DNA of 64,000 bases from Tilletiaria anomala UBC 951 (taxonomy: Eukaryota; Basidiomycota; Exobasidiomycetes; Georgefischeriales; Tilletiariaceae), in assembly GCF_000711695.1 (NCBI RefSeq), contig NW_013547016.1, forward strand, positions 62,001-126,000. The letters are read 5' to 3'. Position numbers and translations under genes: made by a program. The notes beneath the pieces were generated by a model. It worked only from the letters and a program-made list of their open reading frames with translations. It made no database searches and was not told the DNA's origin. Shown here one piece after another: positions 1 through 64,000 of this stretch. How positions within the stretch are numbered: the stretch's first letter is position 1; the number at the start of each line of letters is the position of its first letter.

Positions 1-1394
1 TGCGCCGCAGGTGCTTCTCCTTCGCTGCTGCGACTGCCGCATTGCTTGCCTTGACGTCCACCTGTCCGCTAAAGCTCGGCATCTTGGGCGAGAGCCCATG
101 CCGATCAGCCTTGCCACCCTTACCGCCTGCTGCTGCTGCGCCCTTGCGCTGCTTTCCGCCGGCCTTGGAGCCCATGACGGCATGCAGCGAGCTGCCGCGT
201 ATGCTTCCGACGGCATACGCCAGCGCTGCCTCGCCCGCCTTCTGAGCCTGCTCCATCTCGCGACGGACGACATCGCTCTCGATGAGGCGCAGACGCCGCA
301 CGACCTCGCGCATGCCGGGTCGGCGCGCGGGGTCCTCGTCGACGCAGTCGAGCGCGAGCTGGATGAACTCGGGCGGACAACCGTCAGACGCCAAGTCGTA
401 CACCTCATCGGCGTTAACGCCGAACGAGGGCATCTCACGCTTGAATGTGTTGGCGTCGACGAGGTGCCGCGAGAGGATCTCGCAGAAGATGATGCCGAGC
501 GAGAAAATATCCGAGGGGAGCGAAAAGTCGATGCCCATCAGAATCTCAGGCGACATGTAGCCGTCTGTGCCGCAGTACTGAGCATGGAAGGAAAAGGCAG
601 TTGTCAGCATCCAGGGCTCTGGCGATAGCCGCCGTGGTCACTCGCAGAAACACTCACGCTGATCCGCCGCATCTCTTCCTCATTGCGCGCGGCAATGCGC
701 GCAAAGCCAAAGTCACAGACTTTGATGCGGTCATTGGCAGTGATCAGCAGGTTCTCGCCCTTGAGGTCGCGATGCATGCAGTTCCTCGCGTGCAGATACG
801 CAAGCGCGCGCGCAATATCCGTCGCGAAGGAAAGGCGCAGGCGCCACGGGAACGCTTTTCGTGTCTGTGAAAGCGTACGAATATTCCAGGAGATAAAGAC
901 TGTAAGCGCTCGATTTCATAGCGTGCAAAGCCAGCAGGATCCGCGGCCAGAAGCGCAACTCACATCAGCGATGAAGCTTCGCAGGTTGCCGCCGACGAAT
1001 TCGGAGATGATGTAGATACGGCCATCAGGCTCTGGTGACTTGGTGAGGCCAATGTACTGTACAATGTTCGGATGTCGCGCTTCCCTGTAGAACAGCGCAG
1101 CGAATGTAAGAAAGCATGTTTTTCGCAAACCATCCGAAATGGTGTGACGGCCGATCGACAGTAGACCGGCCGCCCGTCTACGCTTTCAACTCACTTCATC
1201 AGCACACACTCGCGCTCAAAGTACTTTTCGACATCGTACGTGTTATTCGGCAGGACCTCCTTGATTGCTACCTGTGTACCTAGGTACTCGCCCTTGAAGA
1301 CGACGCCAAAAGAGCCGCCACCGATCTTGACCCACTTGTCGCTCCCGTCGGGGCCGGTCAAGTCCGAGAACGAGATGACGTCGAAGCGATCCAT
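1..1394 (-). CDS. TKL-group protein kinase (LISK-like), 3' part cut by window edge
   Basis: Protein kinase domain from the first residues. Visible are the Gly loop (GGGSFGVVFKG), the VAIKE lysine, the catalytic HRDLKGENLL, the Mg-binding DFGFA and CGTDGYMSPE in place of the usual APE. This order and the short N-terminus (MDRFDVISFSDL) fit fungal tyrosine-kinase-like (TKL) kinases close to LIMK/TESK; the substrate is unknown. Four exons are inferred with GTGAGT donors and phase-consistent joins: 1394-1195, 1084-964, 864-658 and 577 to beyond base 1. After the kinase domain comes an Ala/Gly/Lys-rich basic tail (GSKAGGKQRKGAAAAGG) still open at the edge, so the true C-terminus is not seen. The start is the first ATG before the Gly loop. 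Kinase identity is firm; the TKL subfamily is an inference. Confidence 0.87.
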
Positions 1395-4300
1395 GACTGG
1401 TTACTCCTCCCTCTGTGTCTCCTCTCCTGTGGCTGTGGCGGTCTCTCTGTTGTCCGTGCGTCACTCAAGGCCGGGTGCTCGATAGTGTAATGCTGCTGCG
1501 CACAGAGGACGCTCTCAAAGGATAATGTTTGCGTGCGCTCGCGTGTGGGTGTGAGACTTCCGAGCGTGATTTGCGAGCCAAAAGCTATCATAGCATGCTG
1601 ATGCGTCGTATCGGATGTCGTGTGAGAGACGATGACGATGCGGGGAAACGAGAGGGGAGATGGAGCGTCGGAAAGCGAAAGCCACCGGTTGGAGGCCAGC
1701 GTCGTGTTTGATGAGCCTGTCGTGTGTCTATCAAGCTGTACGTCAGTGCGGATGCCAAGGCTAAGGATAGAAGGCGAGTTTGAAGCACAAGCAACTGTGC
1801 AGGTTGATATGTGCGACCACGCACTCCTCTCTGTCGGAACTAGAGCGTCGTCGTGGATGGATCGTTAAGACGTGAGTGACCGCCCGACGAGCTGAGTGTC
1901 AGGCAAACGCTGCGGTGACCAGCAGATGAGCAGACCTATGCGCCCGGTGCTGGTCGTGGTCCTTTTGGAGGGGAGGGGCAAGCTGATATCGCAATAGGAG
2001 AGGAGCAGGGCAGGTGAGGCGAGGCAACATTGAGAGTCGGTCTCTCCCCAGCCTCTCCTGCGGCGATCGTTGCGTCCCTTCTTATGTCCGGGGCTCGCAC
2101 CTTACACCAACGGCTGGTCTATGTATTTATGCGGGGGAAGGTGTGTGAGGTGCGAGCGGATGTGGTGGCATTTTAAGGGGAGCGCGCACCTGACATACGA
2201 GGCAGTTGTTACAAGCGGATGGCCATTCAGCTTATGGTAACCGCTTGCATGCTAGCTGGACTTGGACTGGATGACCCCTGAGTCGATCGAGAGGCTCCAT
2301 TCAGCAGGCGCGACATGGGCACTGCACCACTCTGACCCCCGCCCTCTGGTTACGTAATATATTTCCAACTGTAGTCGCTGCATCTGATGTGTGACTTTCA
2401 CCGTGTACTTTGGCTTCCGTTCCCATGGAAAGCATTCCGATAAAGCTGGATGTGTGACGACACATCTGACATGGGTAGATGAGCTGGCCGCAAACGATTC
2501 AACGCACACTGTGTGCGGGAACTCCTTTGTTTGTTGATTGATCAGTCTTTCTCTGCAAGCAAATGAATGGAATGAGATTCAAACAGGGCGCGCACACGCA
2601 TCAATCGCTGGTCGTTGGAAGCACGGCAGCTCAGCATCCTGCTTTGACCCTCGCATGTGAAACGCAAACGAATAGGAAGTGGCTCCCGTACCGCTAAGCC
2701 TCTCGTGAGGAATTGACACCTTGAGATGAGGAGATTGAGAGTGACAACAAGCTTTCAAGCCCACCACGAGCACGTTGCAGTGGCAAGAAGCAAGACAGGA
2801 GGGTGGAAGGATTGATGACCATGCTCGCTGAGGGAATGGCCTGCATTCAACCGAAGCTTCCCTATGTTAGGGCGCGTTGCAAGACGTATGCGAGAAAGAT
2901 CCGCTTGCTTGCTCGCTGGGATGGACGACCAGCTTTCGTCGGATTGGTCGAGGCAACGATTTTTATTTTATCCCATTCAATAGAGACCCGCGTTCGTGAC
3001 AAACCGACGGCGACACCGGGTGTTACAATGTCAATGTTACAAATCTGTAGTCCCTCTCTGGCTTTCTGCCCCCATGGAAGTAGAGCGGTTGCAACAAGGT
3101 AGCTGCACCGCATAGTGCATAATCTTCAGATGTCAAACCATGAATCCATGAGCGCTGGAACGCTGGTCTTGTACTCGCAGCTGATTCTGCTTTGACCTGG
3201 GAGAACAAAGATTCTGGCGTATCATGCCAGATCTACAAGACGTTTCTGACAACTACGCTCAGTCGCCACCGTATAAATACCAGCTGAACCAGCTCGACGT
3301 ATAAGGGGGCGGTACATAGCCCCTCGAATGTGGCCTACGAAGAACAAGATGCAGAATAGGCGCCGCGCCAGAGAAGCCGTCGGTACAAACTGGGTGGTGG
3401 CTGAACACTGGATCAGGTTGGTTTTTCGTGCAGCGTATGCATTTTATATGCAATTACAAGTTCAGTGTCCTTCAGCCTGCCCTGTGCGCCGAGGTCAAGA
3501 GATGATGCTCGAGGATGAAGCAATTGACGCCAATTGACGCCACGTAATCGTAGCACGACCTGAGTTAATACCAAGCTTCTTTGAAATCTGAATTCCAACG
3601 AGAAGATCCTAGTTCGCGACGACTTCTGGGGCGCTTGTTGTCGACGGGTTGATGCCAGTGGACAACAACGACAGCAGCATATGCCCCATAGATCATCGCA
3701 AATTAGGTGCTTTCGTCGCCAACGCCATGGCGGTGCAGGCTACAACTCGAAGCACGCTAAAACGTACGAGACGTCAACCCGAATCGGTCGTTTCATCTTC
3801 AGCTTCGGAGTGCGTCCAATGAAGTCTGTATTCGGAAGAGACTAGGTCACATGTATTAAGTTCAACATCCTGATGCTGATGATGTCGATGAATGCGGAAA
3901 TGGAAGTACCGATGTCCTCGCACATGCCGCCACGCGTATGGCGTACGATGGCTGTACTTAACACATACAGATTTGCCGGCTTCCTCAACTACATGATTGG
4001 GTGCCGGAAAGTGGCCGAACGAAATTGGGGCCCACTCGCCAATTCAGCGCATCCCAATTACTCCCAACCATCTGCACTTCGGAGGGACCATAACATTCTC
4101 CATCGAAGGACTGAGCAACTCACTCCAGTTGCATCTACATGGGGATTAGCATGCATGTAATGAACAGCATGTGAAACCCTGCATCAGTTCGACCACGAGG
4201 GACTCCCTTTCGCTTGTGTGGACGGGAAGGTGCGGCAATTATCGGCGAGGGACTCTCGGCCGAATGTGCCACGGCAGCAATGAGAATGCTCACGAATCTT

Positions 4301-4589
4301 TTTTTTTGTTTTCCCTTGGGAAAGCTTTGGAGGCACTGCAGCAGTGCCAGCGGGTATGACTCGGGTCACCCCAAAACGCAATTATATTTAACAACTCGCA
4401 TAGATAACCAATGCAAAGGGATCATATTCACCATATCTTCAAAGAGGTGGTGCTCGCTGGCTTTGGCATCAGATTGCATTGCACCGCGCCGACAAAAGCT
4501 ATTCTTTCTGCTGCAGCAGCTGCTGCATCACATCGAAGCAACCGCGGGCACACACGCCAGGACACCACCCCACAAGTTGCAGCAGCGTC
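1395..4589. other. Intergenic region with no supported gene
   Basis: About 3.2 kb between the divergent kinase and aminotransferase starts. The part next to the kinase is pyrimidine/purine biased, as in fungal promoters. Open frames are all short, lack conserved motifs and show no coherent splice structure. No RNA gene or repeat family was recognised. Confidence 0.5.
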
Positions 4590-6236
4590 ATGACCATCGC
4601 CAGCGGCACGGGCGCCTTGCTGGAGGCCGGTGGAGCGGCCGCTGCGACTCATTGCAACGGCGATCTTCCTGCGGTGCCTCCTCCTGCTGCAACGACGAAC
4701 GGGCATGTCAATGGCAACAGCAGTGGCCATCAAGACCAACCACGGCCGCTCGACGCAAGCAGGCTGACGATCACCCGTCATCCCAACCCATCGCCGCCCA
4801 ACTTTGAGAACATGGTCTTCGGCCACCGCTTCTCGCCGCACATGCTTGTCGTTGACTGGACCGCCTCCGAGGGCTGGGCAGATCCAAAGATCATGCCGTA
4901 TGGCGAGATGAGCATCTCTCCCGCCGCGCCTGCGTTCCACTATGCTTCGGGCCTCTTCGAGGGTATGAAGGCCTACCGCTCCGCGCACCAGGAGGACAAC
5001 TCGCAAGAGCAGCAGGACATTCTGCTCTTCCGCCCTGACATGAACATGGCTCGAATGAACCGCAGTGCAGCGAGGGCCGGCTTGCCGACCTTTGACGCGG
5101 ATGAGATGATCAAGCTGCTCAAGGCGCTCGTCCGTCTCGACGCCGATTACGTGCCCGCCAGCGAGGGACAAACGCTGTACCTCCGACCAACACTCATCGG
5201 GGTGCGTTCTATTTCTCCTGGCTTTCGCTGGCACGTGCACGGTTGCTGACACCAAAAATGCTTCCGTGCTTCCTTTTGTAGACCACACCCGCGATAGGCA
5301 TGGCTCCGCCCCGCGATGCGAGACTCTTCTGCATCTGCAGCCCCAGCGGCCCGTACTTTTCTGCGGACTTCAAGCGTGAGTTATACGTCTCATGTTTTGT
5401 CTCCAGCATCAATGGCGAGAAGTGCTGATGCTGACGCATATCTTTCCCGTGTGCATCATTCCGAATCGTCGCAGCCGTCTCTTTGTTTGCACGTGCAGAT
5501 GTCGTACGAGCATGGACTGGGGGAACAGGCAGCTACAAGCTCGCCGCCAACTACGCTGTGAGTGGATGCCTTCGTCATCCTTTGCCCGATATTGTCTCAT
5601 AGATCAAATAACGCTGATACTCTTCTGTCAAATAGCCTGCAACCGTTCCAGCGGCGGAAGCAGCCAAGCAGGGCTACCAACAGGTGCTCTGGCTCTTCGG
5701 TGACAAGCTGGAGCTTACCGAGGTCGGTGCGATGAACTTTTTGCTCGTTTTCCGCAAACCTGACGGTGGTGAGTATTGCCACCAGAATTCCCACTATTGG
5801 AGACGAGCGCGACTCGAATGACTGACATTTGACTCCCACCCTGCCAGTCATCGAGATCGCCACCGCCCCACTCGACGACGGCTACATCCTGCCGGGCGTG
5901 ACTCGTGATTCGATCCTGACGCTCCTGCGCATGCATATCACAGGGCAGCTGACGATCACAGGGCTGCCACCAGCTGACAAGCTGCTCGTCTCGGAGCGCA
6001 AAGTGTTTATGCACGAAGTGATTGAGGCTTCGCGCACTGGCTCGATCGTTGAGGCGTTCGGCGCGGGGACAGCAGCGATCATCGCGCCGGTCGACCGCAT
6101 CGGGTTTGAAGGGAAGGACTACAGCATCCCCGTCGGCAAGAACGGGTTCGGGGACATTGCGTGGACGCTGCTCCGTGAGCTCATCGGAAGACAGACCGGC
6201 GCAATTGAACACAAGGGATGGAGCGTGGTGTGCTAG
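4590..6236 (+). CDS. BAT1: Branched-chain amino acid aminotransferase (PLP class IV)
   Basis: Transfers the amino group between Leu/Ile/Val and 2-oxoglutarate, the last step of branched-chain amino acid synthesis and the first of breakdown. Seen: FHYASGLFEGMKAYR, the substrate-side LRPTLIG, GGTGSYKLAANYA with the PLP-binding lysine, QQVLWLFG, TEVGAMNF and a C-terminal EAFGAGTAAII. Exons: 4590-5201, 5282-5375, a short exon near 5407-5421, 5499-5557, 5636-5768, 5848-6236. The total is about 433 residues, slightly long for the family because of a 65-residue Ala/Asn/Pro-rich N-terminus. The microexon is weakly supported (donor GTGCTG) and gives a segment about three residues shorter than in homologues. 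The start is the first ATG in frame; upstream sequence is open but lacks an ATG. The N-terminus is not Arg-rich, so a cytosolic form is possible. It is convergent with the cullin gene, 123 bp apart. Confidence 0.9.
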
Positions 6237-6359
6237 ATTGATAGACTTAACGGTCCAGCGGATGTAATTTCAGTGTGCTGTTGCCGTATTCCACTTGCAT
6301 ATTACGAGTCTCTCCTGGTCGCTGTTGAAGGACGCGCCCATGATGGGAAGCGAGATGTT

Positions 6360-9129
6360 TCATGCGACGTAGCGGTATACGCCTCGCTGGCCCTCAACGC
6401 GCTCCATGTAATCCTTTTCGAGCAGCGATTCGAAAGTCTTCTTGAGCTCGGACGCCTCAACGCCGAACCGACCCTTGATCTGCTCCACCACCTCGGTCAT
6501 TAGATCTGAGTGCTTGATCTCCCTCTTTGCCTTGAGGACTCGCACCGCCGCGGCTTGCAGCACGAGCTCGCGGTCGATCAGCACACGCTGCTCGGTGTCC
6601 TTCTGCTCCTCCTGCGTCTGAGCCATCTGGACCTGGTTGATGCGGATGCGCAGCCGATCGTTCTTGATTTTGTCGTTGACTGAGAACGTGTCGCCGTCGT
6701 TCACGTCTCTGCCTTGTGGGGATTTTCGCAGGACGCGTGTTGGGATCGGTCCGCAGGCGAGCGACTGCAGGCTGCGCTTCAGTTCGACTGCCTCGAGACC
6801 TGTCTGCGCGGCGATGTCCTTGTACGGCAACTGCTTGCCAGACTCGATGCCGTTGAAGAGGGTGAGAATGACAGCTTGATACGTCGAGACGAGCAACTCC
6901 TTTTGACCCGCCTTAGGGAACTCAGCGATGATAGTGTTGTTACCGAGCGAATGCTGCCATTGCAGTTTGCGCCCCGAGTTGCGACCCTGGTAAAAGACGT
7001 TGAACGTCTCTGTCGCTTGGGCCATGTCTGTCGGCAGGATGATCTCATGCTGTGGGTACGTCGGCCAGTGTGCTTGGGTGAGAACGTTGACAGACATGTC
7101 AAATTGATAGGGCAGCTCGCCACTGCCACGCGCCTTGGCCTCGAACCTCTCCCACGCCTTCATGATATCGTCCGATAGCGCGACGTCCTTCAGCATCGTC
7201 TCGAGCTTGCGCGTGAAGTCCGGTCCACACTCCTCCTTGAGCTTGAGTAGCATGCTCATCTCCGCGTCAGAGCTGGCCGACTTGTTCAGCAGCAGGCGCT
7301 TGGCAAAGTGTCGCGTGTAGAATTCCTCGAACATGTCCTTGTCCTTAGTGAAGCGGAAGAGGACGAGGGCTTTGTTCAGCGCCGTCTCTAGCTCGGTATC
7401 CGACATGGTCTTGTTGCCGCTGCGCAGGAGGACGTCGACGTGCTTGGCGATCAGCTCTGGCGGTTTATTATCGCGTCGATTGACACCCCATGCAAACGCA
7501 TCGCGCATGCTCGCGGAAAAGTCGTTGTCGGCGTGGAAAGCATCTGCGACGATCGCGTCGAGATTGCGCTTCAGCGCCAGCAGCCGGTCAACCATCTCGT
7601 CATCCTTGCTCTTGTCGTTGACGACCGCCTCTACTTTGCCACGGATGTACGCGCCGAAGGCAGTGCGCAAGCGCGCAAGCGGTGTTGCTGCTGCATCTTT
7701 GCTGTCGCTCGCCTGGGCTTTGTGGTGGCTGGAAGCAACGTGGAAGATGGAGTAAAGATGCGAAAGAGTGGCGATACCGGCAGCGTCAAACACACTTGAT
7801 ATGCCTGAACAGAAGGGAAAATGAAAGGGAAAGGTCAAACATGGTGCCGGCATAAGAACGACTTTCACGCCCACCTGTGCTGAGCTCCTCCGCGTGGTCG
7901 TTAGCGACTCGGTTGTAGACGATCGACATGGCTTTTCCTGCGTAAATTTCATTGTCGTAGAGCCACCCGCTCAGCACAGTCTCGTGTTCCACGACGCTCG
8001 CCATCCAGTGCGCATATAGAGCTGCGTACGCGTCCTGGCCCGCACTTTTGCTGGCAATGAGCTTGAGCGGAGCGAGGCGAGCGTAGTACGCTTCAGTTGC
8101 GGCGTGTACTGCATTCTTGAGCGCGTCGTACGATTGCGTCTCGCAGAAGAGCTTAAGGATCGACTCGGCATATAGCTGCTGGAAAGCAGACGCTTCGATC
8201 GAGCGCGGCGGGAGGGGCTGCTTACCCGCACTCGATGATACCAGCGCTGGCGCCTCAACTTGCGGGATGCGGCAGAAAGTGTCGACCGCCCGCGTCGTGA
8301 AGGGCAGGATGGCAGCGCAGAGCGTCGGATCCCGCATGACCTGGTATGCAAAGCTGTCGATGGCGAGTTCTTTGATCTGGAAGCGTAGCTGGACATCCTC
8401 ACCCTCGGCCGCATCCTCGTCAGCTCCGAAGGCACTACGCTTTGCAGGTAGCCGAGCTGCGTGCCGGAAGGCGGCACGATCGAGCGGCAAGAGAATGTTG
8501 GCGACGAGATGCGTGCGCTCTTTCCAGGTGGTCCACGACTTCGCGAAGGTGTCGAGCCAAGCCTGTTCATTTTGCAAAGCCTGTTCCACAGCCGTCGCAC
8601 TGACGTCAGACGAGGGAGGCGGGAGGTCCGAGCGCAGCTGCTTTGTCAATGCCGTCAAGCTCTTTTCGATCTCCACCTTGACTGCTTCGTAGAGCGACTG
8701 CAGCGGCTCGTCATCCGACGTGCGCAGACTGTACGAAGCAACCAGCTCGCATTGCCTGTAAAGCGCGTTGTAATCGATGTTCAGCGAGCGGGGGGAGCTG
8801 CCCAAGTCGAGAAGCTGACGCAAGCCATGGACCAGCTGCTGCGAAGAGGGCGGACTGGAAGCACCTGAGCCAGCGTCTGTGGGCGGTGCGACGAACTGGA
8901 GCTTGAGAGGCTGATGCGTCGTTCGAGAACCCTGCAAGTGCGCACCGGCTAGTGATCTGCGGGTCGTCTGCTGGGCTGTCTGCGCGGCAGCCAGCTTGGC
9001 AACAACGGAAGAGAACCCGCCGTTGCCATATTGCCTGGACTCTGCGCAGCGGGCAGGGTGACGCTTGTCCTGCAGCGCATCGAATGCCTCGACCAGCGGG
9101 CCGAGGCGCGCAGCCTGAGCGAACGCCAT
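6360..9129 (-). CDS. CUL4: Cullin, CUL4-type ubiquitin ligase scaffold
   Basis: Scaffold of a cullin-RING ubiquitin ligase. Two exons, 9129-7875 and 7804-6360, are joined in phase 1 across a 70-nt intron, giving about 900 residues. The N-terminal half is the cullin repeat region. The C-terminal half has the conserved core (LLRSGNKTMSD, FAKRLLLNKSASSDAEMSML, LTQAHWPTYP, GRKLQWQHSLG). The winged-helix end reads VRVLKAKREIKHSDL and closes with DYMERVEGQRGVYRYVA. The lysine in VRVLK sits where NEDD8 is attached in the family. Wording such as AKRLLLNKSAS, SGRKLQWQ and the YMER end is closest to CUL4, so a DDB1-DCAF type complex is the likely partner. The start is the first ATG, and the upstream 580 bp carries an E2F/MBF-like palindrome. 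Confidence 0.92.
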
Positions 9130-9707
9130 CGTCAGTTCAGGCCTGCTGAGTTGTGAGATTGCATCTGTTGCACGCTCAAGACGTGCGCACTCTAACCTTC
9201 GGCCGGCCTGACCAAGATGAGCGCCTTCTGTGATCGTATCGTCATTCGTACCCTCGGTGACGATATCTATTAATCACTCGTCGGAAACAGCGGGCGGGAA
9301 GTCCAGCGACAAGAAGTGCGAGCGCGGGCGCATCACAACGTTCAGTTTCCCGCGCCAAAATGCAAAGTGCGAGCGGGAGGCAAGTAGGTGTTCTACTTTG
9401 TGCACCAGATCCACTTTTGCATTTGGCAGGCAGTTACTCTCCTTGGATATTCCAAGCACAGGCATCATTTTGCGCTAACACCAGCTGCACTCTACTCGCC
9501 CGGTCCCGCGCACAACACACACTCAATGGGTTGTACATCGAAGCAAAGAAGCTGTTCGATTCTGATAAACTATCCGGGAATGTACTCGGACATATACATG
9601 ACTGGAAGAGGGTCGAGGCGTGCGTGCCACGAGGGGATCATTTCTCCATCGGCCTTCTTCAATTAATAGCAACGACCGACGCTGGCACCTCTTGTTCTTC
9701 ATCTGTC
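9130..9707. other. Cullin promoter and 3' flank of the hydroxylase gene
   Basis: 578 bp between the end of the hydroxylase gene and the cullin start, both on the minus strand. The first 230 bp upstream of the cullin ATG is GC-rich with CGCG-type motifs. No coding frame is supported. Confidence 0.5.
9346..9360. promoter_or_regulatory. E2F/MBF-like palindromic site upstream of the cullin gene
   Basis: TTTCCCGCGCCAAAA contains a TTTCCCGC half and, on the other strand, TTTTGGCGC, overlapping around CGCG. A second related motif, GGGCGGGAA, lies at 9292-9300. Both are about 170-240 bp upstream of the cullin ATG. The match to E2F/DP or MBF-type cell-cycle sites is by eye only. Confidence 0.35.
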
Positions 9708-11208
9708 TCACGGCAAGCTGACCTTCCAGCTCCAATCGATGTTCTTGTCGACCGTCTCGATGCGCGGCTTGCTGGTGCCAAAGATGACGTCCCAGAGGCG
9801 CGTCTGCTTGCCGTAGTTGCCGCCATAGTGCTTCCATCCATGGCGGTGGTGTAGGTCGTGGTCCTCCAGGTCGAGCTCCATGCCGAGCGGGCGCAGGATG
9901 ATGCTGTTGCACGGTGACGAGGCGTCTGCACGCGACACCGAAAATGAGAGGTCAGTGTCTGCGCGTGCGGTAGAAGCAAGCGACGCGTGCAGCAGCGGAC
10001 TCACAGATTCTGGCGCCAGAATGGCCGCCGCTCTCAGCAGTAATGACGTATTGTATGCAGATAAATGCCTCGGCGTACGTCACACTGAGCGGGCCGAGAT
10101 TGAGCATGACGAGATACGTGAGAAAGGGCACGATGTACGCATCGAAAATCTCTTGCTCCGTGTCTGCGAACGCGGAGAGCAGCGAGGAAGGGTGCTTCGT
10201 CATGTGGTGGGCTTAATGAATGCGTGATCATCCAAGAGAGATAATCATCGTCATCATCAGCATTGGCAAAGACAAGGAACAGGGCTCACAGTGCCATTTG
10301 GCAGTTTCGACTCACTCTTGTGGTACTTCCACAGCGCAGGGACCTCGTGCATCGCCCTGTGGTACCAATAGAACCAAAAATCGAGGGTGATCGACCAGAG
10401 GAAGAGCTGCAGTCGTGAACGAGATCATCCAGGGTCAGCGCGGGACAGTGAATCCAGGTGTTGTTGCAAGCGAACGCACCTTGACAGGCACCAGCCAGGT
10501 AACGCTGGGGAGCTCGTTACGGTCGTAGATGAGGAAGAGCCCGATGAGGGGACGGAGAAGGACGACTTTGAGCACCTCGGACAGGATGTGCCAATCCTTG
10601 TCGTCTGGAACGCCGTCGCGCGGAGCGTTGCCTGTAGCCGACCGGGAGTAGCAGACATTGAAAGCAGAGGGAAAAATAGCGTCAGTCAGTCAGCATGGTT
10701 GGTCTAGCCGACGGTAAATAGATAAGTATAGATACGCACCGTCGAGGAAGCCGTACTTCATCGCAAACTTGTTGACCTTTTGTGTGCTCCACACCGACAG
10801 GCCATTATAGGCGGCTGTGTACAGAACGTACGCAGCGATCGGGTGGAGGGTAGCACCTGTGAACTTCATGTACGACCAGTGCATCAGCACGGGCGCAACA
10901 GCCCAGGGGAGCGTATGGGCATGCTGCTGCCAGAACGTCCACACAGGCACGGGGTCGTCCTTCTTTTTGATCGGAGCTGCTTTCTTGCCGGGGAAGTTGG
11001 GTAAGACGTCGAGGAAGGCGATGAAGCGCTGCGCGCGCGTCCACTCGGAGCGCGGCTTGCTCGGCCAGCTGGTGTACATGAAGGCCTTTTGGGCGTTTCG
11101 CACGCTGGCGTCATTGCTGCCGTTCTCTGCATCGTCCTTGTTGCCGATTTCCCCTGTGCTGTGCTGCTCGGGTGCGCTGGCCAGAGATGATGTAATGCCG
11201 TCGGGCAT
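9708..11208 (-). CDS. Fatty acid hydroxylase / sterol desaturase-family membrane enzyme
   Basis: Integral-membrane di-iron oxygenase of the fatty acid hydroxylase superfamily. Five exons are inferred (11208-10740, 10631-10480, 10406-10316, 10211-10005, 9925-9708), phase-consistent and totalling 378 residues. The His clusters that bind iron are present in the usual order: WYHRAMH, THHMTKHP and HDLHHRHG. Hydrophobic stretches around APVLMHW, AAYVLYTAAYNG, LRPLIGLFLIY and IVPFLTYLVMLNLGP fit four or five membrane segments, so an ER location is likely. The N-terminal 60 residues are polar and Asp/Asn/Ser-rich. It might act on a sterol, a fatty acid or a sphingoid base; the sequence does not decide this. 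It is divergent from the dienoyl-CoA isomerase gene, with 820 bp between them. Confidence 0.87.
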
Positions 11209-12028
11209 GATGACCGTTTACTTACTGTTCGTGTGCGGTGGCACGCAGCTCGGATAAGACGGCGAGGCGACAGTGACTCGTCGCAACTGTCGATGGAAAG
11301 AAATACTGCAAAACTCTGGAGGTCTGGCGCCCAGCAGGCTACGCTAGAGCTGATACACTAGATGGGCAGGGTAGATGTTTACACTGAAACCTCGCCGAAC
11401 GCGCCTATCTGACCCATCAACAATGGGGCGGGGGTATGGCTGTTGCGCTGCTGGCAAGGACGGCGTTGAGGATAATGGGGGCCATGATTGAGGGCGACCT
11501 CAGGAGGTGTATTGTCCGTGACTGTGATATCTGCCAAGCCAGCGTAGTGAGGGCTTTCCATGGTAAGCAGGTAAGATGTTGCAGGGATGCATACTGGAGG
11601 TCAGGTGGGGGCTCCTGCGTGAGAGAACGTGTGAGTGTGTTTGGTGTGTGAAAATGTATGTTCGTGTCGTTCCGCCCCCTTCCCCGCACTAGTCAACCTG
11701 TCGACGCTCTTTTCGGAGCCGGTTGAAAGGTGGCACCGGGTCCGAGTGGCGCATCTGGCAACCCTACTTGCACTTTTCCGCATCTCGGTCATCAGTCTCC
11801 GCCGACTGCCGGGCTACTCACTTCTCACCTTGTGCCGGCCGGCACTAGTTTGGTTCACCTCCAAGCTCCAGCTGTCCACCAGCACTGCACATACAGCAGA
11901 TTCGTGCAAAACGTGTCCCCAACAGTACGCTCCTCTCCAACACACGCGCCTCTGACTTACAAGCGGCCAATCACTTGCGCTTGACCTTCGCTCGCCGCCT
12001 CACCCATCGCCGTTCGGACGACAACGTC
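11209..12028. other. Divergent promoter region (hydroxylase / dienoyl-CoA isomerase)
   Basis: 820 bp between two divergent lipid-metabolism genes, so shared control is possible. A CCTCAGG motif lies near 11499; it resembles, but does not exactly match, the CCTCGG core of fungal fatty-acid regulators. No gene is supported. Confidence 0.4.
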
Positions 12029-13174
12029 ATGTCCTTCCCGCAGCCCTATGTGCCTCTCGCCTCGAGCGTCGCGCACCACCTCGTGCAGTGGGAAGTGCCA
12101 CACGTAGTGCGCGTCAGCTTCCACCGCAAACCGGTCAACGCTCTGAGCGAAGCGCTGTGGCGCGAGACACAGCGCATCTTCGACCACCTCCACTCCGACG
12201 GCGACGTGCGCGCTGTCGTGCTCTCCGGCGAGGGGAGGTGCTTTACCGCTGGGCTGGACCGTACGTGGCGCCTTTGGACCTCTAGAAAGGAGGCTGGTGG
12301 GGCTAAACACATAACCTGGACTGACCGGGCGATTTTCGTTCATAGTGTTCGATGCGAACCTCGGAGAAATCATGGAGGCCGGCAGCGATGTTGCGCGTAA
12401 AGCCTTCCTCATGCGCCAACATGTTCAAGACTTCCAGGCTGCCATTTCCTCCATAGGTGAGCAGTGGCCTTGAATAACTCCAGCTTCACCCAGGGAAAGA
12501 AGCGAAGCGTTTGAATCTGGCATTGACTCCTTCGCCGCATCCTCAATCGCCCGCAGAAAAATGTGAAAAGCCCGTGATTGGCGCAGCGCACTCGATCTCG
12601 ATAGGCGGCGCGATCGATATCCTGTGCGCATGCGACGTGCGCTACTGCTCCACCGACGTCGTCTTCAGTATCAAAGAAGTGGACGTGGGCCTTGCGGCGG
12701 ATCTGGGAACGCTGCAGCGCTTTCCTAAGATCGTCGGCAACGATTCCCGATCACGCGAGCTCGCGTTCACCGCGCGAAACTTCGACGCCAAGGAGGCGCA
12801 GGAGATCGGGTTCGTCAGCAAGATTGTAGACGGGGGACAAAAGGGCGTCGTCGGTGAGTCCCCCAACTAAATAATACTGCTACTGTGCCTGCTGCGAGCC
12901 ACAGCCTGTACCCTTTGAACGGGTCGCTCATCCACTCGCTTCTGCCCTCCGCTTCGCAGCCGAGGCGATCAAGACGGCGGCGCTGATCGCGACAAAGTCG
13001 CCTGTGGCGGTACGCAGCACGAAGGCACTGATGGTCTACTCGCGTGATCACAGCGTCGAAGAGGGGCTACGTTACACGAGTATCTGGAACGCGGCGATGC
13101 TCCAGTCGGAAGACCTCCTCGCCGCTATGGCTGCTGCGATGCAAAAGACGACGGCGACGTTTGCGAAGTTGTAG
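12029..13174 (+). CDS. ECH1: Delta(3,5)-delta(2,4)-dienoyl-CoA isomerase (ECH1-type crotonase), PTS1 end
   Basis: Crotonase-fold enzyme that shifts double bonds of 3,5-dienoyl-CoA during beta-oxidation of unsaturated fatty acids. Four exons: 12029-12260, 12346-12456, 12557-12853, 12960-13174. The CoA/oxyanion segment reads GEGRCFTAGLDLF and the second reads IGGAIDILCACDVRYC. The decisive part is SIKEVDVGLAADLGTLQRF, which carries the Glu and Asp used by ECH1 rather than by plain enoyl-CoA hydratases. It is followed by KSPVAVRSTKALMVYSRDHS and WNAAMLQSEDL, both very close to animal ECH1. The protein ends FAKL, an acceptable peroxisomal PTS1, and shows no mitochondrial presequence, so a peroxisomal location is inferred. 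The start is the first ATG in frame. Confidence 0.92.
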
Positions 13175-16100
13175 CCCCTTCACTCGGCATTTTGTTGTTC
13201 TTCTCTTTGTCAGCGTCGAGCGAGGCAGTCTACTGCGTCCCCTCTGCCTCTTTCCTTGCACAAGAGTGGTGCTGAAGGAGCAAGAGTTGCAGTTGCAGCA
13301 GGGCGGGCGGGCGGGCGATCTCGAGTCCAACGAATTTGAGGCCTATGATGGAGAGCTTGGTGTTGAGGGAATGGAGTGCAGAAAGTGTTGACTGCTCATG
13401 TAGGTTTGCCGGTAATGGATACATCAAGCTATCTGCCCAAGGCAACCGCTTGCCATGGGACAAAGTGTCAACCCGTCGGATGCAGTTGTGGACAAGGAAG
13501 CACAAATCCATATGAATGTGGCCCCATTCAAGAGCATGTGCAGCTGTCAAGAAACCAGTACCTGCACGTCAGTCAATTGCAATTAGAAGTACAGGCTCTG
13601 GCAGCTGGTAACTGCATTCCATTGATCCACCGCAAAACTACTTGCCAGGCGACAGTCTCCAGCAGGGCTCCCGCGAGCGCTTGGGCATGTGGCGCTTCGC
13701 TTCTTCTAACAAATCCCGATTGATTTTGCCATGAAATCATCGCTGCTCATGCGCTCATGGTTGAGTGCAAGGACGAGAGGGGTGACTGAGCACCACCGCG
13801 TCCACCAACCCCGCATGAGCAGCGATAAGCACTTGCAGAGTCCACTGGTAAGCCGGTCTGCAGCGAAGCATCGATGGTGAAGGAAAAGATGAGGGAAGGG
13901 GTTTGGTGATTGGTGTGCCCTAATAGCCCGTAATAAAGCTGGAGCTGGTAGCATCTAGAGGAAGCCTCTCAAGAGAGAGGGGGTGCAGCCTCGCGTATGT
14001 TTAGTCTGGGTCACCCACAGGCTGTTGCGCTTCTCTGGCCCACGTCCAGTCTCCTTACCAGTTGAGACGAATGAAGGGGGTCAAACCTTATTATTCAAAA
14101 TCGGTTGATGCACTCAAGGCAGTCGAAGTCGCGCATTCTTGAAACAAGTGGAAGGCGTGAGAGCAGGGACGCGACAGGATTATGCGCAGGATGAACGATC
14201 TGCAGCGTCGCGTGAAGAGGAAGTTGGCGCTCCGCTCAGCCTCAATGTTGCCGAGCTAGTATGCTGTGGTGGGCCACATGACACATACGCAGATCTGGAG
14301 GCGCTCCTTGCTCTTCTCTAAATGACGAGTAATCGTTACCATCTGCCCTGGTTCGATGTGGCAATTGGATCTGCCACCCCCCGCCCTCTCGACGCATAGG
14401 AGCTATGGAATCGAGCTCGAGAAATTTTTGTTCTGGTCAATCAGGAAGCATCCAGTGCAATCAAATGGCTGCAATTCCAATTCAATCGCCTCACAGTTTT
14501 GCATTCGCACGTCGATTCATCCAGCACATGGAGGCCTTCTCTACTGCGAGAGATACAAGAGCTCTTATAGCTCGAGCAACAGTGGCACCAAACGTTCAGC
14601 ACAAATCGCTTAGGACTGGTCAGCCAGAACGCGGAAGATCCATGAGCCGCTTGGGTTCGAGATGTCCAGCAGATGGAGCATGTAACTCGCCGCTGTTTCA
14701 GACGCAGCATCCGGAACCTTGGGACACTCTCTCATTGATATCGCTTACTGTTGAAGCCCAAGGGGATTAGGTGTCACTTCCAGAGCTCTCTTAATTGAAT
14801 GCCGATGTTTACACTGTCGAGGACATGGGCAATGACGACAGCACCGTCAAGTCAGCGTCCAGACCTCAGGGAGCACTGCACTCCCACGTGCACGTCGACG
14901 ACGCGGCGGAAGAGGCCGATGACGACGGGTGTCTAGACTTGCTTAAGGCGCTTGCGCTTCACGGCGAAGGCCTGCTAGAAGCCAGAAATTCCTGTGGTAA
15001 GAGCATATATTCATGAGTGGCAGTCGCGTGACGCGGAAAAATGACTGGTCTTGGTGGGAGTGACACGCCAAATGGAAGCAATGCGAGAGATGGGGTTGGC
15101 GAGTGGTATGACAGTAGCGAGTCAGCCTTCGTAGCGTGCAGCGGATGATGTACTCGGCAAGCGAGCACTGATATGAGTAAGCCACGGCATGGGGATCAGA
15201 TAGGACACGAACGAAAGCATCGTGATCAGGATTCCTCTGCGCTGGGACGTTGACCACGACCACAGGAGACTCAACAAGCGTTTGTCTTACTTCACTGATA
15301 ACGCCTTTGACCGCGCCTGTGCACACTCTCAATGATCGATGCAGCGCTACTGAGGGAGCACGTTGGCGATGGCGGCAACGATACCGATGATTGCAAGGTA
15401 GCATGAGGTGTACTGGGGCTACCGATCGCAGAGGCAGCGTGTGTTTAACCCATAGATGGGGAGAATGGCAATGCACCCCCGTTGGTATGGGAAATGTTGG
15501 CAAATGGACAGAGCATAGGATGAGAAAAATCCCATCAGCATCCATATGCCAACAAGACGCACCACTGGCCATAGATCCATGAGAGCTGAACTTACTTCAT
15601 TACGCATACCCAACGCGTATACAGCGCTTCTGAAACGTCAGCGGTGAGTAATAACGATGCAGTGGAAGGTTAGCGGAATGATGGCGGAGAAACCAGAGGA
15701 TAAGTAGCTATCAATCGGCGCACGGGCTGGCTGAATGCTGCTGGCATCGTGACATGGTGATTCAATAGAGTCAAGGCTCTGCAGAAGCTGATGGGAGATG
15801 ATGTGGTGGTGATTAAAGCGATGAATCTGGATAGACGCATGTATATGTGGGGGAGGTATACCCTTTGGGGCCAAGTGTTTTGAGTAGGGACTGTTACCCT
15901 CTGCAGGCACACGCGCAGTCTCCTGGGCTCGCCTATATTGATTCGTCGGGGCTTTTACATATCGTGAACTTGCGATTTTGATGTGTCTTTTAGTTTGTGT
16001 GGAACTATTTTAATGTGTCTAGCTTTTCATTTCTGTACATAGTGAGTGGGTGGACGACAGGGTGGACGCGCCGGCTCCCAAAAAGGAGAGAAAGAAAGAA

Positions 16101-17251
16101 AAAGAGAAATGAAAGAAGTAACTTCCAAAGTGGACTTCAGTCGACCATCATCTCTGATCATTGTAAATCTTTTCGAACATGCCCCGTTCACATCCCGCCG
16201 GATCATCGAAATATGCTTGGCAGATCGACCAGCGCATGGACAGCGCCAAGAATAGAGCCCCGTTTATCTTTCTGCTCGATCAGTCGGCCGAGCACCTTGC
16301 CCCGCACAGGCCCTCGTTATGGGGCAGCGCAGTCTGGCGCTCCGTCATCTGGATGCGTCCAGCCTCCAGCCTGGCGTCCAAGGACCCAGGGGCCAAAGAG
16401 GTGGTGCTGGAGTCAATGCAGCAGGCCGACACCTCCTCCCTTTCCGCCGTGCAGCCTGTCCTGATTGGGAGTGATCGTCGCGCCTCGCAGTCTCGTACAC
16501 GGTCCAAGGGGGCGCACTGCTGTCAACTTCTCGGGATCTTCTACCCGCTGTCATCGGTCGGCTAACTCGAACACATCGAGCGGCTGCTGAGCTACAGGGA
16601 GCAGCACAAGGAGTGCTCTACCGCTTGGCTGGATCCGGCTGACGGCGGATCCTGAAAGCTCAGCGATCAGCGGTGCATCCGTTCAATCACTCCGCTTCTC
16701 ACCCGCTTCTGCCCCAGCCTGTTCCGGGCTCGCTGCACGAGGCTTTGCATCTTAAAGTTCAAATTCCTCATGGACCAGAATGCTTTTGTCTCTATGCGTA
16801 CCTAATTCTGGGCTCACCAGAGCTGGCATTTGACAGCTTGGCCATTGTCTTCTGAGCCACAGTGGAATTGCTCCGACAAACTGGCCAGCTTTGTTCCCCG
16901 CAGCACGTATGGAGGGCGATCGTTCAGCGCTCAAACCCTCACGTATAAGAGCATGCGCGACTATGATTGAAGTCCCCATTCCTCACACTGTCCTGACATC
17001 CTTGCCCAAGTCCTACCCCTGCCCCTGCTTGCCTCTAACGTGCTCATTCTCTAATCCGCCATATCGCTTGCATCTCCTTGCCGATTGCAACGCATCCGCG
17101 GTGCCAATCAGTCCACGACATCTTCGTATCGGTAAACGCTGGACTTCGCGGAACAGCATCACAGGCTTAGCTACAGCCTGCCTACTCTACACTCGAGAGC
17201 CAAGACGGCTTTCTCCATCTTTCCTGGAAGCGCTCGCGTGGCTTGGTAGTC
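13175..17251. other. 4.1-kb gene-poor region
   Basis: No convincing gene. Near 15400-15620 on the minus strand a short frame reads VRLVGIWMLMGFFSSYALS, which faintly recalls a membrane segment of anion/allantoate-type MFS permeases, but no flanking homology was found. On the plus strand 16179-16565 is an open frame with ATG and no recognisable domain; about 25 bases after its stop another frame reads EHIERLLSYREQHKECSTAW. These may be gene remnants or chance. The final 250 bp is the promoter of the small secreted protein. Confidence 0.4.
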
Positions 17252-17770
17252 ATGCACGCGTTCTTCGTCTTGCATGCGATCGCGCTGCTTATGGCACTGC
17301 TTGCTGTGAGTGGCACACATGGTGCGATCTTGCCTACAACAGGCGCGATCGACCCCGCCAGCAGCAGCAGTATTATCGGCAGTAGCAGCAGCTCGACGCA
17401 TGAGTCGAGCAGACGCGCGGTATCTTCGCGAGCGGACCTGCCGCTGCGCAAGCGCTCGATACGCGACGCGATCGACACTACTGGCTCCAGCGCACTTAGC
17501 ACAGTCGACACACTGTCCAACCTGCCCACTGCTGTGCAGAGCGGCTCCGCGAACATGATCGATGCCGCCGCGTCCTCGCAAGACGACGGAGGTGCAGACG
17601 GAACGGGAGGAGCGCCAGCGCCAGGAGCGGCCGCATCGACCGCGCAGGACCAAGGGCCGCATCTCAGCTATGCCGGACCGAAATCCAGCGTCAGCATCTC
17701 GACGGGCTCCAGGCCACCACCGTCTCCACCGGCAGGCTGCAGCGAGGAGGCAGGGTCGCAGCCGCAATAG
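17252..17770 (+). CDS. Small secreted protein with Kex2-type dibasic site (orphan)
   Basis: A 172-residue protein of unknown function. The first 24 residues (MHAFFVLHAIALLMALLAVS then GTHG) are a clear signal peptide: hydrophobic core, then small residues. The Ser-rich segment that follows carries SSRRAVSSR and LPLRKR/SIRD (about residues 64-75), a good Kex2 processing site, so the mature product probably starts near residue 70. The rest is low-complexity, Ser/Ala/Gly/Pro-rich, with no cysteine pairs until one cysteine near the C-terminus. No known domain. It could be a secreted effector or wall protein as found in plant-associated smuts, but that is inference. The ATG at 17252 was chosen because it begins the hydrophobic core. 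A downstream intron altering the C-terminus cannot be excluded. Confidence 0.55.
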   Translation: MHAFFVLHAIALLMALLAVSGTHGAILPTTGAIDPASSSSIIGSSSSSTHESSRRAVSSRADLPLRKRSIRDAIDTTGSSALSTVDTLSNLPTAVQSGSANMIDAAASSQDDGGADGTGGAPAPGAAASTAQDQGPHLSYAGPKSSVSISTGSRPPPSPPAGCSEEAGSQPQ

Positions 17771-18571
17771 TACACGCCCATCCAGGGCCGGCCTACCCTC
17801 ACCAGCCGTATCTGTAGGTCTCCATCCCGAGCGTGACGGAAGACTGTCTCAATGCGATTTTGCTGACTTCATCACGTTTCTCACATCTACGCCGATCAAG
17901 CGATATATGCAAGGATCACTTTCCAGCTGCGTTAATCAAAGCTCCTCAAGTGCCAATCACATTCATCACGCACACTCAGCAAGGCACGCAAGGCATCACT
18001 AACCGCCACACGGACTGAACTAATGGGACCCTCCGGTGAGACACATAGTTCGAACGTGTGTGACAGCTCTGCGCCTGGACTGGAATGATCCGTGTTGGCT
18101 GCGTGTATGCATGTATGTATGTGCTTGTATACCAACATAACCTGCTCAATGCGTGGGACGCGAGGAGACTACGCCCCTGTCGCAGCTACGCCTTTGCATG
18201 GCCGCCAGCGATTTCGTTTTCCCTGTGCGAGAGCAGCGCATCGCCCACATCGCGGAGCGCCCACGCGAGCTAGTATGTCTTGAGTGCATCTTCGAATGAG
18301 CTGGGCTCCCGCGAGCATCCTGCGGCGCCACTTGCGGCAACGGCCGCGTCGTCCCTTGCCGCCGAGCTGCCGCCTGCCTCTTTGGCGCCGACTTGTTATA
18401 TGGTCGCTTCTATCTCAGAAAAGAACGTGTCATCCTGAAGAAAGCAGATGCAAGACAGCAGATGCGCCGAGCATGCGTGACGAGCCAACTATACTCTTCG
18501 TCCCAATGCGAGCAGCGGGCGCATATGCAGACACGTCTCATCGCCCTCGAACAACGCCTCGTTCGAGGCCC
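17771..18571. other. Convergent intergenic region between two orphan genes
   Basis: About 800 bp between the 3' ends of two convergent orphan genes. On the minus strand a frame at about 18440-18270 could be a further 3' exon of the neighbouring gene: an acceptor-like CTTCAG is followed by DDTFFSEIEATI and a stop. No other structure was seen except a short TATG/TGTA run near 18110-18125. Confidence 0.35.
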
Positions 18572-19372
18572 CTAACTGACGGGGGTCAACAGCTTGGTTC
18601 TTTCGGAGTACGCTTCTTTGAGTGTGAACATACAGTCGTCAGAAATGACTTCGAGCTGCATGTTGTACGGCATCGCGCCGCACAGACCGATGTGGGTCAG
18701 AGTGCTGATCGGGCCGGTGCGCTGAACTTCCAGCGTGACGCCGTCATGCGGGGCATATACTCCAGGGAGGGACGAAGGGCTTGTTGAAGCGCTTGGCACG
18801 CAATTGCCCGGCACGTTCGCAATGCTCGACCGTGATGTATGTGGACACTGCTCCGCTCGACTTTGTCGCCATGATCGTTGCGCCTGCTCTTGCGTCTGAA
18901 AGGATGAGCGGTACGGACACACTGGCACCGACGACGTAACGATTCACGTCTACGAAGGGTGTAGCTTGCTCGAAGACGGGTTCACATGGCTGCTGGTTGC
19001 TCCACCAGCCGAGCATGCGCGCATTCTCATACGTCATGTAGTACCTCGCATTCACGCACATCACCTGCATCCGTCCCTGTCGGATGGTCCGGCGCACACG
19101 CTGCACATCGCGAAGATACCGCATCATGTAACCCGACTGCGACGGTGGTGCCGTGGCGCTTTGGGTGTTGGACTAAAGTCCGAGCGAGCGCATGGAAGTC
19201 ATATTTCATCATCTGAGTCACCGCCACTGCCGTCTCCAGTCCCACCATGCCGCAGCCGCTGCCCCTGATTTTGCTCAACTCGGGATAAGTAGTTCCATGT
19301 GCCCTGGACCGAGCCAAAGTTAATCTCGCCCGCACCGATGAGGACGGCGTAGAACAGAGAGCAAGTCATCAT
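18572..19372 (-). CDS. Orphan multi-exon gene, possibly secreted
   Basis: Not recognised. The middle frame (about 19165-18800) encodes a coherent protein: QVMCVNARYYMTYENARMLG, then NQQPCEPVFEQATPFVDVNR and GATIMATKSSGAVSTYITVE. Sequence in another frame continues YAPHDGVTLEVQRTGPISTL and ends KEAYSERTKLLTPVS. The two frames can be joined by a roughly 55-nt intron (donor after GAAC, acceptor CTGGAG), keeping phase. The N-terminus is unsure. An exon beginning MMTCSLFYAVLIGAGEINFG at 19372 has a hydrophobic start like a signal peptide and can be spliced to an acceptor at TTTAG near 19169. Beta-rich wording and scattered cysteines suggest an extracellular domain. A 3' exon further left is possible. 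If the splice is wrong, the locus would be a frameshifted pseudogene. Confidence 0.4.
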
Positions 19373-20513
19373 CCTAAGTGGGATTGAAAGTGAGCAGGGA
19401 AGCACGCGCAGAAGACGTAGAGACGAGCAAGTGCGGACGGTGTGCTTCACAGGGGTTTCGCTCCGCAACGTTGTCTGTCGCCTCAGGTGGGACAAAGTCG
19501 GGATCCTGGAGCAAATGCAACCGAGCAACGGCGAAGTTGACGAAAGCAAGTGTACAAGTCATACATGCGGTCGTCTTCCGTGGGGGGGGGGGAGAAGCGG
19601 GGAGAGTTGGAAGTGGAGGAGGACAAGAATACGAAAGCTGTGCTGTCATCGGTGCATTGCAATCAATCGATCCCCTTGGAGGGTCGAAACTAACAGAGTA
19701 TTTGTATAGAGAAAGGCAAAGACTGCGGTCTACTGCTGCCAGAGTGCAACTCGGGGGCCCCGACGACAGGGTCTAGGGCGCAGTTGCGGAGGCCTCTGGG
19801 GCGGAACCCTGCAGTTTCCCATTTGCCCTGGCTGATGCCGAACCTGGCTCAGGCTGGCTGTGAATCCGAGTCCATGGAGAAAACCGGTTGAGCTTTTATC
19901 TAGGCGCGGCAGTGCAGGGCTGTGGCCCCAACCTGCCCTGCTGATAGAGAGCGCTGGCAGGCTGTGGCGGCAGGGCAGTGCAATGTAGGCTGCACCCCAC
20001 TCGGGCCTTGCTGTACTAATATGGAGTGCAGAGTCTAGCTGTGGGGTATGGAAGTCGTGTGGCGGGACAGCTGTCTTGAGGCATGTGTCCTGCGGCCCGT
20101 GTCTTGTGGGCTGTGGGCTGCAATGCTCGTTGCCACTGCAGCGCCGAGAGAAGTTGCCGAATATCAGGAAGCGCCGCTGACGAGACGACGTTGAGTGATC
20201 TCAACTCTGACCGGTGGCTGGTCACTACGATGTATGTACCCCACTGCTGGTGAGAGGTAATATCGCCACAGGGGAGCACACGGACCTCATAGCAGTCTGT
20301 CAGGAAACGGCTCCACTCTGCTCCAGCAACTGGCTTTTATGTAGGTTGGGATTCGGCGAATATATAAAGGTGAACGTGCAGAGACAGTGCATCAGACCTG
20401 ACTTCGCCTTTCGTCCATCCACACCAGCCCGCGTCCACACGCTCTGGGCTTCAGCCGATATTCATTCCAAGCACACAAACGTGAAAGAGCAATTCGGCAA
20501 GGAACATACCAGA
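19373..20513. other. Intergenic, CTG/GGC-rich, includes a promoter
   Basis: 1.1 kb with a run of 11 G at 19580-19590 and a purine-biased block around 19,560-19,630. At 19,800-20,130 it repeats short GGCTG/CAGGGC words without a clear unit. No gene is supported. The right end holds the promoter of the Gln/Gly-rich gene. Confidence 0.4.
20361..20368 (+). promoter_or_regulatory. TATA box of the Gln/Gly-rich protein gene
   Basis: TATATAAA, a canonical TATA element about 146 bp before the chosen ATG and on the same strand. It supports a transcription start near 20,390-20,420. Confidence 0.5.
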
Positions 20514-21394
20514 ATGGCAGCCTTCCCGCAGCCCGATTTTCACCAGGACAACTACGGCCCATCTTACGCGACGCCTTATGGCGGCCCCGGGCCTGTGCAT
20601 CCATATAACGGTCCCAATGGGCCTTCCGGAGGCGGCATGCCGATGCCAGACTACAGCACCGCTCCGCTCAGCGGCTACGGCAGCCGCGGATACGACTCGT
20701 CGCAAGGACCCTACCCACCGCAGCAGTCACAACAAGTAGGCTATCCACAGCAGCAGCAGCCGTCTATGATCCCAGGATACCAAGATTCCGCGCGCGGCAC
20801 CGGCGGCGAAGCGGGAGCGTACTATTCGCAGCCTCCCCAGCAGTCAGACGCGTACCCTCGGCAGCAGCAACAACAACAACAGCAGCAGCAGCAGCAGCAG
20901 CAGATGTACGACGAGAATGGAAACCCCATCGAAGGCGGTGAGCGTGGGCTCGGCACGATGGCGATGGGCGGTATCGCAGGGCTCGCAGTGAACAAGATGA
21001 CAGGTGCGTTGAGGAACGTGAGCCTCGCGCTCTTTCCCTTTCCAAGCAAGTTTATGTGTGTCTCACTTCGTTTGTCTCAACACCTGCAGGCGGGCACCAC
21101 GGCGGCATGACGTCTGCGCTCGGCGGCGCGCTCCTGGCACAAGGCGCCAAGATGGCAGTGGAGATGATGAAGGACAAGGGTAATCATGGGCACAAGCAGA
21201 ACATGTTCGGCGACCACCAGCAGCCCCAATACGGCAAGCCGCCACCACACTATGGGGCGCAGCAGAACCATCCTCATGGAGGTGAGCGTCCTTGCGAAAG
21301 ATGTGGTGCGGGAAACGAGAACTTGCTCCTTACAATTGCGCGTGCGCTTTATTCTTTTTTTCGCTCGGCAGGCCAAGGCTTCTTTGGTCTCTGA
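20514..21394 (+). CDS. Small Gln/Pro/Gly-rich protein with poly-Gln tract
   Basis: Unrecognised protein of about 235 residues in three exons (20514-21003, 21090-21281, 21372-21394), joined in phase 1 at each intron. Residues 1-110 are Pro/Gly/Tyr/Gln-rich (HPYNGPNGPSGGGMPMPDYS). A pure 14-Gln run encoded by mixed CAG/CAA follows. The C-terminal third is a glycine-spaced hydrophobic segment (GLGTMAMGGIAGLAVNKMTG then SALGGALLAQGAKMAVEMM) followed by a His/Gln/Lys-rich tail ending GQGFFGL. The glycine spacing recalls glycine-zipper or membrane-inserting segments of stress-related proteins. It may be membrane-associated or aggregation-prone; its function is unknown. The third exon codes only seven residues. 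A TATA box lies upstream. Confidence 0.75.
20862..20903 (+). repeat. Trinucleotide CAG/CAA tract coding 14 Gln
   Basis: Fourteen uninterrupted glutamine codons, CAG at the ends and CAA in the middle, inside the small Gln/Gly-rich gene. Likely length-variable between strains. Confidence 0.85.
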
Positions 21395-22308
21395 TCGCAC
21401 GCCGAAAGGCATCAGCGCCTCTTCTCGACTCTTGTCCCCCTGTGTACCGCTCACTGTCCTGCCTGTGCTCTTGCGCACGTGCATCTCGCTGATATGCGCT
21501 TCGAGTCTTTCATATTCTGTCTATCGTCGCACTCGCTGTATCAATAGGATGATTGATGAATTCCATCTCCCCCACTGCACGCGCACACATGCCCATGCGC
21601 AAGGTGCGAGTCGTCGTATGCCCCCGCACTTGGGGTCCATCCCCAGTTCGGTAGCTTCCCACCAGCGCCCTATAGATACAAGGCGGTTCAGAGCTGCTCG
21701 TATGCTTCCAAGGACATTGATTATTGCCTTGTGGTATTTTCCTATGCGCTGCGCTTGCGGCCAAGCTACCAAACCCTCCGCTAGAGGTGGTCAGCGGGTC
21801 AGTCAAAGCGTCGCAGGTTCGTCTCCGAAACAGGAGGCGGAAGTGCGGCGACTGTCGCCACAGTCACTAATGAAGATAGTTCAAGCATAAACAATGCAAT
21901 TGTACGGATTTACAAAGGGGCCACATGATTTTCTTTGTGTAAAAGCAGCCAATGACCTTCCACAGCGGTCTCCCCGCCGCACCGCGCCTCAGTGTTTTCG
22001 GTGCCTGCCTGCCCCTGGGCCTGGCAGGCACTGGTATATACTACTAATAAAGCAAACAGGGCTCCACGCTGGAACTTGTCGTTTTGCCTCCACCACCCCC
22101 ATCTCGACTCCCTCCTGAGTCCACCTGCACGAGAGCGCTACGCTCTCGGCAACAGTCGTCCCCAGGCATCTACGTTTCTTTTATATATGGTGAGAAAATG
22201 CGCAGACGGAGCTGGATCGAGGGAGAGAACGGCGTGCTGATCGAGCGTGACTGCGCACGCCAACCAGTCCCCCGAACCACTCAACTGTGACCCTTCACGA
22301 CACACATC
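21395..22308. other. Intergenic region and leader of the bZIP gene
   Basis: Holds the 3' flank of the Gln/Gly-rich gene and the promoter/leader of the bZIP gene. TATATAC-like elements occur near 22033 and TATATATGG near 22183. Two upstream ATGs lie in the last 125 bp. No other gene is supported. Confidence 0.45.
22187..22290 (+). promoter_or_regulatory. Two overlapping short upstream reading frames before the bZIP gene
   Basis: ATG at 22187 opens an 18-codon frame (including the stop) ending at 22240. ATG at 22198 opens a 31-codon frame ending at 22290, 18 bases before the bZIP ATG. If both are in the mRNA they could limit translation of the bZIP factor. GGTGAGA right after the first ATG could instead be a splice donor of a leader intron. 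Confidence 0.35.
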
Positions 22309-24095
22309 ATGTCCGCCACCATTGATCCCAATGTCCTCACCATGCCATCGCCTCCACAATCATCATCGCCCGATTACAACGACAACAATGGCAATGATTC
22401 AATGACATGCCACTCTGCTTCGCCGGCGGCGTCAATAGCCTCCTATCTGTCGTCGCCTGCCGCCGCCAGCTCGTCACGCAAGCGAAAGGCCTCTTTCAAT
22501 GCCAGGCCCCCGCAGAACATCGACGACCCGGCGCAGCGCAATCTCTGTCCTTCGAACAAACGAGCGAAGCCTATGTCTCCAGAGCGCATTGCGCGCCTCG
22601 AGGCTCGCCAGGCAAGAAACAGGGCATCGGCGCAGGCTTCTCGGGACAAGAAAAAGGCATTCATCTCCACCCTTGAGGTCGAACACAAGCAGCTCTGCAA
22701 AGAGAATGTTATGCTGAAGCAAGAAAATGCTGCCATGAACAACAAGATGTCCAGTCTCGAAAACAGGCTCAAGGCCATGGAGTCCATGATCAAGTCCATC
22801 CTCGACCCAGCCAGCGGCCAGTCATCACTCGTCTCGCTTCCTTCCATCGCACCGTGCATCCCATCTTCAGTAGCCTCGACATCGATCAGCTCAACGACTG
22901 CACTGAACCTTACGACTGACGCCGCATCTAGTACCACCTTTGCAACAGCGCCTTCTGCAGCGCCTTCCTCCTCTTCCCTTGCAACCACTTCCACGTCTCT
23001 CTCTGTGGCACCGGCCGCGCCGTTCGCCGCCCCGCACATCAAGCAGGAGCCGGTAGCCAGCTGGACGGAGGGATCAGAATCGAGCGCTCGTCTCCCCGCA
23101 GTGGAGGCGTTTACCCAGCAGCGGGCGCTCTTCTTTCCTCCTCCAGTATGGCTGTCAGCAGCTCCAACAATGCTTTTTGCGCAAGCGCGGCAGTATCGGT
23201 CGCGGCTGCATTGCAGAGAATCGACGGCGAACATGTGGTTGCAGGGCAAGGCACGGCAGGAAACCACGGCAGCAGCGGATCGGGCATATTACAGAACCGG
23301 TGCGAAGATGCGGCGACAGCTTCGAGCGGATTCAAGACAGTCAGCGCCAGCAGGATCGATGAACAGTGTGCAGGAGGTAATAAGGATGGAGCGAACACTG
23401 AAGGGTGCGCCACGGCCATCACCATCAAGCAAGAGCCCTCAGACCATGCGGACACGGGTAAGGTTACGGTTGGTATTACGACCTCCACCACCGCTTCCCC
23501 TGCACTCTTCGAGCCATCGCCGGCGGCCATCCTCAACGATACGGCTGTGCCTCTTGCGCAAGCTGGTGGACTTGGCTTGATCCTCGGAGACAACAACGAC
23601 CATGTCCAGCCTTTCTTGCCTCACGACAGCGAAGAGCAGCATGAGCCGCCTACATTGACGACCACCAGCGGAGATAACAGCATCGATTCTGCCAGTGCAA
23701 GCACCCCGGCATACTTTGATGACGAATTTGCACAGACATTCGACCTGGACGGCATGCTAGAAGACATGGCTCAATCTCGGCAGGAGCAGTATCACGACAG
23801 GAAGGAACAGCAGCAATGCGGCCACGACGGCGGGGTTAGCTTTGGTGGCGCATTTGACCTTGACCTTGGCCTTAACGTCAACCTCGACATCGACTTGGAC
23901 CTCACTGTGCGCAACGATGCGAGCCTTTACGATGCACTGTGCGCCGGCACGCGCTTTGCTGGTGACCAGCAGGAGCAAGACGACGATATCAAGCAGAAGC
24001 AATCGCAAGATGGTCAGATCGTCCAAGCAGATAACATACCCTCTACGCCGCCAAGTTTTGCGGAGCCGAGGGATGCCGTTGCTTGCCACGTTTGA
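22309..24095 (+). CDS. bZIP transcription factor, Hac1/Cib1-like, with frame change in the middle
   Basis: The basic region reads RIARLEARQARNRASAQASR followed by DKKKAFISTLE. The N-x7-R signature and RNRxxAQxSRDKK wording fit the Hac1/Xbp1/Cib1 class that drives the unfolded protein response. A leucine zipper follows (CKENVMLKQENAAMNNKMSS). Upstream are Ser/Asn-rich residues and a KRK basic patch; downstream are Ser/Thr/Ala-rich sequence and a sumoylation-type IKQEP. Near 23,060-23,160 the coding signal moves to another frame, which runs to 24095 with a second IKQEP and acidic stretches (DDEFAQTFDLDGMLEDMA, LDLGLNVNLDIDLDLTV) typical of activation domains. If read straight on, the first frame ends at 23580 with a basic, Pro-rich tail (423 residues). 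Removal of a segment of length 3n+2 is needed to join the two; one consistent choice (23061-23158) gives about 562 residues. Confidence 0.82.
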
Positions 24096-27000
24096 GCCCA
24101 ACACTGTCAATCGTATTGCTGCTTCCTGGGATCTCGTCGGCCGCGCTGTCGTTCCCCTTCCGTCCCGTTCGGTGCCCTTGACCCACTGTGGACTCTTTAT
24201 CATGTACGGATAGCATCTCTCCGCTCTTGCTTCGCGTTTCGGCTACAATGAATGACATGGCTGTGCCTCTGAATCCCCTTTTGTGCTGCAGGCAGCGCCT
24301 CCGGGCACCTAGCGTTTGCGCGCGGGTGGAGTGTCGCGAAGGAGACGGGCTGGAGCCGGGGAGTTGGGAACTCTGGAGTCTGGACATTGAACGGCTCAAG
24401 ACTTCAAGAGGACTGACACGCGTTCGTGCCTGCAGGGCTGTTTTAAATAGACCAATAGCTTAGAGACTCCCTTCATCTGCATATAAAGTATTCAAATACT
24501 CTCACAAATTACACATACACGCTGGGATGGCCAAGCGTAGGGGACGGTGCATATGCAGAGCAAGGGGGCTACTGGCGAGGGGCTCACAAGTCACAGACTG
24601 TCGCAGGGTATTGTGCACACATCTGTTGATAGACTGTTGCATAGTCGTCCCGAGTATCGAGACCAGAACTTTAGATAAGATGCTTGGAATGTGATGAAGA
24701 TCTGAAAGATTTGAGAATTTGGAATCGTATGGGGAGGTAAACCAACGATCAATTTTGGTCATTTTGTGGAATATAAATTGACAATGAAAGTTAACCGTTG
24801 TGAACAAGGCGTCTCCCGTTCATCGAACAATGATCAGAAGCGATGTCTCCTCCCTTCCATCTCCTTTCGAGTGATCAAGAGGCTCTTCCAATCCAAGTTG
24901 AATCGCAGTTCTCAAAGTGCTTTGACCAAGTGCTCAACTCAACTCAAACACTCGATTTAGGTTGTTGCATGCAATGCCGCTCATCCTTCTCTCAATCCTC
25001 GATCCGACTGAGTACGGAAATACTGGAGAGAAATGCCGAGTGGGGGAAGTGGGGTGGACCGTAATAAGAATGTAGAAACATGGCCGCACTGCTCGAGGAC
25101 GCGGGCCCGCAAGCTGCACAGGTTTGCCTGAGTGCCGAGGGCGTTGGGCCCAATGATAGATGACTGAGATGAAGGGAAAGCCTGCAAACTGCGAAAGGGT
25201 GTATTACATACATTTTTAAGAATGAAAATGGTTCAAGGAATAATAGCCGAGGCCATCAGGCGGCGGGGTGACATGGTAACTCACTATCTAGCCTTACCAA
25301 GTACTCATTCTTCATTACTCATTGCTCATTACCGCATCTATCATGAGGAATGGTGCAGACGCGTGACAAAGGGTTTGTTGCACACTGCTCACTACATACT
25401 CCCTGCTCACTGACCAGATCAGCATCGTAGTGAGTGACATCCAAGCTCCAACAGTACCAGCCCGTCGGCATACAAGTCGCGTTTGCGATTTGTGTCCGTA
25501 CTCTTCGGTGGCAACATGTATCACGACATCGTGCATCATGCATCATGTGCGGCAACACAAATTTTCCGTAACCTAGTAAAGCCCGTACTGCAGCAGACTG
25601 CAGCCCCCACGGGGGGTATATGCTACAGCACTGACAACAACTCTGAGCCCCTGAGTGCTGCTGAGCCTAACGCCCGCAAACTGACACTATACCTCGCTCG
25701 ACGTACACGGTACACGTCCTCATGATGTAACTGCTGTGCCGTACATCTGGACAAGAGTAAACCATGTACACACCTCGCGGGGTGTCGCCACTGCCAAGTT
25801 CTCTGCATACCATTGCCTATTCGCGTCACTGGATAGTTCAGAAAAGATGATAGTAGAAAGTAAAAAGGGTGGAACCGGACATGATACGGAATCAGAAATT
25901 AGTCGATATATATACATATACTGTATCTGAATTAATAAACTGTGGCGTCCATAAAGGAAAGTCAGGAACCGCGATTCCGTAGAGACGCTCGTTCCGGTTC
26001 TCTGGTTCGCACGTCCAAGTCCAACCCTGTCTAAAGCTCAAAATCAACAGAATTTGTGCATGTAGCACAATACAAATGTTGGAGGCAACAGTGAGTGGGA
26101 GCACGATGCCGGCGGTCGGGTGAGGTTGTTGCTAGCAGTTAGACGCCAGTGGTAAGTGGAGTACCTACTGGACGCGACGGCGGACGCTGGTGGACGCCAG
26201 AAGGAAATTCATTGTTTGACAATCGACGCTGGCAGGCACTGGTGGTTGGCGACTGGGGATGGCAACTGTGACATCTCAATGCCTCTTAAGTATGTTACAT
26301 TTGCCCCTGTTGGAGGGTGTTTGATGTTTGAACGCGTGCTTGTGATTGTCGAAGGCTTGTCTCTCTCTGTTGCGGCAGGGTTATTGCTGACATGTCGGGA
26401 GCAGAGATTCAGACTGCTGCCTCCTGCGCGCCTGGGCTCTGGCAATTGGAGCCTCCGCTCTTCTGGCTTCAGCCTTGTACATTACATAACATGACACATG
26501 CTATGTATATAGACACCTTGCAACTTTCTTCTGCCACGTTCCACGGTCGCCGGTCCGCAAACTGAGGACTGTCAGCATTCGGCACTCTGCAAGGGACGGT
26601 GTTCCTTTTGCAAAGTATATACGTAGTATTTACCCATGTATTTAAAGTATGTCGCATATGAAGGTACGTAAGTAGGAATGATTTTATTTTATTTAGCGCA
26701 TAAATATACCTCCATCACTGCGCCACAGCTGCCCCTTCCATGCTGTTCTGCCGCCATTATGTACGACTGCAGGAAGGTGCAGCGATTGAACGCCGGATCG
26801 CTGCATTTGGGAAGGCTGCATATATATGCACCCAAACAAGATATTTGCTGTATAGTATGTACGAGTATATATATATAACATAGATGCTACCTACCTTGAA
26901 TAAATTGTATGTACATATGACCTCCCACAGACCCACGCATCGCAGCTCTTATCCATGTGCTAATATATTTTCCGTGGCTTGCCCAGTTGTGCTCAGCTAA

Positions 27001-30000
27001 GGCTGCGTCTGCTGCGCTTTGCAAGGCGATGCAATGTGTGGCAACGTTGCGTCTGGGCGCGCTGGGCAGTGTACTTGGCGATAGCATTTGGCACTTCGCA
27101 TTGGTACTCGTATGTATGTATGTATATGTGCAATCTGTAATCATTCGTGCATACATACTCATACATATTCCGCTGATAATTGGGACATGTTGACACATCC
27201 TGGCCCCACGGTACAGCCTCAACTTGGCTGCATCACACTGTACAACTTGACGTGTACAGACCAAATTGCCGATACCTGATGGACAATAGTGATCTATGTC
27301 ATTAGAGTCGCTACCTACAGTTTCAGGGTAGAATCTGGTAGCCTGTGTCGTAGTGATATGAATGGAGGGCAGTGACATGGCGATGGCTGTCCGTTGTCAT
27401 GATATTGGATCAGGCGAAGACCAGTGCGTCGGTGTTTCACGGTATTCTCAGCTTACGTCGTTGTGCTGGCGTCTCAAAAGTCTGGGCACGCATCGCCGCC
27501 GAAAACAAGCCTCTGGCTATCGAGCATCAAGTATCGGGTACATAAGCATTTACGGTCAAGCGATCAAGCGCAAGCAACCGTGGCATGGCTGGCTAAATGA
27601 ACAGAGTGCAAAAATCTGCGACAATCGTGCGTGAGCAAGCCGTAGACGCTGCGCGTTCAGTCGCATCAGCCTTCACAGAACTGCATCAACTCTTCACTGT
27701 CTAACCCTGTCCCCCTTGCCATGAAAGAACCGTAGGAGCGCGTTTTCAAAATATGACACCTGACGATATCAGTAGAACTGGCGATGATGCGATGAAATGG
27801 ACAAGCGTATGCATCTTACGTAGTCAAGTTTGTTCGACGTGCAAAGATGAACGATATCGATGAATAGTGAACAAGAGCTGAGGCCAATCAGGTCGTTGAG
27901 ACATCAGTCGGACCGAGCTCTACATACTGAGGCCTCGGTTTTTTTGCACATCCCCAATATGAACCTAAATATGTTCTGTACAATCCTTACCCGATGGAAG
28001 TGCAATCGGGCAGGATGGGCACACGCGCGTGTGAGCGGCGACATAGCAAGGGTAAACCGCGAGCCGGCGCCGAACCGAGCCGGACCGGAGCGCCCGAGCA
28101 CCGAACTTCGAAAAATGCAGTCCACTTTTGTGCAAAGGAAAAATGTGTTTACACTTCCCTGGAGCGGATCAGGCGAGCCTCGTTATCATCGATAGTGTAC
28201 ATACTAATGGTGTGTATGGCTGGACCTCGTCTGGCCCCGTTGCACGAAAAAAAAGGGATTCGCACCATGGTGTACGTATGTATCAGGGACGCGAGAAAGG
28301 AATTCAAATAGGTCCAAATTCTTCATATGAAGGTCGGAGAACCTCGGGACGGGTGGAGGGTGGTTCTCGTCGGTGAGAAAAAGGGAACCAGCATATCACT
28401 TTTCGACAAGCTCGACTCTCTTTATGATTCAAACTGTCGAAACATTGCGAAAGCCCAAATACCTTCGCAATCCCAGCATACAGCTGTGCCCATTACATAG
28501 CAGCGCCTCTCGCTGCGTTTCCCGTTCCAATCATTGCTCGAGTAAGAGCCAAAAAGTGCTTCCGACTCTTCTTGAGTTTTGAGCATTGGGATGTTTGGCG
28601 CTTGAGTGCCTGAGAGTTAATGAGCGATGGGCTCCGAATCACAATGGATCTGGGACCTCATCCGCTCCCTGACTCTAGCGCCAATCAAGGGCTGAAAACA
28701 TGTGAGGGGCTTTTACGATGGGACGAAGCAAGCACAGGTGCTCCGTCTCTCCTAACGCCTCAGACTCAGACCTCAGACCGCACACGTCCATCTTTGTGAT
28801 CGGATTTTTGCGCAAGATTCTTGTTACCGAGCATTCTCAGTTTAGAGTGCGTATATACTGTATGTACGTCTTTCCTTGTGGCAACAGCGAACACATTGCT
28901 CAAGTTGCCAATGCTCCGGGTGAACAGAAAAACGGCCTTGGACGACCGAGATGAACAGCGAGCTATGTACCACTATGTAGAGAGTGTCTCACCGCGAGGA
29001 CACCAAAATTACAACTAATTCCTCTCCTTGCCAAGCTCCCACTCTAAAGCTTCGTCGAGAATCAATCAATACAAATCCAAGGTCGAAAGTCAAGCGTTAA
29101 GACTCTCATCAAGTGAGCAAATGAAGAAATGCACTCAGGACATGCACGTCATGAGTGGGCTAGTGGCGCCTCATTCTCTGATTCTGTAGCGGCCGTCGCA
29201 CCCAGTCATGTATGTAAGCACTGGAATAAATCTGTCAAAGTGGACTGTAAACGTGGTTCCCTATGCCCTTTATAGCTCTCCACCCCCGTGTGCTGGTGAA
29301 ATGTCTCACCAACAAGGATTGCATACTTGTAAACGCGTGCTCTAGTCGGACGTAGACGCACATCCACGCTGAATAATTGAGGTGCCTGAATTCTGGGTCA
29401 CTTTTTTATATGTACATACATATGTTTGTGTCAACATGTACTAGAACATGGGTATGAACGGACCGCGAACATGGAATGTGAAATCCGTATCGAGTTATGT
29501 ATGCAACGTTCTGAGCCATTACGTACTGTCGATTATTATGGGTTCGTTTATACCGGCTGTGGATCCGCGTTCCCATGCCACAAGTGTCTGATTGGGAGGG
29601 GGGACTTTGTGCTTTGGATTGATGGCATGGGCCAGCCTGAGCCACCAGCGGGTTCTCATCGTGATGGGGTGCAATGATAGTAAACGTCTGATTACCTTCC
29701 TGGGTCTCCCCTCAGCGCCTCCGCTCTCTGGTCTCTGCAGCTGGCTGGTCGGCAGGCTGGTGACCGGGCGCGTTTCGTTTTGCCTCCGGACGGGCCTCGT
29801 GGTCAGCTTTGTGCAGCGATCTGTTTGGAGTAATATGTAGTTACTAGTCAGTAGTCAGGCGTAGTATTGATCCACTACATAAGGCGAACTGCTATTGCTG
29901 CCGTTGGCACACGATCTCGTTCGGCGCTTTGCATTATGATTCGCTGCTGCTCACGAAGGATCATCGATGCTGATGCTGCTGTTGATTCCCGCATCCGCAT

Positions 30001-30282
30001 TCGCAATTCGCATTCACAGCAGCGCTCGCCGAGGCCCCTGCTCAGGCTTTAACATCCTGCTGGCTCCTTAGCCAAGCCCGACGTAGAAGTCGCCGCCCGT
30101 TCATTTTTATTGTCTTCATCTTCCTCTTCATCCTCGCTCGACGCAGGTCGGACGCCATCCAAGTCGAACCGCGGCTCTCACACACTGCGCGAAGGGTTAT
30201 CGGTGGTGAAATAGCCTTGGGAAGAGCGCCACACCCTCGGCAGCCAAGACACAAATCTGTCAGCTTGAGTCAACGTTAGAGT
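24096..30282. other. 6.2-kb gene desert, AT-richer than its surroundings
   Basis: No gene, RNA gene or transposon was recognised on either strand. From about 24,450 the sequence is visibly less GC-rich, with frequent ATATAT words (25,905-25,920; 26,815-26,880), TATG repeats at 27,111-27,126 and a TCATTACTCATTGCTCATTAC-like short direct repeat near 25,305-25,335. Around 28,050-28,110 a GC-rich block (repeated CGAGC/GAACCGAGCC words) interrupts it. It may be neutral spacer, old decayed elements, a replication origin or part of a chromosomal landmark. Confidence 0.45.
27111..27126. repeat. (TATG)4 microsatellite
   Basis: Four tandem TATG units within the AT-richer gene desert, followed by TATATG. 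Related CATACATACTCATACATA words occur on the same strand 30 bp further on. Confidence 0.6.
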
Positions 30283-32332
30283 ATGGTCGAGGGTCTTCGC
30301 GTGGAACTTCCGCACATTGTCAGCTCGAAGGATATTCAGAAGGATAGTCTTCGACAGGTTTTGCCCTACATTCCAGAAGTCTCGCTTTTGTTGAGAAGTC
30401 TGAATATGTCTTCGACTGCCCACCAGGAGGTGCGTAATGTCGAAGCGTACGGAGCTGGAGATCCTTTGACGAGCACCCCGCCGACTGATTCGCCCATCCC
30501 ATCGGGCTCCCCTTCCTCTGCAGGAAATTTCGCGCTATGACTATTCGCATGAGCAAGGCACAGAAGTGGGCGGCTACCCATTATCCTCGCAGCCATGGCT
30601 CGCAGCGCCACCCAATTTTCTGAACGTATCCGCAGGGATGATGATAGTCGCAGCCGATCATTTAGTGAGCGCGCCGACGACACCAACGTCGTACGCATCG
30701 GGACAGCATGCATACGCACGCGGCCCCGGGGGCATGCCTCCGCCGCATCACCCAGCATTGTCGGTCGTGTCGAGCCCATACACACAGTACGTCGTCGATG
30801 ACCATCATGCTGCAACTGCTACCGCTGCCGCTGCAGCTGGGGCCCTTCCGAGCGCGGACCAAGGCTCGGGATCCGGCGTGCAGACGCACCACTCGACGCC
30901 AGGCTTGCCATCAAATGCGCCTACGTCTGCGCATCTGGGCTTTGCTTCAGCAGTGGCGGACTGGCAAACGCTCATGCCATCCCCGCGCCTCTCCGTACCT
31001 CTCCCATCACAGCATTCTGCACCCGCACAGGTTCTCCCGCTTGGCCCGCCGGGGATATATCCCGAATTTGCGCAGCGATACGGAGGCGCAGGCCACGGTG
31101 TGGAGAACCGGCCGCGGTCGATCAGCTGGAGCACGCCATCCGATCATTTGTCAACTTTCCATCGACGCCCCTTTACAGGGAGGGCGAGCTTCAGCACCCA
31201 GGTACCGCCTGTGGGCGCTCCCATACCGCTCTTCCAGTCCGACTTGTCAGGGCCAATAGGCGGTTTCGCTCCGAGTGCCTCATCTTTCCAATATCCTCTC
31301 GATTCGTACGCATCACTGGAACCGACTGACCTAGGCGGAAACGAGCACATTACGCCGACATTGATGCAGCCCATGTGCCTGGGGGCAGATCAACCACCGT
31401 GGGCGGACCTTGAGCAGAGCCCTTCGTCTACATCCACGGCAGGGCCAATGCGGCGGCGAAACTCGACTGTATCATCAAGGAAGAGGTCAGCTCGGTCGAC
31501 TGCGACAGAAGTCGTGTGCCCTTATCCAGGGTGCGGCAAGGTGTTCCCCAAGAATCGAGTGTACAACTTGAAGGCTCACCTGCGAAGTCACACCAATTCC
31601 AAGCCGTTCTCATGTCCCGACTGCGACCGGTCCTTTTCGCGCAAGCATGACCTGCAGCGCCACGCTCGTGTACACGTGAGTCGAAAGGAGAAGCAAAGGA
31701 GCTACCGCAGGGGATGTTTTAAAGAATACTGAACCCTTTCCTCATCGTTGTCTCCATTGTGCACGGCACGCCAGACGGGCGACAAGCCATATATGTGTGA
31801 ACCGTGCGGGAAAACCTTCCCACGATCCGACGCACTGCGGCGACACTGGAAATCGGAAGACAACTGTCGGGATAAGCTGCCAGAGCTGCTAAAGCCCCAT
31901 TCACCCGGGTTAGCCGGTGATGGCGGCAGCGACGATGCGGACGGCGATGGGGATGGAGATGCGGATGGGAACGGCGACGGGGTTGGAGAAGGGGGTATTG
32001 ATGGTGACGGCTTTGGCTACCGGGGCTTCGCCTTCGCCGTCAGCGTCGGCGACGACGAGGATGCGAGCGGGGCCGATTTGTCGCAGCAGGACGTTGATGC
32101 CGTCTCAGCGGCTAGGTTGTCAGGCTCTTTGTCCCAGCCGCACTGGTTCGCGATGCCGAGCAGCGGCGGCGTCGAAGACAGTCTGAACTACGACACGGCG
32201 CTGGACCGGGCGACGATCCGCAGCGACGACGATGATGCCGAGCCTGTTGAGGGGAGCGAGGAGCAGCAACAGCAGCGGGGTGGTGAGGTTTCAATGGAGA
32301 CCAGACTGATAAAGGGGGCACAAGAAGGATGA
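30283..32332 (+). CDS. C2H2 zinc-finger transcription factor, Crz1-like fingers
   Basis: Three adjacent zinc fingers near the middle: CPYPGCGKVFPKN..NLKAHLRSH (C-x4-C), CPDCDRSFSRKHDLQRHARVH and CEPCGKTFPRSDALRRHW with Cys as last ligand. The YNLKAHLRSHT, RKHDLQRH and RSDALRRH words are those of the calcineurin-responsive Crz1 family, though the usual insertion in finger three is missing. Exons: 30283-30429, 30524-31675, 31775-32332, all phase 0. The last junction falls exactly between finger two and the TGDKPY linker. The first ATG (30283, A at -3 and G at +4) gives about 618 residues; an in-frame ATG at 30406 (MSSTAHQE) would give 577. The N-terminal half is Pro/Ser/His-rich and disordered. 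The C-terminal part has a Gly/Asp repeat (DGDGDGDADGNGDG) and an acidic-Gln tail. A role in calcium or stress signalling is inference. Confidence 0.82.
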
Positions 32333-35107
32333 TGATAGACTCAGCCGACACCCCACAGCGCATATAAGATGAAAAGGAGGAGCCTGGATATTGGAACACA
32401 GTTGCAACGAGCTGTTTGTTGACATTTGCAGCAACTGGACTGCGGTCAGCGTGGCGAAGCTGCACTGTCTCACTCTGAGCACGGCATACGTCACACACGA
32501 GGCGCAGCACCATTACACCACCGGCCTCACCACCAGCACTATTTCCACGTGGCAATTGGCCTTCATGTCATCGCGCTCCCTTCTCAACCGGTCGCACGAG
32601 TGAGTATGGCACCATCTACTGGCTCAGCTCACACACTGCATGCATGCACGCACGCCCACACATACGCATTAGCAAGTACCAACCGCGAGCGATCCACCAC
32701 GCATTACATATGGAAGCCCCCGAAAAGCATTTCTTGCATGCTACGTCATATCACGCATCTGCATTGGCCTCTCCGACTCGTCGTATCTCCAAAATCGATG
32801 ATCTGCAACATGTCGGTAGCAAGACTCCTTCCTTGCGAGCATCGACACGCTCGACTTCGCTTATCATCACTATCATCGTGTTCATCGTCATCATTGCTGC
32901 CACCGTCGCCATCCGACGCGCGCTCCGCCGGCGGTCGGTCCGCACATAGTCTGGACTCTGATGGCGCGAAGGTGATCTCGTCGCGACCGTCAAGGAGACC
33001 GGGCCCCGTTCCATTCCAACTTGGCGCTGCGCCTAACCGTACGACGCTGTACCAGTCACGTACGGACTATACGTCAAGGTTCACTATCACCATTCACTTC
33101 TTCCACTGCACAGCAAAGGAAACGCGCATGGAAAGGGGCGAGGGGGAAAGAAAGAGAGGACGAACAGTGGAATGGAGTTGTGGGCGGCGAAGACGACAGT
33201 CGAACGAGTAGAGTAATTCGATATATAGAGAAGACATTCTGCGTCCTCGTCATCGCTGTCCGTGACAATGGACGCAGTCACTGTCATTAGGGGAACACAC
33301 AAGGCTATGAAAGGCTATACACAGGCTAGCTGGTCTGCATACGGCATGAACGCGTGGTGCTCATCACGGATGGAAACTATGAACACAGATTGGAAGCGGT
33401 CAGCAGTGCGCTTTGCAAGGCAGACCGAGCGATCAGAACGTCTTGCGCGGTGCGCTCGTTGCAAAAACCGCATACGGGGCTATTGGGGGCCCTGGGGGTG
33501 CTGCTACACAGGGTCTGCTAACGCAGCCGACTATGACGTCTCGACGTCTTCACACACGAGTACCTGTGCTGAGTGTTCCCTTCTCGGTGTTCGCACTCAT
33601 GTGCACATATACTTGTGCCCGGCCGGCCCCTGTCAAGGTGATGGATGATCTTCCGGGCGGAATGTCCAATGTCGGCCGTGTGTGTCATTCGTCACGGCGC
33701 GTCGGACGGCCTGACGCCCTTGATCGTACATACGAAGCAGCGAAAGGCAAGGACCAGCAACGATGACACTCACACACGCACTAACCTTGATCTTGGGCCA
33801 ATTGAATGGAGAAAAGGAAGGTAGTGTTCACTTGATGGAGGTGTGTATTGCAATCGAGCATCGAGTTCGAAAGGCTGCCCGCTGGTACCTTTTGGTCAGC
33901 TGGTGAGAGCTGTTTGAACTCTGGTCTGGCACACAGAGACACATGGACCGACAGCGACAGAAAGCGCGGGTTTGGGCGGGCATCGGGGAACTCGGTTGAA
34001 GGCACACCGGATGCGCAACCCGTTCCCCTCGACAAGTTCTGACGCACGATCCCGCGTCGTGCGTTCCGGCGGCAGCAAGTGTGCGTCTGGCTGCAGCTTG
34101 TGGCATGCGGGCCAGCAAACCGGTGATCCCCCATCTAAGTGAATCGGCCCGTGACTTTCAGCGGCAGCAGTGCGGCGACACAGCAGTGCGCGAACACCCG
34201 GTCCCCAACCCTTCCTTATCTCTATCCCTACCCTGCTCCACGCTCCAGCGCTCTCCCGGTGTAGTAGGGCCGACGAGCCACGTCACACTGCACCGCTGTG
34301 ACACGATACGGAAGGGACGGAGGGAACGGGAGGACCGCCATGCGTGCCAGTCGCCGTGCCACCCTCGTCTGCCAGCTGCGTGTAGCATATCGTCCACCCT
34401 CAGCACCCTGCACGTGTTGCTGGGAAGCCCCTGGTGGGGTGACACTTGCGCAGTGCCTCCAGCCCATGAACCCAATTTTTCCGCAAGGCCATGGCTTTGC
34501 ATGAGGAGCACTTGCTGGGGGAGCACTGGGATGCAGTACCTCAGTGCTGCCCTCTAGAGGGGGAAACAAAAAACCCTGGTTGGAACCGTCGGCATTCCTC
34601 TTGTTTTGTGTCCGCTGAACTCAGGAGGGAGTGGATGCGGGCAGTGCACGAGTGTCACGTGTGGGAGGAGGAAGAGGGTGGGAAGGGACAGTGGGTGGTG
34701 GCTTTAGAGCGTTGGTGCAGTGCCCTCTGTGCATTTGCCAGCTATCCGCTTGCCGTCACACAAGGAATGCAACTTTTTTTCTGAAACCTGCAGATCCACT
34801 GCCCCACACCCAGCTGCCTATCGTACGCGGGCTGCAGCACACCAGCCGGCTGGCGGGCGGTCCCTGACTGCAACAATATATTATACGCCATCCGACCTTC
34901 ACCAAGCCCTTCAAGCTTTCTCCTTCTTTGACGTTGTCATCCTCTTCTGGTTGTTCTTCTGTACGGCCAGCCATCCGCCCTCGCCTTTTCTCCTCGCTGT
35001 CCTCCTTGTTTCTTCCTCTCTCCTCGCCCGACCGACCACGTTTACCTCGCTCCCGTCCTCTTCGCCCTATCACTTCCTCTCTCCTCCCTCCCCTTCGCTA
35101 CCACGTC
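32333..35107. other. 2.8-kb intergenic region with pyrimidine-rich promoter
   Basis: No supported gene. From about 34,905 to 35,105 the plus strand is almost pure pyrimidine blocks (TCCTCTC, CTCTCCTCC), the usual core-promoter texture of fungal genes, just before the deacetylase ATG. A TATATTATA word lies at 34,876-34,884. Other open frames here are GC-driven and lack domains. Confidence 0.5.
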
Positions 35108-36339
35108 ATGCAGCTCTTCGCTCTGCTCCCGCTCGCCCTCGTGGTGCTCGCCTCTACCTCCGCGGCCCACGCAGCGGTGCCACATTCAGCGCGCCAGGTG
35201 ACGCATCTGCACGGGAAGCGCCTCTCAGAACTGCCTCCGCTTGCGCCGGCCGTCATCGAAGAGTTGGCCAAGCGCGATCCGAAGGACATCGAGTACTTCC
35301 ACAATGATCTCTCCCTCCTTCGCGCCCTCTCTGGCGCAGAGTCCGACCCGGTTAAGCGCGCTGTCGCTCTCTCTGGCCTCCAGACGCGCTGCACGGCAAG
35401 GTGAGTCATGTTGCAAGACACTCGCGTCGAGCAAATTTGCTCAAGTCCCCCCTTGTCTTTCTCACTTCTCAGCCACTGCTTCTCCCTAACGTTCGACGAT
35501 GGCCCGTACACCTGGCACCAAGAAATTGCCAATGACGTCGCCAACGCTGGTTACCTCGCGTCGTTCATGGTTAACGGCTTCAACTGGGACTGTACGTCGT
35601 GGCCTTTTCTTGCGCACTGACTCGTGTCGTACCGGAAGCTGATATGTCGATGCTCCACCCCCGTGCCTGCGTATGCGTTGTGCTCCACAGGCATCTACGA
35701 TGCGCCGCAGGTGCAGTCGCTCCGTCGAAGTTTGAACCTCGGCCACCAGATTGCCTCGCACACGTGGAGCCACCCACACATGGTCGGTCTCACATACGCT
35801 CAGATCGATGAGCAGGTCGAGCTGATCGAGACAGCGCTGCTCAAGACAGCCGGCGTCGTCCCTGCATTCATTGTGCGTTTTGGAGGGGGTGTGCAAAGGC
35901 GCATCAGCATCGACTGACTAGTTGTTCCTTTACCCTCCTTGCACCGCTCACCGTTCGTCGTTGCCAGCGCCCGCCGTACGGCGAGGTAAACGATACAATT
36001 GTCCAGTACCTCAACGAGAAGCACGGGCTGATCGTTGTCAACTGGAACTACGACACGGAAGACGCCAGCGGTGCGACGGTAGACTACTCGCTGAACGTGA
36101 TCAAGAACATCACGGCGCCCACGCACGCCATCGTGCTGCAGCACGAGACTGTCAACACGACACACTCGGAGCTCGTCCCGCAGGAGCTGCCGATCATCGC
36201 AAAGAACGGGTACACGATGAAGAATGTGCGAACACTTGCGCAGAACTTTGGTGTCAAGCCGTACAAGGTCGTCACCTCCCACGGCTCGCGCGACAGCTCG
36301 TGGACGTGCGACGGCACGCCCGTACCCGGCCAAGGCTAA
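35108..36339 (+). CDS. Secreted polysaccharide (chitin) deacetylase, CE4 family
   Basis: Removes N-acetyl groups from chitin, giving chitosan in the wall or shielding the fungus from host chitinases. Residues 1-22 are a signal peptide (MQLFALLPLALVVLASTSAA). CE4 motifs in order: TFDDGPY (catalytic base and metal Asp), SHTWSHPH (metal His pair), RPPYGE, VNWNYDTED and IVLQHE (C-terminal catalytic His). Exons 35108-35400, 35473-35591, 35691-35872 and 35968-36339 give 321 residues. About 75 residues between signal peptide and catalytic domain look like a propeptide containing KR pairs. The C-terminus (SSWTCDGTPVPGQG) lacks a hydrophobic GPI-addition tail, so a soluble secreted enzyme is expected. 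Motif four has WNYDTED where many relatives have WDVDSxD. Confidence 0.93.
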
Positions 36340-39078
36340 GCGGAGGCTCATGCACGTTCGCTTTGTGCTGCACAGCGTTCCTCCACTCCCAACTGCGTGA
36401 TCACCATTGCTGCCCATTCCAACACCAACAAACCAAATCCCACCGATTGGGACTTGGGTTTCCAGTGCACCCCTCCCTTTTTCCCGGGGCCGTGTTCGGG
36501 CATTGCATACATACCTCCCCCTATTCGGGCTCTCGCCTCCGCAGCACTGATTCAGGGACACAATGCGTGAGAGCGGCTTCACAGGTTCTTTTAATTGTTT
36601 TGCGTAGATGCCGACCATCATCACACGGACGTTTGGGATGAAATACGATTTTCGTCATTCGCTTGTAAAAGAGATTGCACTGATGTGCTGCATTGACCTA
36701 TTTTTTCGCACTCTAAGTTGAGGCTGAGAAGGCTCATTTGTTTGCTGGGCTCGTGCGTGCTGCGGTTGCTGCGGGAGTCAGTGGCGATTAGCCCCCGGAA
36801 GGAGGGTGCGTGAGACGCTCGACGCTTCAACTTCCTCAGATTCTCCCACATCTAAGCGGCATGAAGCGGTCCGCGCATTTATTTGGGATTTTCTGCTTTG
36901 GTGAGGTATGAGAATTGGAGGGCTGACTATATAATACTGCCAGGCACACAAGTTTGCCGCAGCACGGTGCGCTCCTATTCCACGATTGAGAGGTGGAATC
37001 CAATCGTAGTCATCATTTGTTTGTTTACGATGCGCGAGGCACGAACGGACTCGCCGGTGGCGCCTCTCAGCGCGTGCATCAGGCGTTGATGAGCTCGGCC
37101 GAAGGCACACTTGATTGCACGCACGGACGCGGCAGATTTAAATGTACGTCCATCGCAGTACGTGCGTAATATATTATAGGATCGCAGTCCATGTCGTCCT
37201 CCCGGCATATGCCCGATGCCAATGTAGACGGCGGAGAGAAGCGAGGTATCTGAAAAGTCTACACAAGTGCATGCACGACTGCGCGTGGCGGGCTGCCTGA
37301 CTTCTTGGGTCATCGTGAAAGAAAGAAACATCGCGCCGCCGCGATGGGGCCCGCTGGACTTGGCAATTGGCAACTGTGGCATCAACGAAGGGTTCTCGAT
37401 ACCCCTCTCAAAAGCAATTGGCTTGCCTGCCTGCTGGCTGTCCCGCTGTCGATTTGCAATTGCCTTGGGCTTTGGAGGATGAAGAAGTGAAGAATCAGAT
37501 GTATCCGCGTGCCTGGCTGGGTAGCAGCCGGCAGGCTTTCACTGCTCACATGATAGAAGGGTGCAACGCTACAGCGCCTTGGGATCTCAGGCTCCCCTGG
37601 ATGTTTGAGACATGCGGCTTACATGACGGAGCGCTAAGCACGCAGCAGCAATTAGCACGCTGGGGGCGCAAACGGCCTGCGCACGAAGCGCTTGAGAGCA
37701 CGATCCAAAAGGGCGAGCGACAAGGTAACACCACTCTTTCGCGAAACGCCTGTGGAGAAGTCTCCTGCAGGCTTGCTTGGTTCATGGCTGCTGCTGCACT
37801 TACGGGAGCGGTGGTCCGTTTTTTGTTGGAACATCTTTCCAGTCTGCTGGGGCAATTGGTTGCAGGTCTACGAACGCACGGTCCGTCTGAGCGCGCATCA
37901 AGGCTGAGTTCATGCGCCCATGCGATGGTCACATAGAGCATATGGTTTCAACAAGGATTTCTCCATGTCGCGATACGTAGAGGCACGCGTAACAGATAAG
38001 ACCCGAGTCAACCTCTTTTCTCTCTCTCTCCTGTGCGCTCTTTCGTTTGGCGACAGTGACCCGATCGGCCTACCCATCGAGGTCGGTTCTTCATTGACGT
38101 CGGTTGAGCAGGCCTGCGGATATGCATCTGATAGAGCAACCTCGAGTCGGTGTACCGAAGGCCAATCTGTCCCTGGCGGGAGCATGCATCACCCTTCGAC
38201 TGCGGAGAGAGGAACTGTCAGAGTTTTCCAGATTCTAGTAGAGAGCACTGGGTGAGTGTCTTCAAGAGGGCTGGCTTCACTCACGCATTGGGTCTGTGTA
38301 GGTTGACCCACTACGCTGAATTGCACTGGAGCAGTGTTACCAGTGGCGCGCGCTAGTCCGGCGGCTTCACCAGCCCAGTCAGCTCAGCCCAGCGAGAAAG
38401 AGGGCGACGGCCAGAGTCAAGTGAGTGGCGTGCTGCCCCCCCAAAAGTCAGAGTAAGCCACACATCGTGCCGCCATCCTATCCCACACAGCACACACGCT
38501 CAGCATGGTCACTAAACGTCGAGCGCATCTCGTAACTATGGCTGGAATAGGTTCTCCGCTTTCAGCCACACCTCGTCTCCTCATCACGTCAAACCCACGC
38601 TGCACTAAGGCCAGCAAGAACCCTGGCTACCCCCGCCTGGCTTTGCATCCATCCCTCCATTCACCCATCCATCTCTCCTCTTGCCACGGGGCAAGGGCGG
38701 GCCAGCGCCAGCGCTATTGTCACTCGTCCGGTTGCGGCTTGGCTCTGGTTGCACCGTTGACCCGATCAACGCATCTATCCATCCCTCCTTCCAACACATA
38801 TCACGCAAAAGCAGCAGCTTGGGCACGTCCAGATGCAGGCCGCACTGCACCCTTGCTGCTGCTTCTTCTCCTTGTCGCCACGCAGTTCGTGAAGACCCCG
38901 TCACGCACACCTGCCCTTGGCAGCAGAATAAGATTCTGAGCACGACGCGCGCCGCCCTTCTTTTCTTTGCGCACAGTGCGCCCCTGTAGACGGAGGAAGA
39001 GGAAAAGGGGCGGACAAGGGAGGCCAAAAGCAACTTACCTGTTGCCGAAGGTAGCCGTGCGGGCGGGTGGTAGGTAAC
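36340..39078. other. 2.7-kb intergenic region
   Basis: No supported gene or RNA. Short CATCCATCC-type repeats occur near 38,645-38,680 and 38,775-38,795. Open frames are short or low complexity without conserved motifs. The right end is the promoter of the ARID gene. Confidence 0.45.
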
Positions 39079-39244
39079 ATGGCGAACAACTATGGGTCTG
39101 CCGGAGGTAGCGGCGGTGGTGGCTTTGACTGGAACGCTCTCTTCCTCAGCAGCGGGTTCATGCCTGGCAATGGTGCAGCCGGCGGAGCAAACGCGAACGG
39201 CGTCGGTATCAACGCTGCTGGTACTTTAGGATATCAGCAGCAGC

Positions 39245-39284
<40 letters not shown>

Positions 39285-42200
39285 GCAGCAGCAGCTGCAG
39301 AGAATGGCGGGCATGATGGCCCAGCCATCTCCACATCCGCATCCACAACAGCAACACCCTCACGCCCAGCAGCAGGCAAACAGCGACCTGGCGGCCATGC
39401 TCGCTAGCTTCAACCAGCAGAACCCGCAACAGCAACAACAACAGCAGGTCATGCAAGGCATGTTCAACAACAATTCATTGCAAAGTTACGCCATGGCTGC
39501 TCCCGGCGGTACCAGCGGTGGGGCGAGCGCGTCAGGAGCAGGAGCGGGGGCCGCGGCCGCTGGGTCCATAGGCCTCATGGGGTTTCCGCAGCAGGCCCAG
39601 CATGCTCTTCAGCAGCAGCAGGCGGCGCTGTCGCAATTCGGCTCCTCGCAGCAACAGCAGGGCCAGCAGCAGCGTCAGCAACCCATGGCTCAACAGCAGC
39701 AGCAACGACAACAAAAGCAGCCACAGCCGCAGCAGCAAATGGCTGCGGGCGGCATGCTGCCGTGGCAACAACAGCAGCAGCAGCCCACTCATACGAACCA
39801 CAGTGCAGCTGCGGCGGCTGCCGCTGCCGCAGCGGGCTTATCGGCACAGCAGCGCGTACAGCAACAGCAGATGATGTCTGGTTCTGCGGCAGTGGCGGCA
39901 GCCGCTGCAGCGGTGCAGGGGCGATCGCTGATGCAGCAGCCACAAGGCGCCCCTGCTCAACATGCGCAGCAGCACATGCCATTCATGACTTCGCAGCAGC
40001 CAGGCGCTGCTCAGCAGCAGGGCGGCGCAAGTGCGATGAGCATGATTGCTCGTCAGCAGCAGGCGCAGCAGAAGGTGCCAGGCCAGCAATCACAGCCACA
40101 GCAGCAGCAACCGCCTGTGCTAGGGCTTGGTCCAATGCAGAGCACTCCGGCCCAGTTGGCCGGCTGGCTGACCCGCGCTGGAGCCGGCGTCACGGGAAAG
40201 GACATGTCGGATGCACAGCGTGCTCAGGTGAGCTCGGCGTTTTGTCGTCACTCTCATTGCCTGCGTCGCATTTCTTCTCGTGCGGCTGTGCTGACCCAGG
40301 ATTCGCCCCCTCCCCTCACCCTCTTTTTCCTTTTGGAACCGTGTTTGCAGCTGCAGGCTGCGATAGAGAAGCAGCGCCAGCAGCAGCAAAACCAGCAGCG
40401 CGGCTTCCAGCAGCAGTACAATGTGGTCTCCACGACGGGAAACGGGCCGGCCGCTTCTGGCAGCATGGGCATGTTCACCATGCCCGACTTTTCTGGCGGT
40501 CGGCAACAGCAGCAGCAGCAGGCGCCACATCAACCGTCGCATCCGCAACAGCAGCCACCCGTGCAGGGTGGCCAGGCGCAGCCGGGCATGACGCCGCAGG
40601 CTCAGTACGCGGCGCTCGCGTCGCAGAACCCCGAGGCTTTCGTCAACATGCTCAAGCAGCGCATGTTGGGCATGCGCGAGAAGCTATCGCAGACGAGCGG
40701 CCAGCAGCGCGCCATGCTCGAGAAGAACATCAACGACGCACAGAACATGCTCAACACCATGCGTGTACGCATGGCCCAGCACATGCAGCAGCAGCTCGCG
40801 TCGCAGGGTCAGGGCCAGGGCCAGGCACCGCCCACCGCCGCCACTGCCGCGGCTGCTGCAGGTGCCGGCGCAGGCGGCGTGGGCGCGGGGCCTGCGGTGA
40901 GCCCGCAGCAGCAGCACCTGCAAGCAGCGCGCCCGCCGCCGATGAGCGCCATGGGCGCCATCACGCGGCCATCGCCTCAGCTCGGCCGGCCGGTGTTCAG
41001 CCCGCCGTCGGCTGCGGGCACGCCCATGTTGCAACAGCAGGGCAGCCCTCTCCTTCAGCAGCACCAGCCGCCGCCGCCAAGCAATACTGCACCGTCGCCT
41101 TCGCAGCGCAGCCAGACCAGCAAGGTTGGCACACCCAGTGCGGCCACGGTGTTGGCGTCCGGGAGCAACAGCACTGTTGCAGCCGCAGCGATTGCCGGCC
41201 TGCCGGACCTGTCCGAGGAAAAGTTCAAGCGCGCGCTGAACGATATCATGGCCAAGCGCGGCACGCCGATCAGCTCGCAGCCCATGGCGGGCGGCAAGCC
41301 GCTGGACTTGTACAAGCTCTACACGATCGTGCACAACCTGGGCGGCAGCGAGGCGGTGCAGCGCAACAACCAGTGGGTCAGCGTCGTCGCCGCGCTCGAC
41401 CTCGCACCACCAAGCTCGGCGATGGCGATGACGCTGGCGCTCCAGGTGAGCCAGCAGTTCAAGAGCCTCATCGTCCCGTTCGAGGAGACGTGGACCAAGG
41501 CCATGAACCATATGAAGGAGCAGGAGGAGTTCATGGCCCGCATGCAGCAAGGCGGCATGCCCCTCATGCCTGGCCAGCCGCCACAGCAGGTGCAAGCTCA
41601 GCAGCCACAGCTACAGCCTCCGCTGCTGCCTGCTGGTCCCCCGCCGAAACTCAGCCAGGAACAGCTTGCATCAATGGGCGTCACGCAAGAGCAGTTCGAG
41701 ACTGTTTACATCAACCAGCAGCGCATGCGCATGCAGCAACAGCAGCAACAACAACAACAACAACAGCAAACCCCGGAGCTACAGATGCGCATCCAACAAC
41801 AGCATCAGCAGCGCCAAGAGCAGCTTGCAGCCGTGGCACAGTTGCAGGCGGGCGCTGGTGCTGGTGGAGCAGGTGCAGCCCAGCCTGGTGGACCCATGGC
41901 CTCGCTCATGCCGCCGCCTATGGCGCAGCAGCAGCAGCAACAACAACAACATTGGGCGGCGCAGCAACAGCAGAATACCGGGCAGCCCGGCCAGGCGCCA
42001 GGGCCTCAGCAGCAGCAGGGTAGTCAGGTGCAGGCACCGGGGACGTGGCAGGTCAACTCGAGCGGGTTCCCACCTGCCAAATCGCCGGTGACACCGGAGA
42101 TGCTCGAGAATGCGAGAAGAACCATCGCGTTGATGGAGGAGGAGGCTTTGCGGGATAAGAGTGAGTGCAATTGTTGCGCTTTTGTTCATTGTCTCACAGG

Positions 42201-44118
42201 GAGCTTGCTGACGCGCTGTGTTTCGTCCTTCCTAGAACCCTGGCCACCCGTGGCAGACATGTCCGAACAGGAGCGCCAAGTTGTCTTGGCGCAAATCGCT
42301 CGCATTGGGACGCTGGAGCGCATGGTCTCTGCATTGATGCCCGCGTTCTTTGCGATGAACGGCAACGTCCTCGCAACGCAGAAGCTGACAGCGATGCTAT
42401 TCGTCCTGCGCGACCAGATGCGCATGGCCGAGTCCGGCCAGTGCATCCTGCGCAGTACGGACCTGGAGAAGATGAAGATGCAAATGACACGGTGCATCTA
42501 CTTCGTTAAAAGCAGCAACCCCGAATTGGCGCGGCAGGTCATCGAGGAGAAAGGCCTCCGCGACTTTGTGGGCGCCTGGGCAAACTCGTCTTCGCAGCAA
42601 CAACAGCAGCAACAGCAACAGCAACAGCAGACCAGCGCGTGGCAGCAGCAACAGCAGCATGCAGCTCAGCAGGCTCCTCAGCAGCAGCAGCAGCCGTCGA
42701 TCAGTCGTGGACCCTTAAGAGGTCTGACCGCTAACGACTCGCCGAACCTCCAGGCTGCATCTGCTTCTGCATCCGACCTCGCACAGTCCGCTGCCAAGCG
42801 CACCTCTCGTGTCGAGGAGATCAAGCCGCCACCCGCCAAGCGTACGAAGATGGCCAAGTCTGCTTCTTCCGCCTCGATCGCCGCAACCTCTGCGCCTGCG
42901 GACTCTAGTCCGGTTGCTGCCGCTGCAACGTCCGACACGCCGCCGTCCGCGGACAACTCCGGGTCGCCTCAAGCCAAAGGCAGCGCCAAGAAGGGCGCCA
43001 AGGGCGGCTCTGCTGCCGCTAAGGGCAAAGGCCCTGCGGCTATGAAGAGAGGGAAGGCAGCAGCAGCAGTCACTACTGCTACTGCGGTGGCGGCGACAGC
43101 AGCGAACAAGGACAACGAGGCTAGCAAGGAGACAGAGACGGCGAAAAAGTCGCGTGCGGACATCGTGGCCGATGTCAAGGGCGACATGGCCAACGACGAA
43201 GAGCGCAAGAAGCGCGACGGCACTCTAGGTGCGCTTTCCGTACAGGAATCGCAAATGCGCGCGCTCGAAGAGGGGCAGGCGAGGCAGCAGCGAGACAAGG
43301 AGCTATCTGAAAAGGACCCTGCCGCATTTGTCGAGCAGGCCTTCCAGGATTACCTGTCCTCACAGCCTGCGCCGTCCCACAATCCGTTCGGCGGCCCTTT
43401 CGGGTCCACCATGAACATCGGAAGCATGGCTTTGCCAGCAGCCAGTGGTGCAGACTCGAAAGGGTTCGACTCGCTGCTCGCGATGCTTGGCCAGGACAAC
43501 AGTGCTTCCGGCGGCACCGCAGCTATCAGCATGTCGAATCCGCTTCTATCCATATCAGGCACCGACAGCATTCGACAGCAGCTAGATGCGCAAGCATCTG
43601 CGGATATCGACCTCTTCGACTTCATCGATGTCGACGCCATGGGACCTGAGACCTTTCGAGACTTTTCAGCCTTGACGTCAGGGGCAACAGCAGCGACCGG
43701 TCTCGGTCTGTTTGAGGACGGGTCGATCGCAACGCCGGACCTGGGTGACAGCTCTCGCATGACCTCCTCCAGCTCTGCAGCTCCGACGCCAGCACTGTCC
43801 TCCTCTGCCACCAACTCCGCAGTTCGAAGCAAGCTCTCCTCTGAAATGGCAGCAGCTGGATTCGACATGAGCTCGGCGAGTCCTTTTGGGATAGCCGCTG
43901 ACAGCAGCGATGAGGGCGAACCCAGTCCGACCGACGGTGTCTCCCTTTTGGGCGGCGCCGTCGCCATGGCAAAGGATTCGGTCTCTCTCAACGATAGGTC
44001 AAAAGGTGACGAGCAGGCATCTTTTGGCACTATTGCTGGCAGCGGCGGTAATGACAACTGGTTCGACGCGAACCACTTCCTCGGCAACGAGCAGCCTTGG
44101 GCGCTGTTGAGCTCGTAA
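39079..44118 (+). CDS. SWI1: ARID-domain, poly-Gln chromatin protein (SWI1-family SWI/SNF subunit)
   Basis: Very large (about 1,613 residues) and dominated by Gln runs, the longest of 20. An ARID DNA-binding domain lies at about residues 668-770: EEKFKRALNDIMAKRGTPIS, KPLDLYKLYTIVHNLGGSEA and NNQWVSVVAAL, with the helix-turn wording typical of SWI1/ARID1. Another conserved-looking helix (QRMLGMREKLSQTSGQQRAM) precedes it. A C-terminal region (EQERQVVLAQIARIGTLERM, LRDFVGAWA) is also ordered. Between lie disordered Ala/Gln/Pro segments, then a Lys/Ala-rich basic stretch with KRGK and acidic motifs. Exons are 39079-40227, 40351-42160 and 42236-44118. Both introns (123 and 75 nt) are multiples of three without stops, so retention would also be translatable. 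The expected role is targeting of the SWI/SNF remodeller in the nucleus. Confidence 0.88.
39235..39294 (+). repeat. CAG/CAA tract coding 20 Gln
   Basis: Twenty consecutive Gln codons near the N-terminus of the ARID protein, CAG at both ends and pure CAA in the centre. Further shorter Gln runs occur along the whole gene (for example 41734-41769 and 42595-42629). Confidence 0.85.
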
Positions 44119-44416
44119 GCTCTGGCACACTCCTCCCTTACCTCCCTTCCATCGGTTTCTCTCCCCTCCCATGCAATGTGGGGCCTGCTGCCTTTTATCT
44201 CCTTTCTTTTCTCTCGGTTCATCTTGACTGCAAATCACCATCGTCGTCGTAATGCATGCAATCCGCTTCCCTCGTTACAACGCTCGAATTCACTTTGTCA
44301 AAAGATACCGAATTTTCTGCTAGCGCGCAAGGGCACATGTACTACTGTAACATATACCTGCTTTCGGGCTGTATTAGCTGGCTATGATCCGTTCACATTC
44401 CAGTTTTTCTTCTATG

Positions 44417-47400
44417 CTACATGGCTCTTGCGAAGCTCCAGACTTGCACAGTCTCCTCATCACGGATCGTGGTCGTGTTGCTGCTACCGTTACCGCTGAA
44501 ACGATGCTCCACCGAACAGACCGACACGATCTTGTCGAAGGATGTGCTCACGTAGCGGATGATGCTGCGTGGAATGTCGTGAGTCAAGAGGCTAGAGCTG
44601 AGCTGACGGCGCTTGCATCGCCGAATCGATGTGTCTGTTGAGGAGTAATGCTCGTCACCTAATTCTGTGCTCCGCTTGGTGAAATGCAGAGCGGCCAAAG
44701 AGGGCAAAGACCCTTGCTGGAGCGCTTCGCGACTTTCAAACAAGGTCGCGGCGCCTATGCTCTCCACTGGATTGGATCCGCCTTCCTGATCGGAAGATGA
44801 GGAGGATCCCACATCGTCCTCTTGAACCTCCGCCATAGAGATGAACGGATAGTGCTGCAAAGAACGACTACGGACGCTGCGCGGTACTGGAGGCGTTGGA
44901 ACGGTAAGCGTGATGACATGGCGCACGTGCTCAAGCGTTGCACATGAAGCTCGCGCGGACATGTATGTCGTTGCAGCACTGTGACCATCCTCGCTGACGT
45001 CATCGTGGCTGCGGCCGGCCTTGTGATTGCTCAAAGTGGATTGAGCATTAGGCGACAAAGCACGCTGAGAAGATTGCTTTCGGCCCCGTGGCGCGTCATC
45101 ACTGTCCAGACTCCACACCATCACGCTACCGTCGTTGCTGCCACTGACCAAGCGCCCATCCTCGAGGGAGACGCTCTCTACGCTGCCTGTATGACCGTTG
45201 ACGGAGCCGCGATGCAGCAATTTGAACCCGCCGCGGGTGCTAAAGCTATCAGGACTTGCTGCTGCTGCAGACTTGGGGCAAAGGACACGCATGCCGCCGA
45301 CAAGCTCATACACCTCTAGCAGGTTGTCCTGCGAGCCAACAACGACGAATGGCTCCTCGAACGTGATGCTCAATATCCGTTTCGAAGCACGTTGCAGCGT
45401 CGGGGAAGGATGTTGCGCCACAATCAGCCTTTGCGCGTACCCTGGACCGGACCGCGCAAGCCCTCCAGTGTGCAGAGGCAATAACGCCGCCCAACTGCCT
45501 AGCAAGGTTCCAGTGTTACGGTTGCGACCATCCGCTGCCGCCTCTGATGCTGGAGGAAACGCAGAGTGGTGCATCCTGAAAATGCTAGAACCACGTGTAT
45601 CGAGGGGAGTCTTCTGGTAGCGAGGCAAAGCTGTGGCATGACGGCTGCCAGCGATGCTGAAACGCGGCTTGTTAGCGTCTCCTGTGAAGTCCAGACGCAT
45701 GATGACCTCTTGAAGACCAACAGTGAAGGCGGAGGGATAAGAGGGCGTGCAATATGCAACATAGAGTTTGTAGGCTTCATTGCTCGGCGAACTGGTTGTA
45801 TCATCCTCGCTCTCGATGAATGGAATTCGGCGAAGTGATAAAGAGGCAGGCCACCAACTTATAAAGCTTTTCAGCGTCTGTTGCAACTGCAGTTGCGCGG
45901 TTCCTCTGCACGTGTGCGGATTCGTGGCGGCAGTGGTCGTGGCGAGGTGGAAAATTGTTAGACGAAAGTCGCGCGTGCATGCCACGAGCAACGAATCGCG
46001 GAAGGCGGACGCCACGACGGTCGAATCGTCGTTGTCGCCTTTCATTTGCAGGATCGGGGGGGCCCACATAGCCTCGACGCGGACCCGAGTCAGATCGTCA
46101 AGTGGGTACTGTGATTTCGGGTTGGTGTTAAAATTCACCCGATATATGACGATATGGCCAGTCGTGTAGCACACCATCAGTCGTTGTGCTGCGTTTTCAA
46201 AGGCCTGATGGTCGCCATCAGTAGCTTCAACCAATCCTGATGCATCCACTCGTATGTGTGAGATTCCAAGCCTGCACGACTGCGCATGTGACTTTGCGAG
46301 GTGCTGCAAGCAGTCTTCCAGCACCGATCCGCTGTCGATGGTGGCGAAAGGGTTCAAAGAAAACTTCCGTCCGTCCAGGTCATCGTCGGGTGCAGCTGCA
46401 CGGGATGTTGTGCCGGTCTGTGAATCGGCAAGATAGACTTGGACCGAAGGTCCTCGGTTGCGACTGTCCCCAGTGCTTGAAGAGGCGATGTCCACCGTGT
46501 GAAGTGACCGATCAGCAGTGAAGATCAAGTGTGATGATGTTTGAACCAGAGTTCGCAGCCGATACGGTTCGCCCTCAAACTCTTGGTCAGCTACTTCATT
46601 CACTGCGTCATCCCTTGTGGACGGAAGCTTTGCAGACTGTGAAGCCAACGAGGAGGCGTGATTTGAAGAGCCGTTTTCAGTTTCTTGATCTTTCCTACGT
46701 CGCTTGCCAATCACTGCAGCTGTACCACTGATCCCAGCGTCAAACTCAAAGCGAGCGACAGCACCAGCTTGCTGGGATAATTGAGACAATGATGCGGGGG
46801 AAATGGTGGGTTGTACTTTGCCTCCAGGATCAGCTTCTGTGGCCTTTTCCTCATCCGTGAGATTTCGCACACTGTACACCCCTGCACTCCAGCAATACAA
46901 GACCTCGTATAATTGCTTCCAGTCGAGACTCTTGTTGCGCATAGCGGCTTCCACCTCGGCTTCGTCGGAAGAGTTCAATGGAACATCTTTCTCGACGGAT
47001 GCGGGCGATATCACAGTTGCGTTTTGCAACAGGGTAGATCGATAATATCTCGCTGGAAGACCGGCGACTAGCCTTGAGCTGTCGTCGAATAAAGCTGGAT
47101 AAGTTCTGATGTTTCCAGCTGAGCTTCTGGACAGAATTTGTGGCGAAATTAAGTTGCGAAGCGCTTTGATTATCGGGAACCTTCGCATTCTAGACTCGAT
47201 CATGTCTTCCTCCTCCTTTCCCCCCTCCTCCTCTTCTTCCTCAATGTTGCCGCGTGCGCATTGTTTGCCTTTCTTATTTGGGTTGCGTCTAGATGCTGCG
47301 CTTCGACGGTGGCGACTGGACCGTCGAGAATGAGAATCTTTGTCGGCAAAAACGTGCTGGATCAAAAGACCCTTCCATACCTGATCTTGCACGGTCGTGT

Positions 47401-47651
47401 TCAAGTACCAATTATAATCAGCCTCAATGTATTACTTTCCCGAGAGTGTTACTACTCACACTATCATCCTGTGCAATATGCTGCAGTCTCACGCAAGTTC
47501 CCTGCAACGCGTTGATGTCTCTCGCTCTGGGGAGATACTGCGCAATGATCAAAAGAATCTCATCGGAGAGGTCGAGAAACAGGGTTGGCGATGGCTTTGG
47601 CATAGTCCCTCGCCTCCCTTGAGACGGCTCGCCAGTGTCCTCATTCACCAT
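44417..47651 (-). CDS. F-box protein with WD40-like C-terminal region
   Basis: Probable substrate receptor of an SCF ubiquitin ligase. Near the N-terminus an F-box reads LDLSDEILLIIAQYLPRARD then INALQGTCVRLQHIAQDD. It is spliced to an exon continuing WYLNTTVQDQVWKGLLIQHV. The intron (47459-47423) is only 37 nt. Exon 2 runs uninterrupted to the stop, total about 1,065 residues. WD40-type repeats are visible around residue 800 (GHTGSVESVSLEDGRLVSGS then NDGSVMVWSLD), and the end (FDKIVSVCSVEHRFSG, then EETVQVWSFARAM) is repeat-like, so a beta-propeller is likely. A Glu/Lys-rich low-complexity insert follows the F-box. The chosen start is the first ATG in frame; the frame is open further up to about 47815 without an ATG, so an upstream first exon is possible. 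Divergent from the SAK1-like kinase. Confidence 0.8.
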
Positions 47652-48160
47652 TGCCTCGAAGCTGTCACGATCCAGACCTGCGAGTAAGGAGGATGAAGAC
47701 CTCGGGCGCGCCGATGGCGTAGTCCGTCTCGCGCCTGCAGCCGCGTCGTCGGCTGAGCGAATTGTGGGAGGAGCACCGGTCTTAGCCTCCACACGATTGG
47801 CACCAATGACTTATGCAAAGAAGCAGCCTGTTCTGCTCAAAGGTAGGGGTTGCGGTCCGTTGTACAGTGGATGAACAATGATTTAATGGACCACAGTGCT
47901 GGAAATGACATCCCTAATTCTTTTTGTGATATTCCTTTTCAAAAGGGGGGCATTTGATCACAGTCACTGGCACAAAAAGAAAGAATTGATCTTGATCAAT
48001 TATTGCAGCTGCAGGCTCGTCACTATCTCTCCTTGATGGCCATGGCATATGCAACACTTGTTAGTCCATCCAAAGGTGCGGTTGGCCTGAGAAGACAGCT
48101 TGCGGATACGTACCAGAATCTCCAACGCTGACGCCTCAGCCCCAAGGGGAGGAGTGGAGA
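47652..48160. promoter_or_regulatory. Bidirectional promoter region (F-box gene / SAK1-like kinase)
   Basis: About 500 bp separate the two divergent coding starts. It contains GATCTTGATCAATT words and homopolymeric T/G runs (47,915-47,950) but no clear TATA box. Part of the left side may be coding if the F-box gene has an upstream exon. Confidence 0.4.
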
Positions 48161-51100
48161 ATGTCAAGCATGTCAAACGAGGCGGGCGTCGCGCCAGATG
48201 GAGGCGAGGCCGGTGCGTCTGTCAGGAAGCGCGCAGCAATCACCGTTGACGTTTCTTCGTCGAGCTTGCAGCATTTGCATCAGCAGCATGCTATGCGAAG
48301 TGGAGGGAAGAACAGAGATCCAGCCAGTACCGGTGATGGTAGCTTTGATGGAGACATGTCTACTCCACGTAGAGCAAAGCTGGAAGTCGATCCTGCAGAA
48401 GGCACGAGCACGCCCAGGTCAGCGGCTGCTCCACTTGGAGGCGACTCTCAGGCCTCAAATACGGGAAAGCAGGAAGATGGACAGGTCGAATTATGCGTCT
48501 CTCCCATATGTGAATTTCCGATAGCCGACGCCGCGTTTGCGCAGTGGAAGGCGCAGGAGACCCCATACTCTCATGATCAACAGCAATTTACGCAACCACC
48601 AATTCTGATCAGCGATTCACCCTCGGGGTCACCCCTGGAGACGGAGGCACCCGCGCTGCCAAATTACAGCAGAGGTGCTGATCGATCTCGGATGCGAGGG
48701 ATGCAGCGTAATGTTTCTTCGAGGACAAATGCAGCGGAAGCGGTTCAATCACAGAGCACTAGCGTGCAACTGTCTGCATCGCCAACTCCATCATCTTCGA
48801 GGGAAATGTCACGCACAAGTTCGGCAGTATCGCTGTCGAATGTCAGACAACGGGGCATGGAATCACAAGTCGTTTCAGAAGACGAGTCAGAGTCGGCAGA
48901 GGCTATGGCTTTTACTTTTGCATCAGGCAAGGCCAGTGCACAGTACTGCAGTCGGTCTGGTGCTTTCGACCAATGCAGCTTGCCGAACCAAAACATCCAG
49001 AGTAATACTGATTTACCAACCAAGTCAAAGAACACGGATCATGCGCAAGGCGCTGACGGAGGCGTTGCTGCGGACACCAAGCAAGGATGCACGGGACAAC
49101 CTTCGTCAGCGTACTCCTTGGCAGGCCCGAGCAGCACTGGAAACTCTATTAACGGGAGCACCTATCGCAGGCCAGGCGCAGGTGCAGGCTCTGACTGTCC
49201 CCAAGAGGTTGCGTCTGCCTCGGGCAGTCAAGCGCCGAGTATGCGCAAGATCAGTAGCGGACGTTCGCACAGCTACAAGGAAACTCTCGATGCTCACAGC
49301 AAAGATATGAGGGATGGCAGTCGGATTATCAATCAATACAAGATCCTCGAGGTGATCGGGCAAGGAGCATACGGAACGGTGCATCGTGCTGTGATGATGA
49401 ATGAAGAAAATGAAGAAGTTGTGAGTTGCTCTTCACTCTGACAACTGACCTCTGGCACATTGGCATGTTGTCTAGCTATAAATTTACTCACCATGGCATA
49501 TTTTCTTATGTTAAGGCGGTGAAGGAGTTCAGCAAGATACGATTACGGAAAACGCATCGTGCTGCCAACATGTCCCGGCGCCCGATGCAAGCGCAGCGAG
49601 GTCAAGGACGGAAATCCCAAGGACCGGCGCCGGGCTTCCGTCTTGAGCCACTTCAGCAGCGGCAAGTTAGCAGTCATGAGGTCAGCCGCAGCTCAAGCTC
49701 TCAGACGGAAGTGAATCAAGGTGGTGGAGATGAGGGCAGACGAAGCGATGTCGCTGAGCCGGAAGGGTTGGAGCGCGAGCAGCGCGAAGAAAGCAAAGAC
49801 CCGCTGCATTTCATCCGACACGAGCTTGCTATCCTCAAGAAGCTGCACCATCTTCACGTCGTGAAGCTGTATGAAGTGCTGGACGATCCGACTGGCGAAA
49901 GCCTATATATCGTGTTCGAGTACTTACCGTGAGTGAAAGACTCGAGCGCCGCTGGAGCTACGAGGCGCCGCGATTGACCATCGCCTTGTTGATTTCGCAA
50001 CTTGCAGCGGCGGCCGAGTCATCGATATCCGGCTCCACGAGCAAGTCGAACCTCTCAGGGAGGACACAGCACGTGAATACATGCGGCAGATTGCCCTCGG
50101 CATCGAGTACCTGCACCACAACGAGATCGTCCACAGAGATATCAAGCCGGACAACATCTTGCTCTCCAAGGACCGCAAGGTCAGCAAGATCGTCGATTTC
50201 GGCGTCAGCCAAATGTTCATCGAGCCTGGCGACGACCGTGTTCGGAAGAGCGTGGGTAGCCCGGCATTTATGAGCCCCGAGCTGTGCACAGCGGGGCATG
50301 GTGATTATCACGGCAAGGCAGATGACATGTGGTCGTTCGGCGTCACATTTTACTGCATGGTCGCTGGCCGTCTGCCGTTCGACGAGTCCCAATTCCTCGA
50401 CCTCTATCGCGCCATCCGAGAGGACGAGCCGGAGTACCCGTCACATCTGTCCGATGGCTGCAAGGATGTCCTGAAGAAGCTGCTCTGCAAGGATCCAAAA
50501 AAGCGAATGACTACGGATGAACTGCGCGAGCATCCCTGGGTCACATGTGACGGCACTCTTCCCATGCTGGGCAAAGAGGAGAACCTGGCGGATGTCGTCG
50601 AGGAGATTACGGAGGAGGATGTCGAGAAGGCCATCGCCACGATGAGCGGAGTCTTTGCCGTCGCGCGCGCTATCACCAAGTTCAAGCGTTCCAGCGCTTC
50701 GAGGCGTGCGAGCAGCATGGCCAGTACGGCAAGCAGCGAAGGCAGGAGCACGTCGGACAAATGGAGCGAAGAAAAGCTAAATTCGGCTGGGGGTACGCCG
50801 ATGCGATCGAACCCGAGCCAGGCTACCAGCTTGCAAGACGCAGCTGAGAACGTAGCACAGATGCTTATGCCGAATGAGGAGCCCAAATCGGAGGCAGCTC
50901 AAGAGCATGACGCCATAGGCAGCGAGGTCCTGCCGCTCAAGGGCCTCCTGGACAATGCGAGATTCACCATGTCGCCCTCGGCGTCGTCGGAAGGCGGCTT
51001 TCTACACAACCAAGAGGTTGAGCAGGGCGGTGCAAGCAAGCGCACGGGAAGCATCGTCAGTCTCGTTTCCGAAGGAGGTCACGGCGGCGAAAGTAGCAAT

Positions 51101-52075
51101 ATTGCGGCAGAAAATGCTTGTAGCGCGGCGGCGGTTGCGATCAGCATGCTGCGGCCCAATGCACTTCGAAAGGACAGCAGCAACAACATTTTTTGGTCCG
51201 GCACGTCCGCGAGCGCCGATGCTCTCTTTCATTCCAGCGTCAGTCCCACGGCCACGGCCACGTCGTCGACGTCGGCGGCGGCGAGCGAGGCCGGCTTTGC
51301 TGGCGGGAACTGGCAGGCGCGAGGTTCGGATGAGAGCCCGAGCAGCAGCGGCGGCGGCCCGATCGGCGCAGCGCTGTTCGAGGTCAAGCCCAAGGTCGCA
51401 GCGGTCGAAGAGGCTGGGCGTTTCGAGCGACGGCACCAGCAACTCCTGCCCTTCGAACTGGCCGGCGGAGAGCACGAGAGCGATGACGAGACCGCGGCCG
51501 CGGCCGAAGTCAAGGTGGGCGGCGCCGCGCCACACGGGGATGCAGCTGCGCTAGGCGAGGTCAGGATGAAGCGGGGCCGCAACGGGTTGGACGAGCTGCC
51601 CCCGGCGCGCGGTCAGTTCCAGACGATCGCCTCGGCCTTGCATGGTGTTCACGAGCAGGGGAAGGCAGACAAGTCACAAGCTTCGGTCACGGATGCGGCT
51701 GAGTGCGCGCTGAAGGCTGCCGCGGCGGAGCATAGTCGGCGGAGCGAGTGCAAACGGGACGAAGAACGGGCAAAAGAGCTGGAGCAGCAGGCGCGGCAGC
51801 AGGCGAAGCAGTGGGACGATGCCGGCCACGCGCCGCAAGCGGAAGACGTTTACAGCACGACCGGGGGGCTTTCGGCTTTGGGGCTGGTACAGCCACTGTC
51901 ACGCTCACATCCTCATTCAAGAGAGAAGGGCGACAGCGTAGACGGGACCATTACGGTCGGCCGCGGACGGCCGCGCATCCTGGACGGCCCACTGGTGCAG
52001 TCGCCGTCGGTGACGAAGATGAAGACACCCGAAGGCGCTTCGGAGTACTACAAGGGCAAGCCAGAGGGGCTCTAG
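48161..52075 (+). CDS. CaMKK/SAK1-like serine/threonine protein kinase
   Basis: Kinase of the group that phosphorylates the activation loop of Snf1/AMPK. Exons 48161-49420, 49516-49928 and 50008-52075 give 1,246 residues. The domain begins about residue 390: YKILEVIGQGAYGTVHRA, AVKEFSKIRLRK, HELAILKKLHH, YIVFEYLPGG, HRDIKPDNILL, VDFGVSQMF and GSPAFMSPEL. The long Arg/Ser/Gln-rich insert between the AVK lysine and the C-helix Glu (about 100 residues) and the GSPAFMSPE loop are typical of fungal CaMKK-type kinases (Sak1/Tos3/Elm1). The 390-residue N-terminus is Ser-rich and disordered. The 500-residue tail after the lobe is Ala/Ser/Glu-rich with basic RSSASRRASS motifs, probably regulatory. The start ATG has a second in-frame ATG three codons on. 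Substrate assignment is by family only. Confidence 0.88.
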
Positions 52076-52637
52076 TTGCGTGCTGTGCCGCCGCAGCCGC
52101 TGGATGCGAACCAGCCAGCTCGATGGCGAAGACTAAACCAAAACGAGGCGGCGTCGGTGGCTGCTTCAGCGGGGACGAGGATGATGATATCGGCCTCGCC
52201 GCTTAGTAGCAGCGGAATGCGAGAGACAGGGATGCACTGCAGCGACCGAGGGCAGGGCGACTACTTTTTCCAGACTGTGGACCATATCAGAACGCAAGAG
52301 CAGTTGCGGCCACGGGAGCAGGAGCGGTAGCCATAGCCATCCGCACTTGACCGACAATTTAGGAAGTACACAAGCAAGAGAGAGAGAGAGAAACCAATTG
52401 AAGGACCGACCCGGACTCGGGACGAGAATGTGGCTCTTGGGTATTGGACAGACGGGCGCAAAGGGGACGGCCTGCCGAACTGGAGCCCTCGCGTTTTCCT
52501 TGCCAGCGCTGGGTCGGATTTCGACGGGATACGGGGGTATGACGATTACGTGTGGCTGGATACACGCACATATATCGCACCATCCCTTGGTATGTACGGT
52601 ATGTACACTGTAAAGTACACACACACACACACACACA

Positions 52638-52668
<31 letters not shown>

Positions 52669-53932
52669 CGTTGCCCCTCTTCCCGGCGTCGCGGGCAGCG
52701 GGGATGGTATGCGGCGAGAGATCTGGGCTTTTGACTAAGTGAAGCCCCGTAGTGCGGGGGACCGTGCGGCAGAGATGTGCATCAGCTGCTGAGCAGGACG
52801 CATGCATACCTTTCCTCACAGCTGCGCGTCTTATAAAGGTGGACGACGGGGTCCGGATGGCCAACGAGGGCGGGGACCCCGGCCGCCAAGTTGTGGGGAC
52901 AGTTTGGAAGGGGCCGTGTGAACTGTGAGCTTGGCGGCACGATGGGGGTGGGACGCTGATTTGACGAGTCGATCCATCCATCATCTCCACAATCCGGCCA
53001 GCAGAGATCCATCCCTGGCTATAACCAACTCTATTAGAATCTGGCGTCCCCTCGCAAACGTCCTGGGCCATAAACGACTGTAAGTGGTGGGGTAAGGGGG
53101 GGGATATTGGGGGGTCGGCGACTTGTCGGCGACTTTTCTTGCGCCTGCGCCACAGTCCCCAGTTTAGATGGGAGCCGGAAAGAGGAGGCAAGGTTATGTG
53201 AAACGGTGTGGTTGCGAGCACGTGCAGGCTGGTGCGGTGAGCCTACATACATGGCAGATAGGGAGACAGAGAGGCGCGACGTGGGGATGGGGAGGGGCAC
53301 GTGCCCCAGTGCCGCTCATTGCTTTTAGGAGGGGCGCACGTTCACAAGAGCAACACACCGATAGCTATCTAGCTTGGCAACAACACCACGTACCACCGCC
53401 ACCTCGAGCAGCAGATGGCAGGGAGACTGCTAGATGGACATTCAGTGCATTTGTGGGTAGCATCGGCTTGCATTGTACTGTATTGTATTGCAGCCAGCCT
53501 GCGTCGCACTCGCACACACGCACGCGCACACACGCCCCCCAGACATTTGGCTGGACAATGACATGCGCTGCCCCGACAGAGCTGTTGACCATATCACCCT
53601 GGCCCGTGCTCTCGATCCGTTTTCGGCGTGCTCTCTCTCTCTCCTTCCTATCTCTGCACGCGAAACGCCATCGCTCGGCTCTTTCTCAACCTCATCGCTC
53701 CCTTCGCATTACACTAAAAACTCATCTCCTTGTTTCGTCTTTGTAACCAGCTGCCAGCGCCATCCAACCAGGCTCGAATCGATCGCAAAACCAAACGAGA
53801 CGCGAGGAGGCACCGAGCGACACCCCTCGCTCCTGCACCGCAGTACAACCTGCCACGACTGCCGTCGCGCTCTCCCAAGCTCAGCGCAGCCGCGCCACCG
53901 TGCCGTGCGGTAAGCAGAGCGGTCACAGCACC
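52076..53932. other. 1.9-kb intergenic region with dinucleotide microsatellite
   Basis: Contains the AC/TC microsatellite, a G-rich block near 53,090-53,115, and from about 53,600 CT-rich sequence that serves as promoter/leader of the glycosyltransferase gene. No gene is supported; a long minus-strand frame across it is low complexity and broken up by the microsatellite. Confidence 0.5.
52617..52662. repeat. Compound microsatellite (AC)11(TC)12
   Basis: Eleven AC units directly followed by twelve TC units, uninterrupted. Expected to vary in length between isolates. Confidence 0.95.
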
Positions 53933-56384
53933 ATGAGCCAGTACATGTCAGCTACATCGCCGTCGTCGCTGCTTGCCTCGGCAGCAGCAGTCGCCCACGA
54001 GCCGGGGGCGACGGCTGCGCATTGTCAGCAAGCAACGGCAGCAGCAGCAACAGCGCAGGTCCCAGCACAGCCGCCGCCGCAGTCGGCCGCATCGTGGCCG
54101 GCGGACATCAAGCGCAAGACGCTGCGCGTCGCCATCGTCACGGAAAATTTTTTGCCAAAGGTGGACGGCGTGACGAGGACGCTGGCACGGCTTCTGGAGC
54201 ACCTCAACGCCGAGGGCCATGAGGCCCTCGTCTGTGGGCCCGAGACGGGGATGGTAAGCCGTCATGCTTGCTTGATTTTCGTCAAACGGCGCGGCTGACG
54301 TGCCTCCCTCTGCACTGCTGCGGCATGCCAGACACACTACGCCGGGCATGCGGTCGTCGGCACATTCGGCCTGCCGCTGATCATCTACCCGGGGCTGAAA
54401 CTGAACTTTATGCGCCCGCGCTTCATCCGGCGTCTGCAGCAGTTTCAGCCGGACGTCGTGCACTTTGTCGACCCCATCTTCCTCGGCGCGCAGTTGCTAC
54501 CGTGCGTGCAACGGTGGCTGCCGCATGTCCCGTGCGTCGCATCGTACCACACCAACCTGCCAACGTACGCCACCCTGTTCGGCCTCCCCTGGCTCGAGCC
54601 CGCCATGTGGCGCCTGACGCGCAGCCTGCACGACCGCTGCGAGATGACGTTCTGCCCCAGCGAGAGCACGAGGCGCATGCTTCGCGCCAAAGGCTTCAAA
54701 AACGTGCAGATTTGGAGCAGGGGCGTCGACACGGATATTTTCAATGTGAGTGCCTCCACCTCGCGCGCGCCCACAAGTAAGCAAGCAGCTCGTGACGTGC
54801 GCCACCACGCTCACTCTCACACTCTCTTCCTCTTCCTCTATTCCTGCTCCCTTCTCCCATCAGCCCCAAGCACGCGACGAGAACCTGCGCGCAAGCTGGG
54901 GCTGCACGCCCAAGCCCGAAGCGCTGCAGATGCCTCTCACGCCGTCTGTCGTGCCCAGCAAGGCTGACCACAACGGCAGCGGGCGCAGCCTTCACCCCGC
55001 CGCAGACGGCCACAGCGCTTCCTCTAGTGGCAGCAGCATCGACGACTCGTTCATTTGCACTCCGCCCTCCTCGACCGTCTGGCAACACTCCGGCCCCGGC
55101 ATCGGCGCCAAACGCGGCACCGTTGCGTTCCTCGGTGGCATCGGCGCCTGTCCTGAAATGAGCCCGCCGCCCGCATACGATAGCCTCGCGGGTATCCCCG
55201 AGCTTCCGCTCGGTACCATCGCCAACTTTGCACTCCCCCCGCCTGCCGTCTGCTTCCCGGCCCAGCAGCATGCGACATACGCCTCTTCCCTCGCCGCTCT
55301 CGAGGACAAGCTCCATCTCGCCTCAGCCGCCGCTTTAGCCGAATCTGAAAGCGCCACCGCCACCGCTGCCGAAAGCAGCCGCACGGTGATCCTGTACGTC
55401 GGACGCATCTCGTGGGAGAAAAACCTGCGCCTGCTCATCGAGGCGTTCCGCCTGCTGCCCTCGTCCGTACGCGAGTGCGCTAAGCTCGTTTTTGTCGGCG
55501 ATGGCCCCGCACGCGCGGAGCTGACGCGCCTTTGCGACAGGCTCGGCCTGGACGCTAGCTTCATGGGCCACCAGAAGGGCAAGCGCCTCGCGGCCATGTA
55601 CGCCAGCAGCAGCGTCTTTGCGTTCCCCAGCTTCACCGAGACGTTCGGACAGGTCGTCCTCGAAGCGCTCGCTAGTGGCCTTCCTGTCGTTGGCCTCCAT
55701 GCAGAAGGAACCAGCGACCTCGTCTGTCACGGCAAGTCCGGCCTGTTGCTCGACATCAATACTGCCAGCAGCAGCAGCAACATCAATAACACGAGTGCCA
55801 GCCCAGCGGAAGCCCTCCTGCCTTCTTCTACTTCGTTGTCGTCGTCGTCGATACACAGGGCGAGCCCTTCGAGCCAAGACTCGGCGACCAGCTTTGCGGA
55901 CGCGGCGAACGAAGCGAGCGACAGGCTCAGCAGCCCACCGCGTCCTCGGCAGCAGCAGCAGCGCTTCACCGCAGCGTCCGGAACAGGAGTGCAAAGCCGG
56001 CCGATCCCTTCGGTCTTCGATTTCGCGCACGCCATGTCACCGAACAACGCGGGCGCATTCACTGCCTGCGCCAAGTCGTACAGCATGCTCCTCGAGCGCC
56101 TCATCCTCAACCGACCGCTGCGCGCCGCGATGGGCCAACGCGCGCTGCAGTACGCGTCTCGCAAGACCTGGTGGGACGCCATGGACGCCGTTGTCGTCAA
56201 CTACGAAACGGTCGTCCGCAGCCACAGCCCCGCGCGCAGCCTTGACCTCGACGCCGAGCAGCTCGATGCACTCAGGAAGAATCAGATCCTCACGGTCAAG
56301 CCTGCGCTCACCGGCCCGTGGACCAAGTTATTCATCGCGCTCTACATTGCCTTTTTCGCTTTCCTTTTCGCGTACCTCTGGTGA
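53933..56384 (+). CDS. GT4-family glycosyltransferase with C-terminal membrane anchor
   Basis: GT-B fold enzyme resembling SQD2/MgtA-type glycosyltransferases. Exons 53933-54253, 54332-54745 and 54864-56384, all phase 0, give 751 residues. N-lobe: LRVAIVTENFLPKVDGVTRT (about residue 68), VVHFVDPIFLGAQ, ASYHTNLPTYA, CPSESTRRML, IWSRGVDTDIF. C-lobe: ILYVGRISWEKNLRLLIEAF (about 419), KLVFVGDGPARAEL, MGHQKGKRLAAMYASS, then FPSFTETFGQVVLEALASG with the E-x7-E pair that binds the sugar nucleotide. Between lobes about 150 Ser/Pro-rich residues are inserted, and another 90-residue Ser-rich insert follows the E-x7-E region. The last 20 residues form one hydrophobic helix (LFIALYIAFFAFLFAYLW), a tail anchor. 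The acceptor may be a lipid; donor and product cannot be told from sequence. Confidence 0.88.
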
Positions 56385-58610
56385 GCCTGAGCGCAGCACC
56401 CCGCACGCATGTGTGTGCACATGCTTCTGGGCCAGCGCAGCTATCAAAAAAAACGATCCAGTCGTCTGTCGCAGTCCACGCCACCGCCGCCCATATGAGG
56501 ACAGTGAAGCATTGCAGCAGACCGCCTCGCCTCTGATGTCACGGTAACGACAAAAAAATACCGAAGAAAGTCCTCTTATCCCACATACAATCTGTAACCC
56601 TTTGTCTTGCATATGCTTCACCTTTTTAGAACTCCATCCATACCACATTCCAGTTTAATAAATTGCTATATTTCATGCCTAAATACCTACACGGCTTATA
56701 GTTGCGGGTCTATGGATTCTTTGTGCGATTGGCGGTTCAGACGCCGATAGGACAAGATATTGGAACGGTGCGCTTCAAATGCGCCGCATAGCTGGTGCCC
56801 AAGCCCCCAGCTGCGGAAGCGTCATGTCTGAATCGATCCATGTCCAAGGCTGCTGCTGCTGTTACTGGGAGACTGGAGCGCCCGCCAAGAGAGAATCAGT
56901 TGACATGCCCGGACGCAGTTGCGAGTGGCCAACTCAAAGATCTCGGCGTAGCACGTTGGTTGGATGAGTCTGACTGGGACGTCCGAATCGCGTCTTTCTA
57001 CCGTACCAAATGATCATACCTTAGCCTCATGCTCATCAGTGGGCTTTGCTGATACGGTCCGCCCCGTCATTGCCCCAACCTGCATCCTTGACCGGAGTAC
57101 GTTGAGGATATGGCAAGCGAACCCTCCCGGGTTAGTGAACATCAAACAACTCGAGACGGTCCAAAACCTATTGATACCACATGACAGATTTAAGAGCCGG
57201 CCTATACCTTTTATCCTGCAAGCGCACGCAGCGTATCGGATGGAATTGAAGATGAGGCAGGAGAAAGGTAGTTAGGAGATGCTGGGATAAGCCTGAACCC
57301 GAACCCAAACATGATGAAGGGTGAACCTGGGGCGACGGCAAAAGGATGCTTTGGTCAACACATCTTCTACTCGGCATTGCACACACTCTCTTGTCTTTCT
57401 CTTTAGGGCTGGCCCTTCTCCCTTACGTCCCCTTCTTGCTATCAAGAGGCCTCAGTAACAGTCGTGGCTCGTGTATATTGGTTGAAATGGGCCTCATCTA
57501 GTTGGTCGTGACTGGCTCAGCTCAGCGCTGCATGAAATCCAGTGGATAGACAGTGTTTTTGCAGTCCATGAGTTGAATGCAGGCAAGATATGAGGGACAA
57601 TGCTCGGGGTGTTGAATGCAACCGCGGGACACGTAAAGCTAAGCCATTGCCAACGATCTAAGAAGCTCCCCAGAGCGCACTTGGTCGGCGCATCGGATGG
57701 TGGCGCACGGAAGCCAGGCATGACATCGTTGAGTCTGTCAGGCCTTGAAGGATCTGTCGAATGGAGACCGTTTTGTAGATTTTTGGAAAAGGGAGCTCCG
57801 AGGGCTCCCACATCACCATCGAAGGTCTTCTACATCGCCTGTTTTATGTGAACCGAAGGTTTGAATGTCTCGTAGAAAGTCCGCGGTTTGGTATCAATTT
57901 GACTAGTGCTGGCTGGGGTTTCGTCCGTCAGGACTCCGAAATGGGAGGGAAAGCGCTGAGCCTTGGTGTTGAGCATTTTTAGAACTCTACAAGCAGACGT
58001 GAATGGCTTCATACAATGGAAGGATTAAGTCGCCGCCGGGGACCTTACTTCCTGGAGCATGTAGAGACAAGAGTACGGCGCCGTCGTTCTTCCAGCGTGG
58101 TACGAGGCTTGACCGGGCCTGCCACATGATGTGCCAAATTGACCGCTGCATCTGTGACGGATGAACTAGCTCATTTGGGCGTTGTATCGTATGCAATCTG
58201 GGGGTCAGACACCTGGTGCCCTGTAAAGTAACGAGAGAGTGGAGTACTCGAGGTGTTGTGCAAGTCTCTGCCCAACGTGGGATGAGCTACGTTCTGCAGG
58301 CTGCGGATTTGGTTTGAACGGCCAGCGATGCTTGGATTTACGATTTCTGACTGCTAGAGGACTGCAGGTTTACCCTACCACCAGGTTGTGACGCAGTTTC
58401 TGTAAAACCAGATACGTTTCTGTGCCAGCTCATGTTCTGGCAATCAGGCTGGAGAGTCGGCCGTTCCCCTCCGTGCGCTTCCGCAAGACTCTCTCTGTCG
58501 GGCCTGCACCTCAAAGAAGACACCTCCTCGACGTTCTACAGATCTGTCTTAAGCAGGCTCAAGGGCATCTGAACAGACATCACTTCAGATCTGCACTCAA
58601 CCGAAACATC
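56385..58610. other. 2.2-kb intergenic region
   Basis: No supported gene. Sequence is moderately AT-rich after 56,540 and otherwise featureless. Open frames are below 110 codons, lack motifs and do not connect by splicing. The last 250 bp is the promoter of the OSCP gene. Confidence 0.5.
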
Positions 58611-59662
58611 ATGTCGGCCCGCTTCGTTGCTCGCTCTCTTGCTCAGGTGAGTAAGACCAGCGCTACGACTCGTCGCCGAAGTTCTACTGGCTGCGTCCGT
58701 TCTTCCGACGATGGACCACCATCGCTGACTCGAACTTTGTTTCTGTAGGGTGCAACCCGTGGCTATGCTAGCCAGGCTAGCATCAAGCCGCCGCTGACGC
58801 TCAACGGCCTCCCTGGTAAGCTCGAATGGAAGACTCCTGGCCTGTGCAGAGGAAAATCCAGTTTGCTGACACGATGCGAATCCGCGGTTGCTTGCATGGC
58901 CTGCAGGCAAGTATGCCTCCTCGGCCTACGTTGCTGCTCTTAGCAAAGACGCCAGGACGTTGCAGAAGGTCGAGACAGACCTCAAGGCCATTCAGACCAC
59001 TCTTGCGGGCTCCCAAGGGTCCAAGCTGGAGGCTGTCATCACCAACCCAACCCTCAGCGTCCAGGACAGGATCAAAACCTTGGACCAGGTCTTTAGCGAA
59101 AGCAAGGAGAAGCCGGATCCGATCACTCAGTCAGTTGGCGAGATATGAAGACCTTGTCCCACTTTGGCGAGCTAACTGACTGCTCTCACTACGCGACGAC
59201 GCCAACAGCAACCTGCTCTCGGTGCTTGCCGAGAATGGCCGATTGGCCGACACGCCCAAGGTAATTCAGGGCTTCCTACAGCTCATGAACGCATACAGGG
59301 GCGAAGTAGAGGTCACTGTTACCAGCGCGACTGTGAGTATGCATTTCGTCTCGCCTGGAGCCTCCCATCACTTTCACTTCTGTTTCGATCGGCAGGAAGC
59401 AAGTTTGTCCGTTTGCTGACTGCGTGTCGAACATCTTGCCATTTGTCAGCCTCTCGACAAGTATGCATTCTCGCGTCTTGAGAGCGCCCTTAAGTCATCG
59501 CAAATCGCTCAGAACGGCGGCGGAAAGACCCTTAAGATCACCCAGAAGGTCAACCCAAGCATCCAGGGCGGCCTGGTCGTTGACTTTGGCGACTCTTCTA
59601 TTGACCTCAGCGTTTCAAACCGCGTCAACCAGCTGAACAACATGCTCGCGCAAGGCGTTTAA
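58611..59662 (+). CDS. ATP5: Mitochondrial ATP synthase subunit 5 (OSCP)
   Basis: Peripheral-stalk subunit that holds the F1 head of ATP synthase. Five exons (58611-58646, 58749-58815, 58907-59129, 59209-59332, 59450-59662) with consistent phases give 220 residues, the normal length. The N-terminus MSARFVARSLAQGATRGYAS is a classic mitochondrial presequence. The body follows OSCP: LTLNGLPGKYASSAYVAALS, ITHNLLSVLAENGRL, VIQGFLQLMNAYRGEVEVTV, SAT/PLD and IQGGLVVDFGDSSIDLSVSN near the end. One donor is GTCAGT; a GCTAAC branch-point-like word lies in that intron (59,171-59,176). Many short exons in a small highly expressed gene is common in basidiomycetes. Confidence 0.95.
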
Positions 59663-60068
59663 GCGCGGAGAGAAAAGACAATTAAGCATCCCTGTGAAGC
59701 AGAGGGGGCCACGACCTTTCGGCTGGCTGTGTCGTTCCATGTACTACACTTGAATAGAGAAGAATGACCAGGCGATGTGCAGAACCTTGAGAGAACCTTC
59801 TGCTTGTTCGTAGGCAAACTTCTTGCGCATAGTTAAATTCATCTGAATCGCCGAGATCGCCGGCTAAACTGAGATCCGGTCGGCTTCAACTTCGGCTTGT
59901 TGAATATCGAACGTCAAATATCCAAAGCATCACTTCCGCACTATATATACGTCCTTGTACATCTCTTCATACCAGGTGTTTGGGCTTTACTCCTTCATGA
60001 TCTCGTCTGACCAGTCGAAAAACCCTTCTACTTTCTACAAGCATTTGCTCTGACAGGAGCAGAGCAAG
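59663..60068. other. Short intergenic region with promoter of the BMT5-like gene
   Basis: 406 bp, same-strand neighbours on both sides. It holds the OSCP 3' flank and a TATA-type promoter for the next gene. Confidence 0.5.
59942..59949 (+). promoter_or_regulatory. TATA box of the BMT5-like gene
   Basis: TATATATA about 120 bp upstream of the ATG on the same strand, preceded by mixed sequence and followed by a pyrimidine-rich stretch. Confidence 0.45.
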
Positions 60069-61501
60069 ATGGCCAAGAAAGGCCATTTGAAGGCTGCACT
60101 GACGAAGCATAACTCAGCGCAGCAGCTGAAGGCTAAGCAGAGGGCAGCTGACGAGGCGAGAGAGCGCAAGCATGCTTCCATCGTGGCAAGCAGCAACGGC
60201 GCCAAAGGCAAGACGGGCCAGGCTGCCAAGAGGGTAAAGCAACAGCAGCACGGCGCGCAAGAAGTGCCAAGCGAAAAGTCGAGTGTCAGTGGCCTGAGTG
60301 CGAAGAAACAAGGGAAGCAGCGTCAAGTCGAGCCTTTTGCTCTGGATGATACGATTCTGCTCGTCGGCGAAGGTGAGACTGCGATTCCTGATCACCATTC
60401 ACTTCTTCCGATGACCCTCAAAACTGACAAACACTTATGTTGAAACTTTTCCCTTGTTATACACACAGGAAACTTCTCCTTCGCTCTTTCCCTTCTATCG
60501 CCCCCGCGCTCGCACCCTCCAGCGCTACTGCTTGCCACGAGCTACGACGACGAGTCGACGTGCTATACCAAATACCCTGACGCCAAGGACATCGTCGCAA
60601 CGATTCGCAAAATCGGCAATCGCGATGATATCGTACGCTTTGGAGTAGATGCTGGCAATCTACAGGCCTGTAAAGCAGTGGTGGGACAAGCTGCCGATAC
60701 CAGAAGAAGATGGAGCAAAATCTATTTTGGCTTCCCGCACGTAGGTCAGTACTGGACCCCGTGGATGCGATGACCACCTTGATCGGGCCAACAGCTGAGA
60801 CGACCATACTGGGTTCCTTTTATTTAGGTGCCGGACACAAAGATGAGATGCGAAATGTACTGGCCAACCAGCTGCTTCTCGCTCGATTCTTCGTCTCTGC
60901 AGCTCCGCTCCTCACACAGGGCCACGAACCAGCGTACGCTCGCGAAGAAAGTAACCGCGGCTCCAAGCGACGAGCTTCGTCTCCATGCGATGAAAGTGAT
61001 GGAGAAGACGCGTCTGTGATCACAGATATCGATTATGCGGATGAGGAGGCAGTGCAGCAACTGCAGCAGGCGCAATCAGCATCGAACGCAACAGGCTTCC
61101 TTCCACCCTCCAGGGCGGGATCGATCCTCATCACGCTGCGTAACGCGCATCCGTACACGCTGTGGGACGTGCCCATGCTCGGCAAGCGCTTGTCGGCCAT
61201 GCTACCAGGCATTGCCGCCACGGCACCTCCGCTGCCCAAAGGTGTCAGGACACCCAAAGTTGCCGACATTGAGAGCGCTAGGGCAAAGTACAGGCTGTGG
61301 AGGAGCTTTGAATTTTTGCCTGGCATGTGGAAGCATTACAGCCATCGCCGGACGATCGGATGGGTCGAGGGGCTGAGCACGTCGGCCAATGAGGACATTC
61401 TTCGGCAGGGCGTCTCAAATAAAGGCCAAGCGCCTGGCAAATCGTCAAAGCATGCGGGCACGGGAGAGTGCCGAACTTGGGAGTTTGGTCTTGTACCCTG
61501 A
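60069..61501 (+). CDS. BMT5: BMT5-like 25S rRNA (uridine-N3) methyltransferase family protein
   Basis: Member of the DUF2431/BMT5-like family; the yeast enzyme methylates one uridine of 25S rRNA in the nucleolus. Exons 60069-60372, 60469-60744, 60828-61501 give 417 residues. The SAM-binding loop reads ILLVGEGNFSFALSLL, followed by LLATSYDDESTCYTKYPDAK, VRFGVDAGNLQ and the family hallmark IYFGFPHVGAGHKDEMRNVL. Later LITLRNAHPYTLWDVPMLGK and YRLWRSFEFLPGMWKHYSHR also fit. The N-terminal 90 residues are Lys/Gln/Ala-rich, as in nucleolar proteins. An acidic insert (CDESDGEDASVITDIDYADE) sits between the halves. The start is the only ATG near the TATA box. Family is firm; the exact target base is inferred from yeast. 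Confidence 0.9.
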
Positions 61502-62627
61502 AGTCATGACGCGGCCATTGCCGGAACTTCTGTCCTGCCCCATCAAACAAGAGGTCTGCAGGCCTTTTGAAAGTTCGAATAGCTGTTTACCGCGCTGTAA
61601 ATCATTTTCACGCCTGTCCAATTTAGCCACCTGTGAATCAGCGGGAGCTGGACCCTCTATCAGCTTGCCTAGACCGAGCTTGGGCAAATGGCGCACGAAA
61701 AGGCGTCACGCATCGCAACGGCAGAAGCACCTCGTATTTTCATTTTTCAATGTCATGGGTGCTGTGGACAAGCAGCTCACGAGGGACCATCTCGTCCCAC
61801 TTCTCAAGGCATCGGCAAGCAAGCAACCAACCAGTCAACAGACCAACCAACAGTTCTTTGGGATGCCCAAGACAGCCAGTTCGAGTATGGGTTCACGCAA
61901 TGCCAGACAACGTAGATACGCTCGTAGCTACGACGTTGAGGAGCACTGATTAGGTGCTCCTCACGCGATGTTGGCATGCACTACGAGCCCGCTGTCGGAT
62001 GCAGAAGCCCATTCGCGTTCGTGTTGTGCTCTGGTGGATTCTTCGATGTGATTGCAAGAGCGCACGTGAACGAATGCGAGCAGAATCGATGGAACCGAGG
62101 TGTGAAGGAGTGATGAGGCTTTGACGTGGGTGGAAGACGAAGAGGTTACCCGCTAGGTTGTCCGGAGCCGAACAAGAGCCGTAAGCAATGAGAGAGCTCA
62201 CACGAGAGAGATAATTGACTGCACAACCTCAACGCTGACGTGATTTGTCATCTGCCCGTCTCCCTATCGCCGAGCAGCTGGCCAGGGGGATCCTCATCCA
62301 GGATCTGGATGATCGGGGTGCTGATAGATCCACCGACCGTCGAGGCCTGCTCTTCATTCAGGGCTGTTCAAGCAACAGGGCGTCCCTTATTGATGTATCC
62401 AGCTGCCTGCGGATCTGTTCAACAGCCCGGGAGTTTTGTGATTGAGAGGTTCCTCCAACCACCCCATTGCTAGACACATGTGTTGCACTCATTGCTCGAC
62501 TTGCCGTCGTTTCGTTGATTCTGGTAGGCACTCAGCTTTGAGCGCAATCAACCTAGCTCGAACAAGGAAAGCAGCGGCATTGCATATCTCCGCTCAGCCC
62601 ACATCGCAGCATCCGCTAGCGACGAGC
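61502..62627. other. 1.1-kb intergenic region
   Basis: No supported gene. CAACCAACCA-type short repeats occur near 61,822-61,853. Otherwise unremarkable, ending in the leader of the b561 gene. Confidence 0.45.
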
Positions 62628-63502
62628 ATGGGCTCCGGCGACGACAGCCGCACCCCGCTACTTCAGACCGCCCATCAACCCGCCGCTGCGAGCGTAGACC
62701 AGCTTGATCAAGGGAGCACAATGGCCGAGGTGTACAAGCGCCGCAATCTTGGCTCCAGTGCGCGGCTCGCACAGGTGAGGTTGAGAGCACCTTTCCTGTT
62801 GTACAGCTGTGTTTGAGGCGGCCGACTCATGCCGATCGCTCCACCTTCCCTTTCCTTACTACCCGCTTCATGTGGGGGCTGGTGCATGGTTGAGGGCAGG
62901 CTGTCGTTTTCGCCTTCGTAGCTCTGATCTGGTCGCTCATCTTCACCAAGCTACCCTTCCCCCTGCCGCTGTTCGGGTACCACCCTCTGATCCAATCGCT
63001 CGCGCTCATCTCGCTCGTGCAATCCGTGCTGGTCCTGCAGCCGACGAACACACCGCAAGCCAAAGCGATCGGCCTGAGCGTGCACCAGACGCTCAACCTG
63101 CTGCTCATGCTCCCGCTTTTCACGGCCGGCGCGGGCATCATGTACTACCTGCACGGCCAGCCTGGAACAAAGCACTTCATCTCCTGGCACGGTACGCTCG
63201 GCTTCACCGTCGTCGTGCTCGCCTGGCTGCAAGCCGCCCTTGGCGCCGCCAGTGTCTGGTTCAACGGTGCCGCGCTCGGCGGCGAGCGGCCCGCCAAGGC
63301 GGCGTGGAAGTGGCATCGCCTGTCGGGATACGTCCTGCTCCTCCTCTTCCACCTCACGTTCGCGCTCGCCGTGTGGGAGACGACATGGGGCAAGCAAAAT
63401 GCAAGCACAATTTACCACGTCGCAGCCGTCGCACTTCTGCTCGCGCTGGGAGTCACGATCTTTTCCCGTCTTAGGCCCAGCAAGTTGCCAAAGCTTGCGT
63501 GA
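62628..63502 (+). CDS. Cytochrome b561-domain membrane protein
   Basis: Short eukaryotic b561-type protein of 249 residues from exons 62628-62774 and 62900-63502. After a polar N-terminus (MGSGDDSRTPLLQTAHQP) come five hydrophobic segments: VVFAFVALIWSLIFTKL, LIQSLALISLVQSVLVL, LNLLLMLPLFTAGAGIMYYL, LGFTVVVLAWLQAALGAA and YVLLLLFHLTFALAVW, and a final one VAAVALLLALGVTIFS. Four histidines in the expected places could hold two haems: GYHPLIQ, VHQTLN, SWHGTLG and KWHRLSGY. A role in trans-membrane electron transfer is inferred from the family. There is no DOMON or FAD domain, so it is a stand-alone module. The ATG at 62628 begins the polar leader; an earlier in-frame ATG near 62,477 is less likely. 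Confidence 0.85.
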
Positions 63503-63848
63503 ACGTAGCATATCTACAACTTCACGCCCCGTGCCCCCTACAATACCCATGTATACCTTCAATCGCGTCATCATCTATTGCATTGCAACTGCCAAATCTA
63601 TACTGGCGGCAGAGGCGCACGGCACTGCGGGCACTCTGTCTTGACCTGCAGCCATTGCTCCAGGCAAGAGGTGTGGAAGATGTGGTGGCACTATCAGAGC
63701 GTAGGCATGGTGTGCAAAGTCAGCATCGAGATGGGATGCGAGCAAAGTTTAACAACAAGCCCATCTCTAGCACTCACAGGCGTGACCATCACATTGTGCC
63801 GTGCAGATAGCTGCATGGTGCGCGGTAGCCCCCTGATCAGAGGTTGAG
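63503..63848. other. Convergent 3' region
   Basis: 346 bp between the stop of the b561 gene and the stop of the minus-strand gene at the window edge. No feature was seen. Confidence 0.4.
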
Positions 63849-64000
63849 CTAGTATTGCGAGCGGCGCGAACCATCGTCCTGGTAAGGTCGACGCGCTCCT
63901 CCGCTGGAGACCGCTCCTAGCACGCCGTGTCGATGAGCCAGACTCTTCAGCTTTGTCGTTACCGGAAAGTAAGCCTTGTAGTTCCGGCTCCGCTGCTTCT
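63849..64000 (-). CDS. 3' end of an unidentified gene, cut by window edge
   Basis: An open frame of 50 codons runs in from the right edge and ends at TAG (63851-63849). The peptide (KQRSRNYKAYFPVTTKLKSL then AHRHGVLGAVSSGG, ending DDGSRRSQY) is basic and not low complexity, and the stop is followed by sequence without further coding signal. It reads like a true C-terminus, but no family was recognised. Too little is visible to assign a role. Confidence 0.4.
   Translation of the reverse strand, partial: KQRSRNYKAYFPVTTKLKSLAHRHGVLGAVSSGGARRPYQDDGSRRSQY

Follow-up and report, generated by a model that had tools for sequence, protein, structure and literature searches.

How might a gene whose bZIP domain lies in one reading frame come to use an acidic C-terminus encoded in another? 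The question is raised by positions 22309-24095 (+) of a 64,000-nt stretch of Tilletiaria anomala DNA, hereafter the window. Yeast Hac1 and human XBP1 are activated by the excision of a piece of their mRNA, which joins a second frame to the first, and the original prediction read the T. anomala gene as Hac1/Cib1-like. Its layout is as follows:

22309-23580 (+): unspliced ORF in frame 1, 423 aa, with the bZIP, the first IKQEP and a basic tail; ATG at 22309, stop at 23578-23580
22588-22767 (+): bZIP domain, residues 94-153 (PF00170, E 2.2e-8; PF07716, E 6.4e-7)
22932-23577 (+): stretch in which both frames are open, from the ORF map
23119-24095 (+): predicted second exon, read in frame 0 after splicing, with the second IKQEP and an acidic, Leu/Asp-rich end; stop at 24093-24095

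The bZIP that had been claimed for the first frame is recovered by the Pfam domain search (PF00170, E 2.2e-8), upstream of the predicted splice sites and in an ORF open to the stop at 23578, and the two IKQEP motifs are found, as described, in frame 1 and then in frame 0. Frame 0 is open at 22932-24092, between a preceding stop at 22929 and the terminal stop at 24093; the overlap of the frames, originally given as about 22,900-23,580, is thus real and slightly shorter (22932-23577, about 640 nt). By a codon-usage model trained on seven further ORFs of the window, coding passes from frame 1 to frame 0 near 23110-23149: this interval holds 14 of the best 15 change points, the remaining one lying at 23053, and neighbouring scores differ little. 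Given the two ORFs and this switch, the claim that coding continues in a second frame was a correct observation of two successive coding frames. An overlap of this size is also compatible with a base error or a recent frameshift that split one original frame; however, the change point lies at Ire1-type sites that 11 relatives carry too, and one relative seems to have both forms. Because the change falls near sites that the relatives share, such an error is extremely unlikely.

When frame 0 is recoded, just 144 of 5000 recodings leave frame 1 open as far as 23577, and selection may therefore keep the unspliced frame open, although this evidence is modest. Two short candidate uORFs, 22187-22240 (17 aa) and 22198-22290 (30 aa), both on the + strand, lie at most 122 nt before the main ATG; in other fungi, uORFs are proposed repressors of unspliced HAC1 (PMC8071499, available text). 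The database entry for this gene (P0001) is a 330-aa version, 22309-23298, which ends inside frame 1 at a position with no stop codon and from which the second frame is absent.

Where would the two frames be joined? The S. cerevisiae Ire1 site follows the rule CNG|CNGN or CNG|ANGN in a 7-membered loop (available portions of PMC6037481 and PMC8104961), and for Hac1-type mRNAs the rule is given as CNG'CNGN (PMC8071499, portion available). Two such sites stand close together near the codon-usage switch:

23082-23130 (+): possible outer stem of 6 bp around both hairpins, 23082-23087/23125-23130
23089-23109 (+): 5' hairpin, 7-bp stem 23089-23095/23103-23109 with the 7-nt loop CCGCAGT
23096-23101 (+): 5' site CCG|CAG, predicted cut after 23098; RLPA conserved in relatives
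23099-23118 (+): predicted Ire1-type intron, 20 nt; excision joins frame 1 to frame 0 with no stop
23114-23124 (+): 3' loop CAGCAGC on a stem CC/GG of 2 bp only; pairing probability 0.01
23116-23121 (+): 3' site CAG|CAG, predicted cut after 23118; QQR conserved in relatives

Excision of the 20 nt yields a single 588-aa frame without an internal stop. The 5' stem consists of seven uninterrupted pairs, one of them G-U, with pairing probabilities of about 0.9 for the upper four and 0.08-0.29 for the lower three. Such a hairpin is rare. In dinucleotide shuffles of 22932-23577, a CNGCNGN loop with a stem of 7 bp or longer arises in 28 of 5000, and such a hairpin together with an in-frame partner (at least 2 bp) in 2 of 5000; synonymous recoding of frame 1 gives a hairpin of this kind in 72 of 5000 cases. 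Of the 1526 CNGCNGN loops on the two strands of the window, 3 have at least seven perfect pairs, one of these inside a CTG repeat.

The thermodynamic picture is less favourable to the 3' side, where the hairpin is disfavoured in folding (2 bp, probability 0.01) though its loop sequence fits. The minimum-energy fold differs from the twin-hairpin state, which with its outer stem reaches -19.2 kcal/mol versus a minimum of -22.1 kcal/mol. The region is hardly more stable than its shuffles (z -1.61; 16 of 200 equal or better), and a shorter piece of it shows no stability above shuffles (z +0.40; 119 of 200 equal or better). An Rfam scan of 22000-24500 returned two snoRNA-type matches, both far under their gathering scores.

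Other CNG|CNG pairs had been proposed instead. The CAG|CAG twins at 23116-23121 and 23156-23161 are present as described and, as had been recognized, removal of the 40 nt between them leads into the third frame; the 40-nt pair is ruled out. Ire1-type splicing through the 98-nt pair 23058/23156, the junction preferred by the original prediction, does join the two long frames arithmetically; this part of the proposal stands. However, when the suggested hairpin check is applied, neither of its CNGCNGN loops has a stem (0 bp at both; 1 bp at 23156 if the loop is shifted by one), and the proposal had overlooked CCG|CAG at 23096-23101, which sits on a 7-bp stem and pairs in frame with 23116-23121. 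With the sites conserved in relatives mapping to 23096-23101 and 23116-23121 as well, use of another pair is extremely unlikely.

The comparison with relatives began from a search with residues 1-280 as query, which found six proteins, the window's own on top. A profile built from these six led to 27 proteins (P0001-P0027), the 7990 candidates that share most words having been scored; 15 of the 27 are named, from Testicularia, Sporisorium, Ustilago, Moesziomyces, Melanopsichium, Kalmanozyma, Pseudozyma and Violaceomyces. At the protein level, 12 of the 27, the window's gene included, carry RLPA or RLSA followed by QQR after the bZIP in the unspliced frame: P0001 (the window's own), P0002-P0011 and P0013, an intron-retaining gene model. 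The joined form, [L/V]PAAD, appears in eight (P0012, P0015, P0016, P0019, P0022, P0023, P0025, P0027), the gene model skips the motif in five (P0014, P0017, P0018, P0020, P0021), and neither form is seen in two (P0024, P0026). Because the residues preceding PAAD differ in P0022, P0023, P0025 and P0027, these models may also contain a conventional intron. The signature starts 166 residues past the bZIP anchor here; in the 10 relatives measured, this distance is 139-173 residues. The smut Cib1 proteins, comparison with which had been suggested as a check, have counterparts of both sites, 23096-23101 and 23116-23121.

Intron lengths can be deduced by reading CCG|CAG...CAG|CAG from the protein signature in the residues after 130: 20 nt here, 56 nt in P0003, 62 nt in P0002, P0005 and P0006, and 65 nt in P0004, P0007-P0011 and P0013; that all are 2 mod 3 is a consequence of this counting scheme. 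The published Ustilago maydis cib1 intron is 65 nt (PMC8071499, available part), and its agreement with the deduced 65 nt provides an independent check on these lengths. The residue after the signature Ala is Ala or Val in 10 of 11 relatives, which supplies the G needed at loop position +3; in P0003 it is Arg, and a +3 G is impossible at the aligned 5' site. The window's gene and P0002 have the word RLPAVEA in common; a 7-letter match with P0002 occurs in 3 of 2000 shuffles, so that the sharing is rare, chance being not impossible.

A comparison between frames, with P0013 excluded from the unspliced set, indicates where a relative's frames meet. P0004 and P0012 have 247 identical residues in a run and diverge at the site; past it, the other frame of the P0004 DNA accounts for 42 residues of P0012 (maximum 5 in 1000 shuffles), an agreement over 42 of 141 testable positions that then gives way to divergence. 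The two look like both forms of one gene, and the comparison places the junction of this relative's frames at the corresponding position. P0010 and P0021 agree between frames at 58 of 144 positions, from an offset of 6. P0010/P0023 and P0009/P0018 agree for 7 and 8 residues only, as expected for different species, and lend no support.

In P0002-P0011, the unspliced-frame tail after QQR is itself conserved among smuts, e.g., RLRLKIKVPRRLPPRLNLYLWAR, and it overlaps a conserved part of the spliced frame to form a dual-coding stretch. A bZIP tree drawn without P0001, P0016, P0023, P0024, P0027 and P0028 gives little resolution, with 1 of 18 inner branches starred, and the row of the window's gene is a long branch.

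An ordinary spliceosomal GT-AG intron could also join the frames. On paper, 66 candidates between 40 and 250 nt long that match the donor in 5 or more of its 6 letters do so; one of them, 23022-23146, has a long pyrimidine tract before its terminal CAG. Moreover, the RNase-domain intron of the organism's own Ire1 gene (L005:3974-4034) is best fitted with a weak GTGCAG donor, and weak donors may therefore be used in T. anomala. By contrast, 23022-23146 is without a CTNAY branch motif; among the best 25 of the 66 candidates, all six donor letters are found in seven, whose donors lie at 23366 or 23405, in the later part of the overlap; and conservation in the relatives falls on the Ire1-type sites. 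Such an intron is very unlikely to explain the frame change; the two outcomes named at the outset as contrary, constitutive splicing of a GT-AG intron and a base error, both look unlikely.

Ire1-type splicing calls for its enzymes, and the genome (18.4 Mb, 202 contigs) was searched for their domains. The Ire1 RNase domain is matched on contig C9 (E 3.0e-21 and 5.2e-13); the same ORF also contains the terminal part of a kinase domain, which scores under Pfam's cut-off, and kinase motifs and an upstream membrane-like stretch can be read by eye at the locus. Two exons match yeast IRE1 (7e-30 and 1.1e-9), with RNK and HHF as in yeast, the HHF lying across the short intron; these are catalytic residues. 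A tRNA-ligase kinase domain is present on contig C16 (E 9.0e-11). The genome contains at least six bZIP_1 matches; the sole match of the smut Cib1 P0012 at E <= 1 is the locus described here, at 22423-23124 of the window.

With the sites kept in smut orthologues, Ire1 and tRNA-ligase domains in the genome and an in-frame 20-nt excision, the proposed IRE1-type switch is well supported. Judged from sequence, the gene is very probably a Cib1/Hac1 orthologue under Ire1-type splicing in a smut-like basidiomycete. The unspliced mRNA would encode the 423-aa bZIP protein with its basic tail. Upon ER stress, cleavage by Ire1 would follow G23098 and G23118, both in CNG|CNGN loops, with the loss of 20 nt; tRNA ligase would then join the mRNA halves, shifting the frame into the acidic C-terminus and producing a 588-aa activator. 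Here we infer the cleavage, its stress dependence and the activating role of the tail. Because the tail is without HMM similarity or a database match, the label of a putative activation domain comes from its position and composition: the frame-0 ORF alone has no database match at E <= 0.001, and an HMM of 12 hand-picked smut C-termini scores it at -7.4 bits versus up to 11.0 for shuffled copies (445 of 1000 shuffles reported).

Elsewhere in the window, a cullin gene at 6360-9129 (-) also extends over two overlapping ORFs in different frames, with profile matches to cullin positions 276-619 and 16-248, the second just under the cut-off; this split is probably an ordinary intron. At 39067-44115 (+), a 1683-aa ORF combines ARID and Med15_fungi domains in one protein.

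The splicing mechanism is already known; the unusual point is the 20-nt length of the intron. Like the gene here, smut Cib1 has a bZIP and Ire1-type sites at corresponding places, and joining shifts the frame by 2 mod 3. The intron differs: it is 65 nt in the published U. maydis gene (PMC8071499, available sections), a deduced 65 nt in seven and 62 nt in three relatives, and 20 nt here, so that the predicted intron is about one-third the length of that in known relatives. The C-terminal tails of smut Cib1 proteins are not alignable by HMM with the tail here.

Cryptococcus neoformans HXL1 is likewise a basidiomycete Ire1-spliced bZIP mRNA, with CAG at both intron borders; unlike here, its intron is 56 nt and is preceded by a 55-nt conventional intron (PMC3154848, text available in part), none being needed upstream in T. 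anomala. The closest match in length is hacA/HAC1 of Aspergillus and Verticillium, with a 20-nt intron between CNG|CNGN sites (PMC8071499 and PMC3154848, partial texts). These ascomycetes, however, belong to another phylum, and the protein relatives of the gene here are the smut Cib1s. In the literature covered, outside which most subscription papers fall, short ascomycete introns measure 19-26 nt and those of basidiomycetes 56 or 65 nt, and no basidiomycete with a 20-nt Ire1 intron was found.

These lengths suggest a tentative scenario, somewhat short of an even chance when its parts are taken jointly: the Ire1 intron of this basidiomycete lineage would have shrunk from the 56-65 nt seen in relatives to 20 nt in an event separate from that of the ascomycetes; one compact three-way junction would accommodate the two cut sites, the outer stem 23082-23087/23125-23130 compensating for the short 3' stem of 2 bp; and the unspliced frame would be maintained over about 150 codons as a further functional protein. 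Provided that the intron is truly 20 nt long, this element ranges in length among smut relatives down to the size known from ascomycetes, a range relevant to the minimum spacing of two Ire1 hairpins and to whether a weak 3' stem needs neighbouring pairs. For a very divergent smut-like Cib1, the likely positions of Ire1 cleavage are placed to the base, and the RLPA...QQR signature of the unspliced frame allows such sites to be found in a protein that can otherwise hardly be aligned.
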